Below are positions 1 to 64,000 of a stretch of 64,000 bases of DNA, in pieces. Location: positions 1 through 64,000 of IMG/VR virus record IMGVR_UViG_3300050821_008548. One strand, given 5' to 3'. The notes below the pieces were generated by a model. That model had not been told where the DNA came from, did not search any database, and saw nothing but the letters and a program-made list of their open reading frames with translations. Both the position numbers and the translations under genes were made by a program. Numbering within the stretch: the first letter of the stretch is position 1; each line of letters starts with the position of its first letter. Source of the DNA: a virus.

Positions 1-2
1 TC

Positions 3-194
3 GGCTCGGCCGTCGACTCGGCCGTCCGCTCGGCCGTCGACTCGGCCGTCCGCTCGGCCGTCGGCTCGGCCGTCGACTCGGCCGTCGACTCGGCCGTCGA
101 CTCGGCCGTCGACTCGGCCGTCCGCTCGGCCGTCGGCTCGGCCGTCGACTCGGCCGTCGACTCGGCCGTCCGCTCGGCCGTCGGCTCGGCCGAT
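3..194 (+). repeat. 12-bp coding tandem repeat encoding (G/D/R)SAV
   Basis: About sixteen copies of a 12-bp unit read nnc-tcg-gcc-gtc in frame. Only the first codon varies, among ggc (Gly), gac (Asp) and cgc (Arg); the other three codons are identical in every full copy. The order is G D R D R G D D D D R G D D R, then a final GSA that leaves the repeat through GAT CCC. The array probably continues left of the window. Confidence 0.95.
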
Positions 195-932
195 CCCGCC
201 TTCAAGGCGGTGATCTCAACGATCCAACGCGGCTACAGCAGCCGGTTCTCCGGGCAGCTCTGGCCATGGTGGCCGTCGTACGTCTCGTTCCTTCAGGAGG
301 TGTGCGGCCTGACGGTTGGCGACGAACTCGATGCGCGCGCCCGGGCGTACATCGGCACGGTCGAATCAGCCTGCTGGTGGTGGCCCCATCGCGACTTCGT
401 CATGGTCTCGGAGCGTCCGTCATGGATTGACCGCGACGATCAGGGCCGCCTGCACTCCGACACGCGCCAGGCCATCCAGTGGCCAGACGGCTGGGGACTG
501 CACCGCGTCCACGGAGTGACTGTGCCGGACTACGTGGTCGAGCGGCCAGAGACGATCTCCGTCGCCAACATCGATGGCGAGCGAAACGCCGAGGTCCGGC
601 GGATCATGGTCGAGAAGATGGGCGTCGAACGCTTCATGCGAGACAGTGGCGCGAAGCTCGTGTCGAAGGATGTCTACGGGGAACTCTATCGGCGTGAGAT
701 GCCGGATGGTGGGCGGCCGCTCCTCGCGGTTCGCGTGTGGAATGCCACGAAGGAGGGCGACGGCTCGACCCGCGAGTTCTGGCTTCGCGTTCACCATGAA
801 CTGAGGCCGTTGCCGAATCCGGAGGATCCAGAGCGGCGGTTCGGGGAACCGCAGGGGCTCACGGCCCACAACGCGGTCGCCTCGACCTTCGGCCTGCGCG
901 GAGTGGACTACCGACCGCTGATGGAGACCTAA
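3..932 (+). CDS. DUF6745-like protein, 5' end outside window
   Basis: The reading frame is open from the first bases of the window, so the true start lies upstream; the internal GTG at 210 is not a likely start. The N-terminal part seen here is 15 perfect SAV tetrapeptides each preceded by G, D or R. About 240 residues follow, with Trp-rich stretches (WPWWPSY, CWWWPHRDF) and a central block (GRLHSDTRQAIQWPDGWGLH, then PETISVANIDGERNAEVRRI) that I recognise from memory as DUF6745-type proteins of GC-rich bacteria. The function of that family is unknown to me. It ends 2 bases before the next start, so it belongs to the rightward early operon. Confidence 0.75.
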   Translation, partial: GSAVDSAVRSAVDSAVRSAVGSAVDSAVDSAVDSAVDSAVRSAVGSAVDSAVDSAVRSAVGSADPAFKAVISTIQRGYSSRFSGQLWPWWPSYVSFLQEVCGLTVGDELDARARAYIGTVESACWWWPHRDFVMVSERPSWIDRDDQGRLHSDTRQAIQWPDGWGLHRVHGVTVPDYVVERPETISVANIDGERNAEVRRIMVEKMGVERFMRDSGAKLVSKDVYGELYRREMPDGGRPLLAVRVWNATKEGDGSTREFWLRVHHELRPLPNPEDPERRFGEPQGLTAHNAVASTFGLRGVDYRPLMET

Positions 933-934
933 CC

Positions 935-1360
935 ATGACCGCCCCCATCCCGTCCCTCGCCGATCTCCTCGAGCCCGACCCCGAGCTTCCGGACACCAGC
1001 TATCGCCCATTCAAGGCCCCACGCTCCGAGCACGTCCGCGCCCTCGCGGAAGCCAAGACCCGGGCCGCGCAGCTTGCCGATCGCCCCGGGGCCAGCCGCT
1101 TCCTCTTGCTTCGCGAGGATGGGACCGAGGTCCGCTCGTTCGACGACCTGCCAGATGCCCGGGCGTGGCAGCGGGCCAGCTGGCGCTACTACGTGGTGAT
1201 CGCCGAGGACGGGAGGCTGATGTCTTTCCCCAATATGACGACGGAGGCGTTTGCCGAGGGCGTGGCGGCGAAGTGGCGGGGGAGAAGGGTGGCGGAGGAG
1301 CCGTGGAGCGAGGTGCGGTTGCGCACGAGCGAACAGGAGATCGCGAAATGCCCTACGTAA
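935..1360 (+). CDS. Hypothetical protein, early operon
   Basis: This 141-residue protein starts at ATG 935, two bases after the DUF6745-like gene, and ends inside the next gene with a 13-nt overlap. It is rich in Glu, Arg and Ala. A mid-section around residues 60-100 (FLLLREDGTEVRSFDDL, then WRYYVVIAEDGRLMSFP) looks like two small beta-hairpin units. I do not recognise a family. Its spacing ties it to the same transcript as its neighbours. Confidence 0.7.
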   Translation: MTAPIPSLADLLEPDPELPDTSYRPFKAPRSEHVRALAEAKTRAAQLADRPGASRFLLLREDGTEVRSFDDLPDARAWQRASWRYYVVIAEDGRLMSFPNMTTEAFAEGVAAKWRGRRVAEEPWSEVRLRTSEQEIAKCPT

Positions 1361-1980
1361 CGATCACGAAGACGGATTTGCTCGAGTCGGATAGAGAACT
1401 GCGGGCACGCATCATCGTAGCCGAGAAGCCCGCCGCCTGCGGGGACTGCGGCGCGAGTCCTTGCGATTGCGCCGCCGAGATCTGGTCCTTCCGATACCGC
1501 AACCGGTCGAACGGCGCAGACTGGTGGTGGGGCGGCAATGCGGTTGTGGCCCAAAAGGCCGGTTGGGCCTTCATCACCCAAGCGTGGCGAGCGTGTGAGA
1601 CGGCTCAAGGACGCGTGTACGAATTCGGCCCCGTTCAGCGCACCACTGATCCGCCGTATGAGTTCCCGAAGGCGTGCTCAGTGACTGTCGATGTCCACAA
1701 CACGGTTCCGGCCGGTGGTTTGCCGCCCGATCATGGCAAGTATGCTCACTGGTTCTCACCGGCCAGGCTGGCGCGCCTGCTATGGGAGACCAACCCCCGC
1801 GTCACCGCCTTCATCGCCCAGGTCTCCGACAGCATCCTGCGTGAAGGCCCGGGCGAGTACGTGATCGACGCGGGGCGGGCGTCGGTGGCGAGAGAGCGGG
1901 CGTGGACCCGAGACGAAGGGAATTGGCGTAGCGAAGCCGAAATCCGCGCTGCGGCCATCTTCGCGGAGGCCTCGAAGTAG
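1348..1980 (+). CDS. Hypothetical protein with N-terminal Cys cluster
   Basis: This 210-residue product starts at ATG 1348, preceded by a good CAGGAGA ribosome site. A CGDCGASPCDC cluster near residue 35 may bind metal. It is followed by a Trp-rich segment (DWWWGG) and a soluble alpha/beta region. No family is recognised. It overlaps the upstream gene by 13 nt and is 2 bases from a small membrane-peptide frame. Confidence 0.65.
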   Translation: MPYVTITKTDLLESDRELRARIIVAEKPAACGDCGASPCDCAAEIWSFRYRNRSNGADWWWGGNAVVAQKAGWAFITQAWRACETAQGRVYEFGPVQRTTDPPYEFPKACSVTVDVHNTVPAGGLPPDHGKYAHWFSPARLARLLWETNPRVTAFIAQVSDSILREGPGEYVIDAGRASVARERAWTRDEGNWRSEAEIRAAAIFAEASK

Positions 1981-1982
1981 TC

Positions 1983-2066
1983 GTGACCCCCGACGACGCC
2001 AGCGCGTTTCTGTTCTGCCTCGGCCTCATGCTGGTCCTGGCGGGGTGGGTGGGGAGGATGCCGTGA
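1983..2066 (+). CDS. Small putative membrane peptide (27 aa)
   Basis: A GTG-started frame of 27 residues has a continuous hydrophobic core (FLFCLGLMLVLAGWVG) that would form one membrane helix. Its TGA overlaps the GTG of the excisionase-like gene by 4 bases, the same coupling used throughout this operon, which is the main reason to accept it. The function is unknown. Confidence 0.45.
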   Translation: MTPDDASAFLFCLGLMLVLAGWVGRMP

Positions 2067-2407
2067 GTCGCCAGGCCATCCTCATCTCGCGCGGCGAGGC
2101 GGCGGAGCTCTGCGGTGTTTCGGTCGACACGTTCGACGAACGGGTGCGGCCGTACGTGCTGACGAAACGGATCGGGAGACGGGTTCTGATCGAAGAAGGG
2201 AGCTTGCTCGAATGGGTCGGCCATCAAAAGGGCTCAAACTCGAATGGCGCCGCGGCATCGGCTACGCGCGGTTCACGCACGGGCGCCGCGAACACCTTGT
2301 CAGCACCGGCAAAAGAGATCCTGGGGCGGCTCAGGAAGAGGCAGATCGCATCTTCCGGCGCGTCGTCGGAGGCACCGCCGCCAGGCCCTCGTCCACCCGA
2401 GACCTGA
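2063..2407 (+). CDS. Excisionase-like HTH protein
   Basis: This 114-residue protein starts at GTG 2063 by 4-base overlap with the preceding frame. Residues 5-55 (ISRGEAAELCGVSVDTF, then KRIGRRVLIEEGSLLEWV) fit the MerR/excisionase-type HTH_17 fold: a helix-turn-helix followed by a wing ending in a Leu-Glu-Trp helix. Such proteins bind attachment sites and steer integrase towards excision. The remaining Ala/Ser/Pro-rich tail lies over the first 196 bases of the integrase in another frame, so the tail may be dispensable. Confidence 0.7.
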   Translation: MSRQAILISRGEAAELCGVSVDTFDERVRPYVLTKRIGRRVLIEEGSLLEWVGHQKGSNSNGAAASATRGSRTGAANTLSAPAKEILGRLRKRQIASSGASSEAPPPGPRPPET

Positions 2408-3633
2408 AGACCGCGGACTTGCCGGTGCTCTTCGCTGAGTGGCTCGCCTCGCTACAGGGCCAGCTCGACGTCGAGACGCTCCGCACCTACGAGGTCACCT
2501 ACTGCGGCAAGCACTGGCCCGCGCACTACAGCACCCTGGCCGACATGTGCTCGCGGATGGCGCGCGAGCGCTACCGGACCGCGCGCCTCAAGGTGGCCAC
2601 TGCCAAGACGGTGAAGAAGGAGACGTGGTCGCAGGACAAGTTTCTGCGCTGGTGTGAGGAGCGGGAGCTGATTCCCGAGGAGATGCTGCCGAGGCGGCTG
2701 CGGTGGAACAAGGGGACGCTCGGCACCAGGACCGGCCGCCAGCGAGAGCACGCGCGCCAGCTCACCGAGGTCGACGTGGTGACGTTCCTGGGGGAGCTCC
2801 CGGCGTGGCGAGAGGTCGGTGGGCGGGCGGTGAAGAAGAAGCCGTTCCCGGTTCGCGATCGATACCTCTTCGGGTACGAGACGGGCTTCCGCCCGGCGAC
2901 GCTCGACGGGCTCGTATGGGCCGACTGGGTAGACCCGTCCGCGCTACGCGTCCGTGACGAGGTCGACAAGATCCGGTTTGGACGCATTGTCCCCCTCAGC
3001 GTCCCCGCTAAGAACGCCTTGCTGCGGGTCCAGTTCGAGAGCCGCGAGCGCGGTCTGCCCACCGGGCCGCAGGATGCCATCTTCGGCAAGCACCGGAGCG
3101 GCAAGACCATCGCCAAGGCCGCCAAGGCGGCGGGGCTCGACGGCGTCGCCCCCTACGACCTCCGCCATGCGCGAGCCACCCACCTGGCGGACGCTGGTGC
3201 CCCCATCACCGGCATCGGCTACCTCGTCGGACACCGGCAGGCGACCACCACCAACCGCTACCTCCACCAATCCGAGCGCGCGGCGCGTCTGGCCCTCGGT
3301 ACCGACAACTCATCCGGGAATCCGGTACGTACCGCAAACACCGAGGAGAAAACAGGGTGGCCGACGGGCTCTGACCCCGCGACCTCTGGAGCCACAAGGC
3401 AGTTGCCGGCGGCTGGCGACTCGGTAATTACGCCTGATCGGAAACCGGTTTCCGGTACAGACGCCGCCCAAAACCGTTTAGGAGGGCCTGACGCGGAGGT
3501 TGGGCCGGATACTCGCGAGGCGTTCGCGGAGGCGATCCTGGGGCCTCGTGGGGCCACCAAACCGTGGCTCTATGAGGCGGCCTGCGGGCTCGTCTGTCGG
3601 CGCCCGGACGTGGTGACTGGGGGCGCGTCATGA
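2212..3633 (+). CDS. int: Tyrosine-family site-specific integrase
   Basis: This 473-residue protein inserts and excises the phage genome at attP/attB. The N-terminus (MGRPSKGLKLEWRRGIGYAR) resembles an arm-binding domain, residues 70-160 a core-binding SAM-like domain, and 180-360 the catalytic domain. Visible catalytic residues are R227 (TGFRPATLDGL), the Y315-x-x-R318 box (PYDLRHARATH; Tyr replaces the first His, a tolerated variant), H341 (VGHRQATT) and nucleophile Y350 (NRYLHQ). About 120 Thr/Gly/Pro-rich residues follow the nucleophile, which is unusually long, and that stretch carries several palindromes. The ATG overlaps the excisionase frame by 196 nt. Confidence 0.93.
   Translation: MGRPSKGLKLEWRRGIGYARFTHGRREHLVSTGKRDPGAAQEEADRIFRRVVGGTAARPSSTRDLKTADLPVLFAEWLASLQGQLDVETLRTYEVTYCGKHWPAHYSTLADMCSRMARERYRTARLKVATAKTVKKETWSQDKFLRWCEERELIPEEMLPRRLRWNKGTLGTRTGRQREHARQLTEVDVVTFLGELPAWREVGGRAVKKKPFPVRDRYLFGYETGFRPATLDGLVWADWVDPSALRVRDEVDKIRFGRIVPLSVPAKNALLRVQFESRERGLPTGPQDAIFGKHRSGKTIAKAAKAAGLDGVAPYDLRHARATHLADAGAPITGIGYLVGHRQATTTNRYLHQSERAARLALGTDNSSGNPVRTANTEEKTGWPTGSDPATSGATRQLPAAGDSVITPDRKPVSGTDAAQNRLGGPDAEVGPDTREAFAEAILGPRGATKPWLYEAACGLVCRRPDVVTGGAS
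3296..3454. repeat. Cluster of perfect palindromes in the int C-terminal coding region
   Basis: Three perfect palindromes lie within 160 bases: TCGGTACCGA at 3296-3305, CGGTACGTACCG at 3323-3334 and CGGAAACCGGTTTCCG at 3439-3454. The 8-mer TCCGGTAC occurs at 3321 and again at 3451. They sit in the poorly conserved tail codons of the integrase, where DNA-level constraint is easy to accommodate. They could be recombinase or excisionase sites, or operators; that role is inference. Confidence 0.5.
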
Positions 3634-3809
3634 GCGTCGTGATCGAATCCCTCCGCCTCCCCAACCGCACCCGCGCGACCTACCGCGTCCGCTGTGGCGG
3701 TTGCAACCGCACTTACATCACTACCCAGCCGCGCACCAACATCGAGCGCCTGCGCCACTGCCAGGGGTGCGTGAAGCGCGACCGGCTCGGACGGAGGGTC
3801 CGGACGTGA
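3630..3809 (+). CDS. Small zinc-ribbon protein (59 aa)
   Basis: The ATG overlaps the integrase stop by 4 bases. The product has two Cys pairs, CGGC and CQGC, spaced about 25 residues apart as in a treble-clef or zinc-ribbon fold, within a basic context. It is probably a nucleic-acid or protein-binding accessory factor; no specific role is known. Confidence 0.65.
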   Translation: MSVVIESLRLPNRTRATYRVRCGGCNRTYITTQPRTNIERLRHCQGCVKRDRLGRRVRT

Positions 3810-4009
3810 ACTCCCGCACCGACTACTTCGCCGATCTCTATTGGCGCGCCCCTGCCCTCTGGGCCCACCACGCGCGTCTGGTGCGCCCCTGCCTTCGGGC
3901 GGCCGCCGCGCGCGCGCTGTGGGCTGCCCTGGCGGGAGATGAGGTCCGCTTTGCCGACGCGATGCGGAGCGTAAACGACTGTCTCGCGCAGCTCGGAGGC
4001 GCCCCGTGA
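3806..4009 (+). CDS. Hypothetical small helical protein (67 aa)
   Basis: GTG 3806 overlaps the preceding stop by 4 bases. The Ala/Arg/Leu-rich sequence, with a YWRAPALWAHHARL segment, predicts three helices. No family is recognised. Confidence 0.6.
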   Translation: MNSRTDYFADLYWRAPALWAHHARLVRPCLRAAAARALWAALAGDEVRFADAMRSVNDCLAQLGGAP

Positions 4010-4203
4010 ACTACCGCACCGACCCTCGACTAAGCGACCGCGCCTTCTTCATCGTGACGGTCTCGGTCCTGGCCGTCGTCATCGGCCTGGTCACCGCGGG
4101 ACTCTACGAGTCGGCGTCGTCGGAGTGCGACAGCCGCCACGGGGTGCTGGTGCGGGATGCGTGGGGGTTCGGGTGGGATTGCGTCCGCGAGGCCAAGCCA
4201 TGA
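4006..4203 (+). CDS. Small single-pass membrane protein (65 aa)
   Basis: GTG 4006 overlaps the preceding stop by 4 bases. Residues 13-34 (AFFIVTVSVLAVVIGLVTAG) form one clear membrane helix. The Cys pair C40 and C58 in the following segment could form a disulfide if that side is periplasmic. The function is unknown. Confidence 0.65.
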   Translation: MNYRTDPRLSDRAFFIVTVSVLAVVIGLVTAGLYESASSECDSRHGVLVRDAWGFGWDCVREAKP

Positions 4204-4463
4204 GCGCCATCGTCACCGACCCGCGCTGCCCGAAGCATCCGGGCCATCAGGTGTATCTGAGCTGGCAGAGCTGGCACGACTGGGGGCAGTGGGTCTGCTC
4301 CGCCTGCCGACGGCCGCTCGGACTCGCGGCGCGTTCGGGGATTTGCGGCGGCCGCGCGCCGTGGCCCCAGGGTCGCACCCAGAAGCCGCGGGACATGGCG
4401 ACCGACAAGGTCGACTGGGACTGGGTCTTTGCAGAGCAAGAGAGAAGGAGCAACGCGACATGA
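4200..4463 (+). CDS. Small zinc-finger-like protein (87 aa)
   Basis: The ATG overlaps the preceding stop by 4 bases. A potential metal site is made of CPKHPGH near residue 9 and CSAC near residue 33. The middle is Trp-rich (LSWQSWHDWGQW). It belongs to the group of tiny Cys-pair proteins in this operon; the function is unknown. Confidence 0.6.
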   Translation: MSAIVTDPRCPKHPGHQVYLSWQSWHDWGQWVCSACRRPLGLAARSGICGGRAPWPQGRTQKPRDMATDKVDWDWVFAEQERRSNAT

Positions 4464-4726
4464 CCACCACCCAACCCAACCCCCGCCGCGGCTTCGCGGC
4501 CATGCCACCCGAGCGCCGTCGCGCCATCGCCAGCGCCGGAGGCAAGGCCTCGCAGGCGTCCGGCCGCGCGCACCACTTCACGCCCGACACGGCGAGCGAC
4601 GCGGGGCAGCTCGGGGGAGCGGCGCTCGTGGCGAGCCGGGGCGATGGGTACATGGCGGAGATCGGTAGGCGCGGGGGGAAGAAGAGGGCGGGGAATGCGG
4701 CGGCGCGGAAGGGAGAAGCGACGTGA
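4460..4726 (+). CDS. KGG-repeat (YciG-like) small basic protein
   Basis: This 88-residue product starts at ATG 4460 (4-base overlap). GFAAMPPERRRAIASAGGKA and a later EIGRRGGKKR match the repeated 'KGG' motif of stress-induced YciG-type proteins (PF10685, from memory), in which each repeat is a short helix ending in a Gly-Gly turn. The biochemical role of that family is poorly defined. It is very basic, so nucleic-acid association is plausible. Confidence 0.7.
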   Translation: MTTTQPNPRRGFAAMPPERRRAIASAGGKASQASGRAHHFTPDTASDAGQLGGAALVASRGDGYMAEIGRRGGKKRAGNAAARKGEAT

Positions 4727-4950
4727 AGTCCCTCGCCCCCATCTTCCCGCCGACGCCGAGCCCGCAGCTTCCGCGCATCGGCCCCTGGCGCCGCGTCGTC
4801 GAGTGCATCGGCTACCTCGCCCGAGGCAACGCGCGCGTCCTGTTCTTCAAGCTCGAGTGCGACCACGAGGTGGGAAGGGTTGATGATCGGAGCGGGGCGG
4901 TGAGGGCGGGGTGCTACTGCGAGCACTGTGGGACGCGGGAGGGGCGATGA
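4723..4950 (+). CDS. Small zinc-ribbon-like protein (75 aa)
   Basis: GTG 4723 overlaps the preceding stop by 4 bases. C46 and H48 (LECDHE) with a C-terminal CYCEHC make a plausible metal site. No homologue family is recognised. It is coupled to the methyltransferase downstream. Confidence 0.6.
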
Positions 4951-5768
4951 CCGAGGCCGCGTCCATCCCCGACGTGCTCGAGGGCCGCGCCACGTGGTGC
5001 GTCGTCGAGGGCGATTGCCTGCCGGTTCTTGGCAAACTGACCGAGCTGTCGATCGACGCCATCATCACGGATCCGCCATACAGCGCTCACGTCCACAAGT
5101 CCGTGCGCTCCGCGAAGACCAACGACCTGCCAGACGTCGCGGAGTTCGAGTGCCGGACGCGGCGCCAAGTCGATCTTGGGTTCGAGCACCTAACGGCCAC
5201 GCTCCGGCGTCGGTGCGCGCGCGAGTTCTCTCGCCTTGCTCGGCGCTGGGTCTGCGTCTTCTCCGACGAGGATTCGATGTGGAAGTGGCGGCTCTCACTG
5301 GAGTCTTCTGGGCTGCAGCACGTCCGGTCGTGCTTCTGGGTTCGCGTCGGCGGAGCTCCGCAGTTCACAGGAGATCGGCCCGCCGTCGGCGTCGAGGCCA
5401 TCACGGTCGCCCACCCGCCCGGGCGCAAGCGGTGGAACGGTGGCGGTAAGGTTGGCATCTACGCCCACCCGATTGTTGCCAACCGGCTAGGCCAGAGAGG
5501 CAGCCGCGTGCACCCGACGCAGAAGCCGGTCGAGTTGATGCTCGACCTGATCCAAGACTTCACCGAGCCAGGGGAGGTTGTTTTGGATCCGTTCGCGGGA
5601 TCGGGAACCACTGGGGTGGCGGCCCTCCGTCGTGGACGGAGGTTCATCGGGATCGAGCGCATGCCGGATCATGCGGCGACGGCTCGCGAGCGGCTGGCGG
5701 CGGAAGCGCTGGGGGATTCGGTGAATTCTGTACGGGCGAAGCAGGTGCCCATGTTCGGAGTGAAGTAA
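4947..5768 (+). CDS. Beta-class DNA (amino) methyltransferase
   Basis: This 273-residue enzyme transfers methyl from S-adenosylmethionine to adenine N6 or cytosine N4 in DNA. The catalytic DPPY (motif IV) is at residue 42 and the cofactor loop [10 protein letters not shown] (motif I) at about residue 214, followed by RRFIGIE. The IV-then-I order defines the beta class (MboII/RsrI-like). HPTQKP near residue 190 is the usual motif X region. It starts by 4-base overlap. It may protect phage DNA from host restriction, or pair with the GIY-YIG nuclease immediately downstream. Confidence 0.92.
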
Positions 5769-5792
5769 CGCGATGACGCCCGGAAAGGCCCG

Positions 5793-6545
5793 TTGATCTA
5801 CGTCATGCAAGGAGACCCCGGAAAAGTAAAGATTGGTCTGACCTCAGGTCCGGTGGAGAAACGGCGCCGCGGCCTCGCCACGGGACACGCAAGCCTCCTT
5901 AGGGTGCTCCACACCATGCCCGGAGGCAGGCCAGAGGAGACGGCGCTCCACCGAAGGTTTGCGCAGTACAAGGTTAGAGGAACTAAGGAGTGGTTCTGGG
6001 AGACTGAGGAGGTCCTCGCTTGGTTGGAGACGCTGGATCGTCATGCGGAGCTCTCTGACGAAGAGACGGCGCTGGAGTGGCTCGCCCGGGTTGGCAGCAA
6101 AGAGTCTCTGGCGGCTAAGGCCGAGTGGGATCGGCTGCGCGCGTTCCTCCTCGAGAGTAGGGGCCGAATTGTTGGTGGATGGACCCTGTGGGACATCTTG
6201 GCTGGGGCTCACAAGGGCGTCTACGAGCCGCTGTATGGGCGCAACGTCGTCCTGGTACGAAAGCGTGGCCCCAGGGGGCCTAGCGCCAAAGACGAGATGT
6301 TTTCATTTCCCATCTTCGTCGAGGCCTGTCGCCGTCAGGGTATGTCTGAGCCGGCAAACGCCATCGTCACCGGAGTCCGTCCACGAAGCCACCGCAAGCC
6401 GCAACCGGGGCGGTGGTCGGGCTCATCGCTTCGCGGCTACCGATCCCCATCGGCTGCCGACACGCCGAGCCAGACGACGCCGGTCTCGAGGACCGCCGAC
6501 ACGGTGTTGGATGGCCAAACCACCCTCTTCGGAGCCGCCAAGTGA
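5793..6545 (+). CDS. GIY-YIG (T5orf172-type) nuclease-domain protein
   Basis: This 250-residue protein starts at TTG 5793. That codon overlaps the stop of a 7-codon frame starting at ATG 5773, so translation may be coupled through a mini-leader. Residues 1-80 carry the degenerate GIY-YIG core of the T5orf172/MUG113 group: IYVM, VKIGLTS, an Arg-rich helix (EKRRRGL), a Glu/His element (EETALHRRF) and WFWETEEV. The remaining 170 residues are charged and then low in complexity. The group is a presumed endonuclease; its target is unknown. Confidence 0.82.
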   Translation: MIYVMQGDPGKVKIGLTSGPVEKRRRGLATGHASLLRVLHTMPGGRPEETALHRRFAQYKVRGTKEWFWETEEVLAWLETLDRHAELSDEETALEWLARVGSKESLAAKAEWDRLRAFLLESRGRIVGGWTLWDILAGAHKGVYEPLYGRNVVLVRKRGPRGPSAKDEMFSFPIFVEACRRQGMSEPANAIVTGVRPRSHRKPQPGRWSGSSLRGYRSPSAADTPSQTTPVSRTADTVLDGQTTLFGAAK

Positions 6546-6808
6546 CCCCCCACCCCATCACCCAACCCGACGCCGGCGCTACGATCCACCTCTTCACGAC
6601 CTGCAGGGTGTGCCTGCGCCTGCGGCGCGCGCTGAAGGAGCCGGAGTTCGTGTGTTCAGAGTGCGAGGCGGCCAGTGTGGCAGCCATCCGGGCCGCGGCC
6701 CGGAGAGATTCCGATGCATGGGTCCGGGAGCTCGTGGTGAGCCTGCTGATCGTCGGGGCGTTCGTGGCCTTGATGGCGTTTGCTAACGCGGTGAGGCCGT
6801 GGCTGTGA
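6542..6808 (+). CDS. Small zinc-ribbon plus membrane-helix protein (88 aa)
   Basis: GTG 6542 overlaps the nuclease stop by 4 bases. An N-terminal CRVC...CSEC pair precedes a C-terminal hydrophobic helix (VVSLLIVGAFVALMAF), suggesting a membrane-tethered metal-binding domain. The function is unknown. Confidence 0.62.
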   Translation: MTPHPITQPDAGATIHLFTTCRVCLRLRRALKEPEFVCSECEAASVAAIRAAARRDSDAWVRELVVSLLIVGAFVALMAFANAVRPWL

Positions 6809-7776
6809 CCGAACCTCTCCGCGCCCCCTTCCCGTACTTCGGCGGCAAGCGCACGATCGCCGAGACGGTCTGGCGCGCCTTCGGGCGCCCCAAGCAGTAC
6901 ATCGAGCCGTTCTGCGGCAGCGCCGCGGTGCTCCTCTCAGCGCCGGAGCCTGCCTCGCTAGAGGTCATCGGAGACGCCAACGGCTTCATTGCGAATTTCT
7001 GGCGCGCGACCGTGGCTCAGCCAGAGGAGGTCGCGCGATGGGCAGACTATCCCGTCTCCCACGTCGACCTCGGCGCGCGCCACGTCTGGATGATGGGCGA
7101 GCGCGATCGTGTTGGCGCCGAGCTGCAGGACCCCAACTGGCCCGGGGACGCCAAGCTCGCCGGCTGGTGGCTTTGGGGTCAGTGCTCCTGGATCGGCAGT
7201 GGGTGGTGCGAATGGACCGGCCAGGTCCCGCATGTCGGCAACGCAGGGAGGGGCATCCAGGCCACCGGCCAGGTCCCGCATGTCGGCAACGCAGGGAGGG
7301 GCATCCAGGCCACCGGCAAGGTCCCGCATGTCAGCGACGCAGGGAGGGGCCCAGATCTCTGGACCTCTTCGGGACATGTAGCGATGCGGTGGCTCCGGGA
7401 GCTCGCCGACCGGATGGAGCGCGTCCGTGTCGTCCACGGAGCCTGGGACCGGTGCCTAAACTCGCACTACGGAGGGGCCGACACCGCGGTATTCCTCGAC
7501 CCTCCGTACAAGGCGTTCGAGAAGCTGTACGGGGCGGGTGAGGCGCTAGTCGCCGCCGAGGCCGAGGCATGGGCACGCGAGAATGCGTCGCTTCGCGTGG
7601 CGCTCTGCGGGCACCGCGGTGACTACGAGCTTGATGGCTGGGTGCAGCACAACTGGGACCGCTGTCGGATGACGTACGCGGGGAACAAGACGAGCGCGGA
7701 GGAGTGCATATGGTTCTCGCCCGCGTGCCTGCCATTGCTCGATAAGCAGCGGAAGCTGTTTGGAGATGCGGCATGA
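6805..7776 (+). CDS. Dam-like D12-class adenine methyltransferase
   Basis: This roughly 323-residue N6-adenine methyltransferase has the alpha-class order: FPYFGGKRT (motif X) at residue 9, YIEPFCGSAAVLL (motif I) near 33 and LDPPY (motif IV) at about 231. Start GTG 6805 is preferred over GTG 6799 because it overlaps the upstream stop by 4 bases and has a GAGG site 8 nt away. The region between motifs I and IV, where target recognition sits in this class, contains 2.7 copies of a 16-residue repeat. The likely role is self-protection of phage DNA. Confidence 0.92.
   Translation: MTEPLRAPFPYFGGKRTIAETVWRAFGRPKQYIEPFCGSAAVLLSAPEPASLEVIGDANGFIANFWRATVAQPEEVARWADYPVSHVDLGARHVWMMGERDRVGAELQDPNWPGDAKLAGWWLWGQCSWIGSGWCEWTGQVPHVGNAGRGIQATGQVPHVGNAGRGIQATGKVPHVSDAGRGPDLWTSSGHVAMRWLRELADRMERVRVVHGAWDRCLNSHYGGADTAVFLDPPYKAFEKLYGAGEALVAAEAEAWARENASLRVALCGHRGDYELDGWVQHNWDRCRMTYAGNKTSAEECIWFSPACLPLLDKQRKLFGDAA
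7219..7350 (+). repeat. 48-bp tandem repeat inside the Dam-like gene
   Basis: Two identical 48-bp units (7219-7266 and 7267-7314) and a diverged partial third (7315-7350) encode GQVPHVGNAGRGIQAT twice, then GKVPHVSDAGRG. Copies are in frame, so unit number can change without breaking the enzyme. I recall similar PHLGNAGRG-type repeats in other phage Dam-like proteins. Confidence 0.95.
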
Positions 7777-8042
7777 GCCATCAGAGCATCCATCCGGCGT
7801 GCTGCCCTGCGTGCGGCTGCAAGAGCCCGGAGACCGCGGCCGGGGAGCGGTGTGCGTACTGCCGATGCGTCAAGTCGGAGTTCGGAACGCCGTGGATCGT
7901 GGGTGGGGAGCCGCGGGCGCCGGCCCCCGCGCCAGAGACGGCGTCGTGGGCTTGCGACGCGTGCGGGACGGAGAGCGTGAGCCTTGAGGCGGTCGTGGCG
8001 TGCTGGCGGTGTGGTGGGGGGTTGAGGAGGGTGGCTGTTTGA
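7773..8042 (+). CDS. Double zinc-ribbon protein (89 aa)
   Basis: ATG 7773 overlaps the methyltransferase stop by 4 bases. CPACGC...CAYC and CDAC...CWRC form two typical zinc ribbons joined by a Pro/Ala linker. It lies directly upstream of the replication initiator, so a replication-accessory role is possible, but this is inference from position only. Confidence 0.7.
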   Translation: MSHQSIHPACCPACGCKSPETAAGERCAYCRCVKSEFGTPWIVGGEPRAPAPAPETASWACDACGTESVSLEAVVACWRCGGGLRRVAV

Positions 8043-8983
8043 GCGACTGGGTCCGATTCCACAGAGAGCTCCGCCAGGGCGACAAGCGGGGGCTCCCGCG
8101 CTCCACGCGCTTCATCTACATGGAGCTCAGCCAAGAGGCTCGTCGCCTTCACGGAGTCATCCCGTTACCGATCGGTATGGGTGGTCTCGACGGCGTCTGC
8201 GACATCCTCGGTGGCAACCGACGAGAGGTCGTCGAGGCACTCCGAACGCTCACGGACGGCCCCACCCCGATGCTCTCTTTCCAGGAGATCGACGGGAAAA
8301 GGGTGCTTGTGGTGACGGAGTGGGAGAAGTGGAACCCGGCCGACAGGACCGCGGCGGAGAGGCAGCAGAGGAGGCGTGACGAGGAGAAGAGAAAGCGTGA
8401 CGCGAATCGTGACGTCACGCGTGACAGTCACGGTTTGGATCGTGACATGTCACGGGGCGTCACGGACCCGCGCGCGCACGCGCGCCTCTCCTCTCCTCTT
8501 CCTGATCTCGGAGAGGGGGTCCAGGGGGAGCCCCCAACCCCGGAGCCGGCAGAGTCCGGGACGATGCCCATCAGGACTGCGCACGACGCCATGGGTATGT
8601 GTGCGGACACATGGGTCGAAGGCGTCAAGGCATTCACCGGAAAGCCGTTCTCGGGCATGACGCACGGACAACGACGAACGCTCGTCGAGACGCTCGAGGC
8701 TCACTGCCCGAAGGGGACGGAGATCACCGAATGGGCCCGCGCAAGGGGCTCAGCGTTCGCCAAGGCGCGCGCTGGCAAGACCCTGAGCGCCCTGACCTTC
8801 GCCGACTGGATGAACAGTCCTGAGGCCATCCCCGCGTTAGCAAACCCGTACGACGGGCCCACGGTCCGCGCCGACCGCGCGCGCAGACAGCAGAGCGATC
8901 GCGAGCACCAGGAGAAGGCCATACCGGCAGCTCAGGCCCTGAAAGACATCTTGCCTGCCCTCGCCAAACGCGGAGCCGCATGA
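8039..8983 (+). CDS. Phage replication initiator (O/DnaD-like)
   Basis: This 314-residue protein starts at TTG 8039 (4-base overlap). Residues 1-110 look like the winged-helix domain of phage replisome organisers (WVRFHRELRQGDKRGLPRST, then EWEKWNPADRTAAERQQRRR). A charged linker at about 112-150 is encoded by the putative origin repeats. The C-terminal part (FTGKPFSGMTHGQRRTLVET) may recruit host helicase. Placement of an origin inside the initiator gene mirrors lambda O. The family assignment is from sequence style and context, so it is moderate. Confidence 0.68.
   Translation: MSDWVRFHRELRQGDKRGLPRSTRFIYMELSQEARRLHGVIPLPIGMGGLDGVCDILGGNRREVVEALRTLTDGPTPMLSFQEIDGKRVLVVTEWEKWNPADRTAAERQQRRRDEEKRKRDANRDVTRDSHGLDRDMSRGVTDPRAHARLSSPLPDLGEGVQGEPPTPEPAESGTMPIRTAHDAMGMCADTWVEGVKAFTGKPFSGMTHGQRRTLVETLEAHCPKGTEITEWARARGSAFAKARAGKTLSALTFADWMNSPEAIPALANPYDGPTVRADRARRQQSDREHQEKAIPAAQALKDILPALAKRGAA
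8375..8464. other. Putative replication origin: CGTGAC iterons
   Basis: Nine copies of CGTGAC or its complement GTCACG lie in 90 bases: direct copies at 8375, 8396, 8408, 8420 and 8441, and inverted copies at 8414, 8427, 8449 and 8459. Two inverted copies (8427, 8449) are out of the reading frame of the host gene. The pattern is therefore not explained only by repeated Arg-Asp codons. The position within the initiator gene is that of iteron origins in lambdoid phages. Confidence 0.6.
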
Positions 8984-9222
8984 ACGCCACCCTCAAAATA
9001 GGCCGCCGCCATCGCTACAACCTCAACCTCAAGCTGTCCGGCCGCTGCAGGGTCTGCGGCGCCCCCGCCGTGGTGGTTCGGTTCTGCAAGGAGCACAACG
9101 ACCAGGAGAACGCCCGCCGACGGGCTCGCTGGGCCAACGGCCCCAAGAACCGAAGCGACGGCACCCCGGAGGCGCTCGAGCGGCGACGCATCGCGCAGCG
9201 GGCGCGGAGGGCCGCCCAATGA
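8980..9222 (+). CDS. Small zinc-finger-like protein (80 aa)
   Basis: The ATG overlaps the initiator stop by 4 bases. CRVC and FCKEH supply a possible Cys3His site, followed by a very basic Arg/Ala helix (ERRRIAQRARRAAQ). It may bind nucleic acid; the family is unknown. Confidence 0.62.
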   Translation: MNATLKIGRRHRYNLNLKLSGRCRVCGAPAVVVRFCKEHNDQENARRRARWANGPKNRSDGTPEALERRRIAQRARRAAQ

Positions 9223-9482
9223 CCTCCTGCCCCTCCGGCCACCCCTACACGAAGGCCAACGCTCGCCGGCGACGCGACAGGCCAGGGCCCCAGTGCTGGA
9301 CGTGCCTCCGCGATCGCGCCAACCGCGTCTGGCGCCAGCGCATCGCCTCGGGCCTCTGCGGCTACTGCGGCGTGGCGGCGCTCGAGAGTAAGACCCGATG
9401 CAGCTGGTGCCTTGGGGACCATCGGGCGGCGCAGAAGGTGCGCCGGGCCGAGAGGCGGGAGGGGGTGGCGAATGTCGCCTAG
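9219..9482 (+). CDS. Zinc-ribbon protein (87 aa)
   Basis: The ATG overlaps the preceding stop by 4 bases. CPSGH, CWTC, CGYC and CSWC pairs alternate with Arg-rich helices, as in HNH-associated or recombination-related zinc-knuckle proteins. It overlaps the start of the RusA-like gene by 11 nt, which hints at joint expression with it. Confidence 0.62.
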   Translation: MTSCPSGHPYTKANARRRRDRPGPQCWTCLRDRANRVWRQRIASGLCGYCGVAALESKTRCSWCLGDHRAAQKVRRAERREGVANVA

Positions 9483-9870
9483 ACCGCTCCTCGACATCAC
9501 GATCCCGGGCCTGCGTCTCGTGAGCGAAGCGAACTCTCACACGCACTGGAGAAGCCGCCAGCAGCGGGCGCGAATGCAGCGCGAGACAGCCCGCGCCCAC
9601 GTGCTGTCGAAGGTGATGGGAGCGCGTCCGCAGTCGTGGAGCACCGCGTGGTCGCTGGACGCCGCCACCCCGCTGCGAGTCACCATCACGCGCATCGCTC
9701 CGCGCCGACTCGACAGCGACAACGCGGTCGGATCAGCAAAGGCGGTCAGGGATGGGATTGCCGACGCGTTCAGAGTCGACGACAACGACCCGCGCATCGA
9801 GTGGGTCGTCTGCCAGAGCGCGGGCGGGGCCAAGGAGTACGCAGTGAACATCAGAATCGAGGCCGTATGA
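9472..9870 (+). CDS. RusA-like Holliday-junction resolvase
   Basis: This 132-residue protein is close to the usual RusA length (about 120). The conserved acidic cluster is visible as RRLDSDNAVGSAKAVRDGI (residues 79-97) and FRVDDNDPRIEW (about 100-111), matching the Asp residues that bind Mg2+ and cut branched DNA. ATG 9472 lies inside the preceding gene. Such enzymes resolve recombination intermediates or trim branches before packaging. It sits in the replication block, as is common in lambdoid phages. Confidence 0.75.
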   Translation: MSPRPLLDITIPGLRLVSEANSHTHWRSRQQRARMQRETARAHVLSKVMGARPQSWSTAWSLDAATPLRVTITRIAPRRLDSDNAVGSAKAVRDGIADAFRVDDNDPRIEWVVCQSAGGAKEYAVNIRIEAV

Positions 9871-10013
9871 GCCACCACCCCGTCACCCGCTGCCAGGAAG
9901 GCCACACCGTCCGCGTCACCGTCTACGTGTGGGACGGCGACTCGGAGTACGTCGAGGCCGAGGCGGAGTATTGCCCGATCTGCGGGACGGAACTCGAGGA
10001 GGCGGAGTCATGA
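9867..10013 (+). CDS. Small zinc-ribbon protein (48 aa)
   Basis: The ATG overlaps the RusA-like stop by 4 bases. CQEGH near the N-terminus and CPIC near the C-terminus form a minimal ribbon around a beta-rich acidic segment (RVTVYVWDGDSEYVE). The function is unknown. Confidence 0.6.
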   Translation: MSHHPVTRCQEGHTVRVTVYVWDGDSEYVEAEAEYCPICGTELEEAES

Positions 10014-10219
10014 GATACGAGCGCCTCACGCTGCCCCAAGTCCCCGCGCGCCTCGCGTCCCGCTGCCAGCTCGGCTGCGTCATGTGGAATTGGATCGGCT
10101 ACCAGCGCGCGCAGGAGGCGATCGACCGCGCCATCGCCGCCCTGCCCATGCGCGAGGTCACCGTCGGCGGCGAGACGTATCTGCAGATTGACCAGGCGGG
10201 GATGGAGGCGAGATCGTGA
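10010..10219 (+). CDS. Hypothetical protein (69 aa)
   Basis: The ATG overlaps the preceding stop by 4 bases. The sequence is mostly helical with a closing beta-hairpin (MREVTVGGETYLQID). No family is recognised. Confidence 0.55.
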   Translation: MRYERLTLPQVPARLASRCQLGCVMWNWIGYQRAQEAIDRAIAALPMREVTVGGETYLQIDQAGMEARS

Positions 10220-10401
10220 AAAGACCCCACGAAGCCCCAGACTGCCGATGCAGTGTCTGCATGGCCTTCGCGGCGCGCATGTCCGAGCGGTACATGCAGA
10301 TCATGAGTCGCGCGTTCGGACTAGAGCGCGTCGCTGGCGAGAAGATCCAAGCGTTCATCGTGAGACTGGAGGCATCTGAGGCATGGAAGGGATCGCAATG
10401 A
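10216..10401 (+). CDS. MKRPHE-family small Cys-pair protein, copy 1 (61 aa)
   Basis: GTG 10216 overlaps the preceding stop by 4 bases. The start MKRPHEAPDCRCSVC, with a CxCxxC cluster, is nearly the same as the start of the next gene, while the rest is a Met/Arg-rich helix. The pair looks like a tandem duplication with diverged tails. Confidence 0.6.
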   Translation: MKRPHEAPDCRCSVCMAFAARMSERYMQIMSRAFGLERVAGEKIQAFIVRLEASEAWKGSQ

Positions 10402-10616
10402 AACGCCCCCACGAAGACCCCGCGTGCCACTGCCCCGCGTGCGAGGCGTACGACAATCGGGGGAGTGATGTTGAGAAGGACGCCGACCCGTACTGGTGTG
10501 GCGGCTTCCTAACGATCAACGCGAGGCAGTACGTCGGCATCGAGAGAACGCCTGGCGAGACGGACGCCCAACTTCGGGCGCGCTGCTATCAGATACTGGG
10601 TAGGGGCTATCGATGA
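10398..10616 (+). CDS. MKRPHE-family small Cys-pair protein, copy 2 (72 aa)
   Basis: ATG 10398 overlaps copy 1 by 4 bases; an alternative start 15 nt upstream lacks this coupling. MKRPHEDPACHCPAC repeats the head of the preceding gene. The remainder is acidic and then Arg-rich, and is not similar to copy 1. Confidence 0.6.
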   Translation: MKRPHEDPACHCPACEAYDNRGSDVEKDADPYWCGGFLTINARQYVGIERTPGETDAQLRARCYQILGRGYR

Positions 10617-10831
10617 ACCACGACGCCCTCAACCTCGACGACGTCCCGCTCACATCGGACGCCGACGACCCCGATCTGGACACCGAGATCCCCGAGACGC
10701 GCGGCAAGCCCGGAAGGCCCAAGAGGGTCAAGCCGAAGGGGTGGGATGTGCCGAGGCCGGAGCAACGTTTCGTACCAGCGTGGAGTCTCGATCCGGGATT
10801 GTTGCCACGGAAGCCCCCGGGCTCGCGATGA
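10613..10831 (+). CDS. Hypothetical acidic/basic small protein (72 aa)
   Basis: The ATG overlaps the preceding stop by 4 bases. The first 35 residues are very acidic and the next 20 are a basic AT-hook-like segment (RGKPGRPKRVKPK). The GRP core inside basic residues suggests minor-groove DNA binding. It is probably unstructured. Confidence 0.58.
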   Translation: MNHDALNLDDVPLTSDADDPDLDTEIPETRGKPGRPKRVKPKGWDVPRPEQRFVPAWSLDPGLLPRKPPGSR

Positions 10832-11457
10832 GCCACCCCGATCTCGAAAGACCCTACGGCACCCGCCCCGTCGTCGCCCAGCTCGTCGAGGTGCTGGCCG
10901 AGAAGCACCGCCTTCTCGTCCACACCGTGCTGCGTGGCCAGACGCCCGAGGCCATCCACGCCAGGGCGGACTTGTGTCACCTGCTGATCGAGCGCTGCTG
11001 GATCCCAGACGCGGTCGACCGATTCTTTGGATTCCCGCCGGGGACGGCGGCCGCGGGAAAGGCCCACTGGAAAGCGAAGCTCGCCGACGACGAGGCGCGG
11101 CGCATCGAGGCCGAGGCGTTCGCGGCTGCGGGGGGCGGCCTGCCGCCGATTCGGGAGCGAATGGCGGACATGGAGAGGCGGCAGGAGCTCAACGCCGAGC
11201 GTCGGGCGCAGTACGCGGCGGCGAAGGAGGGCCGGCGGGTTGTGGTCGGTGCGCCCAAGCCGCGGAGGCATCGAGAGAGGCCGTTGACGGCGTCGATCAT
11301 CGAGTCGGCGTTGATGGGGCACGGGGTGGCGTCAGGCTGCACGGCGCATGTGCGGACCGGGACACGGAACCGTCGAGGGACGTGCGGTCGGCCGGTGGCC
11401 GAGGGGTGCGGTGGGCTGTGTGGGTGGCATGCGGCGCAGGGTAGGCGGGTTGGATGA
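10828..11457 (+). CDS. DnaA domain-IV-like HTH protein
   Basis: This 209-residue protein starts by 4-base overlap. Residues 10-75 (VVAQLVEVLAEKHRLLVHTV, then ARADLCHLLIERCW and DAVDRFFGFPPG) match the layout of the DnaA C-terminal DNA-binding domain, with a basic/hydrophobic helix followed by a helix-turn-helix. A charged coiled segment follows, then a Cys/His cluster at the C-terminus (CGRPVAEGCGGLCGWH). No AAA+ ATPase part is present, so it would act as a binding protein and not as an initiator ATPase. Confidence 0.58.
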   Translation: MSHPDLERPYGTRPVVAQLVEVLAEKHRLLVHTVLRGQTPEAIHARADLCHLLIERCWIPDAVDRFFGFPPGTAAAGKAHWKAKLADDEARRIEAEAFAAAGGGLPPIRERMADMERRQELNAERRAQYAAAKEGRRVVVGAPKPRRHRERPLTASIIESALMGHGVASGCTAHVRTGTRNRRGTCGRPVAEGCGGLCGWHAAQGRRVG

Positions 11458-11547
11458 CCCGATGCGCTTGCTCGAAGTCCCCAGCCACTCAATAGATCCA
11501 GAGTCGGGTAATGCGTCCGAGCTGGCCTCGGGCAGAAAGCGGAGACC

Positions 11548-12273
11548 ATGGCTGTTGTCGAAGTCACGCGCCCCCGTCGAGGGGACGGTGGGCAGGCCGA
11601 GAGCTACGAAGACCACAAGCCGGCGACGCGGATCCGGCTGACCACCGACGAATCGCGGACAATATCCTACGTCTTCTCCGACTGGGACTCGGAGATCGGC
11701 CTGGCCAGCAACTTCGAGGCGATGCGAGCGGCCATCGCGAGCCAAGGCCAGCCCGACACCCCCGCCCAGGCGCGTCGGCGCGCGGCATCCAAGGAGCCGC
11801 AGACGGCGGTTCCCAAGGCCGTCGCCCAGGTGTTCGACGCCGGCGCCATGTCGGCGATCGAGCGCTGGGCCGACCGCAAGCTCGACGACCGGATCAAGAT
11901 CCTCCGGTGCTGGCGGGCCCTCTGCGCCATGGGGCGAGCGCGCAACCCTTCGGTCATCATCCTGCACGCGCTGTATGGCGACATGCCCCCGGGGCTCCCA
12001 GCGCGCGGCACCTGGGCCAAGGACGTCGACCTCGAGTACCGCAGGGTCGTTCGCTACGTCGACGCCTCAGGGGGCTCAGGGGCCGCGCTGGACGCAATGC
12101 TGCTGGTCGACAGGCGCCGACGGCCAGGGGACACCGACGAATCGCTCAAGGCCCGCAACGTGGCGGCGGATGCGAGCAAGCGGCGCCTGGTTGCCGAGCT
12201 TGGGCGAGCGGCGGAGCACCTCATCGTCGCTGCAGCGCACGCGTACAGGGCGGCGATTCGGGAGCAGCCGTGA
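11548..12273 (+). CDS. Hypothetical early/middle protein (241 aa)
   Basis: ATG 11548 has a GGAG site 5 nt upstream and follows a 90-base gap, so this may begin a separate transcript. The first 80 residues are hydrophilic; the rest is Ala/Arg-rich and helical, with FDAGAMSAIERWADRKLDDR and a long C-terminal helix. A position just before the terminase genes would suit a regulator, but no domain is recognised. Confidence 0.65.
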   Translation: MAVVEVTRPRRGDGGQAESYEDHKPATRIRLTTDESRTISYVFSDWDSEIGLASNFEAMRAAIASQGQPDTPAQARRRAASKEPQTAVPKAVAQVFDAGAMSAIERWADRKLDDRIKILRCWRALCAMGRARNPSVIILHALYGDMPPGLPARGTWAKDVDLEYRRVVRYVDASGGSGAALDAMLLVDRRRRPGDTDESLKARNVAADASKRRLVAELGRAAEHLIVAAAHAYRAAIREQP

Positions 12274-12584
12274 CCGTCGTCACGGTCGCCGACATCGCCA
12301 AAGCCCGAGGATGGCACCGCGCCTATGCCTACAAGTGGCTCCGGCGCATCGAACTCGAGCACGGGGAGCCCACCGTCTGGCGAAAAGGCCGGGCGCTCAT
12401 GGCCGACGCGGAACGCTTGGCCCACGTGACCGAACCCGATCTGCACGAGTTGCTTGCCCAGGCGATCAACCGCATCGAGCTACTCGAATCTGCCTACACG
12501 GGGCAGGACAAACGAATCGACGGGATTTCTCGAGACTTGGTCGACATCAGGCGACGCGAGCGCGAGCGCAGCAAGCGAAAATAG
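12270..12584 (+). CDS. HTH protein with C-terminal coiled coil (104 aa)
   Basis: GTG 12270 overlaps the preceding stop by 4 bases. Residues 4-50 (VADIAKARGWHRAYAYKWL) form a helix-turn-helix with a following wing, and residues 55-104 are a heptad-rich basic coiled coil. That DNA-binding-plus-oligomerising layout fits a small transcription factor. It could also be an accessory terminase-type protein, but the next gene but one is the better TerS candidate. Confidence 0.6.
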   Translation: MTVVTVADIAKARGWHRAYAYKWLRRIELEHGEPTVWRKGRALMADAERLAHVTEPDLHELLAQAINRIELLESAYTGQDKRIDGISRDLVDIRRRERERSKRK

Positions 12585-12713
12585 TTAGTTGCCTAAAGGC
12601 AACACGGCCACCCATACGCGCGCGTGCGCGATCTCAGTCAGGAGCCTTGTTTCCACGGAGAGCGAGAGCCGAAGCGGGCCACGGACCCCGAAGCACCGCG
12701 TAGCCCATAGGGT
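12585..12713. other. Non-coding gap with small dyads upstream of the packaging genes
   Basis: The gap contains GTTGCC-TAAA-GGCAAC (12588-12603), an alternating CGCGCGCGTGCGCG run near 12638, and CCCATA-GGG-TATGGG (12704-12718). The first hairpin lacks a T-run, so it is a weak terminator at best. The position just before TerS makes it a candidate for the pac/cos site or a late-operon control region. No good sigma70 promoter was seen. Confidence 0.4.
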
Positions 12714-12893
12714 ATGGGGGACAGTCTCAATCGCCCCAGCCTCGCCAAGGCCCACCCCGAAGTCGTCTATGAGTTCGGGTGGCAGGGCGACGCGGAGTGC
12801 CAAGAGTACGCACGAGACCACCTGCTGTCCGATACGGTGCGGCGGTGGATGCGAGCGGTAGCAGCAGAGACCGGCGGGCTCGCGAGAGCCTGA
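12714..12893 (+). CDS. Hypothetical small protein (59 aa)
   Basis: This frame runs from ATG 12714 to TGA 12893. Its composition (VVYEFGWQGDAECQEYARDH, then LSDTVRRWMRAV) looks like a genuine helical protein and not a chance frame. The ribosome site is poor and the ATG sits inside a small dyad, so expression is uncertain. About 95 bases with no clear feature separate it from TerS. Confidence 0.45.
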   Translation: MGDSLNRPSLAKAHPEVVYEFGWQGDAECQEYARDHLLSDTVRRWMRAVAAETGGLARA

Positions 12894-12988
12894 AACCAAC
12901 ACGTGACGCCAGGACGCCCACAGCGCGCCCGAGCCTGGCAGTAGGAGTCACGGTAAAAACGAGCTGCGCTTGAATCGAGAGCGCGGCG

Positions 12989-13546
12989 ATGTCGGACATA
13001 CCCGGCGGGGACTCGCCTCGAAAGAAGCCGCGACGCAAAGCTTCACGCGCGCGTGATAGAGCGGAGGCCTCGGTCGCTGGCCTTGAGCGGCGCCTGCACG
13101 GCGAGCAAGAGGCGCCGCCGCCACCGCCCGGGCCCAAGCCCTCGGTCGCCGAGCGCGTCGAATACTGCATGCTTCTGATGGTCAAGGGGCTCTGGAACGG
13201 CTACGCGACGCGCCAGACGCTCATGGAAGCCTGGGGCATCTCGGACGTGTCGGTGCGGGCCCACTCGGCCGAGGCCAGTCGACGCCTGCGGCTTGACCAG
13301 AACGAGCTCGAGGCGGCCCGCGTGTCGCACGCGTTCTTCTGCGAGCGCATCCAGCGTGAAGCGCTGGCGATGTGCAACGAGATCACTGGCTTGCCCGACT
13401 TCGCGTCGGCGCTGAAGGCCACGGAGCTCGCCGCGCGGTTCAAGGGCATCGACATCGATGCGCCAGCGCAGCACGGAGACGGCGCCCCCCAGCGAATCGA
13501 AATCAAGGTCCTCCCACCCGACGAGCCCCCCGAAGAACCCTCATGA
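12989..13546 (+). CDS. Probable terminase small subunit
   Basis: This 185-residue protein lies at the head of the packaging module. A basic, disordered N-terminus is followed by an HTH-like region (YATRQTLMEAWGISDVSVRA) and an oligomerisation helix (ALKATELAARFKGID). The C-terminus ends in a beta/Pro-rich tail (IEIKVLPPDEPPEEPS) like those that contact the large subunit. TerS recognises viral DNA and loads TerL. The call rests on fold pattern, size and position. Confidence 0.68.
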   Translation: MSDIPGGDSPRKKPRRKASRARDRAEASVAGLERRLHGEQEAPPPPPGPKPSVAERVEYCMLLMVKGLWNGYATRQTLMEAWGISDVSVRAHSAEASRRLRLDQNELEAARVSHAFFCERIQREALAMCNEITGLPDFASALKATELAARFKGIDIDAPAQHGDGAPQRIEIKVLPPDEPPEEPS

Positions 13547-14067
13547 AACTATATTTCATGAGGCACGGCCCCGCGGGCCCCACGGTGGACGACCCGAAGC
13601 AGGAGCGCGAGAGGCCCCTGCTCCCGCGAGGCAAGAAGCTCGTGCAGGCCGTGGCCGACGCCATGGTGGCCGCGGGTGAGGTCCCCAACGTGGGCTTCGC
13701 CTCGCCGCTCATGCGCGCCAGCCAGACGGCTGACATCCTCGGCGCAACGATGCTGTTCCAGGTGAACGTCATCGACGACATCGCGCCCAACCGCCCGCTC
13801 GAGGACCGACTGCTCGAGATGATGATGCACGGCGAGGTCAAGAAGGTCTTGCTCGTCGGGCACGTGGACAACTCGTCGCCCGCGTTCAGCAACCTCGGCG
13901 GCGACATGGGCAAATGCGCCCGCGACACCGACCAGGGCGACGGCGACTGGCCCGATCTCGTCAAGGGCGAGGTACGCCGCATACGAATCGATCGGAAGAC
14001 GGGCAAGTGGAAGTGCCGCTGGCGCCTGCTTCCGAGCGACCTTGGATTCCCGGACGAGACGGTATGA
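13543..14067 (+). CDS. SixA-like histidine phosphatase
   Basis: This 174-residue protein starts by 4-base overlap with TerS. It has the branch-1 histidine phosphatase signature: MRHG with catalytic H8, R58 in SPLMRASQTADIL, and the second catalytic His at H107 in VLLVGHVDN. Length and layout resemble SixA, which removes phosphate from phosphohistidine in bacterial phosphorelays. It is odd to find it between the terminase subunits. The substrate is unknown; a host phosphorelay or a nucleotide are both possible. Confidence 0.82.
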   Translation: MKLYFMRHGPAGPTVDDPKQERERPLLPRGKKLVQAVADAMVAAGEVPNVGFASPLMRASQTADILGATMLFQVNVIDDIAPNRPLEDRLLEMMMHGEVKKVLLVGHVDNSSPAFSNLGGDMGKCARDTDQGDGDWPDLVKGEVRRIRIDRKTGKWKCRWRLLPSDLGFPDETV

Positions 14068-14192
14068 CGATCCAAGAGCTCGAGGCCCCGTTCCGCGCAA
14101 CGTTCCTGGACTGGCTCAGGGCACGCGCTCGCGTGTCCGGCCTGTCATGGCGCGCCCAGCTCGAGATGGCCTGGCGATGTGAGGGCTGGTGA
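14064..14192 (+). CDS. Hypothetical small protein (42 aa)
   Basis: The ATG overlaps the phosphatase stop by 4 bases. Two short amphipathic helices rich in Trp, Arg and Ala (FLDWLRARARV) are visible. The function is unknown. Confidence 0.5.
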   Translation: MTIQELEAPFRATFLDWLRARARVSGLSWRAQLEMAWRCEGW

Positions 14193-14377
14193 AAGCCCGC
14201 CTATACCTCGACGGCCAGACGCTCGGCGAGATTGACGTCGCGGAGCACGCCTCAGGCCTTCGGCCTGGCGCCCGCCTCACGCTCGCGCTGGTCGAACTGC
14301 ACCCCACGCGGCCCCACCGGCCGCTGTTCATGAGCGGACTGCTGGAGACGGCGGAGCCGATGCGAACCTACCGATGA
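14189..14377 (+). CDS. Hypothetical small beta protein (62 aa)
   Basis: GTG 14189 overlaps the preceding stop by 4 bases. Alternating hydrophobic residues (KARLYLDGQTLGEIDVAEHA, then ARLTLALVEL) suggest a compact beta fold. No family is recognised. Confidence 0.55.
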   Translation: MKARLYLDGQTLGEIDVAEHASGLRPGARLTLALVELHPTRPHRPLFMSGLLETAEPMRTYR

Positions 14378-14706
14378 TCTCCTTCCACAACAACGCCGAT
14401 GGCACCCGGGTCGCCGACGCGACCTGCGTCATGTGCAAGGCGAAGTTCGACGCGGTGACGCAGGTCCGGGACGCTGCGGGCGAGTGGTCGCCGGACGTTC
14501 AGAAAATCTTCACGATGAGCGGCTGGCTGGCGCGAGGCGACAGCGCCTACTGCGGCCGGTTCTGCTCGGACCGTCACGCCTACGCGATGCGCGGAGCCAC
14601 CCAGGCGACAGCCTCGGACATCCGCCAGCCTGTCGCTGTGACCAAGCCCATCATCGCCTCTCCGGTGCGCAAGGCGATGCCCGCACCGCAGGCGCAAAAG
14701 AGGTAG
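14374..14706 (+). CDS. Cys-rich small protein (110 aa)
   Basis: The ATG overlaps the preceding stop by 4 bases. CVMC near residue 18 and CGRFCSDRH near residue 60 could jointly bind zinc. The C-terminus is Pro/Ala-rich. It lies in the packaging module; the role is unknown. Confidence 0.58.
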   Translation: MISFHNNADGTRVADATCVMCKAKFDAVTQVRDAAGEWSPDVQKIFTMSGWLARGDSAYCGRFCSDRHAYAMRGATQATASDIRQPVAVTKPIIASPVRKAMPAPQAQKR

Positions 14707-14708
14707 CG

Positions 14709-14966
14709 ATGCGCGTTTGCAAGCTCAGACTCGACACGGTCCGCAAGGTGTGGCTACACGAGCCCACGGGCCTTCAGGTTACCCACTGGGACGACACTGA
14801 GAGCGGCAACCGTGAGCGCGTGCATGCGGCCGCGGCGAAGATGTTCTCCGAGCGCCTGAACGAGCCGTGCTCGATCGAGTTTCTCGACGCGCCATTCCCG
14901 TCGTCCCAGACGATGACCGAGGTTCGGATGACCAACTTCGGGGGCGCCAGACTTCCCAGCGCCTAG
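14709..14966 (+). CDS. Hypothetical protein upstream of TerL (85 aa)
   Basis: ATG 14709 follows the previous stop by 2 bases. The sequence is short and mixed alpha/beta (KLRLDTVRKVWLHEPTGLQV). It ends 2 bases before the TerL start. No family is recognised. Confidence 0.55.
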   Translation: MRVCKLRLDTVRKVWLHEPTGLQVTHWDDTESGNRERVHAAAAKMFSERLNEPCSIEFLDAPFPSSQTMTEVRMTNFGGARLPSA

Positions 14967-14968
14967 CG

Positions 14969-16294
14969 GTGCAGTTCTCGCTCGAGACGCCCCAGTTCGA
15001 GGCGTACAAGGCGCTGCAGCCCGGCATGACCGTCGGGATTGGCTGGGGCCGCGGTGGCGGTAAGAGCCAGTTCATTCGGCTCATGTGGTACCTGCTGGTC
15101 GCTCAGTGGGACGGGCACTACCGGACGGGCTCCCCGTTCCCTGGCGTCCGTATCGTGCTGCTGATGGCCGACCTCAACGCGGCCAAACGCGTTCACGCGA
15201 GCCTGTTTCTGTCCGAGCTAGCCAACGAGTGGTCGATGCTCCGCGGCAAGACGGACCGCACGACGTGGCGGACCAACTTCCCCGGCGGGTCTTGGATCCA
15301 GTGGGTGAGCGCCGCGCAGGCCCTGTCGATCAAGGGTCTCCGGTGCGACATCATCTGCGTCGATGAGTGTGACCAGATCGACACGTCGGTCATCGACGCG
15401 CGGTGTGGCCCCTGGCTCACCGAGCCGCATTCGCTCGACATCCAGCTCATTGCGGGCACCCCGGAGAAGGGGCGCTACGGCCTGCTGTACCGAACCTGGG
15501 CGCGCGCGAACGGCAAGCTGCTGGACAACGACGGGCACGAGTTCGAGCGCCACGCCTTCAGCCACGCGACCAGCTACGAGTTCCCGCACTTCGTCAGCCG
15601 CAAGAAGCTCGACAAGGAGCGCAAGGAGCTCACGCCGCAGCTCTTCGAGCGCGAGTACCTGTGCAACTGGGACGCGGCCGAGGGCCTGGTTTACCCGCAC
15701 TTCCGCGAAGACTTCCACGTCAGGAAGCCTCCGCCGGACATCGTCTGGCGAGAGCACATCGTGGGCGTCGACTGGGGGTTCGAGGATCCTGCGGTCATCA
15801 ACGTTTACGGGCTGGCGGGCAGCGGTCGAGACGTCACCATCCACCAATTGGCGGAGTGGTATATCGTCCACAAGACGGACTCTCAGATCGCAGAGATCTC
15901 CATCCAGGTCGACACGCTCTACCCGGGCGCTCGCTGGTACGCCGATCCGAGCCGACCTCAGTCGATCGCCGCGGTGAAACACGAGGCCGGCGTCCGCATC
16001 GTGCAAGCCGACAACTCGATCGAGGACGGGGTCGCGACGGTCGCTGACGCGCTTCTGGTGCGAGAGCGAGACGACGGCGAGCGATGGGCCCAGCTGTACA
16101 TCAGCCCCAACTGCACCAACACGATCCGCGAGTTCAGCGAGTACCGGCGCAAGCGGGACCCGAAGAACCGGGAACGCGTGCTCGACGACATCGAGGACAA
16201 GAACAACCACGCCATGGACGCCACCAGATACGCCCTGTTCACGCACTTCGGCGGCCCCGAGCGGCGCCTGGTGACCGGCTACGGCGTCGGCTGA
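14969..16294 (+). CDS. terL: Terminase large subunit (ATPase-nuclease)
   Basis: This 441-residue motor packages phage DNA and cuts it. Walker A is GWGRGGGKS (residues 25-33) and Walker B is IICVDE, followed by the coupling segment LIAGTPEKGRYG. The RNase-H-like nuclease shows its three acidic motifs: VGVDWGF, YADPSRP and NNHAMDATRYAL. GTG 14969 is chosen because it gives a start just before the adenine-binding Gln region (ETPQFEAYKAL). Length and domain order are normal for the family. Confidence 0.93.
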   Translation: MQFSLETPQFEAYKALQPGMTVGIGWGRGGGKSQFIRLMWYLLVAQWDGHYRTGSPFPGVRIVLLMADLNAAKRVHASLFLSELANEWSMLRGKTDRTTWRTNFPGGSWIQWVSAAQALSIKGLRCDIICVDECDQIDTSVIDARCGPWLTEPHSLDIQLIAGTPEKGRYGLLYRTWARANGKLLDNDGHEFERHAFSHATSYEFPHFVSRKKLDKERKELTPQLFEREYLCNWDAAEGLVYPHFREDFHVRKPPPDIVWREHIVGVDWGFEDPAVINVYGLAGSGRDVTIHQLAEWYIVHKTDSQIAEISIQVDTLYPGARWYADPSRPQSIAAVKHEAGVRIVQADNSIEDGVATVADALLVRERDDGERWAQLYISPNCTNTIREFSEYRRKRDPKNRERVLDDIEDKNNHAMDATRYALFTHFGGPERRLVTGYGVG

Positions 16295-16297
16295 ACC

Positions 16298-18094
16298 ATG
16301 GCGGTGCCCGTCACGGCATCCCGTCGCCGCAAGCTGACGGAGAGCGAGGCCGACAAACTCGTCGTGGCGGGCAAGACGCCGCGGGCCTGCGAACTCGAGA
16401 GACTCCAGGCCTACTACGAGGGTACGCAGGACGACGGCAAGCCGCCCTACCTCGACGTCAACGGCGACACGCCGCGGCTCGAGCGCAAACCCTGTATCAA
16501 CTACAAGATCGTCAAGGCCGCCGTGCGCAGCCGCGTGGCGCTGGCGATGGGCGGCACACGGTTCCCGGTCATCCTGTCGCAGTCGAGCGAGGACGACTCT
16601 AAGTTCGACCCTCGGTTCGGACTCGATCAGAAGTCCAGCGAGACGCTCGACCAGTTCAACGCCAAGCTCTTTGACGTCTGCGGGCTCGCCGCGTGCCTCC
16701 GCGAGGCGATGCGGATCGCGCTCGCCAGCCGGTCCGTTGCCCTCATCGGCTGCATGCGCAGGGGCATGCCATACATCGACACGGTATGGCCGGCCATCTG
16801 TACGCCAACGTTCGACCCGAACGATCCGGACACCGTGGTCTCTCTGGAGATCCGGTTTCGCTTCAAGGAATACTGGCGCGACGCGCAACTCACGTCGATG
16901 CAGTGGGCGCCGCTCGTCAAGGAGTACCGGCGCGTCATTGACGCGAAGACCGACACGACTTTCGTTGCGAAAGAGGTGTGGGACATCGAGGACGTCGATC
17001 CGAGCCAGACGGCCGACACCGTCATCGCTCACGGCTTCGGCTTTTGCCCCGTCGCCTGGTACGCGCGAGGGAAGACGAGCTACGCGGTCGGTAGCTACGA
17101 CGGGGCCGCGATTCACGACGGGATGTTCACCGACGTCGACGGAATCAACCACGCACTGTCGTCCCGACACCTGGCGGCGATGTACACCGGCGATCCGGTG
17201 CGTGTCGCGACGGGCGTCAGCCAGGCCGACCCCATGGGCACTCTGGCCCGCACGGCCAGAAGCCCCGCGATCCCGGGTCAGCCAAAGACTGAGTGGGACA
17301 ACGCGCTTTACGGATCCAACGGAAAGCAGGCCATCCGGATCGGCCCCGGTGAGCTGCTGCGCGTCGAAGACCCCAGCGCCAAGGTCCAGATCCTGACACT
17401 GCCCCCTGGGGCGCTCGAGGCCGTCAGCGCCCATGCCGCGGACGTTTGCAGCAAGACCCGCGAGAATCTCCAGTACGTCTGGCTCGATCCGGAGCAGTTG
17501 ACCGGCGCCGGCGACGTGAGCGGCAAGACGCTCGCGTTCATCTTCGCCACCGAGGTCAACGCGGTCAACGAGGACCGCGACAACTTCGGCCGCCGGTGCC
17601 TGTTGCCTTCCCTCGGACTCGTTTACCGCATGATGCTCGCCAAGGACCCAGCCGAGCTCTACGTTCCAGGCATCGCCAAAGCCGTTCCGGTCCTGCAGAA
17701 GTTTCTGGTCAAGTTCGACGGGGGCCAGCAAGCGTTCATCGCCCCTCAGCTGAAAATCAAGTGGGGCGCGATGTTCGAGCCGTCCGACGTGGACGAGGCG
17801 ACGCGAGCCGCCACCGCCACCAGCGCCCTCACCGCGGGCATCATCACCAAGAAGTCGGCCGTCGAGCACGTGAAAGACGTGTTCGAGATCGGCAACACCG
17901 ATCAGTACGTCGACGCGCTCGACAAAGAGGCCGACGACAAGGCCGCGAAAGCTGTTGACCAGGCCCAGAAGATGGCGTCGGTCACCGGTCCACCCAAACC
18001 GGGCGCAGCGGGGGCCTCCAAGCCGGCACCGAATGCCGCCAAGCCAGCCGCGCTCGCGCCGCTCGGCCTGCAAAAGCAGAAGAAGGCGTCGTGA
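16298..18094 (+). CDS. Portal protein
   Basis: This 598-residue protein starts at ATG 16298, right after TerL. The sequence has the portal pattern: an N-terminal helical segment with LQAYYEGTQ, an NYKIVKAAVRSRVALAMGG stem region, a beta-rich wing, a central section IHDGMFTDVDGINHALSSRH, and a long C-terminal helical region ending in a Pro/Ala/Lys tail. Portals form the dodecameric DNA gate at one capsid vertex. Size and gene order support the call. Confidence 0.85.
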   Translation: MAVPVTASRRRKLTESEADKLVVAGKTPRACELERLQAYYEGTQDDGKPPYLDVNGDTPRLERKPCINYKIVKAAVRSRVALAMGGTRFPVILSQSSEDDSKFDPRFGLDQKSSETLDQFNAKLFDVCGLAACLREAMRIALASRSVALIGCMRRGMPYIDTVWPAICTPTFDPNDPDTVVSLEIRFRFKEYWRDAQLTSMQWAPLVKEYRRVIDAKTDTTFVAKEVWDIEDVDPSQTADTVIAHGFGFCPVAWYARGKTSYAVGSYDGAAIHDGMFTDVDGINHALSSRHLAAMYTGDPVRVATGVSQADPMGTLARTARSPAIPGQPKTEWDNALYGSNGKQAIRIGPGELLRVEDPSAKVQILTLPPGALEAVSAHAADVCSKTRENLQYVWLDPEQLTGAGDVSGKTLAFIFATEVNAVNEDRDNFGRRCLLPSLGLVYRMMLAKDPAELYVPGIAKAVPVLQKFLVKFDGGQQAFIAPQLKIKWGAMFEPSDVDEATRAATATSALTAGIITKKSAVEHVKDVFEIGNTDQYVDALDKEADDKAAKAVDQAQKMASVTGPPKPGAAGASKPAPNAAKPAALAPLGLQKQKKAS

Positions 18095-18576
18095 TCGACT
18101 CCCCTATACTCAAGGAGGCTGGGCGACGACCGCTCCCGCCGTGGCTCTCGATGCTGCACGCGGAAATGGGCAAGCTGGCTGACAAGACGAGCCGGCCGGG
18201 GTGGGATCGCGACGTGGACGTGCTGGATTCCGCGACCCCGGGACAGGTCGGCGCCCTACCGATCGGGGTCCGTCTCTGGTCCGAGGCGCTCATGCTGGCC
18301 ATTGCGGTCTCGATGGAGACTCCCGGACTGCCTGTTCCGGTGCCCGGAGCCGACCCCAAGGGCTTCATCTGGCTTACGTGGTCCCAGGACACCACCGACC
18401 TCGCGCTGCAGCTGCAGCAGGGGCTCTTGGCGAGATACAGCTACGTGTGGGACACGACGCTGTGGGGCGTTCGTTCGCGACACGAGAGCGTTCGCCTGAA
18501 GGACGTAATGGAGGCGCTACAGGCGGCCTTCGGATACCGCGAGTCGGACAGAAGGGCGGTCGCCAATGGCTCGTGA
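18091..18576 (+). CDS. Hypothetical head-region protein (161 aa)
   Basis: GTG 18091 overlaps the portal stop by 4 bases. The mixed sequence (PLPPWLSMLHAEMGKLADK, then PVPVPGADPKGFIWLTWSQD) has no recognised domain. It could be a head accessory protein because of its place between portal and scaffold. Confidence 0.6.
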   Translation: MIDSPILKEAGRRPLPPWLSMLHAEMGKLADKTSRPGWDRDVDVLDSATPGQVGALPIGVRLWSEALMLAIAVSMETPGLPVPVPGADPKGFIWLTWSQDTTDLALQLQQGLLARYSYVWDTTLWGVRSRHESVRLKDVMEALQAAFGYRESDRRAVANGS

Positions 18577-19042
18577 GTTCATCTGCCCCCTGTGCCAGTG
18601 GCACGGCGCGCCGTCGTTCGAGCTCGTCGACGACCCGGGCTCCCAGAAGGGGGGGCGGCTGGCGGCTAAATGCCAGGGCAAGACGTGCTCCTACGTCGAC
18701 CCGTACCTGACGGCCTCCGACTTCAACGAGGGCCGCGACGAGAATGGCGAATCGACGGGCGACGTGGAGCCACTGAGCCAACCCGCAGCCAGGATCGTCC
18801 CGGCCGATCGCAGACTCACCCCCAAGGCGGCACCATCGGCACCGCCGCGGGCCTTCCCAGAACCTTTCGACGTCATCGCCCGCATGCGCGAGCGGCGCGA
18901 CTTCCTGGAGATGGAGATCGCTCGGCTCGAGGCCATGAAACTGGAGCACCGTAAGCTCGTGAAGATGCTGCGGGTCGCGCAGAGCGAAGAGGCGAAGGCC
19001 CAGATCGAGACCAACGTCATGCACATGGGAGTCGCGCAATGA
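18566..19042 (+). CDS. Zinc-ribbon plus coiled-coil protein (158 aa)
   Basis: ATG 18566 overlaps the preceding gene by 11 nt. CPLC...CQGKTC in the first 45 residues forms a ribbon. After a Pro/Ala linker, residues 105-150 are a strong coiled coil (RRDFLEMEIARLEAMKLEHR). Possible roles are head assembly or DNA entry; neither is shown. Confidence 0.62.
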   Translation: MAREFICPLCQWHGAPSFELVDDPGSQKGGRLAAKCQGKTCSYVDPYLTASDFNEGRDENGESTGDVEPLSQPAARIVPADRRLTPKAAPSAPPRAFPEPFDVIARMRERRDFLEMEIARLEAMKLEHRKLVKMLRVAQSEEAKAQIETNVMHMGVAQ

Positions 19043-19167
19043 AGACCTGTCAGGTCTGCGGAAAGCCGTTCGACGCGCCCACGTGCCCCAATGACGGAGA
19101 AGCCTCTTGGGCTGAACCGAAGCCCGTGAAGCCGCCGCCCACGCCCGCACAGAAGAAGGCCAGCTGA
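19039..19167 (+). CDS. Tiny zinc-binding protein (42 aa)
   Basis: The ATG overlaps the preceding stop by 4 bases. CQVCGKPFDAPTCPND is a compact knuckle, followed by a Lys/Pro tail. Its final TGA shares a base with the next ATG (TGATG). Confidence 0.55.
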   Translation: MKTCQVCGKPFDAPTCPNDGEASWAEPKPVKPPPTPAQKKAS

Positions 19168-19550
19168 TGGCGATCAAGTCGCTAAGCGGCACGCCGTTCA
19201 TCGGCTACCTGAGTCTGACAAGCGCAGCCACGCCGACGAACGTGCCCGTCTTCGTGCCGATGGGCTCCACGGCGTACACGCTCAAGGCTACCGAGAAGCT
19301 GATGATCACCAACATCACCCTCTCGAGCAACGACTCCACCGGTGGCCTGTTCGTGCTCGATACGGCCGGCACGACGCCGACCAAGTTCGTCAGTGCCTAC
19401 CTGAGCACGACACAGTTTCTTCAGCCAGAGCAGATCCCGCCCGGCGTTTGCGTGGGCCTCCTGGGCACACTGCTACGCGCCCAGGTCAGCGCCCTGACAG
19501 CCACGAAGACCGTCGAAATTGTGATCAAGGGCGCGATCGTCTCGACGTAA
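19167..19550 (+). CDS. Putative virion structural protein (127 aa)
   Basis: ATG 19167 is coupled by TGATG. The protein is Thr/Ser-rich and beta-strand-rich with almost no charged helices (LMITNITLSSNDSTGGLFVL), which is typical of head decoration or adaptor proteins. No named family is recognised. Confidence 0.58.
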   Translation: MAIKSLSGTPFIGYLSLTSAATPTNVPVFVPMGSTAYTLKATEKLMITNITLSSNDSTGGLFVLDTAGTTPTKFVSAYLSTTQFLQPEQIPPGVCVGLLGTLLRAQVSALTATKTVEIVIKGAIVST

Positions 19551-19594
19551 CAAGACATCCGAACGCGCAGAAACGACGGTGGCCATGGTGGCGC

Positions 19595-19614
19595 CGTACG
19601 CCCGCGCGCGTACG
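19595..19614 (+). promoter_or_regulatory. Intercistronic hairpin
   Basis: CGTACGC and GCGTACG pair around a 6-base loop, ending 26 bases before the next start codon. There is no T-run, so it is more likely a transcript-processing or stability element than a terminator. Confidence 0.45.
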
Positions 19615-19640
19615 CAGCAGCGATTTCAGGACTATCCCCA

Positions 19641-20081
19641 ATGGCTACCAAGTTCGCAAACGTCAAGAGCATCCGGTTCGACGAGTTCCCGATGGGCACC
19701 GAGAGGGGTGGCATCGCCACGGTCACCTTTGATCTCTCCGGCACCGTCTACACAGGCGGCGCAGACACCGTCTCTCTCGGCGGCGGCGGGACGGACGGCG
19801 GGGTCTCGACCAGCGCAACGCTGGCCTCCATTCTTTCGACCCGCGCGCGTGACGGCAAGGCGTACACCATCCAAGGCGTCGCCGGATCCCCGAACGTGGC
19901 GCCTGGCAACCAGTCCGTGGCCACCAACGGTCCGCTGATTTACGCGCAGAGCGCGGCGGTATCCTCCAGCAACGTGACGCTGAACCTGTTCAGCCTCCCC
20001 GCCGGCGGCTCCGCCATCACCACCACCACGGCCACATGGGAGCGCGCCGCCCAGATCGCCATCTCTTTCACCGCAGCGTAA
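19641..20081 (+). CDS. Putative virion structural protein (146 aa)
   Basis: ATG 19641 starts a Gly/Ser/Thr-rich, beta-prone protein (TVTFDLSGTVYTGGADTVSL) with low charge. It resembles the composition of the neighbouring 127-residue protein. A head decoration or fibre-like role is plausible from position only. Confidence 0.55.
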   Translation: MATKFANVKSIRFDEFPMGTERGGIATVTFDLSGTVYTGGADTVSLGGGGTDGGVSTSATLASILSTRARDGKAYTIQGVAGSPNVAPGNQSVATNGPLIYAQSAAVSSSNVTLNLFSLPAGGSAITTTTATWERAAQIAISFTAA

Positions 20082-20140
20082 TCGCCAACCCGGCTCACTA
20101 CCCTACGGCCACGCGTCCGGTACCACGCGGCAAAGAAAAC

Positions 20141-20156
20141 CGCGCCAGTAGGCGCG
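20141..20156 (+). promoter_or_regulatory. Intercistronic hairpin before the scaffold gene
   Basis: CGCGCC-AGTA-GGCGCG forms a 6-bp stem 13 bases before ATG 20170, next to the GGAGAC ribosome site. It is one of a series of similar hairpins in the structural region. Confidence 0.45.
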
Positions 20157-20169
20157 CCACGGAGACACC

Positions 20170-20886
20170 ATGAGTGAAGCCACGACGGCGACGACGCCTG
20201 ACGCGTCAGCCACGACCCCCGCAGCCACGCCCGCTGCAGCCGCTGCGGCCGCAGCCACAGCCCCGGCGTCCACGGTCGTCAAAGACCCTCCGTACATGAG
20301 CGATCGGCTAGAGCGAGAGCGCCGATCGGTGCTCAAGCAGCTCGGGGTCAAGGCGCCCAAGGACATTCCGGCAGCCTCCGCCATCCAAGAGGCGAAGAAG
20401 AACATCCAGGGACAGAAAGAGCGACGGCGCGCGGCCGAAAAGGACGCGAACGAGTCGAAGGCGAAGTTGGCCGATCTCGAGTCGAAAGTCGGTGTGATCA
20501 AGACCTACGCCGATCTCGAGATGCAGTCCCTGGACGACAAGACCCGCGACATCGTCAAGGCTCTGGCGGGAGAAGACCCGGCCGAGCAGCTTCGGCAGAT
20601 CGGGGCCATGAGGGCGCTAGGCAAAGCCACGCAAGCGGCAACGGCCGCCCCCGCGACTGCCGACAAGCCCAAGGATACGCCCGCCGCGGTGGCCACCAAC
20701 CCGGCGCCCGCGAACACGGCGCCTCCCGGCGCCCCGGCTCCGTCGACCACGCAGGCCCAGCTGCCCGTATCCGAGCGGTACGCGCAGATCAAGGCCATCT
20801 CCGACCCGACGCAGCGCGAAGCCGCAAAACTGTTCTTCGTCCTCGAGAACGAGGCGGAGCTCCTGACACTCGCCTCGAAACGATAA
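20170..20886 (+). CDS. Probable capsid scaffolding protein
   Basis: This 238-residue protein directly precedes the major capsid gene. It has an Ala/Thr/Pro-rich disordered N-terminus, a strong central coiled coil at about residues 75-125 (ERRRAAEKDANESKAKLADL), a second Ala/Pro linker and a helical C-terminus (REAAKLFFVLENEAELLTL). This layout is typical of phage scaffolds that template capsid assembly and then leave. No protease domain is seen. Confidence 0.75.
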   Translation: MSEATTATTPDASATTPAATPAAAAAAAATAPASTVVKDPPYMSDRLERERRSVLKQLGVKAPKDIPAASAIQEAKKNIQGQKERRRAAEKDANESKAKLADLESKVGVIKTYADLEMQSLDDKTRDIVKALAGEDPAEQLRQIGAMRALGKATQAATAAPATADKPKDTPAAVATNPAPANTAPPGAPAPSTTQAQLPVSERYAQIKAISDPTQREAAKLFFVLENEAELLTLASKR

Positions 20887-20892
20887 CGACGG

Positions 20893-20907
20893 CCCGCATC
20901 TGGCGGG
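20893..20907 (+). promoter_or_regulatory. Intercistronic hairpin before the capsid gene
   Basis: CCCGC-ATCTG-GCGGG lies 26 bases before ATG 20934. Only TT follows, so full termination is unlikely. Confidence 0.45.
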
Positions 20908-20933
20908 TTCGCACCTACGAATAGGACCCCCGG

Positions 20934-22070
20934 ATGGCAATCATCAATCGCGCTTCTCTTGCTGAAGAGTTCTACGACACGACGAGCGCCCGCATGCTCG
21001 TTCAGCCCGAGCCGCAGTACGTCTACGCCTTCTTGGCGAAGATGTCCCTGGGCAGCGCCCTCGCGGTCTCCCTTCCCGGGGGGTTCGCGGGCATCAGCGC
21101 CCAGCGCGGCGTTCAGTCGCAGGGCCCCTCGGCCGCGCAGTACCAGGCTGGCGCCAGGCTCATGCTCGCCTCGCCCGACCCCATGTCGACGCAGTCGATC
21201 GCCACGGTCGCGGAGATCGGCAAGGCTCCGGGCCACACCGTTCGACTGAACCGCCCGAAGTACGGCAGCGGCGGGTTCACCCTCGGATCGCGCGAGATCA
21301 CGAGCGGCACACAGATCTCGGTCACCCCGATCGACCTCAGCTCCGAGCAGGTAACGCTCACCCTCAAGCGCTACGGCGGCCCGTACGACGCGGTCGTGCA
21401 GAATGCCGTCGCGCCCTTCGCGCTCGACAAGTTCGACACGTCCGTCGCCCTGCACAGCCTCGTCGACTATGTCGGCCTGCACATGCAGCGCGACTTCGAC
21501 AAGTGGCTGGACAGCGTCTACTCGCTGTTCTTCGCATCCGGGTCCACCACGCTCTGGCCGAACGGTTTCACCGCCGACAGCCAGTCGACCGCGCAGAACG
21601 ACATGCCCTGCGACGGGGATATGCTCTTCCGCGGAATCGAGACCCTGAAGAACGCGAACATCCCGCTCTTCCCGAACGGGCGTTACCGTGGCTTCCTGTC
21701 GCCCACCCAGGCGCGGCAGATCAAGGAAGACCCCCTCGTCGGCACGTACTTCCGCTACGACGTGAACGGAAAGAACCCGATCACCGGCAGCACCGCGGTG
21801 GGCCTCGGCGGATCCTTCATCGGCACCATCCCAGGCTGCGACTTCTACGAGAGCACGACCAATCAGGTCGCCGCAAACGGCAACGGGGTCAACATCACGA
21901 CCGGCGTAATCGTCGGCCCGTCAATGGTCGGTCAGGGCTTTGGGCAGCTGCCCCAGGTCCAGTTCTCCACGGACGACAACTACGGCGAGCACGCGAAGAT
22001 GGTGTGGCTGCAGTACAGCGCCCACGGCCTGCTCGACAACCGCTTCGCGGTCCAGCTTCACACATCGTAA
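20934..22070 (+). CDS. Major capsid protein
   Basis: This 378-residue protein starts at ATG 20934, after the scaffold and a short hairpin-bearing gap. The sequence begins with a helical arm (NRASLAEEFYDTTSARML). It then shows the mixed alpha/beta body of a viral shell protein, including VQNAVAPFALDKFDTSVALH and RGFLSPTQARQIKEDPLVGT. Position after portal and scaffold, length, and a strong following terminator-like hairpin support the call. An HK97-type fold is presumed, not proven. Confidence 0.85.
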   Translation: MAIINRASLAEEFYDTTSARMLVQPEPQYVYAFLAKMSLGSALAVSLPGGFAGISAQRGVQSQGPSAAQYQAGARLMLASPDPMSTQSIATVAEIGKAPGHTVRLNRPKYGSGGFTLGSREITSGTQISVTPIDLSSEQVTLTLKRYGGPYDAVVQNAVAPFALDKFDTSVALHSLVDYVGLHMQRDFDKWLDSVYSLFFASGSTTLWPNGFTADSQSTAQNDMPCDGDMLFRGIETLKNANIPLFPNGRYRGFLSPTQARQIKEDPLVGTYFRYDVNGKNPITGSTAVGLGGSFIGTIPGCDFYESTTNQVAANGNGVNITTGVIVGPSMVGQGFGQLPQVQFSTDDNYGEHAKMVWLQYSAHGLLDNRFAVQLHTS

Positions 22071-22082
22071 TCCACCGAATAG

Positions 22083-22114
22083 CGCGCGGGCCGGGGCGTA
22101 AAGCCCGCGCGTTT
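22083..22114 (+). terminator. Terminator-like hairpin after the capsid gene
   Basis: A perfect 9-bp GC stem (CGCGCGGGC / GCCCGCGCG) with an 11-base loop is followed by TTT. The stem is strong but the T-run is short. It may stop part of the transcripts and so raise capsid mRNA relative to the genes downstream. Confidence 0.6.
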
Positions 22115-22171
22115 GGTGTCGCCCCGAGGTCAGTTTACGCGCCCGGTGCGGGGCGCTGACGGGATAGTTCC

Positions 22172-22669
22172 ATGTCTTTCGCCAACACGCTCAAGAAGGC
22201 CAACTTCACCGGTGCCGGCGTCGCGTATACCGCGCCGTTCGCGGCCTACAAGGGCACGCAAATCGCGCTCAACACGATCACCGCGGGCACGACTGTCAGT
22301 TCCGCAGGAGCCGTGCTGAACTGCGCGAACCCTGGCCTCCAGATCGAGTGGGATTCGCTGCACGCGCTGATCGAAACGGACCTGACGACCAGCACCATCA
22401 CGGCCACCCCGAAGTGGCAGGTGAGCCCAGACGGAGCGGCCACGACGTGGGTGGACTACGTCGGCGTCAACGCGGCGGCGAACGTCACGAAGGCCGCGGC
22501 CGGCACGGGCTCACTCATCACCACGCAGTGGGTGCAAGGGTTCCCCGGCATGAATCCGGCATTCCCGTTCATCCGCATCGCGGTCCTGGTCGGTGTAGTC
22601 ACCGGCGGCGCCGGTGACAACGTGACGGTCTCCTACTTCTTCAAGAACCGCGTCCTGTTCGGCTCGTAA
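22172..22669 (+). CDS. Putative structural protein (165 aa)
   Basis: ATG 22172 follows the capsid gene. The protein is beta-rich and low in charge (TPKWQVSPDGAATTWVDYVG, then NVTVSYFFKNRVLFGS). It may be a head or neck protein given its position. No family is recognised. Confidence 0.6.
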   Translation: MSFANTLKKANFTGAGVAYTAPFAAYKGTQIALNTITAGTTVSSAGAVLNCANPGLQIEWDSLHALIETDLTTSTITATPKWQVSPDGAATTWVDYVGVNAAANVTKAAAGTGSLITTQWVQGFPGMNPAFPFIRIAVLVGVVTGGAGDNVTVSYFFKNRVLFGS

Positions 22670-22673
22670 GCCG

Positions 22674-23318
22674 ATGGCGCTTCGCCCCGAAGAGGTACTC
22701 CGCATCAAGTTCCAGCTTGGTGTGTCGGTCACCCTCATCGGAGCGGAGCCGTACATAACCTATTTGGCGGTTTTCGACCGCGCGATCCAGCCCTACATCA
22801 TCGACCCGTCGACCACGTCGACGACGCCGGTCGTCGCCGGCGCGACGCAGAGCATCGCGCTCGCTGCGGTGCCGCTCGTCGCCGGGACAACCAACCCGGC
22901 CATCGTGGTCGGCTCCTTCGCCACCGTCGACGTCGGCCCAGCCCAAGAGGTCGTCCAGGTCCAGATCCTCACCGGGACCACGGCCTGGGCGACCTTCGCG
23001 AATGCCCACGGCGCGAACGGCGCCTATCCCGTCGTCATGGCCGGCGGCGAGCAGGTGGTGCGTGAGATCCTCGCGCGCATCGCCCTCATCGAATCGCTCC
23101 TCGGCTCGGTGGCCCCGGTCTCCGCGGGTGTCCAGGAAGCCGACGAGGCCAAGCTCTACCCGTCCAGTACGACTGGTTCGCGTCGCGGTTCTCGCGACAC
23201 CCACGAATCGCTCATCCAGCAGCGCGAGGCGGCCCGCAACGACCTCGGCGAGGCGGTGGGCTTCCCCAACCTCCGGAACCTGAAGAGGGCCGCTGGCGGG
23301 CGCGTGGAGCTCTACTAG
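22674..23318 (+). CDS. Putative head-tail connector protein (214 aa)
   Basis: ATG 22674 follows by 4 bases. Hydrophobic beta-rich repeats with many Val and Thr occupy residues 30-120, then a helical, charged C-terminus (LIQQREAARNDLGEAVG). In Mu-like and HK97-like phages this slot holds the head-completion proteins; the specific identity is inferred from order. Confidence 0.55.
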   Translation: MALRPEEVLRIKFQLGVSVTLIGAEPYITYLAVFDRAIQPYIIDPSTTSTTPVVAGATQSIALAAVPLVAGTTNPAIVVGSFATVDVGPAQEVVQVQILTGTTAWATFANAHGANGAYPVVMAGGEQVVREILARIALIESLLGSVAPVSAGVQEADEAKLYPSSTTGSRRGSRDTHESLIQQREAARNDLGEAVGFPNLRNLKRAAGGRVELY

Positions 23319-23831
23319 GTGGCCGCCACGACCTTTGCGTCGGCGATCAAGGTCGCTCTCGACACGCGGCGCGCCATCGCGGGCCTCATGGGCCTGCGGA
23401 TCTACTCCGTCTTCGTTCGCCAGCGGCGCTGGTCAGGCAAGCGCGTCGGGGTCGGAACGTCCGTCGACAACAACGGCGGCCCGGACGTCCAGCTGACCAA
23501 CAGCCTGCCCCCGCCTCTGGGCAAGCAACCGGTCCGCGTCCGCGCCGTGTCCAACAAGGACATCATCGCGAGCGGTGGGCTTTACCGCGACCTGGACCTC
23601 CGCGTCGGCCCCATCACCCCGGCCTACCTAGCCAGCATCCTCCCCGCCGGTGGCTTCAGCGACGCAACCGTTGATCCCCCGCAGGTCGGCTCGGTCCCGA
23701 CCGAGATCTTCTGGCTCGTCAAGGGTCCGGGCCTGCCTCCCGGAGGCTCGATCCACGAGCGCATTGGCTTCGAGGAAACGGCCCTTCACATCTACCTCAT
23801 CCTCCGGGCGAAGGGCACGCAGGTCACATGA
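23319..23831 (+). CDS. Putative neck protein (170 aa)
   Basis: GTG 23319 abuts the preceding stop. Internal features are WSGKRVGVGTSVDNNGGPDV, a long beta-rich centre and a C-terminal EETALHIYLILRAKG. No named domain is recognised; placement between the connector and tail-completion genes suggests a neck role. Confidence 0.58.
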   Translation: MAATTFASAIKVALDTRRAIAGLMGLRIYSVFVRQRRWSGKRVGVGTSVDNNGGPDVQLTNSLPPPLGKQPVRVRAVSNKDIIASGGLYRDLDLRVGPITPAYLASILPAGGFSDATVDPPQVGSVPTEIFWLVKGPGLPPGGSIHERIGFEETALHIYLILRAKGTQVT

Positions 23832-24157
23832 CTTCGATGACTTGCCCGTCCTGCGGCCACACCGACGACTGCGAGATCGACGCACGCCACGCCGTTCTGA
23901 CCTGCACCGAGTGCAAGGCGCGAATCGCGTTCGGCGCGCTGATGCCCCGCGTGGTCATCGAACCGCACGTCGACAGGCGCTTCGTCACGCTTCGCTTCCA
24001 GACCGCGGCAAACGGGCAGGTGGCGCTTACGCAGCACGTGCTCGACCGCGAGTTCGCCTACGCGGTGGCGCGGGAGATCGCGAGCATCACCGCGCCCCCA
24101 AAGACTTCCGCTGATGCGTCGGCGGCCGCAGCACGGCCCGAGCTGGCCTCGGACTGA
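23828..24157 (+). CDS. Zinc-ribbon protein (109 aa)
   Basis: The ATG overlaps the preceding stop by 4 bases. CPSCGHTDDCEI...CTECKARI is a classic ribbon of the TFIIS/Tfx type. The remainder is a small helical domain. It lies inside the neck genes, so it could be a virion or assembly component. Confidence 0.65.
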   Translation: MTSMTCPSCGHTDDCEIDARHAVLTCTECKARIAFGALMPRVVIEPHVDRRFVTLRFQTAANGQVALTQHVLDREFAYAVAREIASITAPPKTSADASAAAARPELASD

Positions 24158-24170
24158 CAGGAGAGATGCA

Positions 24171-24509
24171 ATGAGCGGCGACTACATGGTGCTGGCCAAC
24201 AACACCATCTGGACGGGTCAGACGACGACCATCGGGTGCTACGCGTGCGCCGTCTGCAACGGATGGCACGCGATCGGCTGCTGCCCATGCAACTCCAACC
24301 AGTGGACGATCTACCCCCAGGTCGGCGTCCCATACCCGGTGCCCTACCCGGTCCCGGTTCCAGTCGCGCCGCTCGTCAACCCGAGCGCCGCCACCCTCGT
24401 TGCGCACGCGAAAGCGAGGCTCATCGAGGTCGAGGCCAGGCTCGCAGAATTCAAGGCGCTAGAGGCCGAGCGCGATCAGCTGCGGCGCATCGTCGACTCG
24501 GCCAAGTGA
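24171..24509 (+). CDS. Cys-cluster and coiled-coil protein (112 aa)
   Basis: ATG 24171 has an AGGAG site 6 nt upstream. CYACAVCNGWHAIGCCPC at residues 24-41 is a dense Cys/His cluster. It is followed by a Pro/Val/Tyr segment with repeated PYPV, then a C-terminal coiled coil (RLAEFKALEAERDQLRRI). The function is unknown. Confidence 0.6.
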   Translation: MSGDYMVLANNTIWTGQTTTIGCYACAVCNGWHAIGCCPCNSNQWTIYPQVGVPYPVPYPVPVPVAPLVNPSAATLVAHAKARLIEVEARLAEFKALEAERDQLRRIVDSAK

Positions 24510-24943
24510 CCGCCCATGTCCGCACCGAGAAGACGCGCGAAGGCCTCCTGAGAACGTCGGCCGCCGTCGTGGAGGCCTCCCGCGCCATTCTCTTCAGCGC
24601 AGTCACCGCGGCCCAGTCGAGCGCGGCATCGACCACGCTCTTCAAGGACCAGACGGGCGCAACGCGCCAGAGCATCAAGGCGACGGTCCTGGGCGACAGC
24701 GGCCGCGTCGTCGCGCGCGGAGCCGCGAGCCTACTCGAGAACGGGACTCGCGCCCATGACATCTCAGCGCGCAGCGGCGGCAAGCTGCGGTTTTTCGCGA
24801 ACGGTCAGGCGGTGTTCCGGCGGCGGGTTCACCACCCGGGCACGAGCCCACGTCCGTTCATGGCGCAGGCGCTGTTTCATGCTGAGACGGTCGTGGCGTA
24901 TGCGGCCGAGGTGTACCTAAACGAAGCCGTTGCGAGGGCGTAG
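24506..24943 (+). CDS. HK97 gp10-like tail-completion protein
   Basis: GTG 24506 overlaps the preceding stop by 4 bases. The 145-residue product has the hallmark ENGTRAHDI...KLRFFANGQAVFRRRV followed by HHPGTSPRPFMAQAL, as in the HK97 gp10/minor tail family that joins the neck to the tail. Size and position agree. Confidence 0.75.
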   Translation: MTAHVRTEKTREGLLRTSAAVVEASRAILFSAVTAAQSSAASTTLFKDQTGATRQSIKATVLGDSGRVVARGAASLLENGTRAHDISARSGGKLRFFANGQAVFRRRVHHPGTSPRPFMAQALFHAETVVAYAAEVYLNEAVARA

Positions 24944-24946
24944 TCC

Positions 24947-26542
24947 GTGGTCCAGCCGATCCTCGACGGCCGCAACTTCCAGATCGCCGGCGCCCTCCAG
25001 CCGTTCAACGACGACGATCTCCCGCTTCTCCAGAAAGCTGACCCCGTACTTTTCTACGCACTCGATTTTTGGACGTACATCATTCGGCGCTACCCCGGCG
25101 CTGCGCTCGTCGACGCTTCGCTGGTCGGCTCCGGCCTGCTCGACACCCAAGCCGTCCCGATCGATGACGCGGTCGCGCAAGCGTACCCCTACGACATCGT
25201 CCCGTACCTGCCGAGCGAGTACATCCGTTTTCCCTGCCTCGCGGTCTACCGCAAGGGCGCGGAGTACACGAAGCACTCGGCGATCTACTACTCGGACGAC
25301 TGCTCGTTCGACCTGATGTACATCCTGCCGCCGCTGACGCCCTCGCAGGCGGAAAGCGTGCTGCCCATCCTCCGCGCCGTGGAGATGGCGATCAAGGAGA
25401 AGACGGTCCAGTCGCTCGACCCAGGCTACACGCCGCCCGGCGGCACGCTCGGGCAGACGCCTTGGGGCCTCTCCTTCGCGGCGGTCCAGAAGATTGGATT
25501 TGAACGCGGCTCGCTCGGCCATTTGCCCGTCGGGAACCAAGTCTTCCCGTACTTGCTGATGAGCGGCAAGTTCCTCGAGCGGGACATGTACCAGGCCGCC
25601 CAGAACCAGTTCACGGGCGTCGACATCAGCGTCGATCTCGTCGCGACCGACGGCACGCGCGTCCCGGCATTCATGGCTGTCTCGACGCAGCGGGCGCCGG
25701 CTATCACGTCGGTCACGCCTGCGGTCGGGCCCATCGCTGGCGGCACGACGATCACGATCCTGGGGTCGCTGTTCCTACCGGGCGCGCAAGTCGTCATCGG
25801 CACGCAGCCGGCCACGAACATCCACGTCTCCTCGGACGGCACCACGATCGTGTGCGCGACGCCAGCGGTCGGGGGCTCGGGTGCAGTCGATATCAACGTC
25901 CTCAACCCGGACGGGCAGACCAGCAACTTCCCACTGGGGTTCTTCTTTGGTGCCCCGACGTTCCTTCAGGGCACGTCGAACAACAACACGGGGTCGGCCT
26001 CGACGCTATCGCAGGCCTTCGGCGTCAGCGTCACCAAGGGCAGCGCGCTTGTGGTGTCCGTTGGGTGGGCCACCCCGGGAGCCACCGTCACAAGCGTGAC
26101 GGACGGCGTGAACACGTACCACGCGCAGCCCGCGGCGGTGGGGGCGACGTCCGCCCAGCAATTCGTCGCCTACAACGTCCCGGCGGGCGCCACGACGGTT
26201 GTGGTCAACTGGTCTGGCTCGGTGTCGAGGCCTGAGCTCGTGATCGCCGAGTACGCCAACCTGTCGGCGACGCCGTTTGATGCGAGCGGCAGCAACACGA
26301 GTTCAGGCCCCATCGCCTCGGCGTCGCTGATCACGACGGGGCAGACTGAACTGCTGGTCGCGTACTCGTACCAGGCGCAGCGATCCATCAGCATCGGCGC
26401 AGGCTGGAGTGACCGGGTCTTCACTGCGTTCGGCGACGTCCTGCAAGACTTCATCACGGCGCCGCCAGGGCTGTACACGGCGACCTCGCAACTCAACGCG
26501 GTCGGCACCTTCGCAATGGTCGTCACCGCGCTGCACACGTAA
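24947..26542 (+). CDS. Tail protein with IPT/TIG and second Ig-like domain
   Basis: This 531-residue protein starts at GTG 24947. The first 235 residues look like a tail-terminator/completion domain. Residues 245-325 are an IPT/TIG domain (ITSVTPAVGPIAGGTTITIL, then LNPDGQTSN). The C-terminal 200 residues form another Ig-like or adhesion domain (SLITTGQTELLVAYSY). The surface-type fusion on a neck/tail protein suggests weak binding to host glycans. The domain names are from memory of the IPT pattern. Confidence 0.68.
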   Translation: MVQPILDGRNFQIAGALQPFNDDDLPLLQKADPVLFYALDFWTYIIRRYPGAALVDASLVGSGLLDTQAVPIDDAVAQAYPYDIVPYLPSEYIRFPCLAVYRKGAEYTKHSAIYYSDDCSFDLMYILPPLTPSQAESVLPILRAVEMAIKEKTVQSLDPGYTPPGGTLGQTPWGLSFAAVQKIGFERGSLGHLPVGNQVFPYLLMSGKFLERDMYQAAQNQFTGVDISVDLVATDGTRVPAFMAVSTQRAPAITSVTPAVGPIAGGTTITILGSLFLPGAQVVIGTQPATNIHVSSDGTTIVCATPAVGGSGAVDINVLNPDGQTSNFPLGFFFGAPTFLQGTSNNNTGSASTLSQAFGVSVTKGSALVVSVGWATPGATVTSVTDGVNTYHAQPAAVGATSAQQFVAYNVPAGATTVVVNWSGSVSRPELVIAEYANLSATPFDASGSNTSSGPIASASLITTGQTELLVAYSYQAQRSISIGAGWSDRVFTAFGDVLQDFITAPPGLYTATSQLNAVGTFAMVVTALHT

Positions 26543-26572
26543 CCCGCGCCGCCTGAGCGCCCCGCTTTCGGC

Positions 26573-26588
26573 CCCGCAAGTCCGCGGG
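26573..26588 (+). promoter_or_regulatory. Intercistronic hairpin
   Basis: CCCGC-AAGTCC-GCGGG lies 21 bases before ATG 26610, with no T-run after it. It fits the series of hairpins in structural-gene gaps. Confidence 0.4.
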
Positions 26589-26609
26589 AGCCCCGGAGAC
26601 CCACGTCCC

Positions 26610-27053
26610 ATGGCCCAAGACACGTTGCGCGTCCTGCCGCGAGGCACGGCGATGGTCCAGCACTACGAGCGCTCCGCCAAACAGGGGCAGCCCGCATCCT
26701 TCCACGGCTGGAAGCACGACTCGCAGCTCGGTGGCGAGTACGTCGACGTCGAGTTCTCGACCAAGGACAAGAAGGTCATCCGGCGCGATGGCGGGTTCGT
26801 CAAGCACGCGCCCGAGGTCATCGAAGTCCCCAACTCTGTCGAGTACCGACGGGCGCTGGTCGACCTCTCTCTCTGGCCGGCCGACCAAGCGACCGCGCAA
26901 GCCGCGGGCGTGCCGTTCGACCCATTCTTCGGTGGGGAAGAGGACGTTGCGCATCACGCGCCGAAGATCGCAGCCAAGGCCGAGGTGACGTACCGGCCGG
27001 CGCCGCCAGTTCCAGAACACATCGACGCGGCGTTCGACGCCGAGAAGGTCTGA
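26610..27053 (+). CDS. Putative tail protein upstream of the sheath (147 aa)
   Basis: ATG 26610 follows CCGGAGACCCACGTCCC. The protein has a beta-rich N-terminal part (DTLRVLPRGTAMVQHYERS) and a charged C-terminus. In Mu this slot, before the sheath, holds gpJ/gpK-type tail-completion proteins; assignment is by order only. Confidence 0.58.
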   Translation: MAQDTLRVLPRGTAMVQHYERSAKQGQPASFHGWKHDSQLGGEYVDVEFSTKDKKVIRRDGGFVKHAPEVIEVPNSVEYRRALVDLSLWPADQATAQAAGVPFDPFFGGEEDVAHHAPKIAAKAEVTYRPAPPVPEHIDAAFDAEKV

Positions 27054-27056
27054 GCC

Positions 27057-28631
27057 GTGGCATCGATCATTCTTGTCGGCCTCGGCGCCCAATGGGCAGT
27101 TCCGGGCGTTTACGTTGAGCTTGATTTCGCTCAGGGCCCCGTCGCCGGCTTCGGCTCGGTCCGCAAGATCCTGCTGCTCGGCAACAAGTCGGCTGCGGGC
27201 ACCGCGACCAACGACACCGTCGTCTACGGGCCGGACACGCAGACGCCCTGCCAGACGGAGTCCGACGTCATTGGCCTCTTCGGCACCGGCAGCCAGCTGC
27301 ACCGCATGTACCTGCGGTTTGTGGCGATCAACACTGTCTCGTCGCTGTACTTCCTGGCCGTCACCTCGAGCGCCGGCGTCGCCGCGACGATCAACGAGAC
27401 CATCGCCACGACTGCGACGAGCTCCGGGAATCACCGCTTCTGGTGCGTCGACCAGTTCGTCGACACCACGATCAACACGGGCGACACGGCGATCACGATC
27501 GCGACCAACATCGTCGCGTCGATCAATCAACAGACTCGCTGGCCCGTCACGGCGTCCAACGGCGGAACCGCGGTCGTCGCCATCACGGCCAAGATCCCTG
27601 GGCCCGAGGGGAACTGGATCCGCGTCCAGGCGCTCATCACGCCGACGACCGCAACGATCGGGACGACCACAACCCTCACGGCCAACACGTTCCTGTCGAC
27701 GGGCGCGACGGCCGACGTCAACACGACGGCGCTCACCACGATCGCCTCGGCCCGCTACTTCTACATCGTCTCGGGCGACTCGGACGCAACCAACCTCGGT
27801 CGGCTCGTTACCCAGGTCAACAGCCAGGCGCTGCCACTCAACGGCATGCGCCAAAACGTGGTCTTCGGGAGCATGGACACGCTCGCGAACACCATCACGG
27901 TGTGCACCGGGCTCAATGCCGCGCGCGCCGAGTGCGTCTGGGGCAGCTCCACCGACTTCACCCCAGCGGAGCTCGCGGCGAACAACTGCGCGATCTACTC
28001 GCTGCTCGAGCAGGGTTCGCCCTTCGGCGTGGCCCGCAAGAACTTCTCCAACTTCCCGGCCAACCCCACCGATCAAACGGTCTGGCTGGTCGCCGCGGGC
28101 CGCGCCGGCGTCGGTGGCTCCCCCACGCCCACGCAGCAGCAGTCGGCCCTGCAGAACGGCCTGAGTCCCATCGCCGTACTGCCCAACGGCGCGTCGTACC
28201 TCGTCAAGCGCTGCACCACGCGCAGCCTCAACGGCGCGGTCAACGACTTCCGCGTGCGCGACAAGCACAAGGTGATCGTGTGCGACTACTGGTGCGACGA
28301 CGCGGCGACTATCACGGCGCTGCAGTTCGGTGGCAAGGACCTCTTGCCCGACCCGGTGCAGGGCCAGCCCCCGCCGCCCCCGACGGCCACGACCCCCAAG
28401 CGCTGGGCGGGTGCCATCAAGAGCCTGACGAGCAACTACGGCAGCGCGGGCCAGTGGAGCTTCCCGCCCGGGGAGACGCCGCAGCCCGGAGAGTCGCCGG
28501 CGGACACGATCAACCGGCTCACGATCGTCCAGGCGGAGACCAACCCGCCGACGAGGATGAGCGCACTTGTTGGGCTGAGCCCCGTGAACGTCCTGGATCA
28601 ACTCGCGGTTCTCGCGCAACAGGTGGGGTAA
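27057..28631 (+). CDS. Tail sheath protein (Mu gpL-like)
   Basis: This 524-residue protein starts at GTG 27057. PGVYVELDFAQGPVAGFGSV with KILLLGNKSAAG near the N-terminus is the characteristic Mu-type sheath opening. A beta-rich variable insertion follows (about residues 100-230), and then a conserved C-terminal domain containing RCTTRSLNGAVNDFRVRDKH, the part that polymerises around the tube. The sheath contracts on infection. Length and gene order match Mu gpL. Confidence 0.9.
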   Translation: MASIILVGLGAQWAVPGVYVELDFAQGPVAGFGSVRKILLLGNKSAAGTATNDTVVYGPDTQTPCQTESDVIGLFGTGSQLHRMYLRFVAINTVSSLYFLAVTSSAGVAATINETIATTATSSGNHRFWCVDQFVDTTINTGDTAITIATNIVASINQQTRWPVTASNGGTAVVAITAKIPGPEGNWIRVQALITPTTATIGTTTTLTANTFLSTGATADVNTTALTTIASARYFYIVSGDSDATNLGRLVTQVNSQALPLNGMRQNVVFGSMDTLANTITVCTGLNAARAECVWGSSTDFTPAELAANNCAIYSLLEQGSPFGVARKNFSNFPANPTDQTVWLVAAGRAGVGGSPTPTQQQSALQNGLSPIAVLPNGASYLVKRCTTRSLNGAVNDFRVRDKHKVIVCDYWCDDAATITALQFGGKDLLPDPVQGQPPPPPTATTPKRWAGAIKSLTSNYGSAGQWSFPPGETPQPGESPADTINRLTIVQAETNPPTRMSALVGLSPVNVLDQLAVLAQQVG

Positions 28632-28671
28632 TTGCCATTCGCGAATAGCGAATAGCAAAGTCGAAATAACC

Positions 28672-28690
28672 GGCGCGCGACCTGCGCGCC
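28672..28690 (+). promoter_or_regulatory. Intercistronic hairpin before the tail-tube gene
   Basis: GGCGCGC-GACCT-GCGCGCC is a 7-bp perfect stem ending 13 bases before ATG 28704. A second, smaller dyad ATTCGC-GAATA-GCGAAT lies at 28637-28653. Neither has a T-run. Confidence 0.5.
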
Positions 28691-28703
28691 AAGGGACACA
28701 TCC

Positions 28704-29087
28704 ATGCCGGCCTCGTCGCTTCAGCTGTATACACTGCTCTACATCGGCATCAACGGGACGCTGTTGGCCGAAGAGCAGGAGATCGATCTCACCCGCACGA
28801 CCAACTCGCAGGCCATCAGCACGGTCGCGAAGGGCTACGCGGGAGAGTCCCCAGGCGCGCAGATGATCGAGGTCGACTGCTCCAACGCCATCCCGGCGGG
28901 CGGCTTCGAGTTCGACATGGGCAAATCGATGTTTGGCCTGATCCCCATCGACGTGCAGGTGGACGGCCCCGGCGGCACGCAGCTGCGAGGCAAGGCGTTC
29001 GTCATCTCCGATACCATCCGGCACGGCGTGAACCAGGAAGCGAAATACAGCTTCAAGGCGCGCATGTCGGGCGCGCTCTTTAGCTGA
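28704..29087 (+). CDS. Tail tube protein (Mu gpM-like)
   Basis: This 127-residue protein lies directly after the sheath gene. It has tube-type beta strands (EEQEIDLTRTTNSQAISTVA, then GGFEFDMGKSMFGLIPIDVQ) and an ending KYSFKARMSGALF. It would form stacked hexamers through which DNA passes. Its TGA shares a base with the next ATG. Confidence 0.83.
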   Translation: MPASSLQLYTLLYIGINGTLLAEEQEIDLTRTTNSQAISTVAKGYAGESPGAQMIEVDCSNAIPAGGFEFDMGKSMFGLIPIDVQVDGPGGTQLRGKAFVISDTIRHGVNQEAKYSFKARMSGALFS

Positions 29088-29737
29088 TGAGCGGGCCCCC
29101 GAAGGAGACGCCGCCGAGCGAGCTGTGGCTGAAGCTCACCGAGCGGCCGCGGCCCACGTGCGACTTCCAGTTTCCGGGGCCGGGGGCAGACGGCGAACCG
29201 CTGCCGAAGGCGAAGATCGTCATTCTGTACGAGGCCGAGCTGCACGCTTGCCGGGCGAACGCGACGAAGGTGGCGCGCGAACTCGTGGGCGACAACGGTC
29301 GCATGGGCGACCTGGGCTACGAGGAGATCTACCGCAACGAGATGGCCTCCCAGATGGTGGCCCTCTGCTTGCGAGCACACGACAACCCGACGTACTTCGT
29401 ATTTCCTTCCCCGAAAGCGGTCCGCCAGAAGCTGACGACCGATGAAGTGACTTCCGTCGCCGCGGCGTACACGCAATTCCGGATCGAGTCGGGGCCGATG
29501 GTCTCGGAGCTCTCCCCGGCGGAACTGGACGCGTGGCTCAAGGTCTCCATGGAGGGGGCCAGCCGCGTCCCTTTCTCTGCTCTGTCTGGGGAGGCGCTGA
29601 TCGACTTCGTGATGTACCTGGTCTCCAAGATCAAGAGCCTCTCGACTGCCACTGGATCGCCTGGATCGGGGCCAAGCGAGCAATCGCCGCCAGCAAGTGA
29701 ACTCGTAGACGACAGCGAAAAGCGCGCCCTCGAGTAG
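29087..29737 (+). CDS. Tail assembly chaperone (Mu gp41-like)
   Basis: This 216-residue protein is coupled to the tube gene by TGATG and ends 3 bases before the tape measure. It is soluble and helical with a disordered Ser/Pro C-terminal tail, as expected of proteins that coat the tape measure during assembly. No slippery heptamer for a frameshifted second form was found near its end. Confidence 0.65.
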   Translation: MSGPPKETPPSELWLKLTERPRPTCDFQFPGPGADGEPLPKAKIVILYEAELHACRANATKVARELVGDNGRMGDLGYEEIYRNEMASQMVALCLRAHDNPTYFVFPSPKAVRQKLTTDEVTSVAAAYTQFRIESGPMVSELSPAELDAWLKVSMEGASRVPFSALSGEALIDFVMYLVSKIKSLSTATGSPGSGPSEQSPPASELVDDSEKRALE

Positions 29738-29740
29738 CCC

Positions 29741-31969
29741 ATGTCCCTCGAGCCCGTCATCATCGCGTTCACTACCGCCGGCATCCCCCAGGTCGAGCGC
29801 GCCTTCGCCACAGTTGAGCAGCAACTGGCGAGGATGGAGCGAAACTCCACGCAGGTGGCCGACCGCGGCGCCCGCTCTCGCGTCAAGACCGCCCAGACCG
29901 AGGCGCGGGACCGCGAGCGCGCGGCGGCGAAGATCCAGAAGGACGCCGAGCGCCTCGAGCGCCAACACACGCGCGAGGTCGAGAAGGAGACCAAGCGCCG
30001 CCAGGCCATCGTCCGCAAATCGTCGGAGATGGCAGGCCAGTTCGCGCGTCAGGAGGCGAAAGCCGCCGAGCGCTCACAGGCCGAGCAGACCCGAAACGTT
30101 CAGCGCGAATCCGAGCGCCGAATGCGACTGCAGATCCGCTCCTCGGAGATGGCCGGTCGGTTCGCGGCTCGCCAGGCGGCGGAAGACCTTCGGCGCCAGG
30201 AGGGCGCAGCGAGTATCTGGGGGCAGCGTGGCCGCCGGGTGGGCGGCATCGTGACCAACAGCGCCGGGCGGACGCTGAGCGGCATGGCGACGCTCGTGGG
30301 GGCGGGGCTGGGCATCGGCGGCGGGATGATGCTGGCGGACGCGGCGCGCGGCGAGATGTCGGCGCACAAGTCGGCCCAGCTCATCATGAACGCCGTGACT
30401 ACGGGCGGCGTGACCCCGGAGGGTGCATCCGTGGATGCCATCCTGGGCAAGGCGAGCCAGGTGGCTCGCGCGAACGGCCTGAGCAAGGACGAGGTCGCAC
30501 AGGCGGGTCTCGCGTACTCCAGGAGTGCTACCGGAGGCGACTTTCAGGGCGTCCTCGGCAACATGGACTTCTTCGCGAAGGTCCACAACGTGACCGGAGC
30601 GGACATGAGCGATCTCGCCTCGTCGGCGGGAATGCTCCAGAGCCAGAACCCGAAGCTCGGTGGAGCCAACAACGGCGCCATGCAGCAACTACTGCTCGAC
30701 GTGATCGCCCAGACCCATATGGGGTCGCTGTCGATGCCGGAGGTCGCCAAGATGGCTGGCGTCATCGGCTCCGGCCGAGGGGCGTTCGGTGGCGACCAGG
30801 GGGGCAATCAGCGCAAGCTCCTGGCCCTCGCGCAGCTCGTGGCTCCCGAGACCAACCCAGACGAAGCGGGGATCATGGTCAAGGACTTCGCCACCGAGGG
30901 GCAGAAGCACTTCAAGGCGCTCGGAAAGCTCGGCGTCAAATACAACGCACGCGGGCAGATGGACTCGATCGAGCAGGCGATCGACGCGGTGCTGACGGGC
31001 ACCGGTGGCAACCAAGGCAAGATCATCGAGGCCTTCGGATCGGACCGAGCCGCGAAGCTCTTCGCCCACCTGGCCCCGATCTTCAACGAAGCGGGCGGCG
31101 GAGCCGCGGGCCTCGCCAAGGTCCACGAAGCTGTCACCAACGTGACAGCCGCGACCACAACGCCAGATCAGCTCAATCAGGCCAACGCCGACACCCTCAA
31201 CGAGCCGGCACGCAAGTTTGAGGTCGCTCTCAACAACATCAAGACAACCCTCGAGGACAAGCTCAGTCCGGGAATGACCCGCCTTGCCGACAAGATGCCC
31301 TATCTGGTCGACAAGGTCACCGGGTTCATCGACGCCGTGTCGGGCGCGGCGTCCTGGATGACCGACAGTTGGCCGCACACGTTCATCGGCATCGGCGGCA
31401 TCGTCATGGCCGTCATCACCAAGGACCTCGCGTCAGCGGGCATCAGCGCGGCCGCTGAAGCCGGCGTCGCGGCGATCATGAAGAAGATCGCGGCCTCGAT
31501 GGGCGCCGGTGCGCCAAGCGTCCCGACGCCTCCGGGCGGCGTGCCACCCATCTCAGGGGCAGGGCCCGTCGCCGGACCCGTGGGCGGCGCACTGGCCGGA
31601 GCCGGCTTCTTCAACTTCGCAGCCAACCTTGTGACGGGCGACAAGGACATCCTCAACCACCAGATCACCGACGATCCGAAGCAGGACCCCAGCAAGCTGG
31701 CGTTCTGGCAATCGCTCCCCGACGACGCCAAGAAGAAGTTCGAGGAGGCCAAGAAGGACCCCTGGCACTTCTTCATGACGGATCCGAACAAGGAGCCGTC
31801 GCCGAGCGCGGGTGGCTCCAGCCCCAAACAGGCCACCGGAGACGTCGTGGCGTTCTCCAACGCAGTGCAGGACGCCACCAAGAAGCTGGCGCTGTTGAGC
31901 ACCCAGGCGACGAACACGGCCCCTGGCAATCCGGCACTGCACGTTCCGATCGGCACCGCGAGCCGCTGA
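29741..31969 (+). CDS. Tail tape measure protein
   Basis: This 742-residue protein sets tail length. Residues 1-165 are Arg/Glu/Ala-rich coiled coil, with an internal duplication of a segment starting RKSSEMAGQFARQ / RSSEMAGRFAARQ. Hydrophobic Gly-rich stretches occur near 185-205 (LVGAGLGIGGGMML), 545-565 (FIGIGGIVMAVI) and 615-635, as in tape measures that enter the host membrane. The rest is long-helix sequence. It is the longest structural gene except the lipobox fibre, in the expected position. Confidence 0.9.
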   Translation: MSLEPVIIAFTTAGIPQVERAFATVEQQLARMERNSTQVADRGARSRVKTAQTEARDRERAAAKIQKDAERLERQHTREVEKETKRRQAIVRKSSEMAGQFARQEAKAAERSQAEQTRNVQRESERRMRLQIRSSEMAGRFAARQAAEDLRRQEGAASIWGQRGRRVGGIVTNSAGRTLSGMATLVGAGLGIGGGMMLADAARGEMSAHKSAQLIMNAVTTGGVTPEGASVDAILGKASQVARANGLSKDEVAQAGLAYSRSATGGDFQGVLGNMDFFAKVHNVTGADMSDLASSAGMLQSQNPKLGGANNGAMQQLLLDVIAQTHMGSLSMPEVAKMAGVIGSGRGAFGGDQGGNQRKLLALAQLVAPETNPDEAGIMVKDFATEGQKHFKALGKLGVKYNARGQMDSIEQAIDAVLTGTGGNQGKIIEAFGSDRAAKLFAHLAPIFNEAGGGAAGLAKVHEAVTNVTAATTTPDQLNQANADTLNEPARKFEVALNNIKTTLEDKLSPGMTRLADKMPYLVDKVTGFIDAVSGAASWMTDSWPHTFIGIGGIVMAVITKDLASAGISAAAEAGVAAIMKKIAASMGAGAPSVPTPPGGVPPISGAGPVAGPVGGALAGAGFFNFAANLVTGDKDILNHQITDDPKQDPSKLAFWQSLPDDAKKKFEEAKKDPWHFFMTDPNKEPSPSAGGSSPKQATGDVVAFSNAVQDATKKLALLSTQATNTAPGNPALHVPIGTASR

Positions 31970-31972
31970 CCC

Positions 31973-32968
31973 ATGCCGACGCCCCAGCCTGACTCGATCA
32001 GTACGATCATCGGGCCTAGCGCGGGCGCGTCCGCGCAAGACTACAACGAACTTTTCGCGGCGCTCCTTGAACTCTCGTGGAAGGGGATCGCGTTCCCTTA
32101 CACCAAGCTCCGGACGGAATTCAGGCAGGACCTCGCGATCCACAAGTTCGCGGACCGCGACGGCGCGCACATCGAGGGCATGGGCTCGGCCCCGCTCGAG
32201 ATCACCGCGCGCGTTCCGCTGATCAACGGCCTGGACGCGGGCAAGAACGAGCACTGGACTCGCCCGCTCTACCCGACCGTTCGAGACAACCTGCTCCGCG
32301 CATGCGCCGACAAGTCGTCGGGGCCGCTGCAGCACCCCGAGTTCGGGGTCCTGAACTGCAAAGTTCAGACGATGGCCTGGGAGCTCGAGGCCCAGACCAG
32401 ACAGGGCGTCTGGGTCGACTTCAAGTGGCTCCAGACCGACGACACGGCCGACGACCAGCTGCAGCAGGCCCTTAGCCAGCCCTCGCCGCTGGCGAACATG
32501 GCGGCGGCGGCTAACGATCTGGACTCCAACCTCGCGAACGTCTCGCCGATCGTTGTCCCGACGCCGTATGTGCCCCCGATCGGGTTCTCGGATCTGGCCA
32601 ACCAGATCCGAGCGGTCGTGGACCAGACGACGCAGCTCCAGAAGTCCTCTGCGGGCCGCGTCGATAACATGATTTACGAAGCGAACGCCCTGCGCGATTC
32701 GCTCAATCGGCTAGCGAGCGCCCTCAACTGGCCGATGATCCAGTCCTGCGAGCGCGCGAAAGAGTCCTGCTACGACCTGAAGGCGTCGATCCTCAAAAAA
32801 GGGCGCCCGATCGGGTTCTACACGACCCAGAAGGACGCGACACTCGCGCAGATCGCCGCCGCCCTTGGCGTCAACGTCATGGACACCATCTCGCTCAATC
32901 CGGCGTACGCGATGCAGCCCCTGGTGCCAAAGCTGTCGGTGGTCCGGTACTACACCCAACCGGCCTGA
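31973..32968 (+). CDS. Mu gpN-like DNA-circularisation/tail protein
   Basis: This 331-residue protein follows the tape measure. Residues 34-110 (WKGIAFPYTKLRTEF, then HKFADRDGAHIEGMG) match the N-terminal domain named after Mu gpN (DNA_circ_N, from memory). The C-terminus (FYTTQKDATLAQIAAALG) resembles a LysM-like repeat. In contractile tails this protein joins the tube end to the baseplate hub. Confidence 0.82.
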   Translation: MPTPQPDSISTIIGPSAGASAQDYNELFAALLELSWKGIAFPYTKLRTEFRQDLAIHKFADRDGAHIEGMGSAPLEITARVPLINGLDAGKNEHWTRPLYPTVRDNLLRACADKSSGPLQHPEFGVLNCKVQTMAWELEAQTRQGVWVDFKWLQTDDTADDQLQQALSQPSPLANMAAAANDLDSNLANVSPIVVPTPYVPPIGFSDLANQIRAVVDQTTQLQKSSAGRVDNMIYEANALRDSLNRLASALNWPMIQSCERAKESCYDLKASILKKGRPIGFYTTQKDATLAQIAAALGVNVMDTISLNPAYAMQPLVPKLSVVRYYTQPA

Positions 32969-32971
32969 GAA

Positions 32972-34447
32972 GTGGTCGAGCTCTACGACAACACGCCGCC
33001 GGAAAACGCGTCGATCACCATCCGCGTATTCCCCGCCGCGGCGTCCGCGAGCCTGTCGGCTACCGGGTCGACCACGAAGGTGGTGCGCAACCCGACTTCG
33101 CAATTCGTTACGTCGACCAACACGGTCGATCCGGCTCTCATCCCGTTCGGATCGACGGCGCCAGGCCCGTTCTCCGGGCTGATGCTCAACCCGGCGGCCC
33201 CGTCGCCGAACATCACGGTCACGACCAACGCGTCGACGACCGCCTCGTCGGGCTCGTTCAGTCAGTCCGCGGTTCAGTACACGCGCTTCCTGAGCTACGA
33301 ACTCTTCGAGGACTACCTGACGCCCGCGGCGGCCGGGAACTTCTCACTGGCGGCCGACGAGCTGTCAGACAGCGGTCGCAACGCGCTGCTTCCTGGCTCC
33401 AGGGTCGAGGTCTCGATCGGCGACCAGGTCCAGATCATCGGCTACATCGACGACATCCGATCGTTCGGTAACCACAGCTCGGGCTCGGTCTGGACGATCG
33501 AGTTTCGCGACTGGCTCTCGTCGGCCGTCGACGCGCACATCGATCCACAGACGCGCGTCAAGCCAAACGACACGTTCGAGCAGGCGGTCATCAAGATTCT
33601 GGGGCCCTTCGGCGTCACGGTCATCGCCGAGGACGCGATCGCCAACCGCAACGCGATCACCGGCGCCATCTACGGCACGCCCACCACGAAGTCGGGTAAG
33701 CCAAGCAAGAGAGCGATCTCCCACGAATGCAAACCGTACCCCGCCGAGGGTGCCCTTGCGTTCGCCTCTCGCATCACGCAGCGGGCTGGGCTCTGGATCC
33801 GACCCGCGGTCGACGGCAAGACCGCCATCGTCGCGGCCCCTGACTTCGAGCAGCCGTCGCGATACGCGATCCGTCTCAAAACAGACGGCTCGGGCCGCAA
33901 CAACGTCACCGATTGGGACGTCCGCAAGAGCCGGCTCGATCAGCCCAGCATGATCTTCGGCGTGGGCTTCGGCGGCGGCGGGGAGTGGCCCAAGTCCACG
34001 CTCCGAGGCGCGATCATCAACCCGCTGATCGCGCTCGCCAACGACAACATCGTCGCTCAGCTGCTGTCGGCCTACCCAGGCCTCGTGGGGACCACGCCGC
34101 CGGCGCCGGCTATCGTGTCGGCCATCGCGTCGATCATGCTCGACCCGAACGCGCGCCCCCTATACCTCTACGATTCCGAGAGCAAGACGGCCGACGAGCT
34201 CCGGGCCTACCTGCGGAGAGAGCTCGCGCTCCGGATGCGCAAGAGTCTCGTCGCGCAGTACACGATCGAGGGCCACACCCTCGGCGGGCAGCCGATTGCG
34301 GTCGATACCATGATGGACGTCGAAGACGACATCGCTGGGATCAACGGCCCGCTCTGGGTGCTGAGCCGCCGGTTCACGAAGGTCTCTGGCGAGCAGGGAA
34401 CCAAGACGCAAGTGCACTTGATACGCCCCGGCACGCTGCTGTTCTGA
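32972..34447 (+). CDS. Baseplate hub protein (Mu gpP / gp27-like)
   Basis: This 491-residue protein starts at GTG 32972. An N-terminal beta-rich extension of about 100 residues precedes a hub-type fold with VEVSIGDQVQIIGYIDDIRS, HECKPYPAEGALAFASRI and a C-terminal YTIEGHTLGGQPIAVDTMMD typical of the gp27/late-control-D family. It forms the trimeric platform under the tube on which the spike sits. Confidence 0.85.
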   Translation: MVELYDNTPPENASITIRVFPAAASASLSATGSTTKVVRNPTSQFVTSTNTVDPALIPFGSTAPGPFSGLMLNPAAPSPNITVTTNASTTASSGSFSQSAVQYTRFLSYELFEDYLTPAAAGNFSLAADELSDSGRNALLPGSRVEVSIGDQVQIIGYIDDIRSFGNHSSGSVWTIEFRDWLSSAVDAHIDPQTRVKPNDTFEQAVIKILGPFGVTVIAEDAIANRNAITGAIYGTPTTKSGKPSKRAISHECKPYPAEGALAFASRITQRAGLWIRPAVDGKTAIVAAPDFEQPSRYAIRLKTDGSGRNNVTDWDVRKSRLDQPSMIFGVGFGGGGEWPKSTLRGAIINPLIALANDNIVAQLLSAYPGLVGTTPPAPAIVSAIASIMLDPNARPLYLYDSESKTADELRAYLRRELALRMRKSLVAQYTIEGHTLGGQPIAVDTMMDVEDDIAGINGPLWVLSRRFTKVSGEQGTKTQVHLIRPGTLLF

Positions 34448-34448
34448 C

Positions 34449-35168
34449 ATGAGCGCGCACGACGTATTCGCCCAGATGTTCGACGTCGGCAAGGACATCC
34501 TTGTGACGTACCTGAACGCGGAAACAAACGTCATCCTTGCGCAGATCGGCGACTCGACCGCGTCAGTTCCAGACGCCGACGCCGCCGAGTGGTGGCAGCA
34601 CACTGGATTCTGGAGCCGGCCGGCGCTGCCGACGCAGGGCGGCGCGTCGTGCCAGGGACTCATCATCAAGCGAGGCGATCGCGACGTCGTCTACGCGACA
34701 CGCGACACCCGCAACTCCTCGATCTATGGCAAGCTCGCCGATGGTGAAACCTGCGTCGGTGCCTCGACGGGGCAGGCGCGGACGTTCTACAAGGCCGACG
34801 GGTCGATCCAACACGTCACGAGCGTCGGCAACACGGCTGGGGGCACCACCTTCATCGTTAGCCAGGCCTCCGACGGCTCATACACGATCCAGGCGCCCAC
34901 CGCGCTCTTCAAGATGGCCGCGGACGGCTCGATCACGCTCGGCAACACGACCGGTGGCATCACCATCGACGCGGCGGGCAACGTCAAGATCTTCGGCGTC
35001 GCCGTCCACGTCCAAGCGAGCGCCGTCGCCGCTATCTCTGGTGACGTCGTGACGCAGCTCGGGCCCGTACCGGCTATCGCCGGGCTCGGGTCGATCGGCG
35101 TCGCATACACATCGACCGCGACGGCTGGCCCGGCGACGGGATCCAAGAACGTCGTTGTCAGTCCGTGA
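34449..35168 (+). CDS. Baseplate spike protein (Mu gp45-like)
   Basis: This 239-residue protein starts at ATG 34449, one base after the hub gene ends. It has an OB-like N-terminal domain and a C-terminal run of short beta repeats (ADGSITLGNTTGGITIDAAG) that build the triple-stranded needle used to pierce the outer membrane. The end is Thr/Ala-rich with no visible metal-binding HxH tip. Confidence 0.85.
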   Translation: MSAHDVFAQMFDVGKDILVTYLNAETNVILAQIGDSTASVPDADAAEWWQHTGFWSRPALPTQGGASCQGLIIKRGDRDVVYATRDTRNSSIYGKLADGETCVGASTGQARTFYKADGSIQHVTSVGNTAGGTTFIVSQASDGSYTIQAPTALFKMAADGSITLGNTTGGITIDAAGNVKIFGVAVHVQASAVAAISGDVVTQLGPVPAIAGLGSIGVAYTSTATAGPATGSKNVVVSP

Positions 35169-35176
35169 GGTAAGTC

Positions 35177-35359
35177 GTGGCAGCAAGCCAATGTAATATG
35201 CCGCAGTTCTTCCTGCCGTCGCCCCCGGACATCCTGTCGATCCTGCTCTCGCTCTTGCCGGCGATCCCGAAGTTCCCGGCCATCCAGCTCCCCTCTCTCC
35301 CGTGCCCCCTGGACGCGCTGCCTGTGCCCGGGTCGAACACGCCCACGACCCTCCCCTAG
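35177..35359 (+). CDS. Pro/Leu-rich small protein in the baseplate cluster (60 aa)
   Basis: GTG 35177 has a GAGG site 7 nt upstream. More than half of the residues are Pro, Leu, Ile, Ser or Phe (FFLPSPPDILSILLSLLP) and it ends with LPCPLD plus a short tail. It lies exactly between the spike and the gp25-like wedge. It is not a PAAR domain, since no His is present. A tip cap or spike chaperone is conceivable; the function is unknown. Confidence 0.6.
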   Translation: MAASQCNMPQFFLPSPPDILSILLSLLPAIPKFPAIQLPSLPCPLDALPVPGSNTPTTLP

Positions 35360-35362
35360 CTC

Positions 35363-35842
35363 ATGCCCATCGGCGCAGGATACGCCCCGGCGGGAACGTC
35401 GTCGGCCGGCTACGGCGTACCCGATGCGGCCGCCGTCCCGAACAACGCCATCCTTCCGGCGATCCTGACGGGGCTGCCGCAGACGGGCCGCTACATCAAC
35501 CCGCAGACGGGCGACTATGTCTTCACGTCCGACGGGCGGCTGATGGGCATGGACACCGTGCCGCAGCTGGTCCTGCTGGCGCTGACGACGACGCTCGGCT
35601 CCTCGGCGCTGCCCGCGCTCGGTGAGACCTTCACGCTCATTCGTGAGCAGGGCCCAAACTTCGGCCAGCAGCTGACGGCGACGGTCAACGCGGCACTCGC
35701 AGACCTGGTGAGGCGAAAGTTCGTGAAGGTCAATAGCGTCACCACGCAGCAGTCGCCGAGCAATCCGGACGCGGGGACGGTCCTTGTGAAGTGGTCGGAC
35801 CTCACAACCGGGCTTTCGTATACGAACACGGTGGGGCAGTAG
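35363..35842 (+). CDS. Baseplate wedge protein (Mu gp46 / gp25-like)
   Basis: This 159-residue protein carries RYINPQTGDYVFTSDGRLMG, TLIREQGPNFGQQLTATVNA and ADLVRRKFVKVNSV, the pattern of gp25/W-like wedge proteins that start sheath polymerisation. It abuts the baseplate J gene. Size and order agree with Mu gp46. Confidence 0.78.
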   Translation: MPIGAGYAPAGTSSAGYGVPDAAAVPNNAILPAILTGLPQTGRYINPQTGDYVFTSDGRLMGMDTVPQLVLLALTTTLGSSALPALGETFTLIREQGPNFGQQLTATVNAALADLVRRKFVKVNSVTTQQSPSNPDAGTVLVKWSDLTTGLSYTNTVGQ

Positions 35843-37441
35843 ATGGCGACGCCCAGCCAGCCGCTATACACGTTTGCGGCCAAAAGTAACGTCCAGATCC
35901 GCGACGATATCCTTAGAACGATCAAATCGGGACTTATCGCTCAAGGTATCCCAACTCCGAACATCGGCCCCAATTCAGACTACTACCTGATCGCCACCGC
36001 GCTCGGCAACGAGCTCGCGGTCCCCCAGGCGAACGCAGTCATCCTCGCCGATCAGTTGATGCCCGACACGGCGGCCGGGTCGTTTCTCGATCGCTGGCTG
36101 GCCCTCGTGGGCCTAGCGCGCAACGGGGCGACCAGCAGCTTCGGCAACATCACGATCACGACGTCCGCAAACAGTCTCGTCCCGACCAACGCACAGCTCG
36201 TCGACAACGCGGGTCTGCGCTACCAGGTCACCGTCGGCGGCACGTACGCCAACCAGGCGCAGATCCCCGTCCAGTCGATCGACACGGGCGCCGCCACCGA
36301 TCACGCCAACGGCGACACGCTCACCTGGGTCACGGCCCCGCCGTTCGCCCAGCAGAACGTCACGGTGGGCCTGCCGGGTGGCACCGACGGCCTGACGGGC
36401 GGCGCGGACAGCGAGGTAGGCGTCGACGAGCCGCCGCGCGCACGCCTCTTCGCGCTCCTGCAGGTTCCGCCCAAGGGTGGCAACTCGTCGGACCTGATCC
36501 TCTGGGCCCAGCAGTCGTCGACGAGCGTGCAGGCGGCCTTCGCCTACCCGGCGCTGCTCGGGGCATCGACATCCTTCTTCGCGGTCACCGGTCACCCGCA
36601 GACCTCGCCGCCGCTGACGAGCACGAGCAAGAACCGGGACCTCCCGGGCGCGCTCCTGACCGGAACGATCCTTCCGTATGTGCTGGGCCTGATGCCCGAG
36701 CATTCGCTCTGCGTCGGCACGAGCGTCGCCAACCAGCCGGCGGACGTGGCGATCCAGCTGTCGCTGCCGTCTTCGCCGACCGCGTCGCCTGCGGGGCCGG
36801 GCGGTGGGTGGCTCGACGGGACGCCATGGCCGACGTCGACGACTCCTGGGGTGCCCGGCACGAAGCCCTGCACCGTCATCGCGTTCGCGACCTCCACCCA
36901 GTTCACGGTCAACGCGCCGACGCCGCCTACGAAGTTCGTCAGCCATATCGCGTGGATCTCCCCGCTCACCTGGCAGCTCTACACCGCCACAGTGGTGGAC
37001 GTTTCCGGTAGCACCGGGAACTACACGATCACGATCGACACGCCGATGCCAGGCATTGCGGTCCACAACATCATCTTTCCGCAGTCGGCCAACCAGGCGA
37101 CCTACTTCGCGACGCTGCTCTCGTCCTTCGCGGCCATGGGCCCCGGCGAGTGGCTGCCGCCCGGATCGGCGGGCCTCAAGCGCTCGTTTCGGCATCCGCT
37201 GCCCGCGCTCACGTGGCCGTATGCGCTCGGCCCGACGCAGCTCTCGGCCCTCATCCGCTCCGGCCCCGAGGTGCAGAACGCTCAATTCCTCTTCACGGGC
37301 GACATCACACTCGGCAGCCCGTCGACGTTCAACGTGCCTGTGATCGGCGGCCAGCCGATCCTCGTGGATGGCAGCGGGAACCTGACCACGACGCCCCCCT
37401 CCGTGTTCGTGCCACGCAACATCGGATTTTACGCCTCATGA
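35843..37441 (+). CDS. Baseplate J-like protein (Mu gp47-like)
   Basis: This 532-residue protein starts at ATG 35843. The N-terminus (RDDILRTIKSGLIAQGI, then AVILADQLMPDTAAGSFLDR) matches the J family. LVPTNAQLVDNAGLRYQVTV and GGTDGLTGGADSEVGVDEPP mark the middle beta domains, and PPKGGNSSDLILWAQ the conserved core. An extra beta-rich section lies near residues 300-400. It builds the hexagonal baseplate rim. Confidence 0.88.
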   Translation: MATPSQPLYTFAAKSNVQIRDDILRTIKSGLIAQGIPTPNIGPNSDYYLIATALGNELAVPQANAVILADQLMPDTAAGSFLDRWLALVGLARNGATSSFGNITITTSANSLVPTNAQLVDNAGLRYQVTVGGTYANQAQIPVQSIDTGAATDHANGDTLTWVTAPPFAQQNVTVGLPGGTDGLTGGADSEVGVDEPPRARLFALLQVPPKGGNSSDLILWAQQSSTSVQAAFAYPALLGASTSFFAVTGHPQTSPPLTSTSKNRDLPGALLTGTILPYVLGLMPEHSLCVGTSVANQPADVAIQLSLPSSPTASPAGPGGGWLDGTPWPTSTTPGVPGTKPCTVIAFATSTQFTVNAPTPPTKFVSHIAWISPLTWQLYTATVVDVSGSTGNYTITIDTPMPGIAVHNIIFPQSANQATYFATLLSSFAAMGPGEWLPPGSAGLKRSFRHPLPALTWPYALGPTQLSALIRSGPEVQNAQFLFTGDITLGSPSTFNVPVIGGQPILVDGSGNLTTTPPSVFVPRNIGFYAS

Positions 37442-37944
37442 CCCTTCCGGACGTGGACACATTGCCGAGTGTTGGCGGTGGTCTTTTTGACTATTCCGCC
37501 GTCATCGACCCAACGAGGGACCGGCCGGCGGCGGGGGCAAACGTGGCTTATGCCGACGCTGTGGCCGCGACGCACACGATCGTGCGCGCGTGGGTCCGGT
37601 TCACGCTCAACGGCTCCGCCACGCCCGTGCTTGTGGCTCACGACTCCGTCTGGGGCAACGCGATTGGCGTGGCGCCCACGTTCACGCGGACGAGCGCAGG
37701 GATCTACACCGTCACTTGGCCGGCCACGGTCGTGGACGAGATCCCGAACGGGGTCCCTGGCTTTCAGGCATCCCACACTGTCAACTTCCGCGCGGCGCTC
37801 GGCAACGTGCGCGCCGGCGCCACAGCGTTCGACATCTTCTGCGCCCCCACGTCAGCGAACGTCGTGACGGTCCGGATCTTCAATGTCGCCGGGAGCGCCG
37901 CCGATCCAGGCAGCGCGACCGATTGCGACGTCACGGCCTGGTAG
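37438..37944 (+). CDS. Putative baseplate/tail protein (168 aa)
   Basis: The ATG overlaps the J gene by 4 bases. The whole sequence is beta-rich (VRAWVRFTLNGSATPVLVAH, then VVTVRIFNVAGSAADPGSAT). Mu has no extra gene between gp47 and gp48, so this is an insertion in that order. It may be a surface domain that decorates the baseplate. Confidence 0.6.
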   Translation: MTLPDVDTLPSVGGGLFDYSAVIDPTRDRPAAGANVAYADAVAATHTIVRAWVRFTLNGSATPVLVAHDSVWGNAIGVAPTFTRTSAGIYTVTWPATVVDEIPNGVPGFQASHTVNFRAALGNVRAGATAFDIFCAPTSANVVTVRIFNVAGSAADPGSATDCDVTAW

Positions 37945-37947
37945 CCA

Positions 37948-38928
37948 GTGCCCCCCTTCACCGGCGGCTGGTCCCCGAGCCCTGAGCGCTACGGCGGCGG
38001 CGAGGGCAGCTCCGATGAGCCGCTCGTCCAGCGAATATTCGAGAGCATCGCCGCCCAGCGCGGCAGCGCCTACTCGACCAGCCCGACGTCGATCGTCGGC
38101 ATCGAGATGCGGGCGTGGGCGCGCGCCATCGCGTTCGATGCGTGGGGCGTCAACGCCAGGCTCGCGAACCAGTTCATCCCTAGCAAGCTCACGGCGGCCA
38201 GCGGTATGCTGCAGCGCTGGGAGCGCATCTTCGCGGTGCCCCCGCTGCCGACCGATACCGAGCCGGTGCGCCGCGCTCGCGTCGCGGCGGCCTGGGCGAG
38301 CATCGGTCAACCCAACAGCGTTCAGCCCGTTATCAGCGCGCTGCAGGCAGCCCTCGGCCCTGTCTACGTGGGGCTAGTCCACCAGACGGCTCTCACCGAG
38401 ACATCGTACACGGGCGGCCTGTCCAACGTCGTCGCGACCGGCACGACGCCTCCGACGGTGACGATCTCCGGCACGCCCACGGGGCTCGACTACTTCGAGA
38501 TCGACATCACGACGGGCGGCGCACTGGGCGCGGCGCTGTTCACATGGAAGCGGCACGGCGCCACGATCGCCACTGGCCAGACCACGTCAGCCGCGTTCAC
38601 GCTGCCCGGCACGGGCGTCGTCGTCGCCTTCGGCGCGGGACCGCCGAACTACGCGACGGACAACGTTTACAAGTTCACGACCAACCCGCAGGTGCCTTGG
38701 CTCAGCTCCTTGGCACACGTCGACGTCCAGGTGACGCAGAACGTGGCCGGATACAACAACGCCGGGGCCCCGAACGCAGCGTTTTACCAGCTGGTGGCGA
38801 ACGTCGCTCCGATCCTCGACGAGATCCTGCCGGCGTGGGCCACGTACGACTGGTTCATCCAAGACTCCGCGTCGGTGTCGGCCTTCAAGCTCGACGAGCG
38901 CAACCTTGATCTCGAGGTCCTGACCTAA
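37948..38928 (+). CDS. Tail/baseplate protein (Mu gp48 / YmfQ-like)
   Basis: This 326-residue protein starts at GTG 37948. LQRWERIFAVPPLPTDTEPV with RRARVAAAWASIGQ near residues 90-125 is the signature of YmfQ/gp48-type proteins that link the baseplate to fibres. Residues 165-245 form an inserted Ig-like domain, and DEILPAWATYDWFIQDSASV near the end is conserved in style. Its TAA shares its last base with the following ATG. Confidence 0.75.
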   Translation: MPPFTGGWSPSPERYGGGEGSSDEPLVQRIFESIAAQRGSAYSTSPTSIVGIEMRAWARAIAFDAWGVNARLANQFIPSKLTAASGMLQRWERIFAVPPLPTDTEPVRRARVAAAWASIGQPNSVQPVISALQAALGPVYVGLVHQTALTETSYTGGLSNVVATGTTPPTVTISGTPTGLDYFEIDITTGGALGAALFTWKRHGATIATGQTTSAAFTLPGTGVVVAFGAGPPNYATDNVYKFTTNPQVPWLSSLAHVDVQVTQNVAGYNNAGAPNAAFYQLVANVAPILDEILPAWATYDWFIQDSASVSAFKLDERNLDLEVLT

Positions 38929-39770
38929 TGGCATTCGTCAGAGCGAACTCGAGCGGGTGGGCCGTCGGCGACATTTTGACGTCGGCGCAGCAGAACGCGC
39001 TCGACATCGACCACGCGCTCGCGCTCGACAAGTCCGTCGCGGGCGACACGCTCTCAGGCGTCATCACGGTCGCTTCGACCGGAGAGATCCTCCTCAACTT
39101 CGCCGACGGCGTCGTCGGCAACGCAAACGCCTCAATCCTGGCGAATGCGACCGGGGCGCTCATCAGTACAACGCCCGGGGGCATCCTCTGCGCGGGCGGC
39201 CCCACCGACTTCGTCGCGCTCTCTTCGCGCTCGCGCATCGTGCGCACGCCCCTCATCGTCCTCGGGACGCTCACCGGCACGCACTTCTCGGCGGCCGCGG
39301 AGGGCGGCTCAAACTTCGCGGCCGCCGGTACTCCTCCGGGGCCGCCGACGATCGTGGGAGTCGCCGCCGACGGCGTCGGCGTCAACCTCTTCTGCCCCGT
39401 GCACAACGGCGCGACGCTAACGGGCGTCAAGTTCTTCCTCGAGGTCGGCCAATCCCACGCGAACGTCCCCGCGACGTTTCCCGCATTCGACATCCGGCGC
39501 ACACCCATCGCGACCTACGCCGGCACGACGCAGTCGCTCTTCTCCGGGGGTCCCGCGACCGCGTCCGCCGGGAGCGGCGCCGCCTGGTTCAACGGCGGCA
39601 ACATCCAGCTCTGGGCCGGTGTCTGCAACCAGAACAACGTCATCGACACGACGACGTACGTCTACAACATGGTGCTCTTCGACGAGAGCGGCGCGAACTC
39701 GAAAACGGGTAACGTCTTCTTCGGCGCGGAGCTCACGTTCGCGTCGATCACGACGTCGGCTTTCCCCTGA
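38928..39770 (+). CDS. Putative tail fibre/adhesin (280 aa)
   Basis: ATG 38928 is coupled to the previous stop. SSGWAVGDILTSAQQNALDI at the N-terminus is a common attachment pattern of fibre proteins. The rest is beta-rich with Gly/Ala/Ser and few charges. It is probably a receptor-facing protein. Confidence 0.62.
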   Translation: MAFVRANSSGWAVGDILTSAQQNALDIDHALALDKSVAGDTLSGVITVASTGEILLNFADGVVGNANASILANATGALISTTPGGILCAGGPTDFVALSSRSRIVRTPLIVLGTLTGTHFSAAAEGGSNFAAAGTPPGPPTIVGVAADGVGVNLFCPVHNGATLTGVKFFLEVGQSHANVPATFPAFDIRRTPIATYAGTTQSLFSGGPATASAGSGAAWFNGGNIQLWAGVCNQNNVIDTTTYVYNMVLFDESGANSKTGNVFFGAELTFASITTSAFP

Positions 39771-39773
39771 GCC

Positions 39774-40640
39774 GTGGCTACCCGCACCATCAATTGGCCC
39801 GCGACGGTCTCGGCAGTCCAGGCCATCCTCGACAACTCCAACCCGAGGCCGACGCAGGCGACGATCAACTCCGGCGTTGTTATCCGCAACGCGCTGAGCG
39901 CGGCGGGCGCTACGTACGACACGACGTCTAACGACGGGATCCTCAACTTCACCCCCTACGCGGGTGCGCCCCTCACACCGAACGGTCTGCCGCAGCCGGG
40001 GAGCGTCCAGGCGTGGGCAGCGGCCGCCGCACCCGTGTGGGTTGAGACGGACCGCGTCGCGCGGGCGATCTACAAGCTCACGCCGCCGCCAAGCAACGTC
40101 ATGCTCGCGGCCTTCGGGATGCCGGGCGTCACGCCCTGGCGAGCGAAGACACTCTACGGGTCCGGGCCCCCGCCTTCGGCCGTCACCCCGACGCCGGCGA
40201 ACGGCTTCGGCTACATCTTCGCGAGCGTGAACGGGGACCTCGTGGCGCAGAGCGCGGCGTTCCAGCCGCCGTTTCTGACGACGCTCGGGTCTCTTACGAC
40301 AGAGACTCCGCCGGCTCCGGGCGCATTTCCGGCGGTCTGGCAGTGCGTCGCTGCCGTCACTGGCTCGAGCGGGGGCCAGCCCGTGGCGCTGCCGTGGGAC
40401 GTCACACAGGCCTCGCTCATCAGCCTCTTTTCGCGCGCCGCACTCGCGTCAGTCGCCGCGGCTAGCAACCCCGGGCTCGTCTCGCTCATCACCAACCAGT
40501 TCACCGCGCTCAACGCCGTCCTGCTGACGCAGCCGACGCCGAACCCGTCGGCGGACGCGGCGTCACTCTCGGCCATCAACGCGCTGAACGTCGCGATTGC
40601 GAACGCGAACGCGTGGATCGCGGCGGCGGCGATTCAGTAG
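39774..40640 (+). CDS. Putative tail protein (288 aa)
   Basis: GTG 39774 starts 3 bases after the previous stop. The sequence is Ala/Pro/Thr-rich with a beta-sandwich-like centre and a helical Ala/Asn C-terminus (AINALNVAIANANAWIAAA). It ends next to a lipoprotein gene on the other strand, with only one base between the two stop codons. Confidence 0.58.
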   Translation: MATRTINWPATVSAVQAILDNSNPRPTQATINSGVVIRNALSAAGATYDTTSNDGILNFTPYAGAPLTPNGLPQPGSVQAWAAAAAPVWVETDRVARAIYKLTPPPSNVMLAAFGMPGVTPWRAKTLYGSGPPPSAVTPTPANGFGYIFASVNGDLVAQSAAFQPPFLTTLGSLTTETPPAPGAFPAVWQCVAAVTGSSGGQPVALPWDVTQASLISLFSRAALASVAAASNPGLVSLITNQFTALNAVLLTQPTPNPSADAASLSAINALNVAIANANAWIAAAAIQ

Positions 40641-40641
40641 C

Positions 40642-41568
40642 TCAATTCGTCTGCACGCAAAGTGGGAAGTCGCCGAGCTGGCCGGGCGCATACGAGAAGG
40701 CACCAGTCCCGTCCGACGTGTATATGGCGACGGGGGAGAACGAGAACGAGGACGTATCGATCTCAGGCTCGCAAACCGAGACCGTTCTGCCGCCAACGAC
40801 AACAGGCGGCCCAATCAAAAGGGTCTGCGCCTCAGACGTAGTGGGCGGGCGCCACGCATGCCCCCCGAGCCGAGAGCATGCGCACTGGGCTGCCGGGTTG
40901 ACGTTGTCGACCGGACAGTCTGCGGGCCCCCAAACAAGCCCGGTGGTCGAGTCCGTAACAGTCGCCGCTGTGCCGCTCGCCGTTATGGATCCGGTGATGG
41001 TTCCATCGGGCAAAAGCGTTGTATCGCAGCCGCTGGCCGTCTGGACGCACCCATAGCTGGTCTCAGTGGACTTCGTATACCGCGGCAGGTTATGGCAGCA
41101 CGAGGCAGCGGCGCTCCCCTGCATCCACTGCCACTGTTGCGAACCATCACACTGGTAGAATCGGAAGTCGTCGGCGCACTTGGTGGCGCCGGTCAAGCAC
41201 TCAGGCGGGGGGCCGGATTCGACGAGAGTCGTCACGGCGTCTGTCGCCTCGGCCTCGGCAGGCGGATCAGAGGGCGACGCATCCGTCGCCGGATCCACGG
41301 GCGCCCCCGCATCCTCTCCGCACGTGTGGCACGTAATCGTCCCCCCGCACTCGTCGTTCCAAGTCGCGCACGAGGGCCCGACCTGAGCGCATGTGATCGG
41401 ACTGCACGCCGGCGGGAGCCCCGCGTCGGGCGCCGGTTTCGGGTCCGCTGAGACGGCCGATGGAGCAGTCGCCGTTGGCGCGGGCCCCGGCTGACCATCG
41501 ATCGTGGTCGACGCGGCCCCGCCGCATCCGAGCACCACCACCGCCACCGCTGTCATCCACGCTCGCAT
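40642..41568 (-). CDS. Secreted Cys-rich lipoprotein with DUF1566-like domain (moron)
   Basis: This 308-residue protein is the only leftward gene among the rightward late genes. MRAWMTAVAVVVLGC is a signal peptide with lipobox VLGC (lipidated C15). The ATG at 41568 has a GAGGGG site 9 nt upstream. A Pro/Ala linker and a Cys-rich region (GGTITCHTC) follow. The C-terminal 130 residues have the DUF1566 pattern: VTDSTTGLVWGPADCP, GGHAWRPPTTSEAQTL and a final LCVQ. This architecture is typical of myxobacterial surface lipoproteins. Expression from the prophage could alter the lysogen surface. Confidence 0.8.
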   Translation of the reverse strand: MRAWMTAVAVVVLGCGGAASTTIDGQPGPAPTATAPSAVSADPKPAPDAGLPPACSPITCAQVGPSCATWNDECGGTITCHTCGEDAGAPVDPATDASPSDPPAEAEATDAVTTLVESGPPPECLTGATKCADDFRFYQCDGSQQWQWMQGSAAASCCHNLPRYTKSTETSYGCVQTASGCDTTLLPDGTITGSITASGTAATVTDSTTGLVWGPADCPVDNVNPAAQCACSRLGGHAWRPPTTSEAQTLLIGPPVVVGGRTVSVCEPEIDTSSFSFSPVAIYTSDGTGAFSYAPGQLGDFPLCVQTN

Positions 41569-41637
41569 TTGGTCGATCCCCTCACCAGAAACGTAGCGCA
41601 TCCGTAGGCGCGCGCGAGGTGAACGCCTGAACACCCA

Positions 41638-42417
41638 ATGACGACACCGAACCCCGCCTGCACGGTGAACTCCCTGTCGCCGCCGCAGAATGTGACGGCT
41701 GGGGCGACGGTATCCTTCGGGCTCGTATCGACGGCGGGGGCGAATTTCTGGTCGGTCTCGGTCACTGGGACCGACGAACTCAATACCGTTGCCGCTGTAC
41801 AGGCCACGGTCACCCTCGACCAGACCCACAAGACCGGGACCTTCACGGCGCCCGCGGGCCTCGGGAGCGCCGTCCAGCTGACGAGCGTCGTGGGCATCGC
41901 AGGCATGGGCCTCGACGCCAACGGCGCGTCGGTCAAGGCGTTCACCACGACCTTCAAGGTCAACGTCCTTTGCGCGTCCGGTCTCGAGGTTTTCCACACC
42001 AACGAGACGATCGAGCAGTCCGCCCCCTTCGGCTGGCTCGCAGTCGTCAATCCGGCGATCCGAAACGCCAGTGGCGGCGGCGGCGGACCCGCTACGGCCG
42101 TCGTCTGGACTCGCGTCTCGACGACGCCACACCAGCTCGTCGCGGGCGAAGAGGCGCTCGTCGACGTCTCCAGCCTCAACATCGTCTGCCGCACCCCGGT
42201 CGCTCCGGCCGACGCGGCTGAATTCGCGGTGACCGTCATCGACGGTCTTGGCGGCCACTCGCTCACCATCGATCCCAACGCCCTCGGCTCGTCGCTCAAC
42301 GATCCGAACGGAGTACCCGGGACGATCCTCGCAGCGAATACGACGCTGACGATTCCCTACAAGGGTCGTTTCAAGTGGAAATACGACAACGCGCACACCC
42401 GCTGGCTCCTTGTATGA
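41638..42417 (+). CDS. Putative tail fibre/adhesin (259 aa)
   Basis: ATG 41638 resumes the rightward fibre cluster after the lipoprotein gene; its ribosome site is weak. The protein is beta-rich with VTAGATVSFGLVSTAGANFW and a C-terminal TLTIPYKGRFKWKYDNAHTR that resembles capping segments of fibre needles. The stop overlaps the next ATG by 4 bases. Confidence 0.6.
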   Translation: MTTPNPACTVNSLSPPQNVTAGATVSFGLVSTAGANFWSVSVTGTDELNTVAAVQATVTLDQTHKTGTFTAPAGLGSAVQLTSVVGIAGMGLDANGASVKAFTTTFKVNVLCASGLEVFHTNETIEQSAPFGWLAVVNPAIRNASGGGGGPATAVVWTRVSTTPHQLVAGEEALVDVSSLNIVCRTPVAPADAAEFAVTVIDGLGGHSLTIDPNALGSSLNDPNGVPGTILAANTTLTIPYKGRFKWKYDNAHTRWLLV

Positions 42418-44744
42418 GGCGGCTGTCGCTCACCCTCCTGCCGCTCGCCCTCTGGGCCTGCGTCGGCTTCACCACGTCCGGCGTTCCGGACGCGAGCTCG
42501 CCGGCAGGGATTCCTGCGGCCCCGACGGCCGCGGTGGGCGTCGTGGTGTCGCCACCGGCGCCCACGCACAACGTCGGCGCGAGCTACCCGGCCATCCCCA
42601 TCCCCGCGGCCCAGGCCGAGGGGGACATCCTGGCCTACCACTCGGGAGCCTGGAACGGGCTCGCCCCAGGCACCAGCGGCTTCGTGCTCACGAGCACCGG
42701 CACGTCCTCGCTCCCCTCTTGGCAGGCGGCGGGCGCGGGCGCTTCGGTCACGGGCTCCGGTCTCTGGCACTCGACGAGTGGCACGCTCGACGCGGCGGCG
42801 TCGAAGGGGACGGCGGCGCAGATCGTCGTCACCAACGCGGGCGCGACCGACACGCCTTGGGTGACCGTCTCCGGCGACTGTACGCTCGCGGCCTCGGGCG
42901 CCGTCACGTGCACTAAGGTCAACGGCGCGAGCTACGGCGCGGGCGGCGCGCTGACGACGGGCAACAGCGCCTACGTCTCCGGGGCCAGCGCGACGACCTA
43001 CTCCGCCCTCAATCTCGCCGGCGGCTCCGGCTGGGTCACGGGCGTCCTACCGACCGCGAACCAGGCGAATCAAGCGCTCGTCGGAGACGTCACCGGCAAC
43101 ACCGGGGCGGACACAGTCGTCGCGCTCCAGGGTTTCGGCGTCGCGACGTCTACCCCGACGAGTAATCAGGTACTGACGTGGAACTCGGGCACCTCAAAGT
43201 GGACGGCCACGACGCCCGCGAGCGCCCCCTCCGTCACGGGCTCCGGTCTCTGGCACTCGACCTCGGGGACGCTCGATAGCGCGGCGTCCCACGGCACGGC
43301 GGGGCAGATCTACGTCAGCAATGCGGGCGGCACCGACGCCGCCTGGGTGACGATGAGCGGCGCCGCGACGCTCTCGTCATCGGGCGCGCTGACGCTCGGA
43401 AGCATCTCGCTCTCGGGCGACGTCACCGGGACGAACAGCGCCACGGTTGTCTCCGCGATCTCCGGCAACTCGCCGATCTCGATCGCGCCGAACAACTTTC
43501 AGTGGGGCGCGGGCGCGACGTCGCCGACGCTCCTGGAGGCGCAGCAGGCCAACGGTAGCAACCCCGCCAACTTCACGATCCAACCGCAAGCTCCGGGCGC
43601 GGGCGCCGTCACGACGCCCACGGGGACGCCGGGCTCGCTCGTCGTCGCGCTCTCCGCGCCCGTATCGACGGGAAACGAGGCCTCGTTTCAGGTCACCCGC
43701 AGCGGCGCAAGCCAGACGGTCATGTCTGTCACCGGCGGCTCGGGGAACGCGAACTATGTCCTGAACCTCGGCGCCCAGCTCCTCGCCGAATACAACGCGA
43801 CTAGCGGCGCGACCGACCTTTCGGGCTCCGGCGGGTCGCTTTACTTCCAGATGTCCGGCACCCGCCTTGGGTTGTGGACCGGTAGTGGGCTGCAGCTCTT
43901 CCCGGTGTCCAGCGCCGCCAACTTCGGCGGCGGCTCCGGGGTCCTGGGGATCAACAACGCGACGACCAACTCGACATCCACGATCACTAACGGTCTGACG
44001 CTCTCCTCGGACGGCGGCAAGCTCGAGGTTGACGCTCCCGCGATCCAGTTTCCAAAGTTCGTAGGGAACCCGAAGTTCACGCAGCTGGCGCAGACGACCG
44101 ACACGGCGACGAACGCGCTGCAGATCTCCGCGCAAGCAGCTTTCGCCAGCGCGTCGACGAACGTCACGGGCGGCAACGTGACGGTCACCGCCGGCGCCGG
44201 GACGACGAACGCGAACGGCGGCTCAGCATCCCTCACCGCGGGAGACAGTCTCACGACCATCCAGGTCTCGCCGAACGCCATCACCGGGTCTTCCGGGAAC
44301 GGCTCGGAAAAGATCGTCTACAACGGCGCGGGGTCCATCAATTCGCAAACCGCCGTCGTCGAGAAGTTCTCCACGTACGGCCAAACTAACTCCGGCGGCC
44401 AGCTCCTCACGGCGACTTCCGGTCGCACGCTCGCGACTGGCCATAGCGTATTCGTTCACTGCCACGGCGTCGCCAGGACGACCGCCGCGGGCGGCAGCAG
44501 CTTGAGCGTCGGCGACACCTTCTCGGAGAACGCCGACTTCACCCTAAAGAACGTCAGCGGTACGATCGCGCAGGTCTCGACGCAGACGGTCGTGTCGAAG
44601 ATCTTGGATGCGAGCTTCAACGCCGCGAGCGTGATCGGGTGGAATAACAATGGCACGGTGAATTGCTTTCTCGCGATCACCGCGAACAGCGGCGGCGGCG
44701 CGACGCTCGACGACAGCATCTGGGTCACGGCCGAATACAACTGA
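42414..44744 (+). CDS. Large fibre-like protein with a lipoprotein signal (776 aa)
   Basis: The ATG overlaps the preceding stop by 4 bases, which fixes the start. The product opens with MRRLSLTLLPLALWAC: basic n-region, hydrophobic core and a lipobox-like LWAC (C16). After a Pro/Ala stretch it becomes a typical tail-fibre shaft (GDILAYHSGAWNGLAPGTSG) with two copies of a module starting SGLWHSTSGTLD, then long Gly/Ser/Thr beta-solenoid-like sequence. A virion fibre with an export and lipidation signal is abnormal, so it may be displayed on the host surface instead. Confidence 0.78.
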   Translation: MRRLSLTLLPLALWACVGFTTSGVPDASSPAGIPAAPTAAVGVVVSPPAPTHNVGASYPAIPIPAAQAEGDILAYHSGAWNGLAPGTSGFVLTSTGTSSLPSWQAAGAGASVTGSGLWHSTSGTLDAAASKGTAAQIVVTNAGATDTPWVTVSGDCTLAASGAVTCTKVNGASYGAGGALTTGNSAYVSGASATTYSALNLAGGSGWVTGVLPTANQANQALVGDVTGNTGADTVVALQGFGVATSTPTSNQVLTWNSGTSKWTATTPASAPSVTGSGLWHSTSGTLDSAASHGTAGQIYVSNAGGTDAAWVTMSGAATLSSSGALTLGSISLSGDVTGTNSATVVSAISGNSPISIAPNNFQWGAGATSPTLLEAQQANGSNPANFTIQPQAPGAGAVTTPTGTPGSLVVALSAPVSTGNEASFQVTRSGASQTVMSVTGGSGNANYVLNLGAQLLAEYNATSGATDLSGSGGSLYFQMSGTRLGLWTGSGLQLFPVSSAANFGGGSGVLGINNATTNSTSTITNGLTLSSDGGKLEVDAPAIQFPKFVGNPKFTQLAQTTDTATNALQISAQAAFASASTNVTGGNVTVTAGAGTTNANGGSASLTAGDSLTTIQVSPNAITGSSGNGSEKIVYNGAGSINSQTAVVEKFSTYGQTNSGGQLLTATSGRTLATGHSVFVHCHGVARTTAAGGSSLSVGDTFSENADFTLKNVSGTIAQVSTQTVVSKILDASFNAASVIGWNNNGTVNCFLAITANSGGGATLDDSIWVTAEYN
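42747..43261 (+). repeat. 29-bp direct repeat pair in the fibre-like gene
   Basis: The same 29 bases occur at 42747-42775 and 43233-43261, exactly 486 bases (162 codons) apart and in frame. They open two similar protein modules (VTGSGLWHSTSGTLD). Recombination between them would delete or duplicate one module cleanly. Confidence 0.85.
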
Positions 44745-45118
44745 TGCGTCCCGCTCAGCTCAACCTGACGGTCTACCAGTACGCGAGCTTCACGCGCTCG
44801 TTTACTTGGAAGTCCGGATCGCCACCGCTCCCCGTAGACCTGACGGGCTGCGCCGCGCGCTTCATGGCGCGCGTGAACCACTCGGACGCCTCGCCACTCA
44901 TCAGCCTGACCACCACGCTCAACGCGCAGGGCGTCATCGTCGTTCAGCCGTCGCTCTCGCAGCTCGGGTACATCAACGTGGCGCTCCTCAGCGCGTTCAC
45001 CGGGACCCTGCCCACCAACGTCGCGCCGTTCTTTCAGCTCTTCGTCGACTTCGCGAACGGGACTACGACGACTCTCGTCACGGGTCGGATCATCATCCTG
45101 CCAGAGGACGTTCATTAG
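44744..45118 (+). CDS. Putative fibre-associated protein (124 aa)
   Basis: ATG 44744 is coupled by TGATG. The product has the pattern of small phage BppU/fibre N-terminal-like proteins: PAQLNLTVYQYASFTRSFTW, then LTGCAARFMARVNHSD. It is beta-rich and may cap or attach fibres. The resemblance is by pattern only. Confidence 0.58.
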   Translation: MRPAQLNLTVYQYASFTRSFTWKSGSPPLPVDLTGCAARFMARVNHSDASPLISLTTTLNAQGVIVVQPSLSQLGYINVALLSAFTGTLPTNVAPFFQLFVDFANGTTTTLVTGRIIILPEDVH

Positions 45119-46822
45119 ATGACCGACGTCATCGAAGTATCCGAGCAGGGACCGGCCGGACCGCCGGGGCCCTTCGGCTCGACGAACACGGCGGCGAACT
45201 TCACGATGCCGCCGTCCGACGGCGTGACGACCGCCACCGTGCAGTTCTTGACGACGGTGTTTTTCGCGCCCGGCATGTCGCTCTTCATCGCGAGCGCTGG
45301 CTACCTCGTCGTCGCGGCCGTCATCGACCAGACGCACGCGACGCTGGTCAACAACGGCGTCAACAGCAACACGGTCCCAGGGAACACGATCGCGAGCGGC
45401 TCGTCGGTGGTCCCCGGCGGTCCGACCTTACCCGTCCCGATCCTCGGTACTGCCCTCGTCGGGAATAACTCCCGGGTCAACGAGCTGTCTTTCGACTGGA
45501 TCAGCGTGCCGTCCGGACAGACGGTCACGATCGCGACGCTGCCGCAGCCGGCCATCGCCTTCCACGAGACCGTCGCGATGTCGGCGTTCATCGAGGTCGT
45601 CAATCTCGCCGGGACCGCGCACGGCCGGATCGCTCGGATGATCCAGGTCCAGAACGTCTCCGGCGTCATCACGACGCCGAACGGGGGCACGAGCGATTCG
45701 AACATCACCCCGGACACCGCCAACGCGATGGCGACATCGCTGACGGGAGTTGTCGGCGCCATCGTCATCTCGGCCGCGACGCTGCTCGTTCAAGTCACCA
45801 ACCCCACGGGCGCGCAGATCTGGGCCCGGTGCGACGTCAGCGTGAGCCGGGGACTCTTGCCCGGAACTGGGCCGATCCCCGTCGTCTCTTCGACGTCCGT
45901 CGCGAGCGGGCCGGGGGCGGGAGGGACCAACGGGGCGCTTACCGGGCTGCACTTTACGGGCGCGTCCTCGGTCACCCTGTTTGGCGTCGCCGCAACGTTC
46001 AGTGTCATCAGCGACACGCAGATCAACTTCACGTCCGGCCCCTTCTTTGGCGTCCCAGGCGCGGGCGACATCGTCGTCACGAACCTCAATGGCCCCGGGT
46101 CACTCGTCGGCGGCTGGACGTACACGTCTACCCAACTCACGCCCCTCACCATCTTCGGCGCGAGCCTGCAAGGCTGGTATCCGAACAGCAATATCCAGCA
46201 CTCCGGCGCGGCGATCACCGGGTGGAACGACGGGACGTCGAACGCGGAAAACCTCACCGTAGGATCGGGCCTCGCCACAGGCTACGTCGCGAGCTCCACA
46301 CACATCACGCCGAACGGTCCGGCCGTCACGTTCAACGGATCGTCGGACTATCTCACGAAAGCGAGCTTCGTCTGGGGTGCCGCGACGAACCCGAATACGT
46401 TCGTCTATATCATCTGTCGATCCACCGCGACGGCCGGTCAGTACGTCGGCAAGGCGGGCGACGGCATCGACTTCGTCATCTCGGCGAACAACCCAGTGCT
46501 CGGCGGGCCACTCGGCGCCCTCACCAACTCGGCTACGGTACAGAACAACCTTCAAATCGTCTGGGCTTACTGGGATGGCCTGTCGGTGGGTGGAAGCAAC
46601 GTCGAGTTCGTCACTGTGAACAACGGCACGCCAGCGACTCGCTCGGGGACGAACGGGATCAATTGCGTGAAGACGGCGACGCTCAACCTCGGCGGGACGA
46701 CGCAGCACTTCGGCGGCGAGATCTACGAGATGGGCGTCGTCGAGGCGCCGACGGGCGGACCTACGGCCAACCAGCTCTCGCTGCTCCACTCTTACGCGCA
46801 GATCACGTACGGGACCCCGTGA
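45119..46822 (+). CDS. Tail fibre with collagen-like, IPT and lectin-like domains
   Basis: This 567-residue protein abuts the preceding stop. A short collagen-like GPAGPPGP follows the N-terminus. A beta-rich shaft leads to an IPT/TIG-like region near residues 255-330. The C-terminal 220 residues (LTIFGASLQGWYPNSN, then GIDFVISANN and FGGEIYEMGVVEAPTGG) resemble a concanavalin/LamG sandwich. It probably binds host surface sugar. Confidence 0.7.
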   Translation: MTDVIEVSEQGPAGPPGPFGSTNTAANFTMPPSDGVTTATVQFLTTVFFAPGMSLFIASAGYLVVAAVIDQTHATLVNNGVNSNTVPGNTIASGSSVVPGGPTLPVPILGTALVGNNSRVNELSFDWISVPSGQTVTIATLPQPAIAFHETVAMSAFIEVVNLAGTAHGRIARMIQVQNVSGVITTPNGGTSDSNITPDTANAMATSLTGVVGAIVISAATLLVQVTNPTGAQIWARCDVSVSRGLLPGTGPIPVVSSTSVASGPGAGGTNGALTGLHFTGASSVTLFGVAATFSVISDTQINFTSGPFFGVPGAGDIVVTNLNGPGSLVGGWTYTSTQLTPLTIFGASLQGWYPNSNIQHSGAAITGWNDGTSNAENLTVGSGLATGYVASSTHITPNGPAVTFNGSSDYLTKASFVWGAATNPNTFVYIICRSTATAGQYVGKAGDGIDFVISANNPVLGGPLGALTNSATVQNNLQIVWAYWDGLSVGGSNVEFVTVNNGTPATRSGTNGINCVKTATLNLGGTTQHFGGEIYEMGVVEAPTGGPTANQLSLLHSYAQITYGTP

Positions 46823-48309
46823 GGTCCACGCGATTCGGCAACCTCGGTCCCGCGGGTGAGTGGGGCCTCAATCACGTCATCAGCACGGGTCAGTCGCTCA
46901 GCGTGAGCACCGAGAGCAACGTCTCGATCTCGACGCAGCCCTACAACAACAAGATGCTGCACGACGGATCGGCTACGTACGACATCACGCTCCCGAACGC
47001 GGCAACGCTCTCGCTGCAGCCGCTCGTTGGGCCGCAGAGGACTACGGGGCCAGGTCAGACCGCGTACCCGGCGAACCTCGAGGGGAGCGACGCGGTCGAC
47101 ATCAGCTTCGCCAACGAGGTCACGCGTATCGCCATCGCGAACGACTACAACGATTACCGGATCGCGACCAGCACCGTCGGCGTGGGCGGGCAGCCGATGT
47201 CGGTCATCCAGAAGGGCGGCAGCGGGACGTCCTACGCTGCGAGTCTCTATGAGTGCCGCGCGATCAAGCGGCTCGCGGGATTGGCGGGTCTCACCTTCGG
47301 TACGCGCGCCGTGATGCTTCGCCACGGCGAGACCGACGACGAGAACCAGAACCTCAGCTACGCGACGCAGCTCGCGACGCTCGCGTCGAACTACCAGACG
47401 GACCTGCAGACCATCACCGGCCAGACGGTGGGCGTCTACCTCTTCGGGACGCAGTGCAATCAGAACCCGCAGTCGTTTCACGTCGGCGAGAACGTCACGG
47501 CCCTGGCCTTCTGGGCCGCCGCGGTGGCCAACCCGGGATTGGTGGTCCTGGTCGGCCCCCAGTACCAGTTCGCGTATAGCCCCTTCACCTTCGAGCACAT
47601 GCAGAACTACGGGCCGCTCGGCGAGCTGCACGCCAAGGTCTTCTGGATCATTGAGCGCACCGGCACATGGACGCCGCTCTGGCCTACGTCCGTCGTGCGC
47701 GTCGGAACGGCCGTCACGATTACCTTCAACGTTCCGGTCGGACCGCTCGTCTTCGATGGCGTTGCGTCTCCTCCGCACGCTGGCGGCACCCCGTGGAACG
47801 CGTGGTGGGGCGGCGCCAAGGGATTCGAGGCGTACGACCGCCTGCTTACGGTCTCGAGCGCGACCAACGCATCGCCGATCGTTATCGGCTTCACAACGCC
47901 GCACGGCCTGAACACGGGAGACCCGTACGCGCTGACGGCCGTCGTGGGGAACACGGCGACCAACGGCGTCTGGTCCGCGGTGACCTTCGTGGACTCGACC
48001 CATGTGAGCCTCAACGGCTCTACAGGCAACGGCGCGTATACGTCGGGAGGCATCGGCTTCTCGCCGATCGGCGTCGGTGCGCCTTCGATCTCCGGCAATC
48101 AAGTCAGCTTCACCATGGCGCGCTCCCCCGTCGGGACACCAACGATCGCCTACGCGCACCACTCCGATCGCCTGTACGGCGCGGGCCTAAACACCGGCGG
48201 GTTTCCGCTCGGCCGCTGCGGACTGCTTCGGGACTCCGATCCGTGGGTGAGCGGATCGGGATTTCAACAGTTCAACTGGTGCATCGAGTTTGCGCAGGCG
48301 GCGCCATGA
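46819..48309 (+). CDS. SGNH/sialate-O-acetylesterase-like tail enzyme
   Basis: This 496-residue protein starts at GTG 46819 by 4-base overlap. HVISTGQSLSVSTES supplies the block-I GQS motif with the nucleophile Ser near residue 26. AVMLRHGETDDENQNLSYATQ is the HGExD block used by carbohydrate esterases, and FTFEHMQNYGPLGELH a likely catalytic His region. The last 200 residues are beta-rich. It would remove acyl groups from host polysaccharide during adsorption. Confidence 0.72.
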   Translation: MRSTRFGNLGPAGEWGLNHVISTGQSLSVSTESNVSISTQPYNNKMLHDGSATYDITLPNAATLSLQPLVGPQRTTGPGQTAYPANLEGSDAVDISFANEVTRIAIANDYNDYRIATSTVGVGGQPMSVIQKGGSGTSYAASLYECRAIKRLAGLAGLTFGTRAVMLRHGETDDENQNLSYATQLATLASNYQTDLQTITGQTVGVYLFGTQCNQNPQSFHVGENVTALAFWAAAVANPGLVVLVGPQYQFAYSPFTFEHMQNYGPLGELHAKVFWIIERTGTWTPLWPTSVVRVGTAVTITFNVPVGPLVFDGVASPPHAGGTPWNAWWGGAKGFEAYDRLLTVSSATNASPIVIGFTTPHGLNTGDPYALTAVVGNTATNGVWSAVTFVDSTHVSLNGSTGNGAYTSGGIGFSPIGVGAPSISGNQVSFTMARSPVGTPTIAYAHHSDRLYGAGLNTGGFPLGRCGLLRDSDPWVSGSGFQQFNWCIEFAQAAP

Positions 48310-48458
48310 CTGGTCGCGCCGAGACGCTGCTCCCGCCCCCGCCGGACCGGGCCCCGAAGCCGCTTGAGATCCCACGATGGGATCTCGAGGACCGGTTTAC
48401 GAAGTCCGACGTCAAGCCGACGTGGCGGCCCTCGCCGAAACCCGATGAGCGAAGGTGA
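48306..48458 (+). CDS. Hypothetical small protein (50 aa)
   Basis: The ATG overlaps the esterase stop by 4 bases. It is Pro/Arg/Asp-rich and probably unstructured (LEIPRWDLEDRFTKSDVKPT). The function is unknown. Confidence 0.5.
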   Translation: MTGRAETLLPPPPDRAPKPLEIPRWDLEDRFTKSDVKPTWRPSPKPDERR

Positions 48459-48801
48459 TACGCCGGCCGAATCTCCGGCGGCCAAGAGGACGATGGACAC
48501 GCGCTTGTCAGGCACGAACGAGGAACTGAACGGGAATCGGCCGAGGCTCTCGCGCACGCCTCCGGAGCTCGCGCCACTGCCGCTCAGTCCGACCGCAATG
48601 GACGTCGCCATTCGTTACGGGTCGGACTCGGCTTTCCTCCGTCAGAACTGGCCCCGGCTGGTGGACGCCGTCGTGGACCTGCAGCAGACCGTGCGCGCCC
48701 AGCGCGTGACCCCCTGGGTGTGGCCCCTGCTCTGCGGCCTGTTCGCGAGCGCGGCGATCGCGGCGTGGATGCCTCGGATCCTCGCGCACTTCGGGCACTA
48801 G
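48445..48801 (+). CDS. C-terminally anchored small protein (118 aa)
   Basis: ATG 48445 overlaps the previous gene by 14 nt. A hydrophilic N-terminal half and a helix (LVDAVVDLQQTVRAQ) precede one membrane segment (PLLCGLFASAAIAAWMPRIL). The position at the head of the lysis region suggests a lysis accessory such as an antiholin, but no family is recognised. Confidence 0.58.
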   Translation: MSEGDTPAESPAAKRTMDTRLSGTNEELNGNRPRLSRTPPELAPLPLSPTAMDVAIRYGSDSAFLRQNWPRLVDAVVDLQQTVRAQRVTPWVWPLLCGLFASAAIAAWMPRILAHFGH

Positions 48802-48803
48802 CC

Positions 48804-49232
48804 GTGCCCAGCTGGCTCGAGGTCATCGGCGCCCTCATCGGCGCGGTGTTCGGGGTCGGCGTCGCCTGGGGGGCATTCCGCGGGCGCCTCAAGACGGCGG
48901 AGGAGCGCGCCTCGACGGCGATCCAGCAGACTGACACAGCGCTCACGAAGATCGCCAAGATCGAGCTCACCATCGCCGACGAGCGCACCGAGCGCGTTCG
49001 ACTCGAGGGGAAGCTCGAGCGACTTGAGCGTGAGTCCCAGCTACGCGAGGAGTTCCGCCAGCAGAACGCCGTCCTGGACGTTCAGACCGCGTACCTCGAC
49101 GCGATCGCTAGGCGCACCGGGTCGGTCCCATCGATGACCGCGGCGCGCCCGATACCGCGGCAAGAGCCACCCAGTTCGCCCATTCCCCCGCCGCCCATGC
49201 GGCCACGGCTCGGCAGCCGGCGCGGCGAGTAA
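48804..49232 (+). CDS. Membrane-anchored coiled-coil protein, possible i-spanin
   Basis: GTG 48804 follows by 2 bases. One N-terminal membrane helix (WLEVIGALIGAVFGVGVAWG) is followed by a long periplasmic-type coiled coil (ERTERVRLEGKLERLERESQ) and a Pro-rich end. That topology fits the inner-membrane spanin or a related lysis protein. Small lipoproteins downstream could be its outer-membrane partner. Confidence 0.6.
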   Translation: MPSWLEVIGALIGAVFGVGVAWGAFRGRLKTAEERASTAIQQTDTALTKIAKIELTIADERTERVRLEGKLERLERESQLREEFRQQNAVLDVQTAYLDAIARRTGSVPSMTAARPIPRQEPPSSPIPPPPMRPRLGSRRGE

Positions 49233-49240
49233 CCGCCGCA

Positions 49241-49292
49241 CGAATAACGGCCGTTTATTCGGCGAACGAATCAACCGCGCGCCAAGGCGCGC
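49241..49292 (+). terminator. Tandem hairpins before the holin-like gene
   Basis: CGAATAA/TTATTCG pairs around a CGGCCGT loop (49241-49261). A second stem GCGCGCC/GGCGCGC lies at 49277-49292, just before AGGAGA and ATG 49309. The first could act as a weak terminator of the structural operon; the second belongs to the recurrent hairpin series. Confidence 0.45.
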
Positions 49293-49308
49293 ACAGGAGA
49301 GAAGCATC

Positions 49309-49497
49309 ATGTTGTCGAATATCAAGCTCCCCCATTGGGCCATGGTCCTCGTGTCTCTCGTGAGCATTGTGCTCGCGTGGGGCCTCAAGGAGAACGCGTC
49401 GGGCGAGCTCGTCCTGCCGGCCGTTGTCCTTGGGATCGTTCCGATCGTTCAGACCCTGCTCGGGTTCTTCTCGCCGAGCGTCACGGGGGCGAAGTGA
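49309..49497 (+). CDS. Holin-like protein (62 aa)
   Basis: The ATG has an AGGAG site 10 nt upstream. Two membrane helices (WAMVLVSLVSIVLAWGL and LVLPAVVLGIVPIVQTLLGF) are joined by a short polar turn, which is class II holin topology. It lies directly upstream of a candidate lysis peptidase. Holins open the inner membrane at the end of infection. Confidence 0.68.
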   Translation: MLSNIKLPHWAMVLVSLVSIVLAWGLKENASGELVLPAVVLGIVPIVQTLLGFFSPSVTGAK

Positions 49498-49781
49498 TCC
49501 GCTCCTGGCCTGCCGCCGTGGCCCTCTGCGGCCTGCTGGCTCTCGTTGACGTCGGCTGTCCCCAAGCCGTTCCCTTCGTCGCGCCCTCGGCCGCCCTGGC
49601 CGCCTGCGTGGCCGCCGACGCCCTCAAGGGCGACTCCGTCGCCCAGATGGCCACCGACTGCGGCTCGGATGCCCTCAGCGTCATCATGGCGCTCCTGGCC
49701 TCCGAGGACGCCGCGGTGAAGACCAGTCCCGCTTACCACGAGGCCGAGGCGACGCGCAAAGCCATGAAGGCGGCGCCTTGA
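49494..49781 (+). CDS. Exported small protein, possible lipoprotein (95 aa)
   Basis: GTG 49494 overlaps the holin-like stop by 4 bases. The N-terminus (SWPAAVALCGLLALVDVGC) is an export signal with a poor lipobox (DVGC). The mature part is Ala-rich with Cys residues that could pair. It could be an o-spanin-like protein or an exported lysis accessory. Confidence 0.55.
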   Translation: MIRSWPAAVALCGLLALVDVGCPQAVPFVAPSAALAACVAADALKGDSVAQMATDCGSDALSVIMALLASEDAAVKTSPAYHEAEATRKAMKAAP

Positions 49782-50584
49782 GCTTCTCCAGGGGCCTGCA
49801 CCGGTCGCCGCCTGAGAAGGTTGCGCACCGGCTCGGGGCGCATCTGTTGGGCCTCGGCGCCGTTCCCAAGGGGGCGGCGAGTCTGACCCCGTGTCAACGG
49901 ATGGACCAAGGCCAGAGCTCCACCTGCCATGCCCACAGCGCCGCTGGGGCCGTCTGGACGGCCTGCAACGCGAAGGGTCGGCCGATGACCTTCGTCCCCT
50001 CCCCGAGGGAGATTGCGTCTACGACATACGCGGACGTCCGGGCTGCGGCGACGCCACCGGGGCAGCCGCTGCCGCCTCTGCAGGACCAGGGGGCCGACCT
50101 GCAGGACGACGCCACGGCGATGGCCAAGTGGGGCGTCTGCCCCATGGGCGCGACCGTTGGGCGCTTCAGCGACGTCCCAGACGACAACGGCTACGGCTTC
50201 CCTGAGCCAGTCGTCTCAGAGCTCCAGATTGCGGGGCAGGACCTGATCGGCGGCGAGTATCAGATTCCCGTCGACGACAGCGCCCCGACAACCGTAGCCC
50301 TCTGCCTGGACGCAGGGATCCCCATCTGGCTCGGAACTTTCGTCGGGTCGGCATTCGAGAACCTCGGCGCGACGGGCATCGCCCAGCCGCCCGACGAGAG
50401 CGACCCGAAGGGCGGCGGCCATGCGATGTACATTTCGGGCTACCGGACCGCGGCCGACGGCTCGTTCGAGTTTCGCGTCGAGAACTCCTGGGGCTCTGGC
50501 TGGGCCGACGGCGGCGCCGTGTGGGCCTCCTCGGCGTGGCTGAAGGCTTGTTGGAGTTTGTGGCCCATGGCGGTGTGCCCGTGA
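49778..50584 (+). CDS. Papain-like (C1-type) cysteine peptidase
   Basis: TTG 49778 overlaps the preceding stop by 4 bases. In this 268-residue protein, Q44 and C50 (DQGQSSTCHAHSAAGAV) keep the papain Gln-to-Cys spacing. GGGHAMYISGY gives the catalytic His near 214 and VENSWGSGWADGG the Asn near 235. There is no signal peptide, so release would need the adjacent holin. It probably acts in lysis or on host surface proteins. Confidence 0.82.
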   Translation: MSFSRGLHRSPPEKVAHRLGAHLLGLGAVPKGAASLTPCQRMDQGQSSTCHAHSAAGAVWTACNAKGRPMTFVPSPREIASTTYADVRAAATPPGQPLPPLQDQGADLQDDATAMAKWGVCPMGATVGRFSDVPDDNGYGFPEPVVSELQIAGQDLIGGEYQIPVDDSAPTTVALCLDAGIPIWLGTFVGSAFENLGATGIAQPPDESDPKGGGHAMYISGYRTAADGSFEFRVENSWGSGWADGGAVWASSAWLKACWSLWPMAVCP

Positions 50585-50787
50585 TCCGCCTCCGCTGGCT
50601 CCTGCTCGCCATTCTCGCCGGATGCGAGGGCGCGGCCGCCTGCAAGCCGCCACTGCCGGGCCCCGTCGCGCCCGACGCCACACCGGATGGCGGATGTCAG
50701 GTCGACGACGCAATCACGAAAGCACGGCTGATTCGCAACCCGGACGGGACGCCGCTGGTCATCCACTGCGATGCGGGTGCCCCATGA
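50581..50787 (+). CDS. Small lipoprotein (68 aa)
   Basis: GTG 50581 overlaps the peptidase stop by 4 bases. MIRLRWLLLAILAGC is a lipoprotein signal with lipobox LAGC, followed by four more Cys residues in a Pro-rich mature part. It is a candidate o-spanin or surface lipoprotein. Confidence 0.65.
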   Translation: MIRLRWLLLAILAGCEGAAACKPPLPGPVAPDATPDGGCQVDDAITKARLIRNPDGTPLVIHCDAGAP

Positions 50788-51008
50788 GGTGGCTGCTGCT
50801 CCTACTGGCCGGCTGCACCGTTGGCCCCTTCTACCCACCGCACCCCAAGGCGTGCCACGCGGACCCGGATTGCCCGGATCACAGCGCGTGCCGGTTCCCC
50901 TGCCGCATGCCGGACCTCCACGGTACCCAGTGCGCGCCCGTCTGCATGCCCAGCCGCGAGTCCGACGTGTACGGCTGGAGCCCAACGCCCGGTCCGTCTG
51001 GCGAGTGA
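50784..51008 (+). CDS. Small Cys-rich lipoprotein (74 aa)
   Basis: The ATG overlaps the preceding stop by 4 bases. MRWLLLLLAGC is a compact lipoprotein signal, and the mature part has at least six Cys (CHADPDCPDHSACRFPC). It resembles its upstream neighbour in layout, so the two may be a duplicated pair. Confidence 0.65.
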   Translation: MRWLLLLLAGCTVGPFYPPHPKACHADPDCPDHSACRFPCRMPDLHGTQCAPVCMPSRESDVYGWSPTPGPSGE

Positions 51009-51169
51009 TCCGCGCGGCCGTCGCCTGGATGGCCGCCGTCGCCTTCGCGTCGACCCTGACGGTCCGCGCGCCCAAGCCGCCCCCTCTCCCACCTGACGCC
51101 CCACCGGCGTCAGCGCCATCGGGAGACGTGTGCCCGGCGTTCTACGACCCGTGCGAGGCGGACGCGTGA
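51005..51169 (+). CDS. Small exported or membrane protein (54 aa)
   Basis: GTG 51005 overlaps the preceding stop by 4 bases. One hydrophobic segment (AVAWMAAVAFASTL) with a possible AFA cleavage site precedes a Pro-rich tail and two Cys. It could be an exported accessory peptide. Confidence 0.5.
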   Translation: MIRAAVAWMAAVAFASTLTVRAPKPPPLPPDAPPASAPSGDVCPAFYDPCEADA

Positions 51170-51172
51170 CCC

Positions 51173-51268
51173 ATGATCCGGCAGCACCCGTGGGCCATCG
51201 CGGTGATTCTGATCTGCATGGCGATTCTCGTATTCATCATTGCTTTTTCGGAGACCGAGGATGGTTGA
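51173..51268 (+). CDS. Tiny membrane protein (31 aa)
   Basis: A frame from ATG 51173 encodes a single hydrophobic helix (WAIAVILICMAILVFIIAF) and a short acidic tail. Its stop overlaps the next ATG-started membrane frame by 8 bases. It is too small for confident calling, but composition and packing are persuasive. Confidence 0.45.
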   Translation: MIRQHPWAIAVILICMAILVFIIAFSETEDG

Positions 51269-51377
51269 TCGAATCGCTGTTGCGGTCTTCAGGTACGCCG
51301 TGGTGCTCCTCTGCACGACGGCCTTCGGCGTCTTCGTGCTCAACGCATGGCTTTCGGCCGGGCGTGAGCGCTCTTGA
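51261..51377 (+). CDS. Tiny membrane protein (38 aa)
   Basis: ATG 51261 lies inside the preceding frame. The product is one membrane helix (YAVVLLCTTAFGVFVL) with a basic C-terminal end. Its TGA overlaps TTG 51374 of the next gene by 4 bases, the usual coupling here. Confidence 0.48.
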   Translation: MVDRIAVAVFRYAVVLLCTTAFGVFVLNAWLSAGRERS

Positions 51378-51559
51378 CCGCGCCCACAGCGACAGAGCGT
51401 CGCGTCCTGCTCCTCGCGGAGCGTTGGGTGTACGCGCGCGTCCATCAGCTCCCGAGAAAAACTCTCTTAGACGCTGAGCGCGCGCTGGCGATCGCCGTCG
51501 AGCGCATGCAGGCCGAGCGTACTTCGCTCGCGGGGGCTGTCGATCGCGCCGCGGAGTAG
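51374..51559 (+). CDS. Hypothetical helical protein (61 aa)
   Basis: TTG 51374 overlaps the preceding stop by 4 bases. The product is a helical hairpin rich in Arg, Leu and Ala (RVLLLAERWVYARV). No family is recognised. Confidence 0.52.
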   Translation: MTAPTATERRVLLLAERWVYARVHQLPRKTLLDAERALAIAVERMQAERTSLAGAVDRAAE

Positions 51560-51589
51560 TCGCGCGCGGCCAAACGCAGGAGACCCAGC

Positions 51590-52864
51590 ATGAAGTTGCG
51601 CAGGTGGTCACCCGAGGAGGACGCGGCGCTAGAGCGCCTGTACCAGACGCTGTCGGTTCCTCGCGTCACGGTCGAACTCAACAAGCTGTTTCCACGGGCG
51701 TTCAGCGAGTCAGGGGTCACCGCTCGATTGTACGTCCTGCGTCACGGCTGGAAGCACAAGCACCAGAAGCGGATCGAGTCGAGCGAGGCGGCGCAATCGG
51801 CTAGGGCCGCGGAGATCGCGATCCCGATCGAGTTCGAGGATGAGGCCGAGCCCGCGCCCGTTCCAACTGCGCCGCCATCGCGTCCAGCCGTCGAACCGGC
51901 TGCTAGCGTCGATCGGCTCATGGCCGCGATCAAGCGTGTCAAGTCCTTCGAGGCGCTCTGCGACTACCTCGACGTCTCTCCCAAGCGCCTGCGCGAGACG
52001 ATCGCCGAAGCGCGCGCAGCGGGCTACGGGGTCGATCTCGCCGGCGACACCGTGGCCGTGCGCCCGGCGGAGCCATCATCAGACGTCACCGACATCTCGG
52101 TCGTCTCGCAGCCAGGCGAGCCGCGCATGTTCGCCGTGGCGTCCGACCTGCACTTCGGGAGCAAGTACCACCTCCGGTCCTACCTGCTCGACTTCATCGG
52201 CAACGCCTACGAGCGCGGCGTCCGGCTCATCCTGCTGCCTGGCGACAACCTCGACGGCTGCTACCGGCACGGCCGGTGGGAGCTCACACATCACGGCTTC
52301 AAGGACCAGGCCGATGACTTCCTGTCGGGGCTCCCGCGGCACAAGGGGCTTCGTTACATCGGAATCACGGGCAACCACGACGAGACCTTCGAGAAGGAGT
52401 CGGGGCTCGTCGTCCACTACGCGCTCAACGACATGGCGCGCGCCCGCGGGCGCAACGACTTCGAGCTTCTCGGGGCCCGGGGCGCGTACATCCGGCTGAA
52501 GGCCCCCGGCGAGCGTCGCGGCTGCGTGGTAGAGCTCTGGCATCCGCTCAAGGGCCCGGCGTACGCGCTGACGTACGGGATGCAGAAGCACGTCGAGGCG
52601 TATCCCGTAGGACGGAAGCCCGACATGCTCTTCACCGGGCACTGGCATCAGGCCTGCTACTTCGTGTCTCGCGGCGTGCACTGCTTCTCATCCGGTACCT
52701 TCCAGGGCGGGGGTTCGAGCTTCGGGAAGGCGTTGGGGGGCGCGCCGACGATCGGCGGCTGGGCGGTCAGGTACGCCCTGACAGGTGAGGGAACTGTCCG
52801 CGACGTCGATATCAACTTCCGCAGCTACTACGAGACCGAGACGCCGCGCGAAGTCGAACTCTGA
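51590..52864 (+). CDS. Metallophosphoesterase with N-terminal DNA-binding-like domains
   Basis: This 424-residue protein has AGGAG 7 nt before ATG 51590. Residues 1-55 (RRWSPEEDAALERLYQT) look like a SANT/Myb-type HTH. Residues 105-158 resemble a winged helix. The calcineurin-like phosphoesterase follows with all core motifs: SDLH (185-188), GDNLD (218-222), GNHD (261-264) and GHWH (350-353). These bind two metals and cleave phosphodi- or monoesters. Joining to DNA-binding modules suggests a nucleic-acid substrate. Confidence 0.85.
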   Translation: MKLRRWSPEEDAALERLYQTLSVPRVTVELNKLFPRAFSESGVTARLYVLRHGWKHKHQKRIESSEAAQSARAAEIAIPIEFEDEAEPAPVPTAPPSRPAVEPAASVDRLMAAIKRVKSFEALCDYLDVSPKRLRETIAEARAAGYGVDLAGDTVAVRPAEPSSDVTDISVVSQPGEPRMFAVASDLHFGSKYHLRSYLLDFIGNAYERGVRLILLPGDNLDGCYRHGRWELTHHGFKDQADDFLSGLPRHKGLRYIGITGNHDETFEKESGLVVHYALNDMARARGRNDFELLGARGAYIRLKAPGERRGCVVELWHPLKGPAYALTYGMQKHVEAYPVGRKPDMLFTGHWHQACYFVSRGVHCFSSGTFQGGGSSFGKALGGAPTIGGWAVRYALTGEGTVRDVDINFRSYYETETPREVEL

Positions 52865-53094
52865 TGCTTCTGCGCGCGCTCATCGTCTTCGTCGCGGTAA
52901 CCACGAGCGACGTCTGCTGGGTGCGCTGCGTGAGCCACGCCTCGGGAGGCCGTCGCTGGTCGGCCGCCTGCTGGTCGGTGGCGCTCTACGCCCTGACGGC
53001 GCTCTCGGTGGTCGCGTACGTCGGGGACCATCGGATGATAGCGCCCGCACTGCTCGGCGCGTTCGTGGGGACGGCTCTGGGGGTCAGGAAGTAG
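52864..53094 (+). CDS. Small integral membrane protein (76 aa)
   Basis: ATG 52864 is coupled by TGATG. Three hydrophobic segments (LLRALIVFVAVTTSDVCWV, WSVALYALTALSVVAYVG, APALLGAFVGTALGV) form a compact bundle. Similar small phage and bacterial membrane proteins exist, but I cannot name a function. Confidence 0.62.
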   Translation: MLLRALIVFVAVTTSDVCWVRCVSHASGGRRWSAACWSVALYALTALSVVAYVGDHRMIAPALLGAFVGTALGVRK

Positions 53095-53106
53095 GAGGCG
53101 CGGCCC

Positions 53107-53337
53107 ATGCCGAACGAGTCCGACGTCACGATCGAGATCGCCAAGACCGTGGCGGCCCTGGGTCCCAACGAGCGGGAAGTGCTGCTCGTGCTCGCGCGGC
53201 GACTGTTCGTGGGGCAGCAGCGTTACGGCCTGCTCAACCCGAAGGACGGGCGTGACTGGCGAACGGAGCGCGCCTACGAGATCCAGGATCTCCTAATCTA
53301 TTCAGCCATCGCGGAATTAGCGGCGGTGAGCAAGTGA
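53107..53337 (+). CDS. Hypothetical helical protein (76 aa)
   Basis: AGGAGG lies 8 nt before ATG 53107. RLFVGQQRYGLLNPKDGRDW with RTERAYEIQDLLIYSAIA has the look of a widespread phage family with a MazG-like helical arrangement and acidic residues. Catalysis cannot be judged. The stop overlaps the next start by 4 bases. Confidence 0.6.
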   Translation: MPNESDVTIEIAKTVAALGPNEREVLLVLARRLFVGQQRYGLLNPKDGRDWRTERAYEIQDLLIYSAIAELAAVSK

Positions 53338-53789
53338 CCACGCTCGCGTGGGACGGCGCCACCCTCGCCGCCGACCGGCGCATGGACACCGGCAACGGAT
53401 TCACCGCCTGCAGCAAGATCCACAAGTGCGGCCGCTTCTGGTACGGCGACGCCGGCGGCGCGGCCGACGCCGAGATGTGCAAGGAGTGGCTGTCCGGTGG
53501 CGCGAAGCCCGACGAGCGCCCCGAGCTATCCGCTCCCGGTCAGCACGGCCTCGCGGTGGAGGCGCGGACGGGCCATCTATTCATCGTCGAGGGCGCCCGC
53601 CCGACGCTCGTGCGCGTGATGGATCCGCAATTCGCCGTGGGCTCCGGCGGCGACTTCGCCCGAGCTGCCATGGCGTTCGGCAAGACCGCCGTGGAGGCTG
53701 TGGAGTTCGCCGCCAAGTTCGACTCGAACACGGGCAACGGCACCGAGCACGTTGTCATTCGCAAGCGCCCGGGGGCGAAGCGCAAGTGA
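53334..53789 (+). CDS. HslV/proteasome-like Ntn hydrolase
   Basis: GTG 53334 overlaps the preceding stop by 4 bases. In this 151-residue protein MTTLAWDGATLAADRRMD is the N-terminal nucleophile pattern of HslV-like proteases, with Thr exposed after Met removal. AVGSGGDFARAAMAFGKTAV matches the conserved Gly/Ala helix. It is shorter than HslV (about 175) and no HslU-like ATPase is encoded here. Related proteins occur in phages; their substrate is not established to my knowledge. Confidence 0.72.
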   Translation: MTTLAWDGATLAADRRMDTGNGFTACSKIHKCGRFWYGDAGGAADAEMCKEWLSGGAKPDERPELSAPGQHGLAVEARTGHLFIVEGARPTLVRVMDPQFAVGSGGDFARAAMAFGKTAVEAVEFAAKFDSNTGNGTEHVVIRKRPGAKRK

Positions 53790-54085
53790 GCCGCCACGTC
53801 CTGAATTTCGCGGCAGAGCTAACGCTGGCTAACACCTTTTTCCTCCTGACCGACGGCCGCACCATCCGCGCGTCGATCAAAGAAGCCGAGTCCGTTCGCC
53901 ACACCGTCGAGTTCCCGGTGCGATTCCGCAAGCCGTATGCCGGGGGGCTGCACATCCGGCCGCTGGACTCCGAACTCGCCACGTGGTTCGTGGAGTCGGC
54001 CGTCATCCACCGAGACCTGGCGCGGCTCGAGCTTCAACTGGCGAACGTACCCGCCCACGTAAGCTGGGCGTTTTTGGAAATCTAG
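53786..54085 (+). CDS. Hypothetical protein (99 aa)
   Basis: GTG 53786 overlaps the preceding stop by 4 bases. It is a mixed alpha/beta sequence (FFLLTDGRTIRASIKEAESV) with no recognised domain. Coupling suggests it works with the Ntn hydrolase. Confidence 0.55.
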   Translation: MSRHVLNFAAELTLANTFFLLTDGRTIRASIKEAESVRHTVEFPVRFRKPYAGGLHIRPLDSELATWFVESAVIHRDLARLELQLANVPAHVSWAFLEI

Positions 54086-54087
54086 CA

Positions 54088-54345
54088 ATGGCCAACACCC
54101 CGCAGCCGAGACGGTACGAGTCTGCCGACACCGTGCCGATGATGAAAGAGGAGATCGCGGCGGCCCTCGCCGGTCTGCACGAGTTGCGGTGTCCCGCGTG
54201 CGCGCCGACGTGGGACAAGCCGGCGTGTGCCTGCTGCAACTCCACGCGGTTTGTGTCACGTGGAACCTTCGCAGCCTGGCACCAGCGCGAGCAGGGCCGC
54301 GTCAGCGAGACGCGGCTGGACTCGTACGACAACGGTGAGGGTTGA
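54088..54345 (+). CDS. Zinc-ribbon protein (85 aa)
   Basis: ATG 54088 follows by 2 bases. CPACAP...CACCNSTRF forms a DnaJ- or ribbon-like metal site in the middle. The rest is helical. It directly precedes the lysozyme gene. Confidence 0.6.
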   Translation: MANTPQPRRYESADTVPMMKEEIAAALAGLHELRCPACAPTWDKPACACCNSTRFVSRGTFAAWHQREQGRVSETRLDSYDNGEG

Positions 54346-55130
54346 TGCTCCGAGGTATTGACGTCTCTTCGATCCAGCGCGACGTGCCCTGGGAGAAGGT
54401 CGCCGCCGCCGGCTGCAGCTTCGCGATCGTCAAGGGCGCCTCGGGCAACGCCCCCGGCCCCGATCCGATGTTCGCCAAGAACGTCGCCGGCGCCCAGGCC
54501 GCTGGCCTCATCGTGGGCGCCTACCACGTGGCGTTCCCCCTGCCGCCGGACACCACGAAGGCCAACCGGGACCCGGCCGACCAGGCCAAGTACCACTTCG
54601 ACCTGTGCAGGGGTTTCGGCTCTCACGACGGGGAGCTCGGCCCGATGCTGGACTGTGAGTGGCCCGAGCCCGCCGACTGGAACCGGTGGGGCTGCAGCGC
54701 GCCACAGATCCGCGCGTGGCTTCTGGCCTACCTCGACGCCGCGACCACGCTGTGGGGCCGTCTGCCGACGGTGTACACCTATCCCGATTGGGCGACCCAC
54801 GTCGGCCTGGCCAGCGAGCCCGCGTTCGCCAAGTACCCGCTCTGGGCGGCCTCGTATACGCACCCGGACAGGTGGCCTGGGGCTGGGGAGGCCCCGGCGT
54901 CGATCGCCCCGTGGGGAGGCTCCTGGCGCTTCTGGCAGTCGTCCGGCGGCACGCAGTCACTCTGGAGCGGCGTCCCGGTCGACTGCGATGTCTTCAACGG
55001 GACGCTCGAGGAGCTACACGCGCTCACCGTTGGGAGCGGCACCGCTGCCCTCGCCCAAGCCGCCATCCTCCAGGCCGCCGACGAGATCCCAGTGATCCCG
55101 CCGCCCGAGCCGCCAGACGAAGTGGCTTAG
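54345..55130 (+). CDS. GH25-family lysozyme (endolysin)
   Basis: ATG 54345 shares a base with the preceding TGA and has a GTGAGG site; TTG 54342 is an alternative. The 261-residue enzyme shows GIDVSS (D6), VGAYHVAFP, PMLDCEWPEP (D103, E105) and DCDVFNGT, the GH25 muramidase pattern that cuts peptidoglycan between N-acetylmuramate and N-acetylglucosamine. There is no signal peptide. A Pro-rich tail follows the barrel, with no clear cell-wall-binding repeat. Confidence 0.88.
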   Translation: MLRGIDVSSIQRDVPWEKVAAAGCSFAIVKGASGNAPGPDPMFAKNVAGAQAAGLIVGAYHVAFPLPPDTTKANRDPADQAKYHFDLCRGFGSHDGELGPMLDCEWPEPADWNRWGCSAPQIRAWLLAYLDAATTLWGRLPTVYTYPDWATHVGLASEPAFAKYPLWAASYTHPDRWPGAGEAPASIAPWGGSWRFWQSSGGTQSLWSGVPVDCDVFNGTLEELHALTVGSGTAALAQAAILQAADEIPVIPPPEPPDEVA

Positions 55131-55206
55131 GCCCCCACAGCACTTCCTTCGCCCCCGACTCGTCGCGCGACCTCCTGCGCTGCGGCGTTTCGGGGGCACC
55201 TCTACC

Positions 55207-55237
55207 GCCCTGGTGGCTTCGGCCGCCGGGGCTTTTT
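55207..55237 (+). terminator. Rho-independent terminator with UUCG loop
   Basis: An 11-bp stem (two G-U pairs) at 55207-55217 and 55222-55232 is capped by the very stable TTCG tetraloop and followed by TTTTT. It closes the whole rightward late/lysis transcript about 80 bases after the lysozyme gene. The rest of the 157-base gap holds nothing else clear. Confidence 0.9.
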
Positions 55238-55287
55238 CTCGTCCGGGGACGCCTAGCCATAGCGCCTCGCGCGCAGTGGGGCGCGGC

Positions 55288-55479
55288 CTAACCGACCTCA
55301 ATCTCCTTGAAGCACGCACATCTCGGCGGACCCTTGTGGAGGTCGGAGTACAGGCCGCACTTGGCACAGTACCCGACCAGCCACCCACGAAGCCGACGGA
55401 CGACGTAACGCACCTCGTCCGGAGTCGACCCGCATAGCTTGTCCTCAAGCGCCGCCTCCCATCTCTCTTGCTCCGGCAT
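55288..55479 (-). CDS. Small zinc-ribbon-like protein (63 aa)
   Basis: This is the last gene of the leftward operon. The ATG at 55479 has an AAGGAG site 7 nt upstream. CAKC and CAC pairs occur in the C-terminal half after a helix (DEVRYVVRRLRGWLVGYC). The function is unknown. Confidence 0.65.
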   Translation of the reverse strand: MPEQERWEAALEDKLCGSTPDEVRYVVRRLRGWLVGYCAKCGLYSDLHKGPPRCACFKEIEVG

Positions 55480-55525
55480 CGAGGTCTCCTTTCAGATGGC
55501 GCGCAGTGTGGCGCGGGGGCCTTGT

Positions 55526-55834
55526 CTACGTGTTCTTGAATCCTGGGAGGAACCGCACTCCCACGGTCGCTATCACTGCAGGTCGCCAAACGGCGCCGCA
55601 CGACTGACAGGCGTGCGTGTGGTGCGGCTTCGTGGCGAACTCGCCTTCGTCTACGTGAAGCTCGCCGCACGCGGGACATTCGAGCCGGATGGGGACCGGC
55701 TCCGACACCTCCCATGAACCCCGATGCATCTGGAGAGCGGCGAGACACACCGGGCATATCTCCGGGTGACCCTCGCCGCCCTTCGGTATCGGCCTCCCGC
55801 ATCCAGGGGTATCGCACGTCGGTCGCTTGCTCAT
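55526..55834 (-). CDS. Zinc-ribbon protein (102 aa)
   Basis: The chosen start is ATG 55834, with AAGGGA 4 nt upstream; an in-frame ATG further up lacks a ribosome site. CDTPGC...CPVC, CPAC and CQSC make two metal sites. The closing section THACQSCGAVWRPAVIATVG, then FLPG, looks like a conserved phage hypothetical family. Confidence 0.68.
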   Translation of the reverse strand: MSKRPTCDTPGCGRPIPKGGEGHPEICPVCLAALQMHRGSWEVSEPVPIRLECPACGELHVDEGEFATKPHHTHACQSCGAVWRPAVIATVGVRFLPGFKNT

Positions 55835-55896
55835 CGGTCCCTTCTTGCCCTCACTGAGGATCTCCTTCGTTCGTCCGAACATCGCGCGCAGTGCAG

Positions 55897-55986
55897 TCAC
55901 GGGAATGTGCTGCCTTCCCACCCACCGTCGGGCATGACGGCAATGGCCTTCCGGCCCTTCTGCGGCAGCAGGGTTACTTGGTACAT
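55897..55986 (-). CDS. Tiny protein overlapping the upstream gene (29 aa)
   Basis: ATG 55986 lies inside the end of the preceding leftward gene (13-nt overlap). The product MYQVTLLPQKGRKAIAVMPD plus nine residues looks protein-like (beta then Gly/Trp turn). It ends right before an intercistronic motif. It is small, so confidence is limited. Confidence 0.42.
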   Translation of the reverse strand: MYQVTLLPQKGRKAIAVMPDGGWEGSTFP

Positions 55987-56234
55987 CTTGAACACGTGCA
56001 CACGCACGTGCCGCCTTCCTGTAGAAGTCTGCACCCTCGGCCGAACTGGCGGCAGTGCCGCTGACCCGTAGACCATTCGGCGAAGGTCTCTCCCTTCACC
56101 ATAGCTTCTGTCGCAGAGGACCGGAGCAAAAGGGCGCCAGTGGGGCAAAGGTCGAACGGGTGATCCGCGCACTGCTCGCAGACGCCGAGATGCGCGTGGA
56201 ACGTATCTCCGAACTTGTTTGGCTCCGTCCCCAT
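55974..56234 (-). CDS. Cys-rich small protein (86 aa)
   Basis: ATG 56234 is preceded by AAGGAGG at 8 nt, which decides the start over longer frames. Cys pairs CEQC, CRQFGRGC and CVCTCSRC, with several His, could hold one or two metals. The function is unknown. Confidence 0.62.
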   Translation of the reverse strand: MGTEPNKFGDTFHAHLGVCEQCADHPFDLCPTGALLLRSSATEAMVKGETFAEWSTGQRHCRQFGRGCRLLQEGGTCVCTCSRCTK

Positions 56235-56260
56235 CGTCTCATCCTCCTTCGCGCGCAGTG

Positions 56261-56542
56261 TTATGCGGCGATCTTCTCTACAGTGACCGTCCTCTTCTCC
56301 ACCTTCGCCTCGGTGTCGCGGGTTGCGCGTGCTGCCACCGACGCGCCCCACTCCGTATCCCACCGCGAGGCATTCTCCGGCTCCGGCACCCACGTAATCA
56401 TCTCTGGGTTCGGTCCGCAGTACGGACCATCACTGATGACCGGGTACCGCACGCCGACCAGATAGTCCTTGTGCGTGTGGATCTGACCGTGTGACTGCCA
56501 CTTGAAGTTTCGCGTCACGAAGTACCATGTTTCTGTTTGCAT
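56261..56542 (-). CDS. Hypothetical protein (93 aa)
   Basis: ATG 56542 has AGGAGG 8 nt upstream. ETWYFVTRNFKWQSHGQIHT and an acidic/basic C-terminal helix suggest a small beta-plus-helix protein. No family is recognised. Its stop is flanked by the CACTGCGCGC motif. Confidence 0.6.
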   Translation of the reverse strand: MQTETWYFVTRNFKWQSHGQIHTHKDYLVGVRYPVISDGPYCGPNPEMITWVPEPENASRWDTEWGASVAARATRDTEAKVEKRTVTVEKIAA

Positions 56543-56571
56543 CGTCCGTTCCTCCTGAACATTCGCGCGCA

Positions 56572-56754
56572 TTATGCTGAATCCGGCTTCCGTGTGGCAT
56601 AGCCCGTGCGTGGCCTCGGCATCTCGGTCTCGCGCACGAGCTTTTCGACCATGCCGCTGCGGGTCTCGCCGCACCGCGTTGCCATCTCGTCCAGGCGCGC
56701 GATGGCGTCGGGCGAGAGGGAGATGTGGACGAGTGGGCGCCTACGCTTCGTCAT
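56572..56754 (-). CDS. Ribbon-helix-helix (CopG-like) DNA-binding protein (60 aa)
   Basis: ATG 56754 overlaps the upstream gene by 14 nt. RRPLVHISLSPDAIARLDEM with RSGMVEKLVRE is the ribbon-helix-helix layout: one beta strand then two helices, dimerising to read the major groove. It could autoregulate this operon or act like an antitoxin, but no toxin gene is recognised next to it. Confidence 0.72.
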   Translation of the reverse strand: MTKRRRPLVHISLSPDAIARLDEMATRCGETRSGMVEKLVRETEMPRPRTGYATRKPDSA

Positions 56755-56995
56755 CGTCCTCGGGCTCCGGGCGCACGTTGTCGCCCGTCGGGTCGTAGAA
56801 GCAGTGCCAACCCTTGCCAGGGCAAGGCGCATCACATTCCCCCTCGCACTCGCGCACTTCGCCGATGATGGCACCGTGGTCGCTGCGAAGAGTGGCGCTC
56901 GCCCGCAGGCGCATCATCCGGGTGCCGAGCTCCGCGGCCGTCCCTTGCAGGACGACCCCGGCTCCGCGCTTGGTCATGTAGGCGAGCTGGCTCAT
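56741..56995 (-). CDS. Hypothetical Cys-containing protein (84 aa)
   Basis: ATG 56995 overlaps the upstream stop by 4 bases. CEGECDAPCPGKGWHC is a dense Cys/His cluster near residue 50; the C-terminus is acidic. The function is unknown. Confidence 0.58.
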   Translation of the reverse strand: MSQLAYMTKRGAGVVLQGTAAELGTRMMRLRASATLRSDHGAIIGEVRECEGECDAPCPGKGWHCFYDPTGDNVRPEPEDDDEA

Positions 56996-57264
56996 CGACG
57001 GGTACCGCTGGGCGCGAGGATCTTCTGCGGCAGGGGGTATTCCATGTCGTCCTCATCCATGCGCACGAGAGCCGTATCCGGCCCATCGATGGCAGATACC
57101 GTCCCTCGCTCCCCGGCCAGAAACGACTCCATGTCGCGGCCCCTGGTGTAGCTCCTTGTCAGGTGTACGCGCATTCCGATCTTGAGGATCGGTCGAGGCC
57201 ACGAACCTCCGCACGTGCACGGGGTTTCGACGCAGTCGGTATGGTGCAGGCTTGAATTGCTCAT
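56992..57264 (-). CDS. Hypothetical protein expressed from its own promoter (90 aa)
   Basis: ATG 57264 lies only 6 bases after a -10 box, so the mRNA may be leaderless; there is no ribosome site. The N-terminus has CVETPCTC. The rest is a small SH3-like beta barrel pattern (IGMRVHLTRSYTRGRD, then ERGTVSAIDGPDTALVRMDE). Such barrels often bind nucleic acid. It is the first gene of a promoter-proximal subset. Confidence 0.62.
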   Translation of the reverse strand: MSNSSLHHTDCVETPCTCGGSWPRPILKIGMRVHLTRSYTRGRDMESFLAGERGTVSAIDGPDTALVRMDEDDMEYPLPQKILAPSGTRR

Positions 57265-57270
57265 ACCTGT

Positions 57271-57299
57271 ACTGTAGCCGCAGTGTAGCCACACGTCAA
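57271..57299 (-). promoter_or_regulatory. Sigma70-like promoter with direct repeats
   Basis: On the minus strand TTGACG (57299-57294) is followed after 17 bases by TACAGT (57276-57271). The spacer and -10 contain an 11-bp near-direct repeat (57271-57281 and 57282-57292, sharing TGTAGCC), a possible operator. Expected initiation falls at about the ATG of the 90-residue gene. Confidence 0.72.
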
Positions 57300-57310
57300 G
57301 TGCGTCATGG

Positions 57311-57322
57311 TCGATTCTTGGG
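57311..57322. promoter_or_regulatory. Shared 12-bp motif upstream of leftward promoters, copy 1
   Basis: TCGATTCTTGGG (plus strand) lies about 12 bases upstream of the -35 box at 57299. The identical 12-mer occurs at 63110-63121, in the gap before the other leftward gene block. A CATG(G) precedes both. It is a candidate regulator site. Confidence 0.45.
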
Positions 57323-57348
57323 GCCGGAATGGCTGCACGTGGCGCGCA

Positions 57349-57525
57349 TTATGCAGAATCCTTCGCCCTGCGTTCCTCGCTCCGGTAGTCGTGCTTCGAC
57401 CCGAAGCAGATCGGGCACTCTAGCGGCGGCAGCCCACCGCAACGCACTAATCCGTCATCCTCGCAGTAGGTGCAAAGCGCCCACGTATGCTTGCCATCCT
57501 TTGAGGTTCCGCTGAGGGCGCGCAT
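57349..57525 (-). CDS. Small zinc-ribbon protein (58 aa)
   Basis: ATG 57525 shares a base with the upstream TAA. CTYC and CPIC pairs form a ribbon in the middle. The end (RRAKDSA) includes the ATAATGCGCGC-type motif across its stop codon. Confidence 0.62.
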   Translation of the reverse strand: MRALSGTSKDGKHTWALCTYCEDDGLVRCGGLPPLECPICFGSKHDYRSEERRAKDSA

Positions 57526-57893
57526 TATCGCCTCCCCGCCTCCCGACGCGGATCGAGTCTCGCCAGCAGCTCGTCCGCTTCCCTGCTCGTGTGGATCCGC
57601 GTCAGGTTCCGCAGCGCCGCGAGCAGGTCGTCGCGGTCGGTCACTACGCGATGGGCGGCCTCGTACGCGGTCTCTTCGCCAGCACGAAGCGTCTTGCAGA
57701 CGTCGTCGAGCTCCTTGTCGAGGTCCGCGGCTCGGGCCAGCGAAGCTTCGTGGATGTCGGATCGCACGTACGTCGGTCCCTCCGGGTTGAGCAGTCGACC
57801 GGTCGCCCATGCGGACTTGAATCGCCATTGGTCACGTTCGTAGACGATCTCCACACCTTCGGGCGGCGCCATCTTCCGCAGATCAGCGGTCAT
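57525..57893 (-). CDS. Hypothetical helical protein (122 aa)
   Basis: ATG 57893 overlaps the upstream stop by 4 bases. A short beta segment (VEIVYERDQWRFKSAW) is followed by long charged helices (LARAADLDKELDDVCKTLRA). No family is recognised. Confidence 0.6.
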   Translation of the reverse strand: MTADLRKMAPPEGVEIVYERDQWRFKSAWATGRLLNPEGPTYVRSDIHEASLARAADLDKELDDVCKTLRAGEETAYEAAHRVVTDRDDLLAALRNLTRIHTSREADELLARLDPRREAGRR

Positions 57894-58096
57894 CGGGCCG
57901 ATCCTTGAATCGCCGCGTCGAAGGCGTCGAGCTCCACATCGGGAAACGGTGCGTCGGCGTTCCGATAGCGCTCCGCAGCCTCGACCACATCCAGCGCAGC
58001 AATCAGAGTTCTCGTTGCGACCGACGCACTGCAAGCCTCGCTCGTGCAGCGGCAGCCGGTAGTCAGTACGTGCTCTCGAAGATCGTCGATGGTCAT
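57890..58096 (-). CDS. Hypothetical protein (68 aa)
   Basis: ATG 58096 overlaps the upstream stop by 4 bases. It is mostly helical with a CRCTSEAC cluster near the N-terminus. The function is unknown. Confidence 0.58.
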   Translation of the reverse strand: MTIDDLREHVLTTGCRCTSEACSASVATRTLIAALDVVEAAERYRNADAPFPDVELDAFDAAIQGSAR

Positions 58097-58536
58097 CCTT
58101 CCTCTCCTCCCGCCAGCGCGGCGCGGGCTGCCTTGACTCCAAGGTCGAACGCCATCGCCAGTGTGACTGACAGCCTGTCCTGATCCGCACGAACTTCATC
58201 GCGAAGCTTCGTGAGTTCGACCACCGGCAACGGTACGTCCAGCTCGCGCAGCTCCCTCGCCTGCTCCTCGAGCGCGGCGATAAGGGCGGGGATGTCGGTG
58301 CGGGCGTGGGCGATGAACGGCCCGTCGATGTCCCGGTCCGCCTCATAGTCCTGCTCGCAGGTAGCGATGACGAATTCGTGCTCTGGCTCGTCCAGTTCGC
58401 AGTCCTCGAATGGGCACTCACCCTCTCCTGGGCACTTCATCGTCGCATGAACGTATGCTCCGCCTGACGTCCACGGCCCCGGCGTCGCCCTCTGCTCTCG
58501 CTCTCGAATGGCCGCGAGTTGGGTGGGGGAGATCAT
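58093..58536 (-). CDS. Ea22-like small phage protein (147 aa)
   Basis: ATG 58536 overlaps the upstream stop by 4 bases. REREQRATPGPWTSGGAYV and FIAHARTDIPALIAALEEQA are the recurring motifs of Ea22-type early proteins of temperate phages, whose role is unknown. A Cys-rich insert (CPGEGECPFEDC) lies between them. Confidence 0.68.
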   Translation of the reverse strand: MISPTQLAAIREREQRATPGPWTSGGAYVHATMKCPGEGECPFEDCELDEPEHEFVIATCEQDYEADRDIDGPFIAHARTDIPALIAALEEQARELRELDVPLPVVELTKLRDEVRADQDRLSVTLAMAFDLGVKAARAALAGGEEG

Positions 58537-58613
58537 GGCTGTCCCGAATACCAGATGGCCCATCCGATGAAAGAGAGCACCGCGAGAAACAGCACCACAT
58601 CAGGCCACGGCAT
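58533..58613 (-). CDS. Tiny membrane peptide (26 aa)
   Basis: ATG 58613 shares a base with the upstream TGA and has GGAGG 8-12 nt upstream. MPWPDVVLFLAVLSFIGWAI is one membrane helix. Overlap on both sides supports it despite its size. Confidence 0.5.
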   Translation of the reverse strand: MPWPDVVLFLAVLSFIGWAIWYSGQP

Positions 58614-58834
58614 CACCCCCGCCTCCTTCCCACCCGCACAACCCGCACCACCTCGCGCCAGTCCGGGCCCCACATGCGCGCCGTGCGGAATGCGTCGCTG
58701 CGGGACATCGCGAACGCGTGGGCGCGGTCGTACCAGAGCGCGACGCCGCGGTAGAAGGACGACCAGCCCTGCAAGTAGGATGTCGCTGCGGTCCTGGAGA
58801 GGCCGCGGCGGAGGCGCAGGAGGTAGTGGGTCAC
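58613..58834 (-). CDS. Hypothetical protein (73 aa)
   Basis: GTG 58834 is chosen because it overlaps the upstream stop by 4 bases; a GTG 27 nt upstream is possible. The product is basic, Trp/Tyr/Arg-rich and helical (TSYLQGWSSFYRGVALWYDR). No family is recognised. Confidence 0.55.
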   Translation of the reverse strand: MTHYLLRLRRGLSRTAATSYLQGWSSFYRGVALWYDRAHAFAMSRSDAFRTARMWGPDWREVVRVVRVGRRRG

Positions 58835-58944
58835 CTCCGCCACCACTTCGCAAACAGCCACGCGTCGCGGCGCGCGTTGTAGGCTGGGAGGTTGTCTACG
58901 TAGACGCCGAGGATGGGGCAGCGGTAGGCGATGAGGTGGATCAT
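58831..58944 (-). CDS. Hypothetical small protein (37 aa)
   Basis: ATG 58944 starts 7 bases after the preceding gene's stop. MIHLIAYRCPILGVYVDNLP is beta-like, followed by a Trp/Arg helix. Position and coupling are the main support. Confidence 0.48.
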   Translation of the reverse strand: MIHLIAYRCPILGVYVDNLPAYNARRDAWLFAKWWRR

Positions 58945-58951
58945 GGGGAGC

Positions 58952-59410
58952 TCAGAACGGCAACGGCGTCTCTCCGCCCGAGTCGAAGTCGCCCCCATGT
59001 GACGCCCCAGGTGCGGCAGGCGCCGGCATGGGCCGCCCGGAGTTCCTGCGGGCCCACGCCCGGCAGATCTTGGCCTCGAAGGTGTCGGCCTCGTGCCACG
59101 GCTTGCCATTGTTGTTCAGGCGCACCGGGTTCTCCTTGCGCCCCTGCTCCGCCTTCCAGTCGAGGAAGGACGCCTGCGCCTCGTGCCAGGCAGCGGGGGC
59201 CTGGCTGTAGCGAAGTCCGACCATCGTCGGGCCCGAGTAGCGCTTCGGGTCTTTCTTGATCTCCTTGTCGGCCCACGCGTTGTCGAGCTGGTGGTCGGGC
59301 AGCGCGTCGCCAGATGCGGAGGCGGCGGCCGATGGGACGGCGGCCAGCAGCCGGTCGACCTTCGCCTCGATGATCTCGAGGCGGCGCAGTATCTCCTCCC
59401 CAGCGCCCAT
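58952..59410 (-). CDS. RecT-linked hypothetical protein, possible ssDNA-binding factor (152 aa)
   Basis: ATG 59410 shares a base with the recT stop. A coiled coil at residues 5-30 (LRRLEIIEAKVDRLLAAV) precedes a domain with SGPTMVGLRYSQAPAAWHEA and FEAKICRAWARRNSG. Tight coupling suggests it works with RecT. I considered an SSB, but no OB-fold signature is evident. The C-terminus GGETPLPF ends in Pro-Phe, as SSB tails do, but lacks their acidic run. Confidence 0.62.
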   Translation of the reverse strand: MGAGEEILRRLEIIEAKVDRLLAAVPSAAASASGDALPDHQLDNAWADKEIKKDPKRYSGPTMVGLRYSQAPAAWHEAQASFLDWKAEQGRKENPVRLNNNGKPWHEADTFEAKICRAWARRNSGRPMPAPAAPGASHGGDFDSGGETPLPF

Positions 59411-60300
59411 CAGGACGCCGTCTCCGGCTTGGTCTCCACCAACTCGCCGGTGGCCGGATCGTGCGCCCCGCCGCCCATGAGCGCGGCCTCGAGCGAGGCG
59501 GTGTCCCCGGGGGTCATCGCGCTCGGCAGTGCGGGGCGGTCGTCGAAGTCCCCGTCGGCCGTCATGGCCAGTGCCTGCTCCATGACCGGGTCGTAAACGG
59601 GCAGGTGCTTGCACAAGCGGCGGATCGCGCTCTTTCGCACCATCTCCTCTTCCCAGTTGGCCCACGGACCCGCGGTGGTCCCGCTCGCGGGGGAGGCTGC
59701 GCGGATCTTCGCGATGTCCTTCTTGGACAGAGGCTCGATCTGCTTGGCGCCATCGACGTAGATGGCGATCGCGTACCCGGCCACGATGGCGCCTCGGTCC
59801 TCGACGTCGTAGTTGGGGACGTGCGTAAGCGTCGGATTGTCACCGAGCGTCACCTGGTACTCGTCTTGGTCGTAGACCGCGTGGGCGTCGAATCGAGCGA
59901 CCTTCCCCGTGCGTCGGGCGATGTCCTCGAAACCGCGCCACCCGGGGTCGAAGGTGGCCTCGAGCTTCTTGGTGTGCTTGTTAGCCCGAGGGATGAGGTA
60001 GCCACGTCCGTTGGTGCCACCTGGGACGATGCCCATCGCCGCTGCATCCATGAGGCACCGGAGCACGCTCTCTGGGGAGCACTTGAGCAGATCCGGGGAA
60101 CGCGAAGCCGCCATGAGCGCCAGGCGGATCAGGTCGTCGGGTTTCATGAACTTCGCTGCAACCTCGGCGAGCTTCGCTTTGACGTCCTGTCGCTCGAGGA
60201 ACGCGTGCAGCGTGTTCGCGTACTTCGGGGCCTCCTGGATCGGCGCGCTGCCGTTTGCGGCTGGCGTCATTGCCTGATTCGTGGCGTTGCTAGTGGCCAT
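59410..60300 (-). CDS. recT: RecT-family single-strand annealing protein
   Basis: This 296-residue recombinase anneals complementary single strands made by the partner exonuclease. Family motifs are plain: MKPDDLIRLALMAASRSPDL, DAAAMGIVPGGTNGRGYLIP, FDPGWRGFEDIARRTGKV and WEEEMVRKSAIRRLCKHLPV. ATG 60300 has AGGAGA 7 nt upstream. The exonuclease lies two genes upstream, separated by a broken HNH gene. Confidence 0.93.
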   Translation of the reverse strand: MATSNATNQAMTPAANGSAPIQEAPKYANTLHAFLERQDVKAKLAEVAAKFMKPDDLIRLALMAASRSPDLLKCSPESVLRCLMDAAAMGIVPGGTNGRGYLIPRANKHTKKLEATFDPGWRGFEDIARRTGKVARFDAHAVYDQDEYQVTLGDNPTLTHVPNYDVEDRGAIVAGYAIAIYVDGAKQIEPLSKKDIAKIRAASPASGTTAGPWANWEEEMVRKSAIRRLCKHLPVYDPVMEQALAMTADGDFDDRPALPSAMTPGDTASLEAALMGGGAHDPATGELVETKPETAS

Positions 60301-60316
60301 GATCTGTTCTCCTGTT

Positions 60317-60857
60317 CTATTCTTGTACCCGTACCGTTTTCCGGATGTACCGACTGACCGACGCTAGGCTGACGCCGAACTCCGTGGCCAATGCCAGCAT
60401 CGTCACGCCGCCGGCGGCATATCGAGCGCGAATGGTAGCGACTGCGGCAAAGTCTGGCGCAGATGGCTTATTCCGTTGTCCTCTGGCCAGACGATCTGGA
60501 TACAGGCGCGCCCCATTATTGTCCCCGCGGGCCGCCCTCTCGGGGTGCAGGCGCAGGCCGGCGCGGTCCCCGCGAGCCTGTCGGCCCTTGCTCCGGCCTG
60601 ACGCAGGACGGGTTGTCACACCTGTGACATACGCACGTGCCGTGAAAACCGGGTCCCGACGGGATCGGGCCATATGCCCACTCCCACGACAGCCTGTGGG
60701 CCTTCACGGAAGGCCTGGCAGTGCTGAGACCAAATACGCCATAGCCTGGCCCCATGCGCGCACCAGTCCATACCCAACACGGTCCGAGATTGGGCCTGTG
60801 TGGCGGGACGGGCCCGCTCTTGTCCACCTTGTTCCAAAATCTCTCCAGTGGCGTCAT
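60317..60857 (-). pseudogene. Decayed HNH endonuclease (internal deletion plus frameshift)
   Basis: From ATG 60857 the frame reads as an HNH_3-type endonuclease (ERFWNKVDKSG, CWVWTGARMGPGYGVFGLST, AHRLSWEWAYGPIP, CHRCDNPSCVRP) and then turns to nonsense. The expected continuation reappears in another frame downstream: KGRQARGDRAG, repeats like ARGDNNGARLYPDRLARG, and an HTH (TEFGVSLASVSRYI) ending at 60317. The lost piece covers the usual H-x-LG-T...N...D core. It is therefore a dead homing-type gene between the exonuclease and recT. Confidence 0.8.
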
Positions 60858-60867
60858 CGGTGGGCCC

Positions 60868-61743
60868 CTAGTACCAGACAGGTAGCTCCAGCTCCTGGAT
60901 GGCATCGGAGAAGCCTGGCCAACTACCGGTCGCCACGCAGTCGGCCATGGTTCTCATCAACTCACGCACTCTCCCATACGTTATGGCAATGTCCACTGCT
61001 CTCATGGTGTAGATCGCCACCGCGTGAGGCGGCGCCGATTCGACGGCTATGTACAGAAAATACCGAACTTCCTTGCCGATGGCGCCGAAGCCCGCGCGGT
61101 AGTGCGTATCCTGGATTCCGTATCCGTACTTCGCCACGTCGCGCGCGAAGGCTCGGGGTGACGCGTCTCGACACGACTTGATGTCGATGACCGCGCCCAG
61201 GTCCGGGCGGTACCTGTCCGCTCGCAGGCGGCACGGCAGCCCCGTTTCCTTGTCGGCCCAGGCCACCGTGACCTCTGGCAGCCCGCCGGAGAGCAGGCGA
61301 CTCGCCTTGGGGTGACGCTGGATCGCGGAGACCATGCCCATCAGCGCAGCGCCCTCGGCGCCCGACAGAACCTCGTGATTTGCGTGGACCCTGCGGAACT
61401 CGTCGCGGCGTGTCTTGTTGATCTTCGCCTGCTCCGAGCCGCAGTCGTCCGTCTTGCGGCAGGGGCCGAAGTCGGGGGCCATGATGTACTCCTGCGCGAA
61501 CCGCTCCGGCTCGAGCAGGGCCATGTGCGTGGCGCGCCCGAGCGACAGCGACGGCGTGTCCTCGTCCTCGGTCGAGGTCGCCCACGTGTAGTAGTGCAGG
61601 GGCGATTGCGCCATGTACTGGAGGGCCGTCTTGCGGACCACGCCGAGCTCGCGTGCGAGGTAGCGGTGAGCAGGTACGTCCGGGTGAAGGCCCGGCGGAA
61701 GGGCGAGCGGCGGCGCCCCGCGGATTGAGATCGCGGCGGTCAT
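60868..61743 (-). CDS. PD-(D/E)XK exonuclease (RecE/YqaJ-like)
   Basis: This roughly 291-residue protein makes single-stranded tails for RecT. RLRADRYRPDLGAVIDIKSC carries the D...D-x-K metal site, and TPSLSLGRATHMALLEPERF plus YGIQDTHYRAGFGAIG match exodeoxyribonuclease-VIII-like phage proteins. ATG 61743 is preferred; GTG 61752 is an in-frame alternative. The C-terminus is Trp/Leu-rich. Confidence 0.85.
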   Translation of the reverse strand: MTAAISIRGAPPLALPPGLHPDVPAHRYLARELGVVRKTALQYMAQSPLHYYTWATSTEDEDTPSLSLGRATHMALLEPERFAQEYIMAPDFGPCRKTDDCGSEQAKINKTRRDEFRRVHANHEVLSGAEGAALMGMVSAIQRHPKASRLLSGGLPEVTVAWADKETGLPCRLRADRYRPDLGAVIDIKSCRDASPRAFARDVAKYGYGIQDTHYRAGFGAIGKEVRYFLYIAVESAPPHAVAIYTMRAVDIAITYGRVRELMRTMADCVATGSWPGFSDAIQELELPVWY

Positions 61744-61768
61744 GCGGGCCACCAGATGAGAGACAGCT

Positions 61769-62020
61769 TCATTCGCTCACCCCAGTCTGCGTCACCGTGT
61801 CGTACGCGAACCCCTCGGCGATCTCGAGGTCGATCCAGTGCTGGAAAAACTCCCGGTGCGCCGCCTCCAGCTTGGCCCTGGCCGCCTCGCAAGCGTCGTC
61901 GGACTCGAGCATGGCGCTCTCGTCATCGGCCGAAATGAGGCATCGGGCCTCGGCCACGCGTCGGCGCTCGGCTTTGGCGTCCAGGACGCGAATGGCGAGT
62001 TGGGTCAGGCGGTCCTTCAT
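61769..62020 (-). CDS. Hypothetical helical protein (83 aa)
   Basis: ATG 62020 overlaps the upstream stop by 4 bases. It is a charged helical hairpin (AKAERRRVAEARCLISADDE, then ARAKLEAAHREFFQHWIDLE). No family is recognised. Confidence 0.58.
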   Translation of the reverse strand: MKDRLTQLAIRVLDAKAERRRVAEARCLISADDESAMLESDDACEAARAKLEAAHREFFQHWIDLEIAEGFAYDTVTQTGVSE

Positions 62021-62190
62021 GGCCCATTCTCCAGCAGCTCCTCGATCACCATCACGAGGTGCCCGACAGCCAGGGCGACTGAGTGAAGCGCCTCGGCCGG
62101 ATCTCGAAGCTCTTCTTGCTTCGCGTCGTTGAGCAGCTGGCGGACGTCGTCGAGGACGGTGCGCAGCTGGGCGCGGGCTTCGGGGCTCAT
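62017..62190 (-). CDS. Hypothetical helical protein (57 aa)
   Basis: ATG 62190 overlaps the upstream stop by 4 bases. Two acidic amphipathic helices (QLRTVLDDVRQLLNDAKQEE, then GHLVMVIEELLENG) are visible. The function is unknown. Confidence 0.56.
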   Translation of the reverse strand: MSPEARAQLRTVLDDVRQLLNDAKQEELRDPAEALHSVALAVGHLVMVIEELLENGP

Positions 62191-62465
62191 GGAGCCACCC
62201 CGACCGACGCCCTGAGCTCCATCCCCAGCCGCGTCTCTTCCGCCGCGTCCCGCCAGGCCGAGAACGCGTCGTTGGCCAGACGGATCGCCCGGTCGAGCCA
62301 TGGGTCCTCGACGGTGGCCACGAGGCACTCGCCGACCATGACGCGCACGACGTAGCTGCCGGGGATGCTCTCGATCGAGAGGCGCCACTCGGCGGCGCGC
62401 TTGCACATCTTCTCTCCGGCGCGGAGATCGGAGAGGGAGTCGAGGAGGCGGTCGGTGGGGGTCAT
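62187..62465 (-). CDS. Hypothetical protein (92 aa)
   Basis: ATG 62465 overlaps the upstream stop by 4 bases. Helices surround a beta-hairpin (SYVVRVMVGECLVATVEDPW). It may be a small dsRBD-like or regulatory fold, but no family is recognised. Confidence 0.58.
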   Translation of the reverse strand: MTPTDRLLDSLSDLRAGEKMCKRAAEWRLSIESIPGSYVVRVMVGECLVATVEDPWLDRAIRLANDAFSAWRDAAEETRLGMELRASVGVAP

Positions 62466-62668
62466 GATGCGGCCTCCGGATCGACAAGCTCAATCTCGGA
62501 GGACACGGCATACCCGCGCGCACCCCACACCCTCTCAAGCCGCGCGAGCTCGTCGGGGGTACGAAGAACGGGAAGCCGAACGGTCAGAGCGCCCAGCGTC
62601 AGCGAGACGCGGCGCATCTCGGCGAAGCCCGCAAGGCGGGCGGTGCGGCTGGAGAGCCAGGGGATCAC
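62462..62668 (-). CDS. Hypothetical protein (68 aa)
   Basis: GTG 62668 overlaps the upstream stop by 4 bases. It is a compact alpha/beta sequence (RVSLTLGALTVRLPVLRTPD). The function is unknown. Confidence 0.56.
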   Translation of the reverse strand: MIPWLSSRTARLAGFAEMRRVSLTLGALTVRLPVLRTPDELARLERVWGARGYAVSSEIELVDPEAAS

Positions 62669-63036
62669 GCGACCTCCATGTCGCCCGGGGGCCCGCATGG
62701 TGTCGTCGAGTGGACCGAAGCCGGTGGCTCGGTCTTGGTCGGCGCCTCCGTCCACTCGCCACACACGTTGCACACGAGGCGTGTGGCACCATCGACGGTC
62801 GGCCAGGGCAGCCAGTCGGCTTTGCCGCAGCAGGAGCAGGCGGGCGTTGTCGACGGGCCCCATGCGAGGGCGTCGTAGTCGACGAGCTCTCCGGAGCCGC
62901 CGCAGTCCAGGCAGTCGAACGACGGACCGGCCGGGCAGTCGCTGTCGTCGCGCTGGTACTGGACGCGGCCGGAGCCGGAGCAGGCTCCGCACTCGGTGAT
63001 GGGGGACGGGGGCGGGGGGATGGCGGGACGGGGCAT
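62665..63036 (-). CDS. DnaJ-type zinc-finger protein (123 aa)
   Basis: ATG 63036 has GGAGG 9 nt upstream. CGACSGSG and CLDCGGSG are CxxCxGxG motifs as in the DnaJ Cys-rich domain. CSCC and CNVC form a second ribbon near residue 80. It is the first gene of the leftward recombination block, after a regulatory gap. Confidence 0.7.
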   Translation of the reverse strand: MPRPAIPPPPSPITECGACSGSGRVQYQRDDSDCPAGPSFDCLDCGGSGELVDYDALAWGPSTTPACSCCGKADWLPWPTVDGATRLVCNVCGEWTEAPTKTEPPASVHSTTPCGPPGDMEVA

Positions 63037-63132
63037 CTTCGTGACCTCCAGCTAACGGATAGCTTACGCCCGTAGTAGTGACGCGCAATAATAAAGCGCC
63101 CGCCCCATGTCGATTCTTGGGACGGGCCCCGG
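63037..63132 (-). promoter_or_regulatory. Probable leftward promoter/operator gap
   Basis: The gap contains the second copy of TCGATTCTTGGG (63110-63121). An AT-rich TTTATTATTG segment at about 63095-63086 (minus strand) could hold a -10 box (TATTAT). A TCGACA hexamer lies 14 bases upstream, too close for a standard promoter, so an activator-dependent promoter is possible. A variant TTGCGCG motif also occurs here. Confidence 0.45.
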
Positions 63133-63375
63133 CTAACGCAGCGGGATGGTGGCGGACTGACGGGTAACGCTCGGCGCGTCTCGGCGCACACCGGTCAGCG
63201 CCGCCTCGATGCGATCAAGAAACCAGCACCACTCGTCGATGGTGGCGACCTGATCGGCGAACGTCTCGGCGCACGCGATCGCGGGCTCGCTCCACCGCAA
63301 CGGATGCCTGTCGAGGGCACAAGCAAACGTGTCTGCAGCGACGCTCTCCCGCACCCCAGAAGCGAGCCTAGCCAT
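63133..63375 (-). CDS. Hypothetical protein downstream of the repressor (80 aa)
   Basis: ATG 63375 lacks a ribosome site and lies 5 bases after a long dyad, which may control it. The sequence is helical with ATIDEWCWFLDRIEAALTGV. No family is recognised. A role in immunity or lysogeny is possible only from position. Confidence 0.52.
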   Translation of the reverse strand: MARLASGVRESVAADTFACALDRHPLRWSEPAIACAETFADQVATIDEWCWFLDRIEAALTGVRRDAPSVTRQSATIPLR

Positions 63376-63380
63376 GTTTG

Positions 63381-63403
63381 GTGCGTGGCACCATGCCACG
63401 CAC
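63381..63403. promoter_or_regulatory. 23-bp perfect dyad, probable operator
   Basis: GTGCGTGGCA-CCA-TGCCACGCAC is a perfect 10-bp inverted repeat with a 3-base spacer, directly before the 80-residue gene and downstream of the repressor gene. No second copy was found in the window. It is longer than most chance dyads and fits a dimeric HTH repressor site or an mRNA hairpin covering the start. Confidence 0.6.
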
Positions 63404-63451
63404 GCCGCGTGTTGCTAACGCGTTTCGCTCGCGTCGCGAAAAAAGGTGGGA

Positions 63452-63979
63452 CTACCGACCCGAGCGTGGGCCGCCGCGGATTATTTCCGCGAGAGACTCA
63501 TCCGTTCGCCTCAGAAGGTCGTGCCAGTCTTCGGGCGTGTAGCTGCGCGATCGAGGGATGGTCAGCGCCATTTTGCTCACAGCGGCGATCACGTGCGCCG
63601 CCCACCGACGAGAGGCCATGGCCCTATACAGATCCGGCGGTGCCCCGCCGAGCAGCACCTCTACCGGGACGCGATCGGCATCGGCGATCTTTGTAGCCGT
63701 GTGGTAGCCGGGCGTCGCGGTGCGGTTCTTGATCTTGCCGACGGTCTGCTGGGAGATGCCGGTGTGCTCACCCACAGCCTTCTCGGAACCCTTCTCATTG
63801 AGAAGGTCCACGATGCGATCCCGGACACGTTCGGCTTCGACTTGATTGAGGGCACGGGCTGACACTTGGCCGACACTATCAGGCGGGGCTACGCCTAGAA
63901 GCGTAAGCGTCCGGTGGCCATCGAGTCGGTGTTTCATGCGGAAAACGGCCCCCGACACGGCCGGTTCGCATTTTCCCAT
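63452..63979 (-). CDS. XRE-family phage repressor
   Basis: This 175-residue protein has an HTH near residues 55-95 (DLLNEKGSEKAVGEHTGISQ, then TVGKIKNR), the lambda-repressor-like DNA-binding fold. The C-terminal 65 residues are helical and lack the Ser/Lys of self-cleaving LexA/CI proteins, so induction would need another route. ATG 63979 lacks a clear ribosome site and the frame is open to the window edge, so the true start may be elsewhere, including ATG 63937 or beyond the window. Confidence 0.75.
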   Translation of the reverse strand: MGKCEPAVSGAVFRMKHRLDGHRTLTLLGVAPPDSVGQVSARALNQVEAERVRDRIVDLLNEKGSEKAVGEHTGISQQTVGKIKNRTATPGYHTATKIADADRVPVEVLLGGAPPDLYRAMASRRWAAHVIAAVSKMALTIPRSRSYTPEDWHDLLRRTDESLAEIIRGGPRSGR

Positions 63980-64000
63980 TGCACGTTCACGCCTACGGGC

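Follow-up and report, generated by a model that had tools for sequence, protein, structure and literature searches.

A predicted antisense lipoprotein gene and a fibre-like gene with an N-terminal export signal in the tail operon of a probably temperate phage

RESULTS

Genes of the tail-operon region

The window (the whole 64,000-nucleotide stretch of viral DNA analysed) contains a rightward tail operon in which a leftward gene for a predicted lipoprotein lies between two tail genes, and the second rightward gene beyond it encodes a fibre-like protein, P0001, with an export signal at its N-terminus (Table 1). A second assembly, near-identical to the window (one mismatch in 22 kb), has the same arrangement. 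A profile search of the window identified a tyrosine integrase, so the phage is probably temperate; an integrase is also present in 10 of 32 related records. We located relatives through the baseplate J homologue, which gave a set of 41 contigs with related tail operons; a search with profile A7 added no new contigs.

Table 1. Features of the window discussed in the text
Feature	Position	Strand	Evidence or remark
Tyrosine integrase	2212..3633	+	PF00589, 59.9 bits
Baseplate J homologue, query for relatives	35843..37441	+	PF04865, 63.9 bits
Tail-operon gene, 288 aa, convergent with lipoprotein, 1 base between stop codons	39774..40640	+	L011 homologue at empty site
Predicted lipoprotein, 308 aa, VVLGC, Cys-rich, weak C-terminal Lcl_C/DUF1566 match	40642..41568	-	ORF, start with SD GAGGGG
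Divergent gap, 69 bp, between lipoprotein and Ig-like fibre gene; carries lipoprotein SD GAGGGG	41569..41637		No sigma-70 consensus promoter found
259-aa protein, conserved Ig-like N-terminal fibre domain	41638..42417	+	Alignments A2/A3, gene tables
Fibre-like protein P0001, 776 aa, N-terminal export/lipobox-like signal MRRLSLTLLPLALWAC	42414..44744	+	ATGA overlap, codon use, shared repeats
124-aa protein, phrog_1084/LtfC-like beta-sandwich	44744..45118	+	Profile searches run on 44735-45118
567-aa fibre-region protein, no export signal	45119..46822	+	Weak TIG match
496-aa tail-fibre/SASA esterase-like protein, no export signal	46819..48309	+	phrog_4201, PF03629

The antisense lipoprotein gene

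The minus-strand frame ends at 40642, and its plausible start is the ATG at 41568, a short distance after the SD sequence; a longer open frame from GTG 42396 (584 aa) was not taken as the gene. The product, MRAWMTAVAVVVLGC, fits the lipoprotein pattern, with a positive n-region, an h-region and a lipobox of the form [LVI][ASTVI][GAS]C. The first-pass annotation had described a leftward lipoprotein inside a rightward fibre operon, and this description stands, with antisense lipoproteins recurring in relatives. The DUF1566-like domain that it also named survives in part: the match to Lcl_C/DUF1566 (PF07603) has an E-value of 6.5e-5 and scores 23.6 bits, short of the gathering cut-off of 34.9. 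The composition of the gene is foreign to the phage, as in a moron, with a GC3 of 0.76 (∼0.87 for the tail genes) and a per-codon score of 0.01 (∼0.2 for the tail genes). The 997-bp gap that houses it contains no plausible sense gene, and the two convergent stop codons (40640 and 40642) leave no space for a terminator. No promoter was recognised ahead of the gene with the sigma-70 consensus.

For the lipoprotein, searches returned nothing useful among public phages, no match among PDB sequences and, in IMG/VR, only the near-identical contig. Two 19-residue Pirellula matches in GTDB genomes were spurious, and an AlphaFold model built without an alignment was discarded (pLDDT 41). We rejected an identity as an outer-membrane (Rz1-like) spanin, given a 308-aa product encoded antisense in the tail operon rather than in a lysis cassette, and as a SitA toxin, given only the weak Lcl_C match, no toxin domain and tail genes on either side. 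Better spanin-like candidates are found at 49494 and 50560.

Antisense lipoproteins in related tail operons

Across the 41 contigs there is a bias in orientation: An automatic lipobox rule selects eight of 18 antisense genes and one of 583 sense genes (p about 1e-12), counts that depend on our own simple gene caller and lipobox rule. The single sense gene is that of P0001. By eye, 12 of the 18 antisense genes encode lipoproteins, the additions being those of L017, L025, L073, and L079; the L017 gene was called only with its self-trained model, and the lipoprotein of L043 emerged only from a start farther upstream than the one called. The proteins range from about 130 to 308 aa and are mostly unrelated between phages. 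Their cargo varies and includes a Peptidase_M10 metzincin in L019 (36.9 bits), DUF7481 in L049, the Lcl_C-like protein of the window, and Cys-rich proteins. Sigma-70-like promoters lie upstream of the antisense gene in L025 (9/12 matches) and L012 (8/12).

Immediately ahead of the Ig-like fibre gene, the slot is occupied in the window, L012, L017, L019, L025, and L079, and L022 has a membrane protein there. It is closed to ∼3–45 nt in, for example, L013, L016, L020, L038, L040, L055, L066, L076, L077, L086, L087, and L090. L011 provides an empty site, in which the homologue of the gene at 39774 is followed by ∼65 nt and the fibre gene, with nothing between, and the slot is also empty in many relatives that lack the 39774 homologue. 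The lipoprotein gene is thus an extra gene between genes that adjoin in relatives, as morons are.

P0001 and the neighbouring fibre genes

The Ig-like domain opens one long fibre in L011, L012, L017, L025, and L080. In the window it belongs to the 259-aa protein, for which AlphaFold predicts a beta-sandwich (pLDDT 82.6); a fold search with the domain gave no match below E 0.001, so "adaptor" remains only a label for this protein. Its gene terminates at the TGA within an ATGA at which the P0001 gene begins, encoding MRRLSLTLLPLALWACVGF..., and this overlap together with codon use sets the P0001 start. GC3 over the first 30 codons is 0.97, which indicates that the signal stretch is translated in this frame. 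An export signal fixed by a 4-base overlap had been claimed for this protein, and the ATGA, the codon use, and the second assembly all agree with it. The signal had also been read as one for lipidation. From the sequence, the export signal is well supported, with an MRR n-region and a 12-residue h-region; lipidation is less so, because the lipobox L-W-A-C has an atypical Trp at -2, a residue that PROSITE PS51257 disallows there.

P0001 matched no profile in Pfam and PHROGs, tail-fibre profiles included, and nothing in INPHARED or among PDB sequences. Its designation as fibre-like therefore draws on where its gene lies and on repeats that also occur in other viral contigs, namely the jumbo-phage-size L004 and L005 and also L006 (49%–59% identity over parts); it also contains an internal repeated module. 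We found no close homologue of the N-terminus and saw no homologous fibre with a conserved later start. Farther downstream, the 496-aa protein is a possible virion fibre (phrog_4201 tail fiber, E 7.2e-48 for query 46891-48309; the PF03629 match is sub-threshold).

Export signals on fibre-region proteins of relatives

The 41 loci contain 338 sense genes of 250 aa or more; the lipobox rule selects none of the 281 head/tail genes among them and four of the 57 past the conserved tail landmarks, P0001 included (Fisher p 7e-4), as defined by our simple gene caller and lipobox rule. The first-pass annotation had proposed looking for the signal in homologous fibres, and large fibre-region proteins with export signals do occur in four contigs beyond the window (L022, L073, L025, and L082). 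L022 repeats the two-gene layout of an Ig-like gene and the next gene, with an overlap of 16 nt. Both fibre-looking proteins past its Ig-like gene, L022_f1 and L022_f2, have a lipobox and match tail and tail-fibre PHROGs (E 9e-4 and 3e-8), and a separate unsignalled virion fibre is not obvious. In L073, one protein (L073_f2) combines a lipobox with a GDSL esterase domain (38.2 bits) and another (L073_f1) a membrane anchor with TIG. L025 encodes a 794-aa protein with an export signal. In L082 the Ig-like domain stands behind a membrane segment, the domain border has no start codon of its own, and no antisense gene was seen.

Both features thus recur in related phages, which makes neither a one-off nor a mis-called start. 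The paired module suggested earlier is more conjectural: L011, L012, L017, L019, and L043 have an antisense lipoprotein and, in the portion seen, no fibre with an export signal.

DISCUSSION

Two proposed cell-surface devices side by side

We tentatively propose, giving the explanation as a whole a little less than an even chance, that a contractile-tailed temperate phage carries here two separate cell-surface devices side by side, a variable lipoprotein moron and an exported fibre-like protein. The moron would occupy a tail-operon slot whose content varies, opposing late transcription, and would most likely be expressed from the prophage by a weak promoter of its own; the lipoprotein may then reach the envelope of the lysogen and alter its surface, by receptor masking or another function. 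P0001 would be produced with the late operon, translationally coupled to the Ig-like fibre gene, and then exported; the infected cell's envelope would probably be where it is anchored, perhaps through lipidation. There it could bind or modify a receptor and so keep sister phages from adsorbing again to the cell or its debris. While the late operon, P0001 included, is transcribed, the antisense gene is probably off, and the two products are therefore likely made at different times. The sequences suggest that phages of this family change the surface of the infected cell. PHROG and Pfam searches revealed no homology to the known exclusion proteins Llp, Cor, and Ltp; that these genes modulate a receptor is a fair guess by analogy, because T5 Llp and Cor-like lipoproteins adjoin receptor-binding or tail fibre genes. 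A bolder version, which we consider rather unlikely, has P0001 as a membrane-tethered copy of the phage's receptor-binding fibre, occupying or destroying the receptor in cis on the infected cell, and forming with the swappable antisense lipoprotein a surface-conversion region made from tail-fibre parts.

Other readings

The moron may instead help the lysogen apart from exclusion, through adhesion, protease activity, or social or predatory traits, with P0001 a fibre gene that has acquired a host lipoprotein N-terminus and become an exported surface adhesin. The heterogeneous cargo (metzincin protease, Cys-rich proteins, DUF7481, Lcl_C-like) fits such a role, Lcl_C takes its name from an adhesin, and the long D/A/P-rich linkers of these lipoproteins resemble those of myxobacterial lipoproteins, a lead only. 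Placement beside receptor-binding genes, weak as position alone is, nevertheless parallels exclusion lipoproteins, and we judge this reading a serious contender though on the unlikely side. We give a still smaller chance to the hydrophobic N-terminus being a baseplate docking peptide, which would leave P0001 a normal virion fibre and the lipoprotein a separate moron. Its place in the late operon, the ATGA coupling to a fibre gene, the fibre-like repeats, and the Trp at -2, atypical for a lipobox, speak for this reading; yet such an N-terminus is absent from the 281 large sense head/tail genes, the equivalents in L022, L025, and L073 show an n-region, h-region, and Cys or a membrane anchor, and the fused fibres of L011, L012, and L017 lack any such segment past the Ig-like domain.

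Two further readings question the genes themselves. The single long fibres that begin with the Ig-like domain in five relatives raise the prospect that the 259- and 776-aa products are one fibre, joined through a programmed frameshift or split by an assembly error, with the signal internal. We rejected this as very improbable: the junction CTC CTT GTA TGA contains no slippery heptamer, translational coupling commonly uses an ATGA overlap, the last residues of the 259-aa protein (...RWLLV) form a short cap-like stretch of a sort that also closes chains in relatives, the two assemblies are concordant, and L022 has the same layout. That the lipoprotein is a mere open frame in GC-rich DNA is scarcely credible; its codon score is low under phage usage and the gene caller skipped it, but against this stand the good SD start, the lipobox, the Cys-rich body, the Lcl_C match, the otherwise empty gap, and the equivalent genes in relatives.

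Comparison with known systems

The gene for T5 Llp adjoins a receptor-binding gene, and the protein acts on the outer-membrane receptor to exclude further phage; Cor-like lipoproteins are likewise encoded beside tail fibre genes, and exclusion proteins of the Llp kind keep phages from adsorbing to cells already infected and to debris (PMC9586334, PMC7556043). The window resembles T5 Llp and Cor of T1, phi80, and N15 in having a phage lipoprotein gene next to receptor-binding or tail fibre genes. Those proteins, however, are small, whereas the ones described here are of ∼130–308 aa, antisense, mostly mutually unrelated, and without visible homology to them. Lambda Bor is a temperate-phage lipoprotein whose gene opposes the late operon and is expressed in the lysogen. 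It and other antisense lipoprotein morons share this orientation and lifestyle with our locus, but bor lies near the lysis region, and here the slot is within the tail operon with cargo varying between relatives. Ltp of TP-J34, from Streptococcus thermophilus phages, is likewise a moron-like surface lipoprotein carried by temperate phages (PMC3952083), although it belongs to the lysogeny module and a Gram-positive host. SitA lipoprotein toxins of the myxobacterial Mx-alpha prophage element are prophage-associated outer-membrane lipoproteins too (PMC5562445); unlike in SitA, we recognised no nuclease toxin domain or immunity partner, and the host need not be myxobacterial.

The fibre region is like that of contractile-tailed phages, with fibre repeats, a glycine-rich domain, TIG, and GDSL/SASA esterase domains past the baseplate genes. 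Virion fibres normally carry no secretion signal, whereas here a signal is found on at least five proteins in four contigs (the window, L022, L025, and L073), in addition to the Ig-like domain of L082. A full-text literature search for lipobox signals on tail fibres gave, among the matches examined, spanin cases only. Lipoprotein morons near receptor-binding genes are known from individual phages; in the present case an entire group of uncultured phages maintains an antisense tail-operon lipoprotein with differing cargo, and its members supply a set of candidate surface-conversion proteins. If the fibre-like proteins are exported and anchored, phages would be turning components for receptor binding into blockers or enzymes at the cell surface, and the annotation of fibre genes would change, since not every fibre gene would then encode a virion protein. 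The antisense moron belongs to a known kind, that of Bor, Cor, Llp, and Ltp; a lipid-tagged fibre would be new.

Tail region and relatives

The window, part of a 65.6-kb virus record with a G+C content of 67%, encodes a tyrosine integrase (PF00589, 59.9 bits), a terminase, a GH25 lysozyme, and a baseplate J protein (PF04865 match), and represents a contractile-tailed, probably temperate phage. As close-scan queries, its lipoprotein and fibre retrieved only a near-identical contig and contigs sharing repeats. Relatives gathered with baseplate J and neighboring tail proteins as queries brought the set to 41 distinct contigs that share a related tail operon, window included; the relatives are uncultured contigs, some of them cut, and their baseplate J proteins are between about 57% and about 25% identical to the window's. 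The gene content of all 41 loci was compared using one simple gene caller.

Features of the window and of related contigs (L numbers)
Feature	Position	Strand	Remarks
Tandem repeat	1-192		12 bp x 16 copies (TCGACTCGGCCG); encodes SAVD/SAVR repeats at start of ORF 3-932
Tandem repeat	7216-7350		48-bp unit, 2.8 copies, 96% matches; within coding region
Flanking gene	39774-40640	+	
Predicted lipoprotein, 308 aa	40642-41568	-	ATG 41568, GAGGGG shortly upstream; lipobox VVLGC
Ig-like fibre gene, 259 aa	41638-42417	+	Flanking gene; next rightward gene after lipoprotein
P0001, fibre-like, 776 aa	42414-44744	+	ATGA overlap with 259-aa gene
Direct repeat in P0001	42744-42865 / 43230-43351		About 122 bp, 81% identity; duplicates module VTGSGLWHSTSGTLD
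Unsignalled fibre-esterase	46819-48309		phrog_4201 match
Small lipobox-like proteins, lysis region	49494-49781; 50560-50787	+	Possible outer-membrane spanins; first has homologue in L022 (21092-21490), 38.8% identity
Predicted lipoprotein metzincin protease	L019:15073-15591	-	PF00413 (Peptidase_M10), 36.9 bits; HEIGHGLGLGH; antisense slot
882-aa fibre-position gene	L053:12260-14908		Just after Ig-like fibre gene; inverted relative to tail operon
Second inverted gene	L053:14925-15329		Follows 882-aa gene
Lipoprotein-like gene	L054:18302-18634		Directly 3' of integrase

Antisense lipoprotein genes

The first-pass annotation had placed a leftward Cys-rich, DUF1566-like lipoprotein amid rightward genes; its coordinates proved correct, with the ATG as the plausible start (the GTG start of the long ORF was rejected). 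The lipobox is followed by a D/A/P-rich linker, Cys residues total 19, and the C terminus weakly matches Lcl_C (DUF1566). The gene's codon usage is unlike that of the phage, and the style of lipoprotein is one we take to be reminiscent of myxobacteria. Promoters are recognizable for the antisense genes of L025 and L012, and none is for the window's.

Across the 41 loci, an automatic lipobox rule (both strands, alternative starts permitted) was satisfied by 8 of 18 antisense genes no shorter than about 100 aa but only 1 of 583 sense genes, namely P0001 (P about 1e-12); as in all counts here, lipobox rules were simple and were altered in the course of the analysis, and the gene calls are our own. 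The antisense genes of L017, L025, L073, and L079 narrowly miss the rule (n-region without K/R, h-region interrupted by E or Q, or gene truncated by the contig end), and that of L017 was called solely by a model trained on its own contig.

The slot just before the Ig-like fibre gene holds an antisense lipoprotein in the window, L012, L017, L019, L025, and L079 (contig end), and an antisense membrane protein in L022. Other antisense lipoproteins lie after baseplate J (L011), just before it (L043, L059), just after the Ig-like gene (L086), further upstream in the tail operon (L073), or elsewhere in it (L049). Flanking genes are separated by about 3-45 nt in insert-free relatives; in L011, where the homologue of gene 39774-40640 is present, the spacing is about 65 nt, with no insert. 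The cargo spans more than one family: Lcl_C-like in the window, a predicted protease in L019, DUF7481 in L049, and Cys-rich proteins of only weak mutual similarity. The arrangement is that of a moron slot (an extra gene between genes adjacent in relatives) with swapped cargo. Orientation is consistent among loci, which would fit prophage expression opposing late transcription.

Predicted export signals on fibre-region proteins

P0001 begins MRRLSLTLLPLALWACVGF, with an atypical Trp at -2 in its lipobox-like motif. Its start is credible because GC3 of the signal-coding stretch is 0.97, and the signal start and 4-base overlap ascribed to it are borne out. Predicted export signals recur in fibre-region proteins of L022, L073, L025, and L082. 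In L022 the 259-aa Ig-like protein is followed by two proteins with N termini MAQRLAPLITLLCASC and MKLRYFAILALAAC, whose bodies match tail or tail-fibre families (phrog_9648, 9e-4; phrog_863, 3e-8). L073 has a TIG protein with a predicted membrane anchor, and another of its proteins combines a lipobox with a GDSL esterase domain and a LamG match that stays below threshold. The 794-aa lipobox protein of L025 matches no family; in L082, VRRLAISLAALLGLLGGLWIVFGAIPC and a linker precede the Ig-like domain itself, in one frame. Over all loci, none of 281 large head/tail genes has a lipobox N terminus, against 4 of 57 large genes past the conserved landmarks (P = 7e-4). The first L022 protein (L022_f1), with its hydrophobic N-terminal stretch, fails the rule used for this count but passes an earlier one.

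The inverted genes of L053 possibly reflect fibre inversion or switching. The L073 phage has about five more small lipobox genes in its lysis region (L094, reversed), 3' of the fibre genes.

Proposed roles and known systems

The following roles, inferred beyond sequence, are the most likely ones. The antisense product would be a lysogenic-conversion lipoprotein; P0001 would be a late product that is exported and probably anchored, and would act on the infected cell's receptor so that progeny avoid binding debris or the same cell. Candidates for the virion side are the 259-aa Ig-like protein and the fibre-esterase that lacks a signal. The proposal of one surface-remodelling or exclusion module stands in part: both features recur in relatives, but the two genes need not form one module, since several relatives carry the antisense gene alone and timing would differ.

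The antisense lipoprotein adds a new and recurring case to a known kind; what is unusual is that fibre-like proteins are predicted to be exported. SitA proteins of myxobacteria are prophage-borne outer-membrane lipoproteins with reported cell-to-cell transfer (PMC5562445), whose defining features were not recognized here. T5 Llp and other exclusion proteins are reported to keep progeny from binding debris or the same cell (PMC9586334), which is also the role proposed for P0001.
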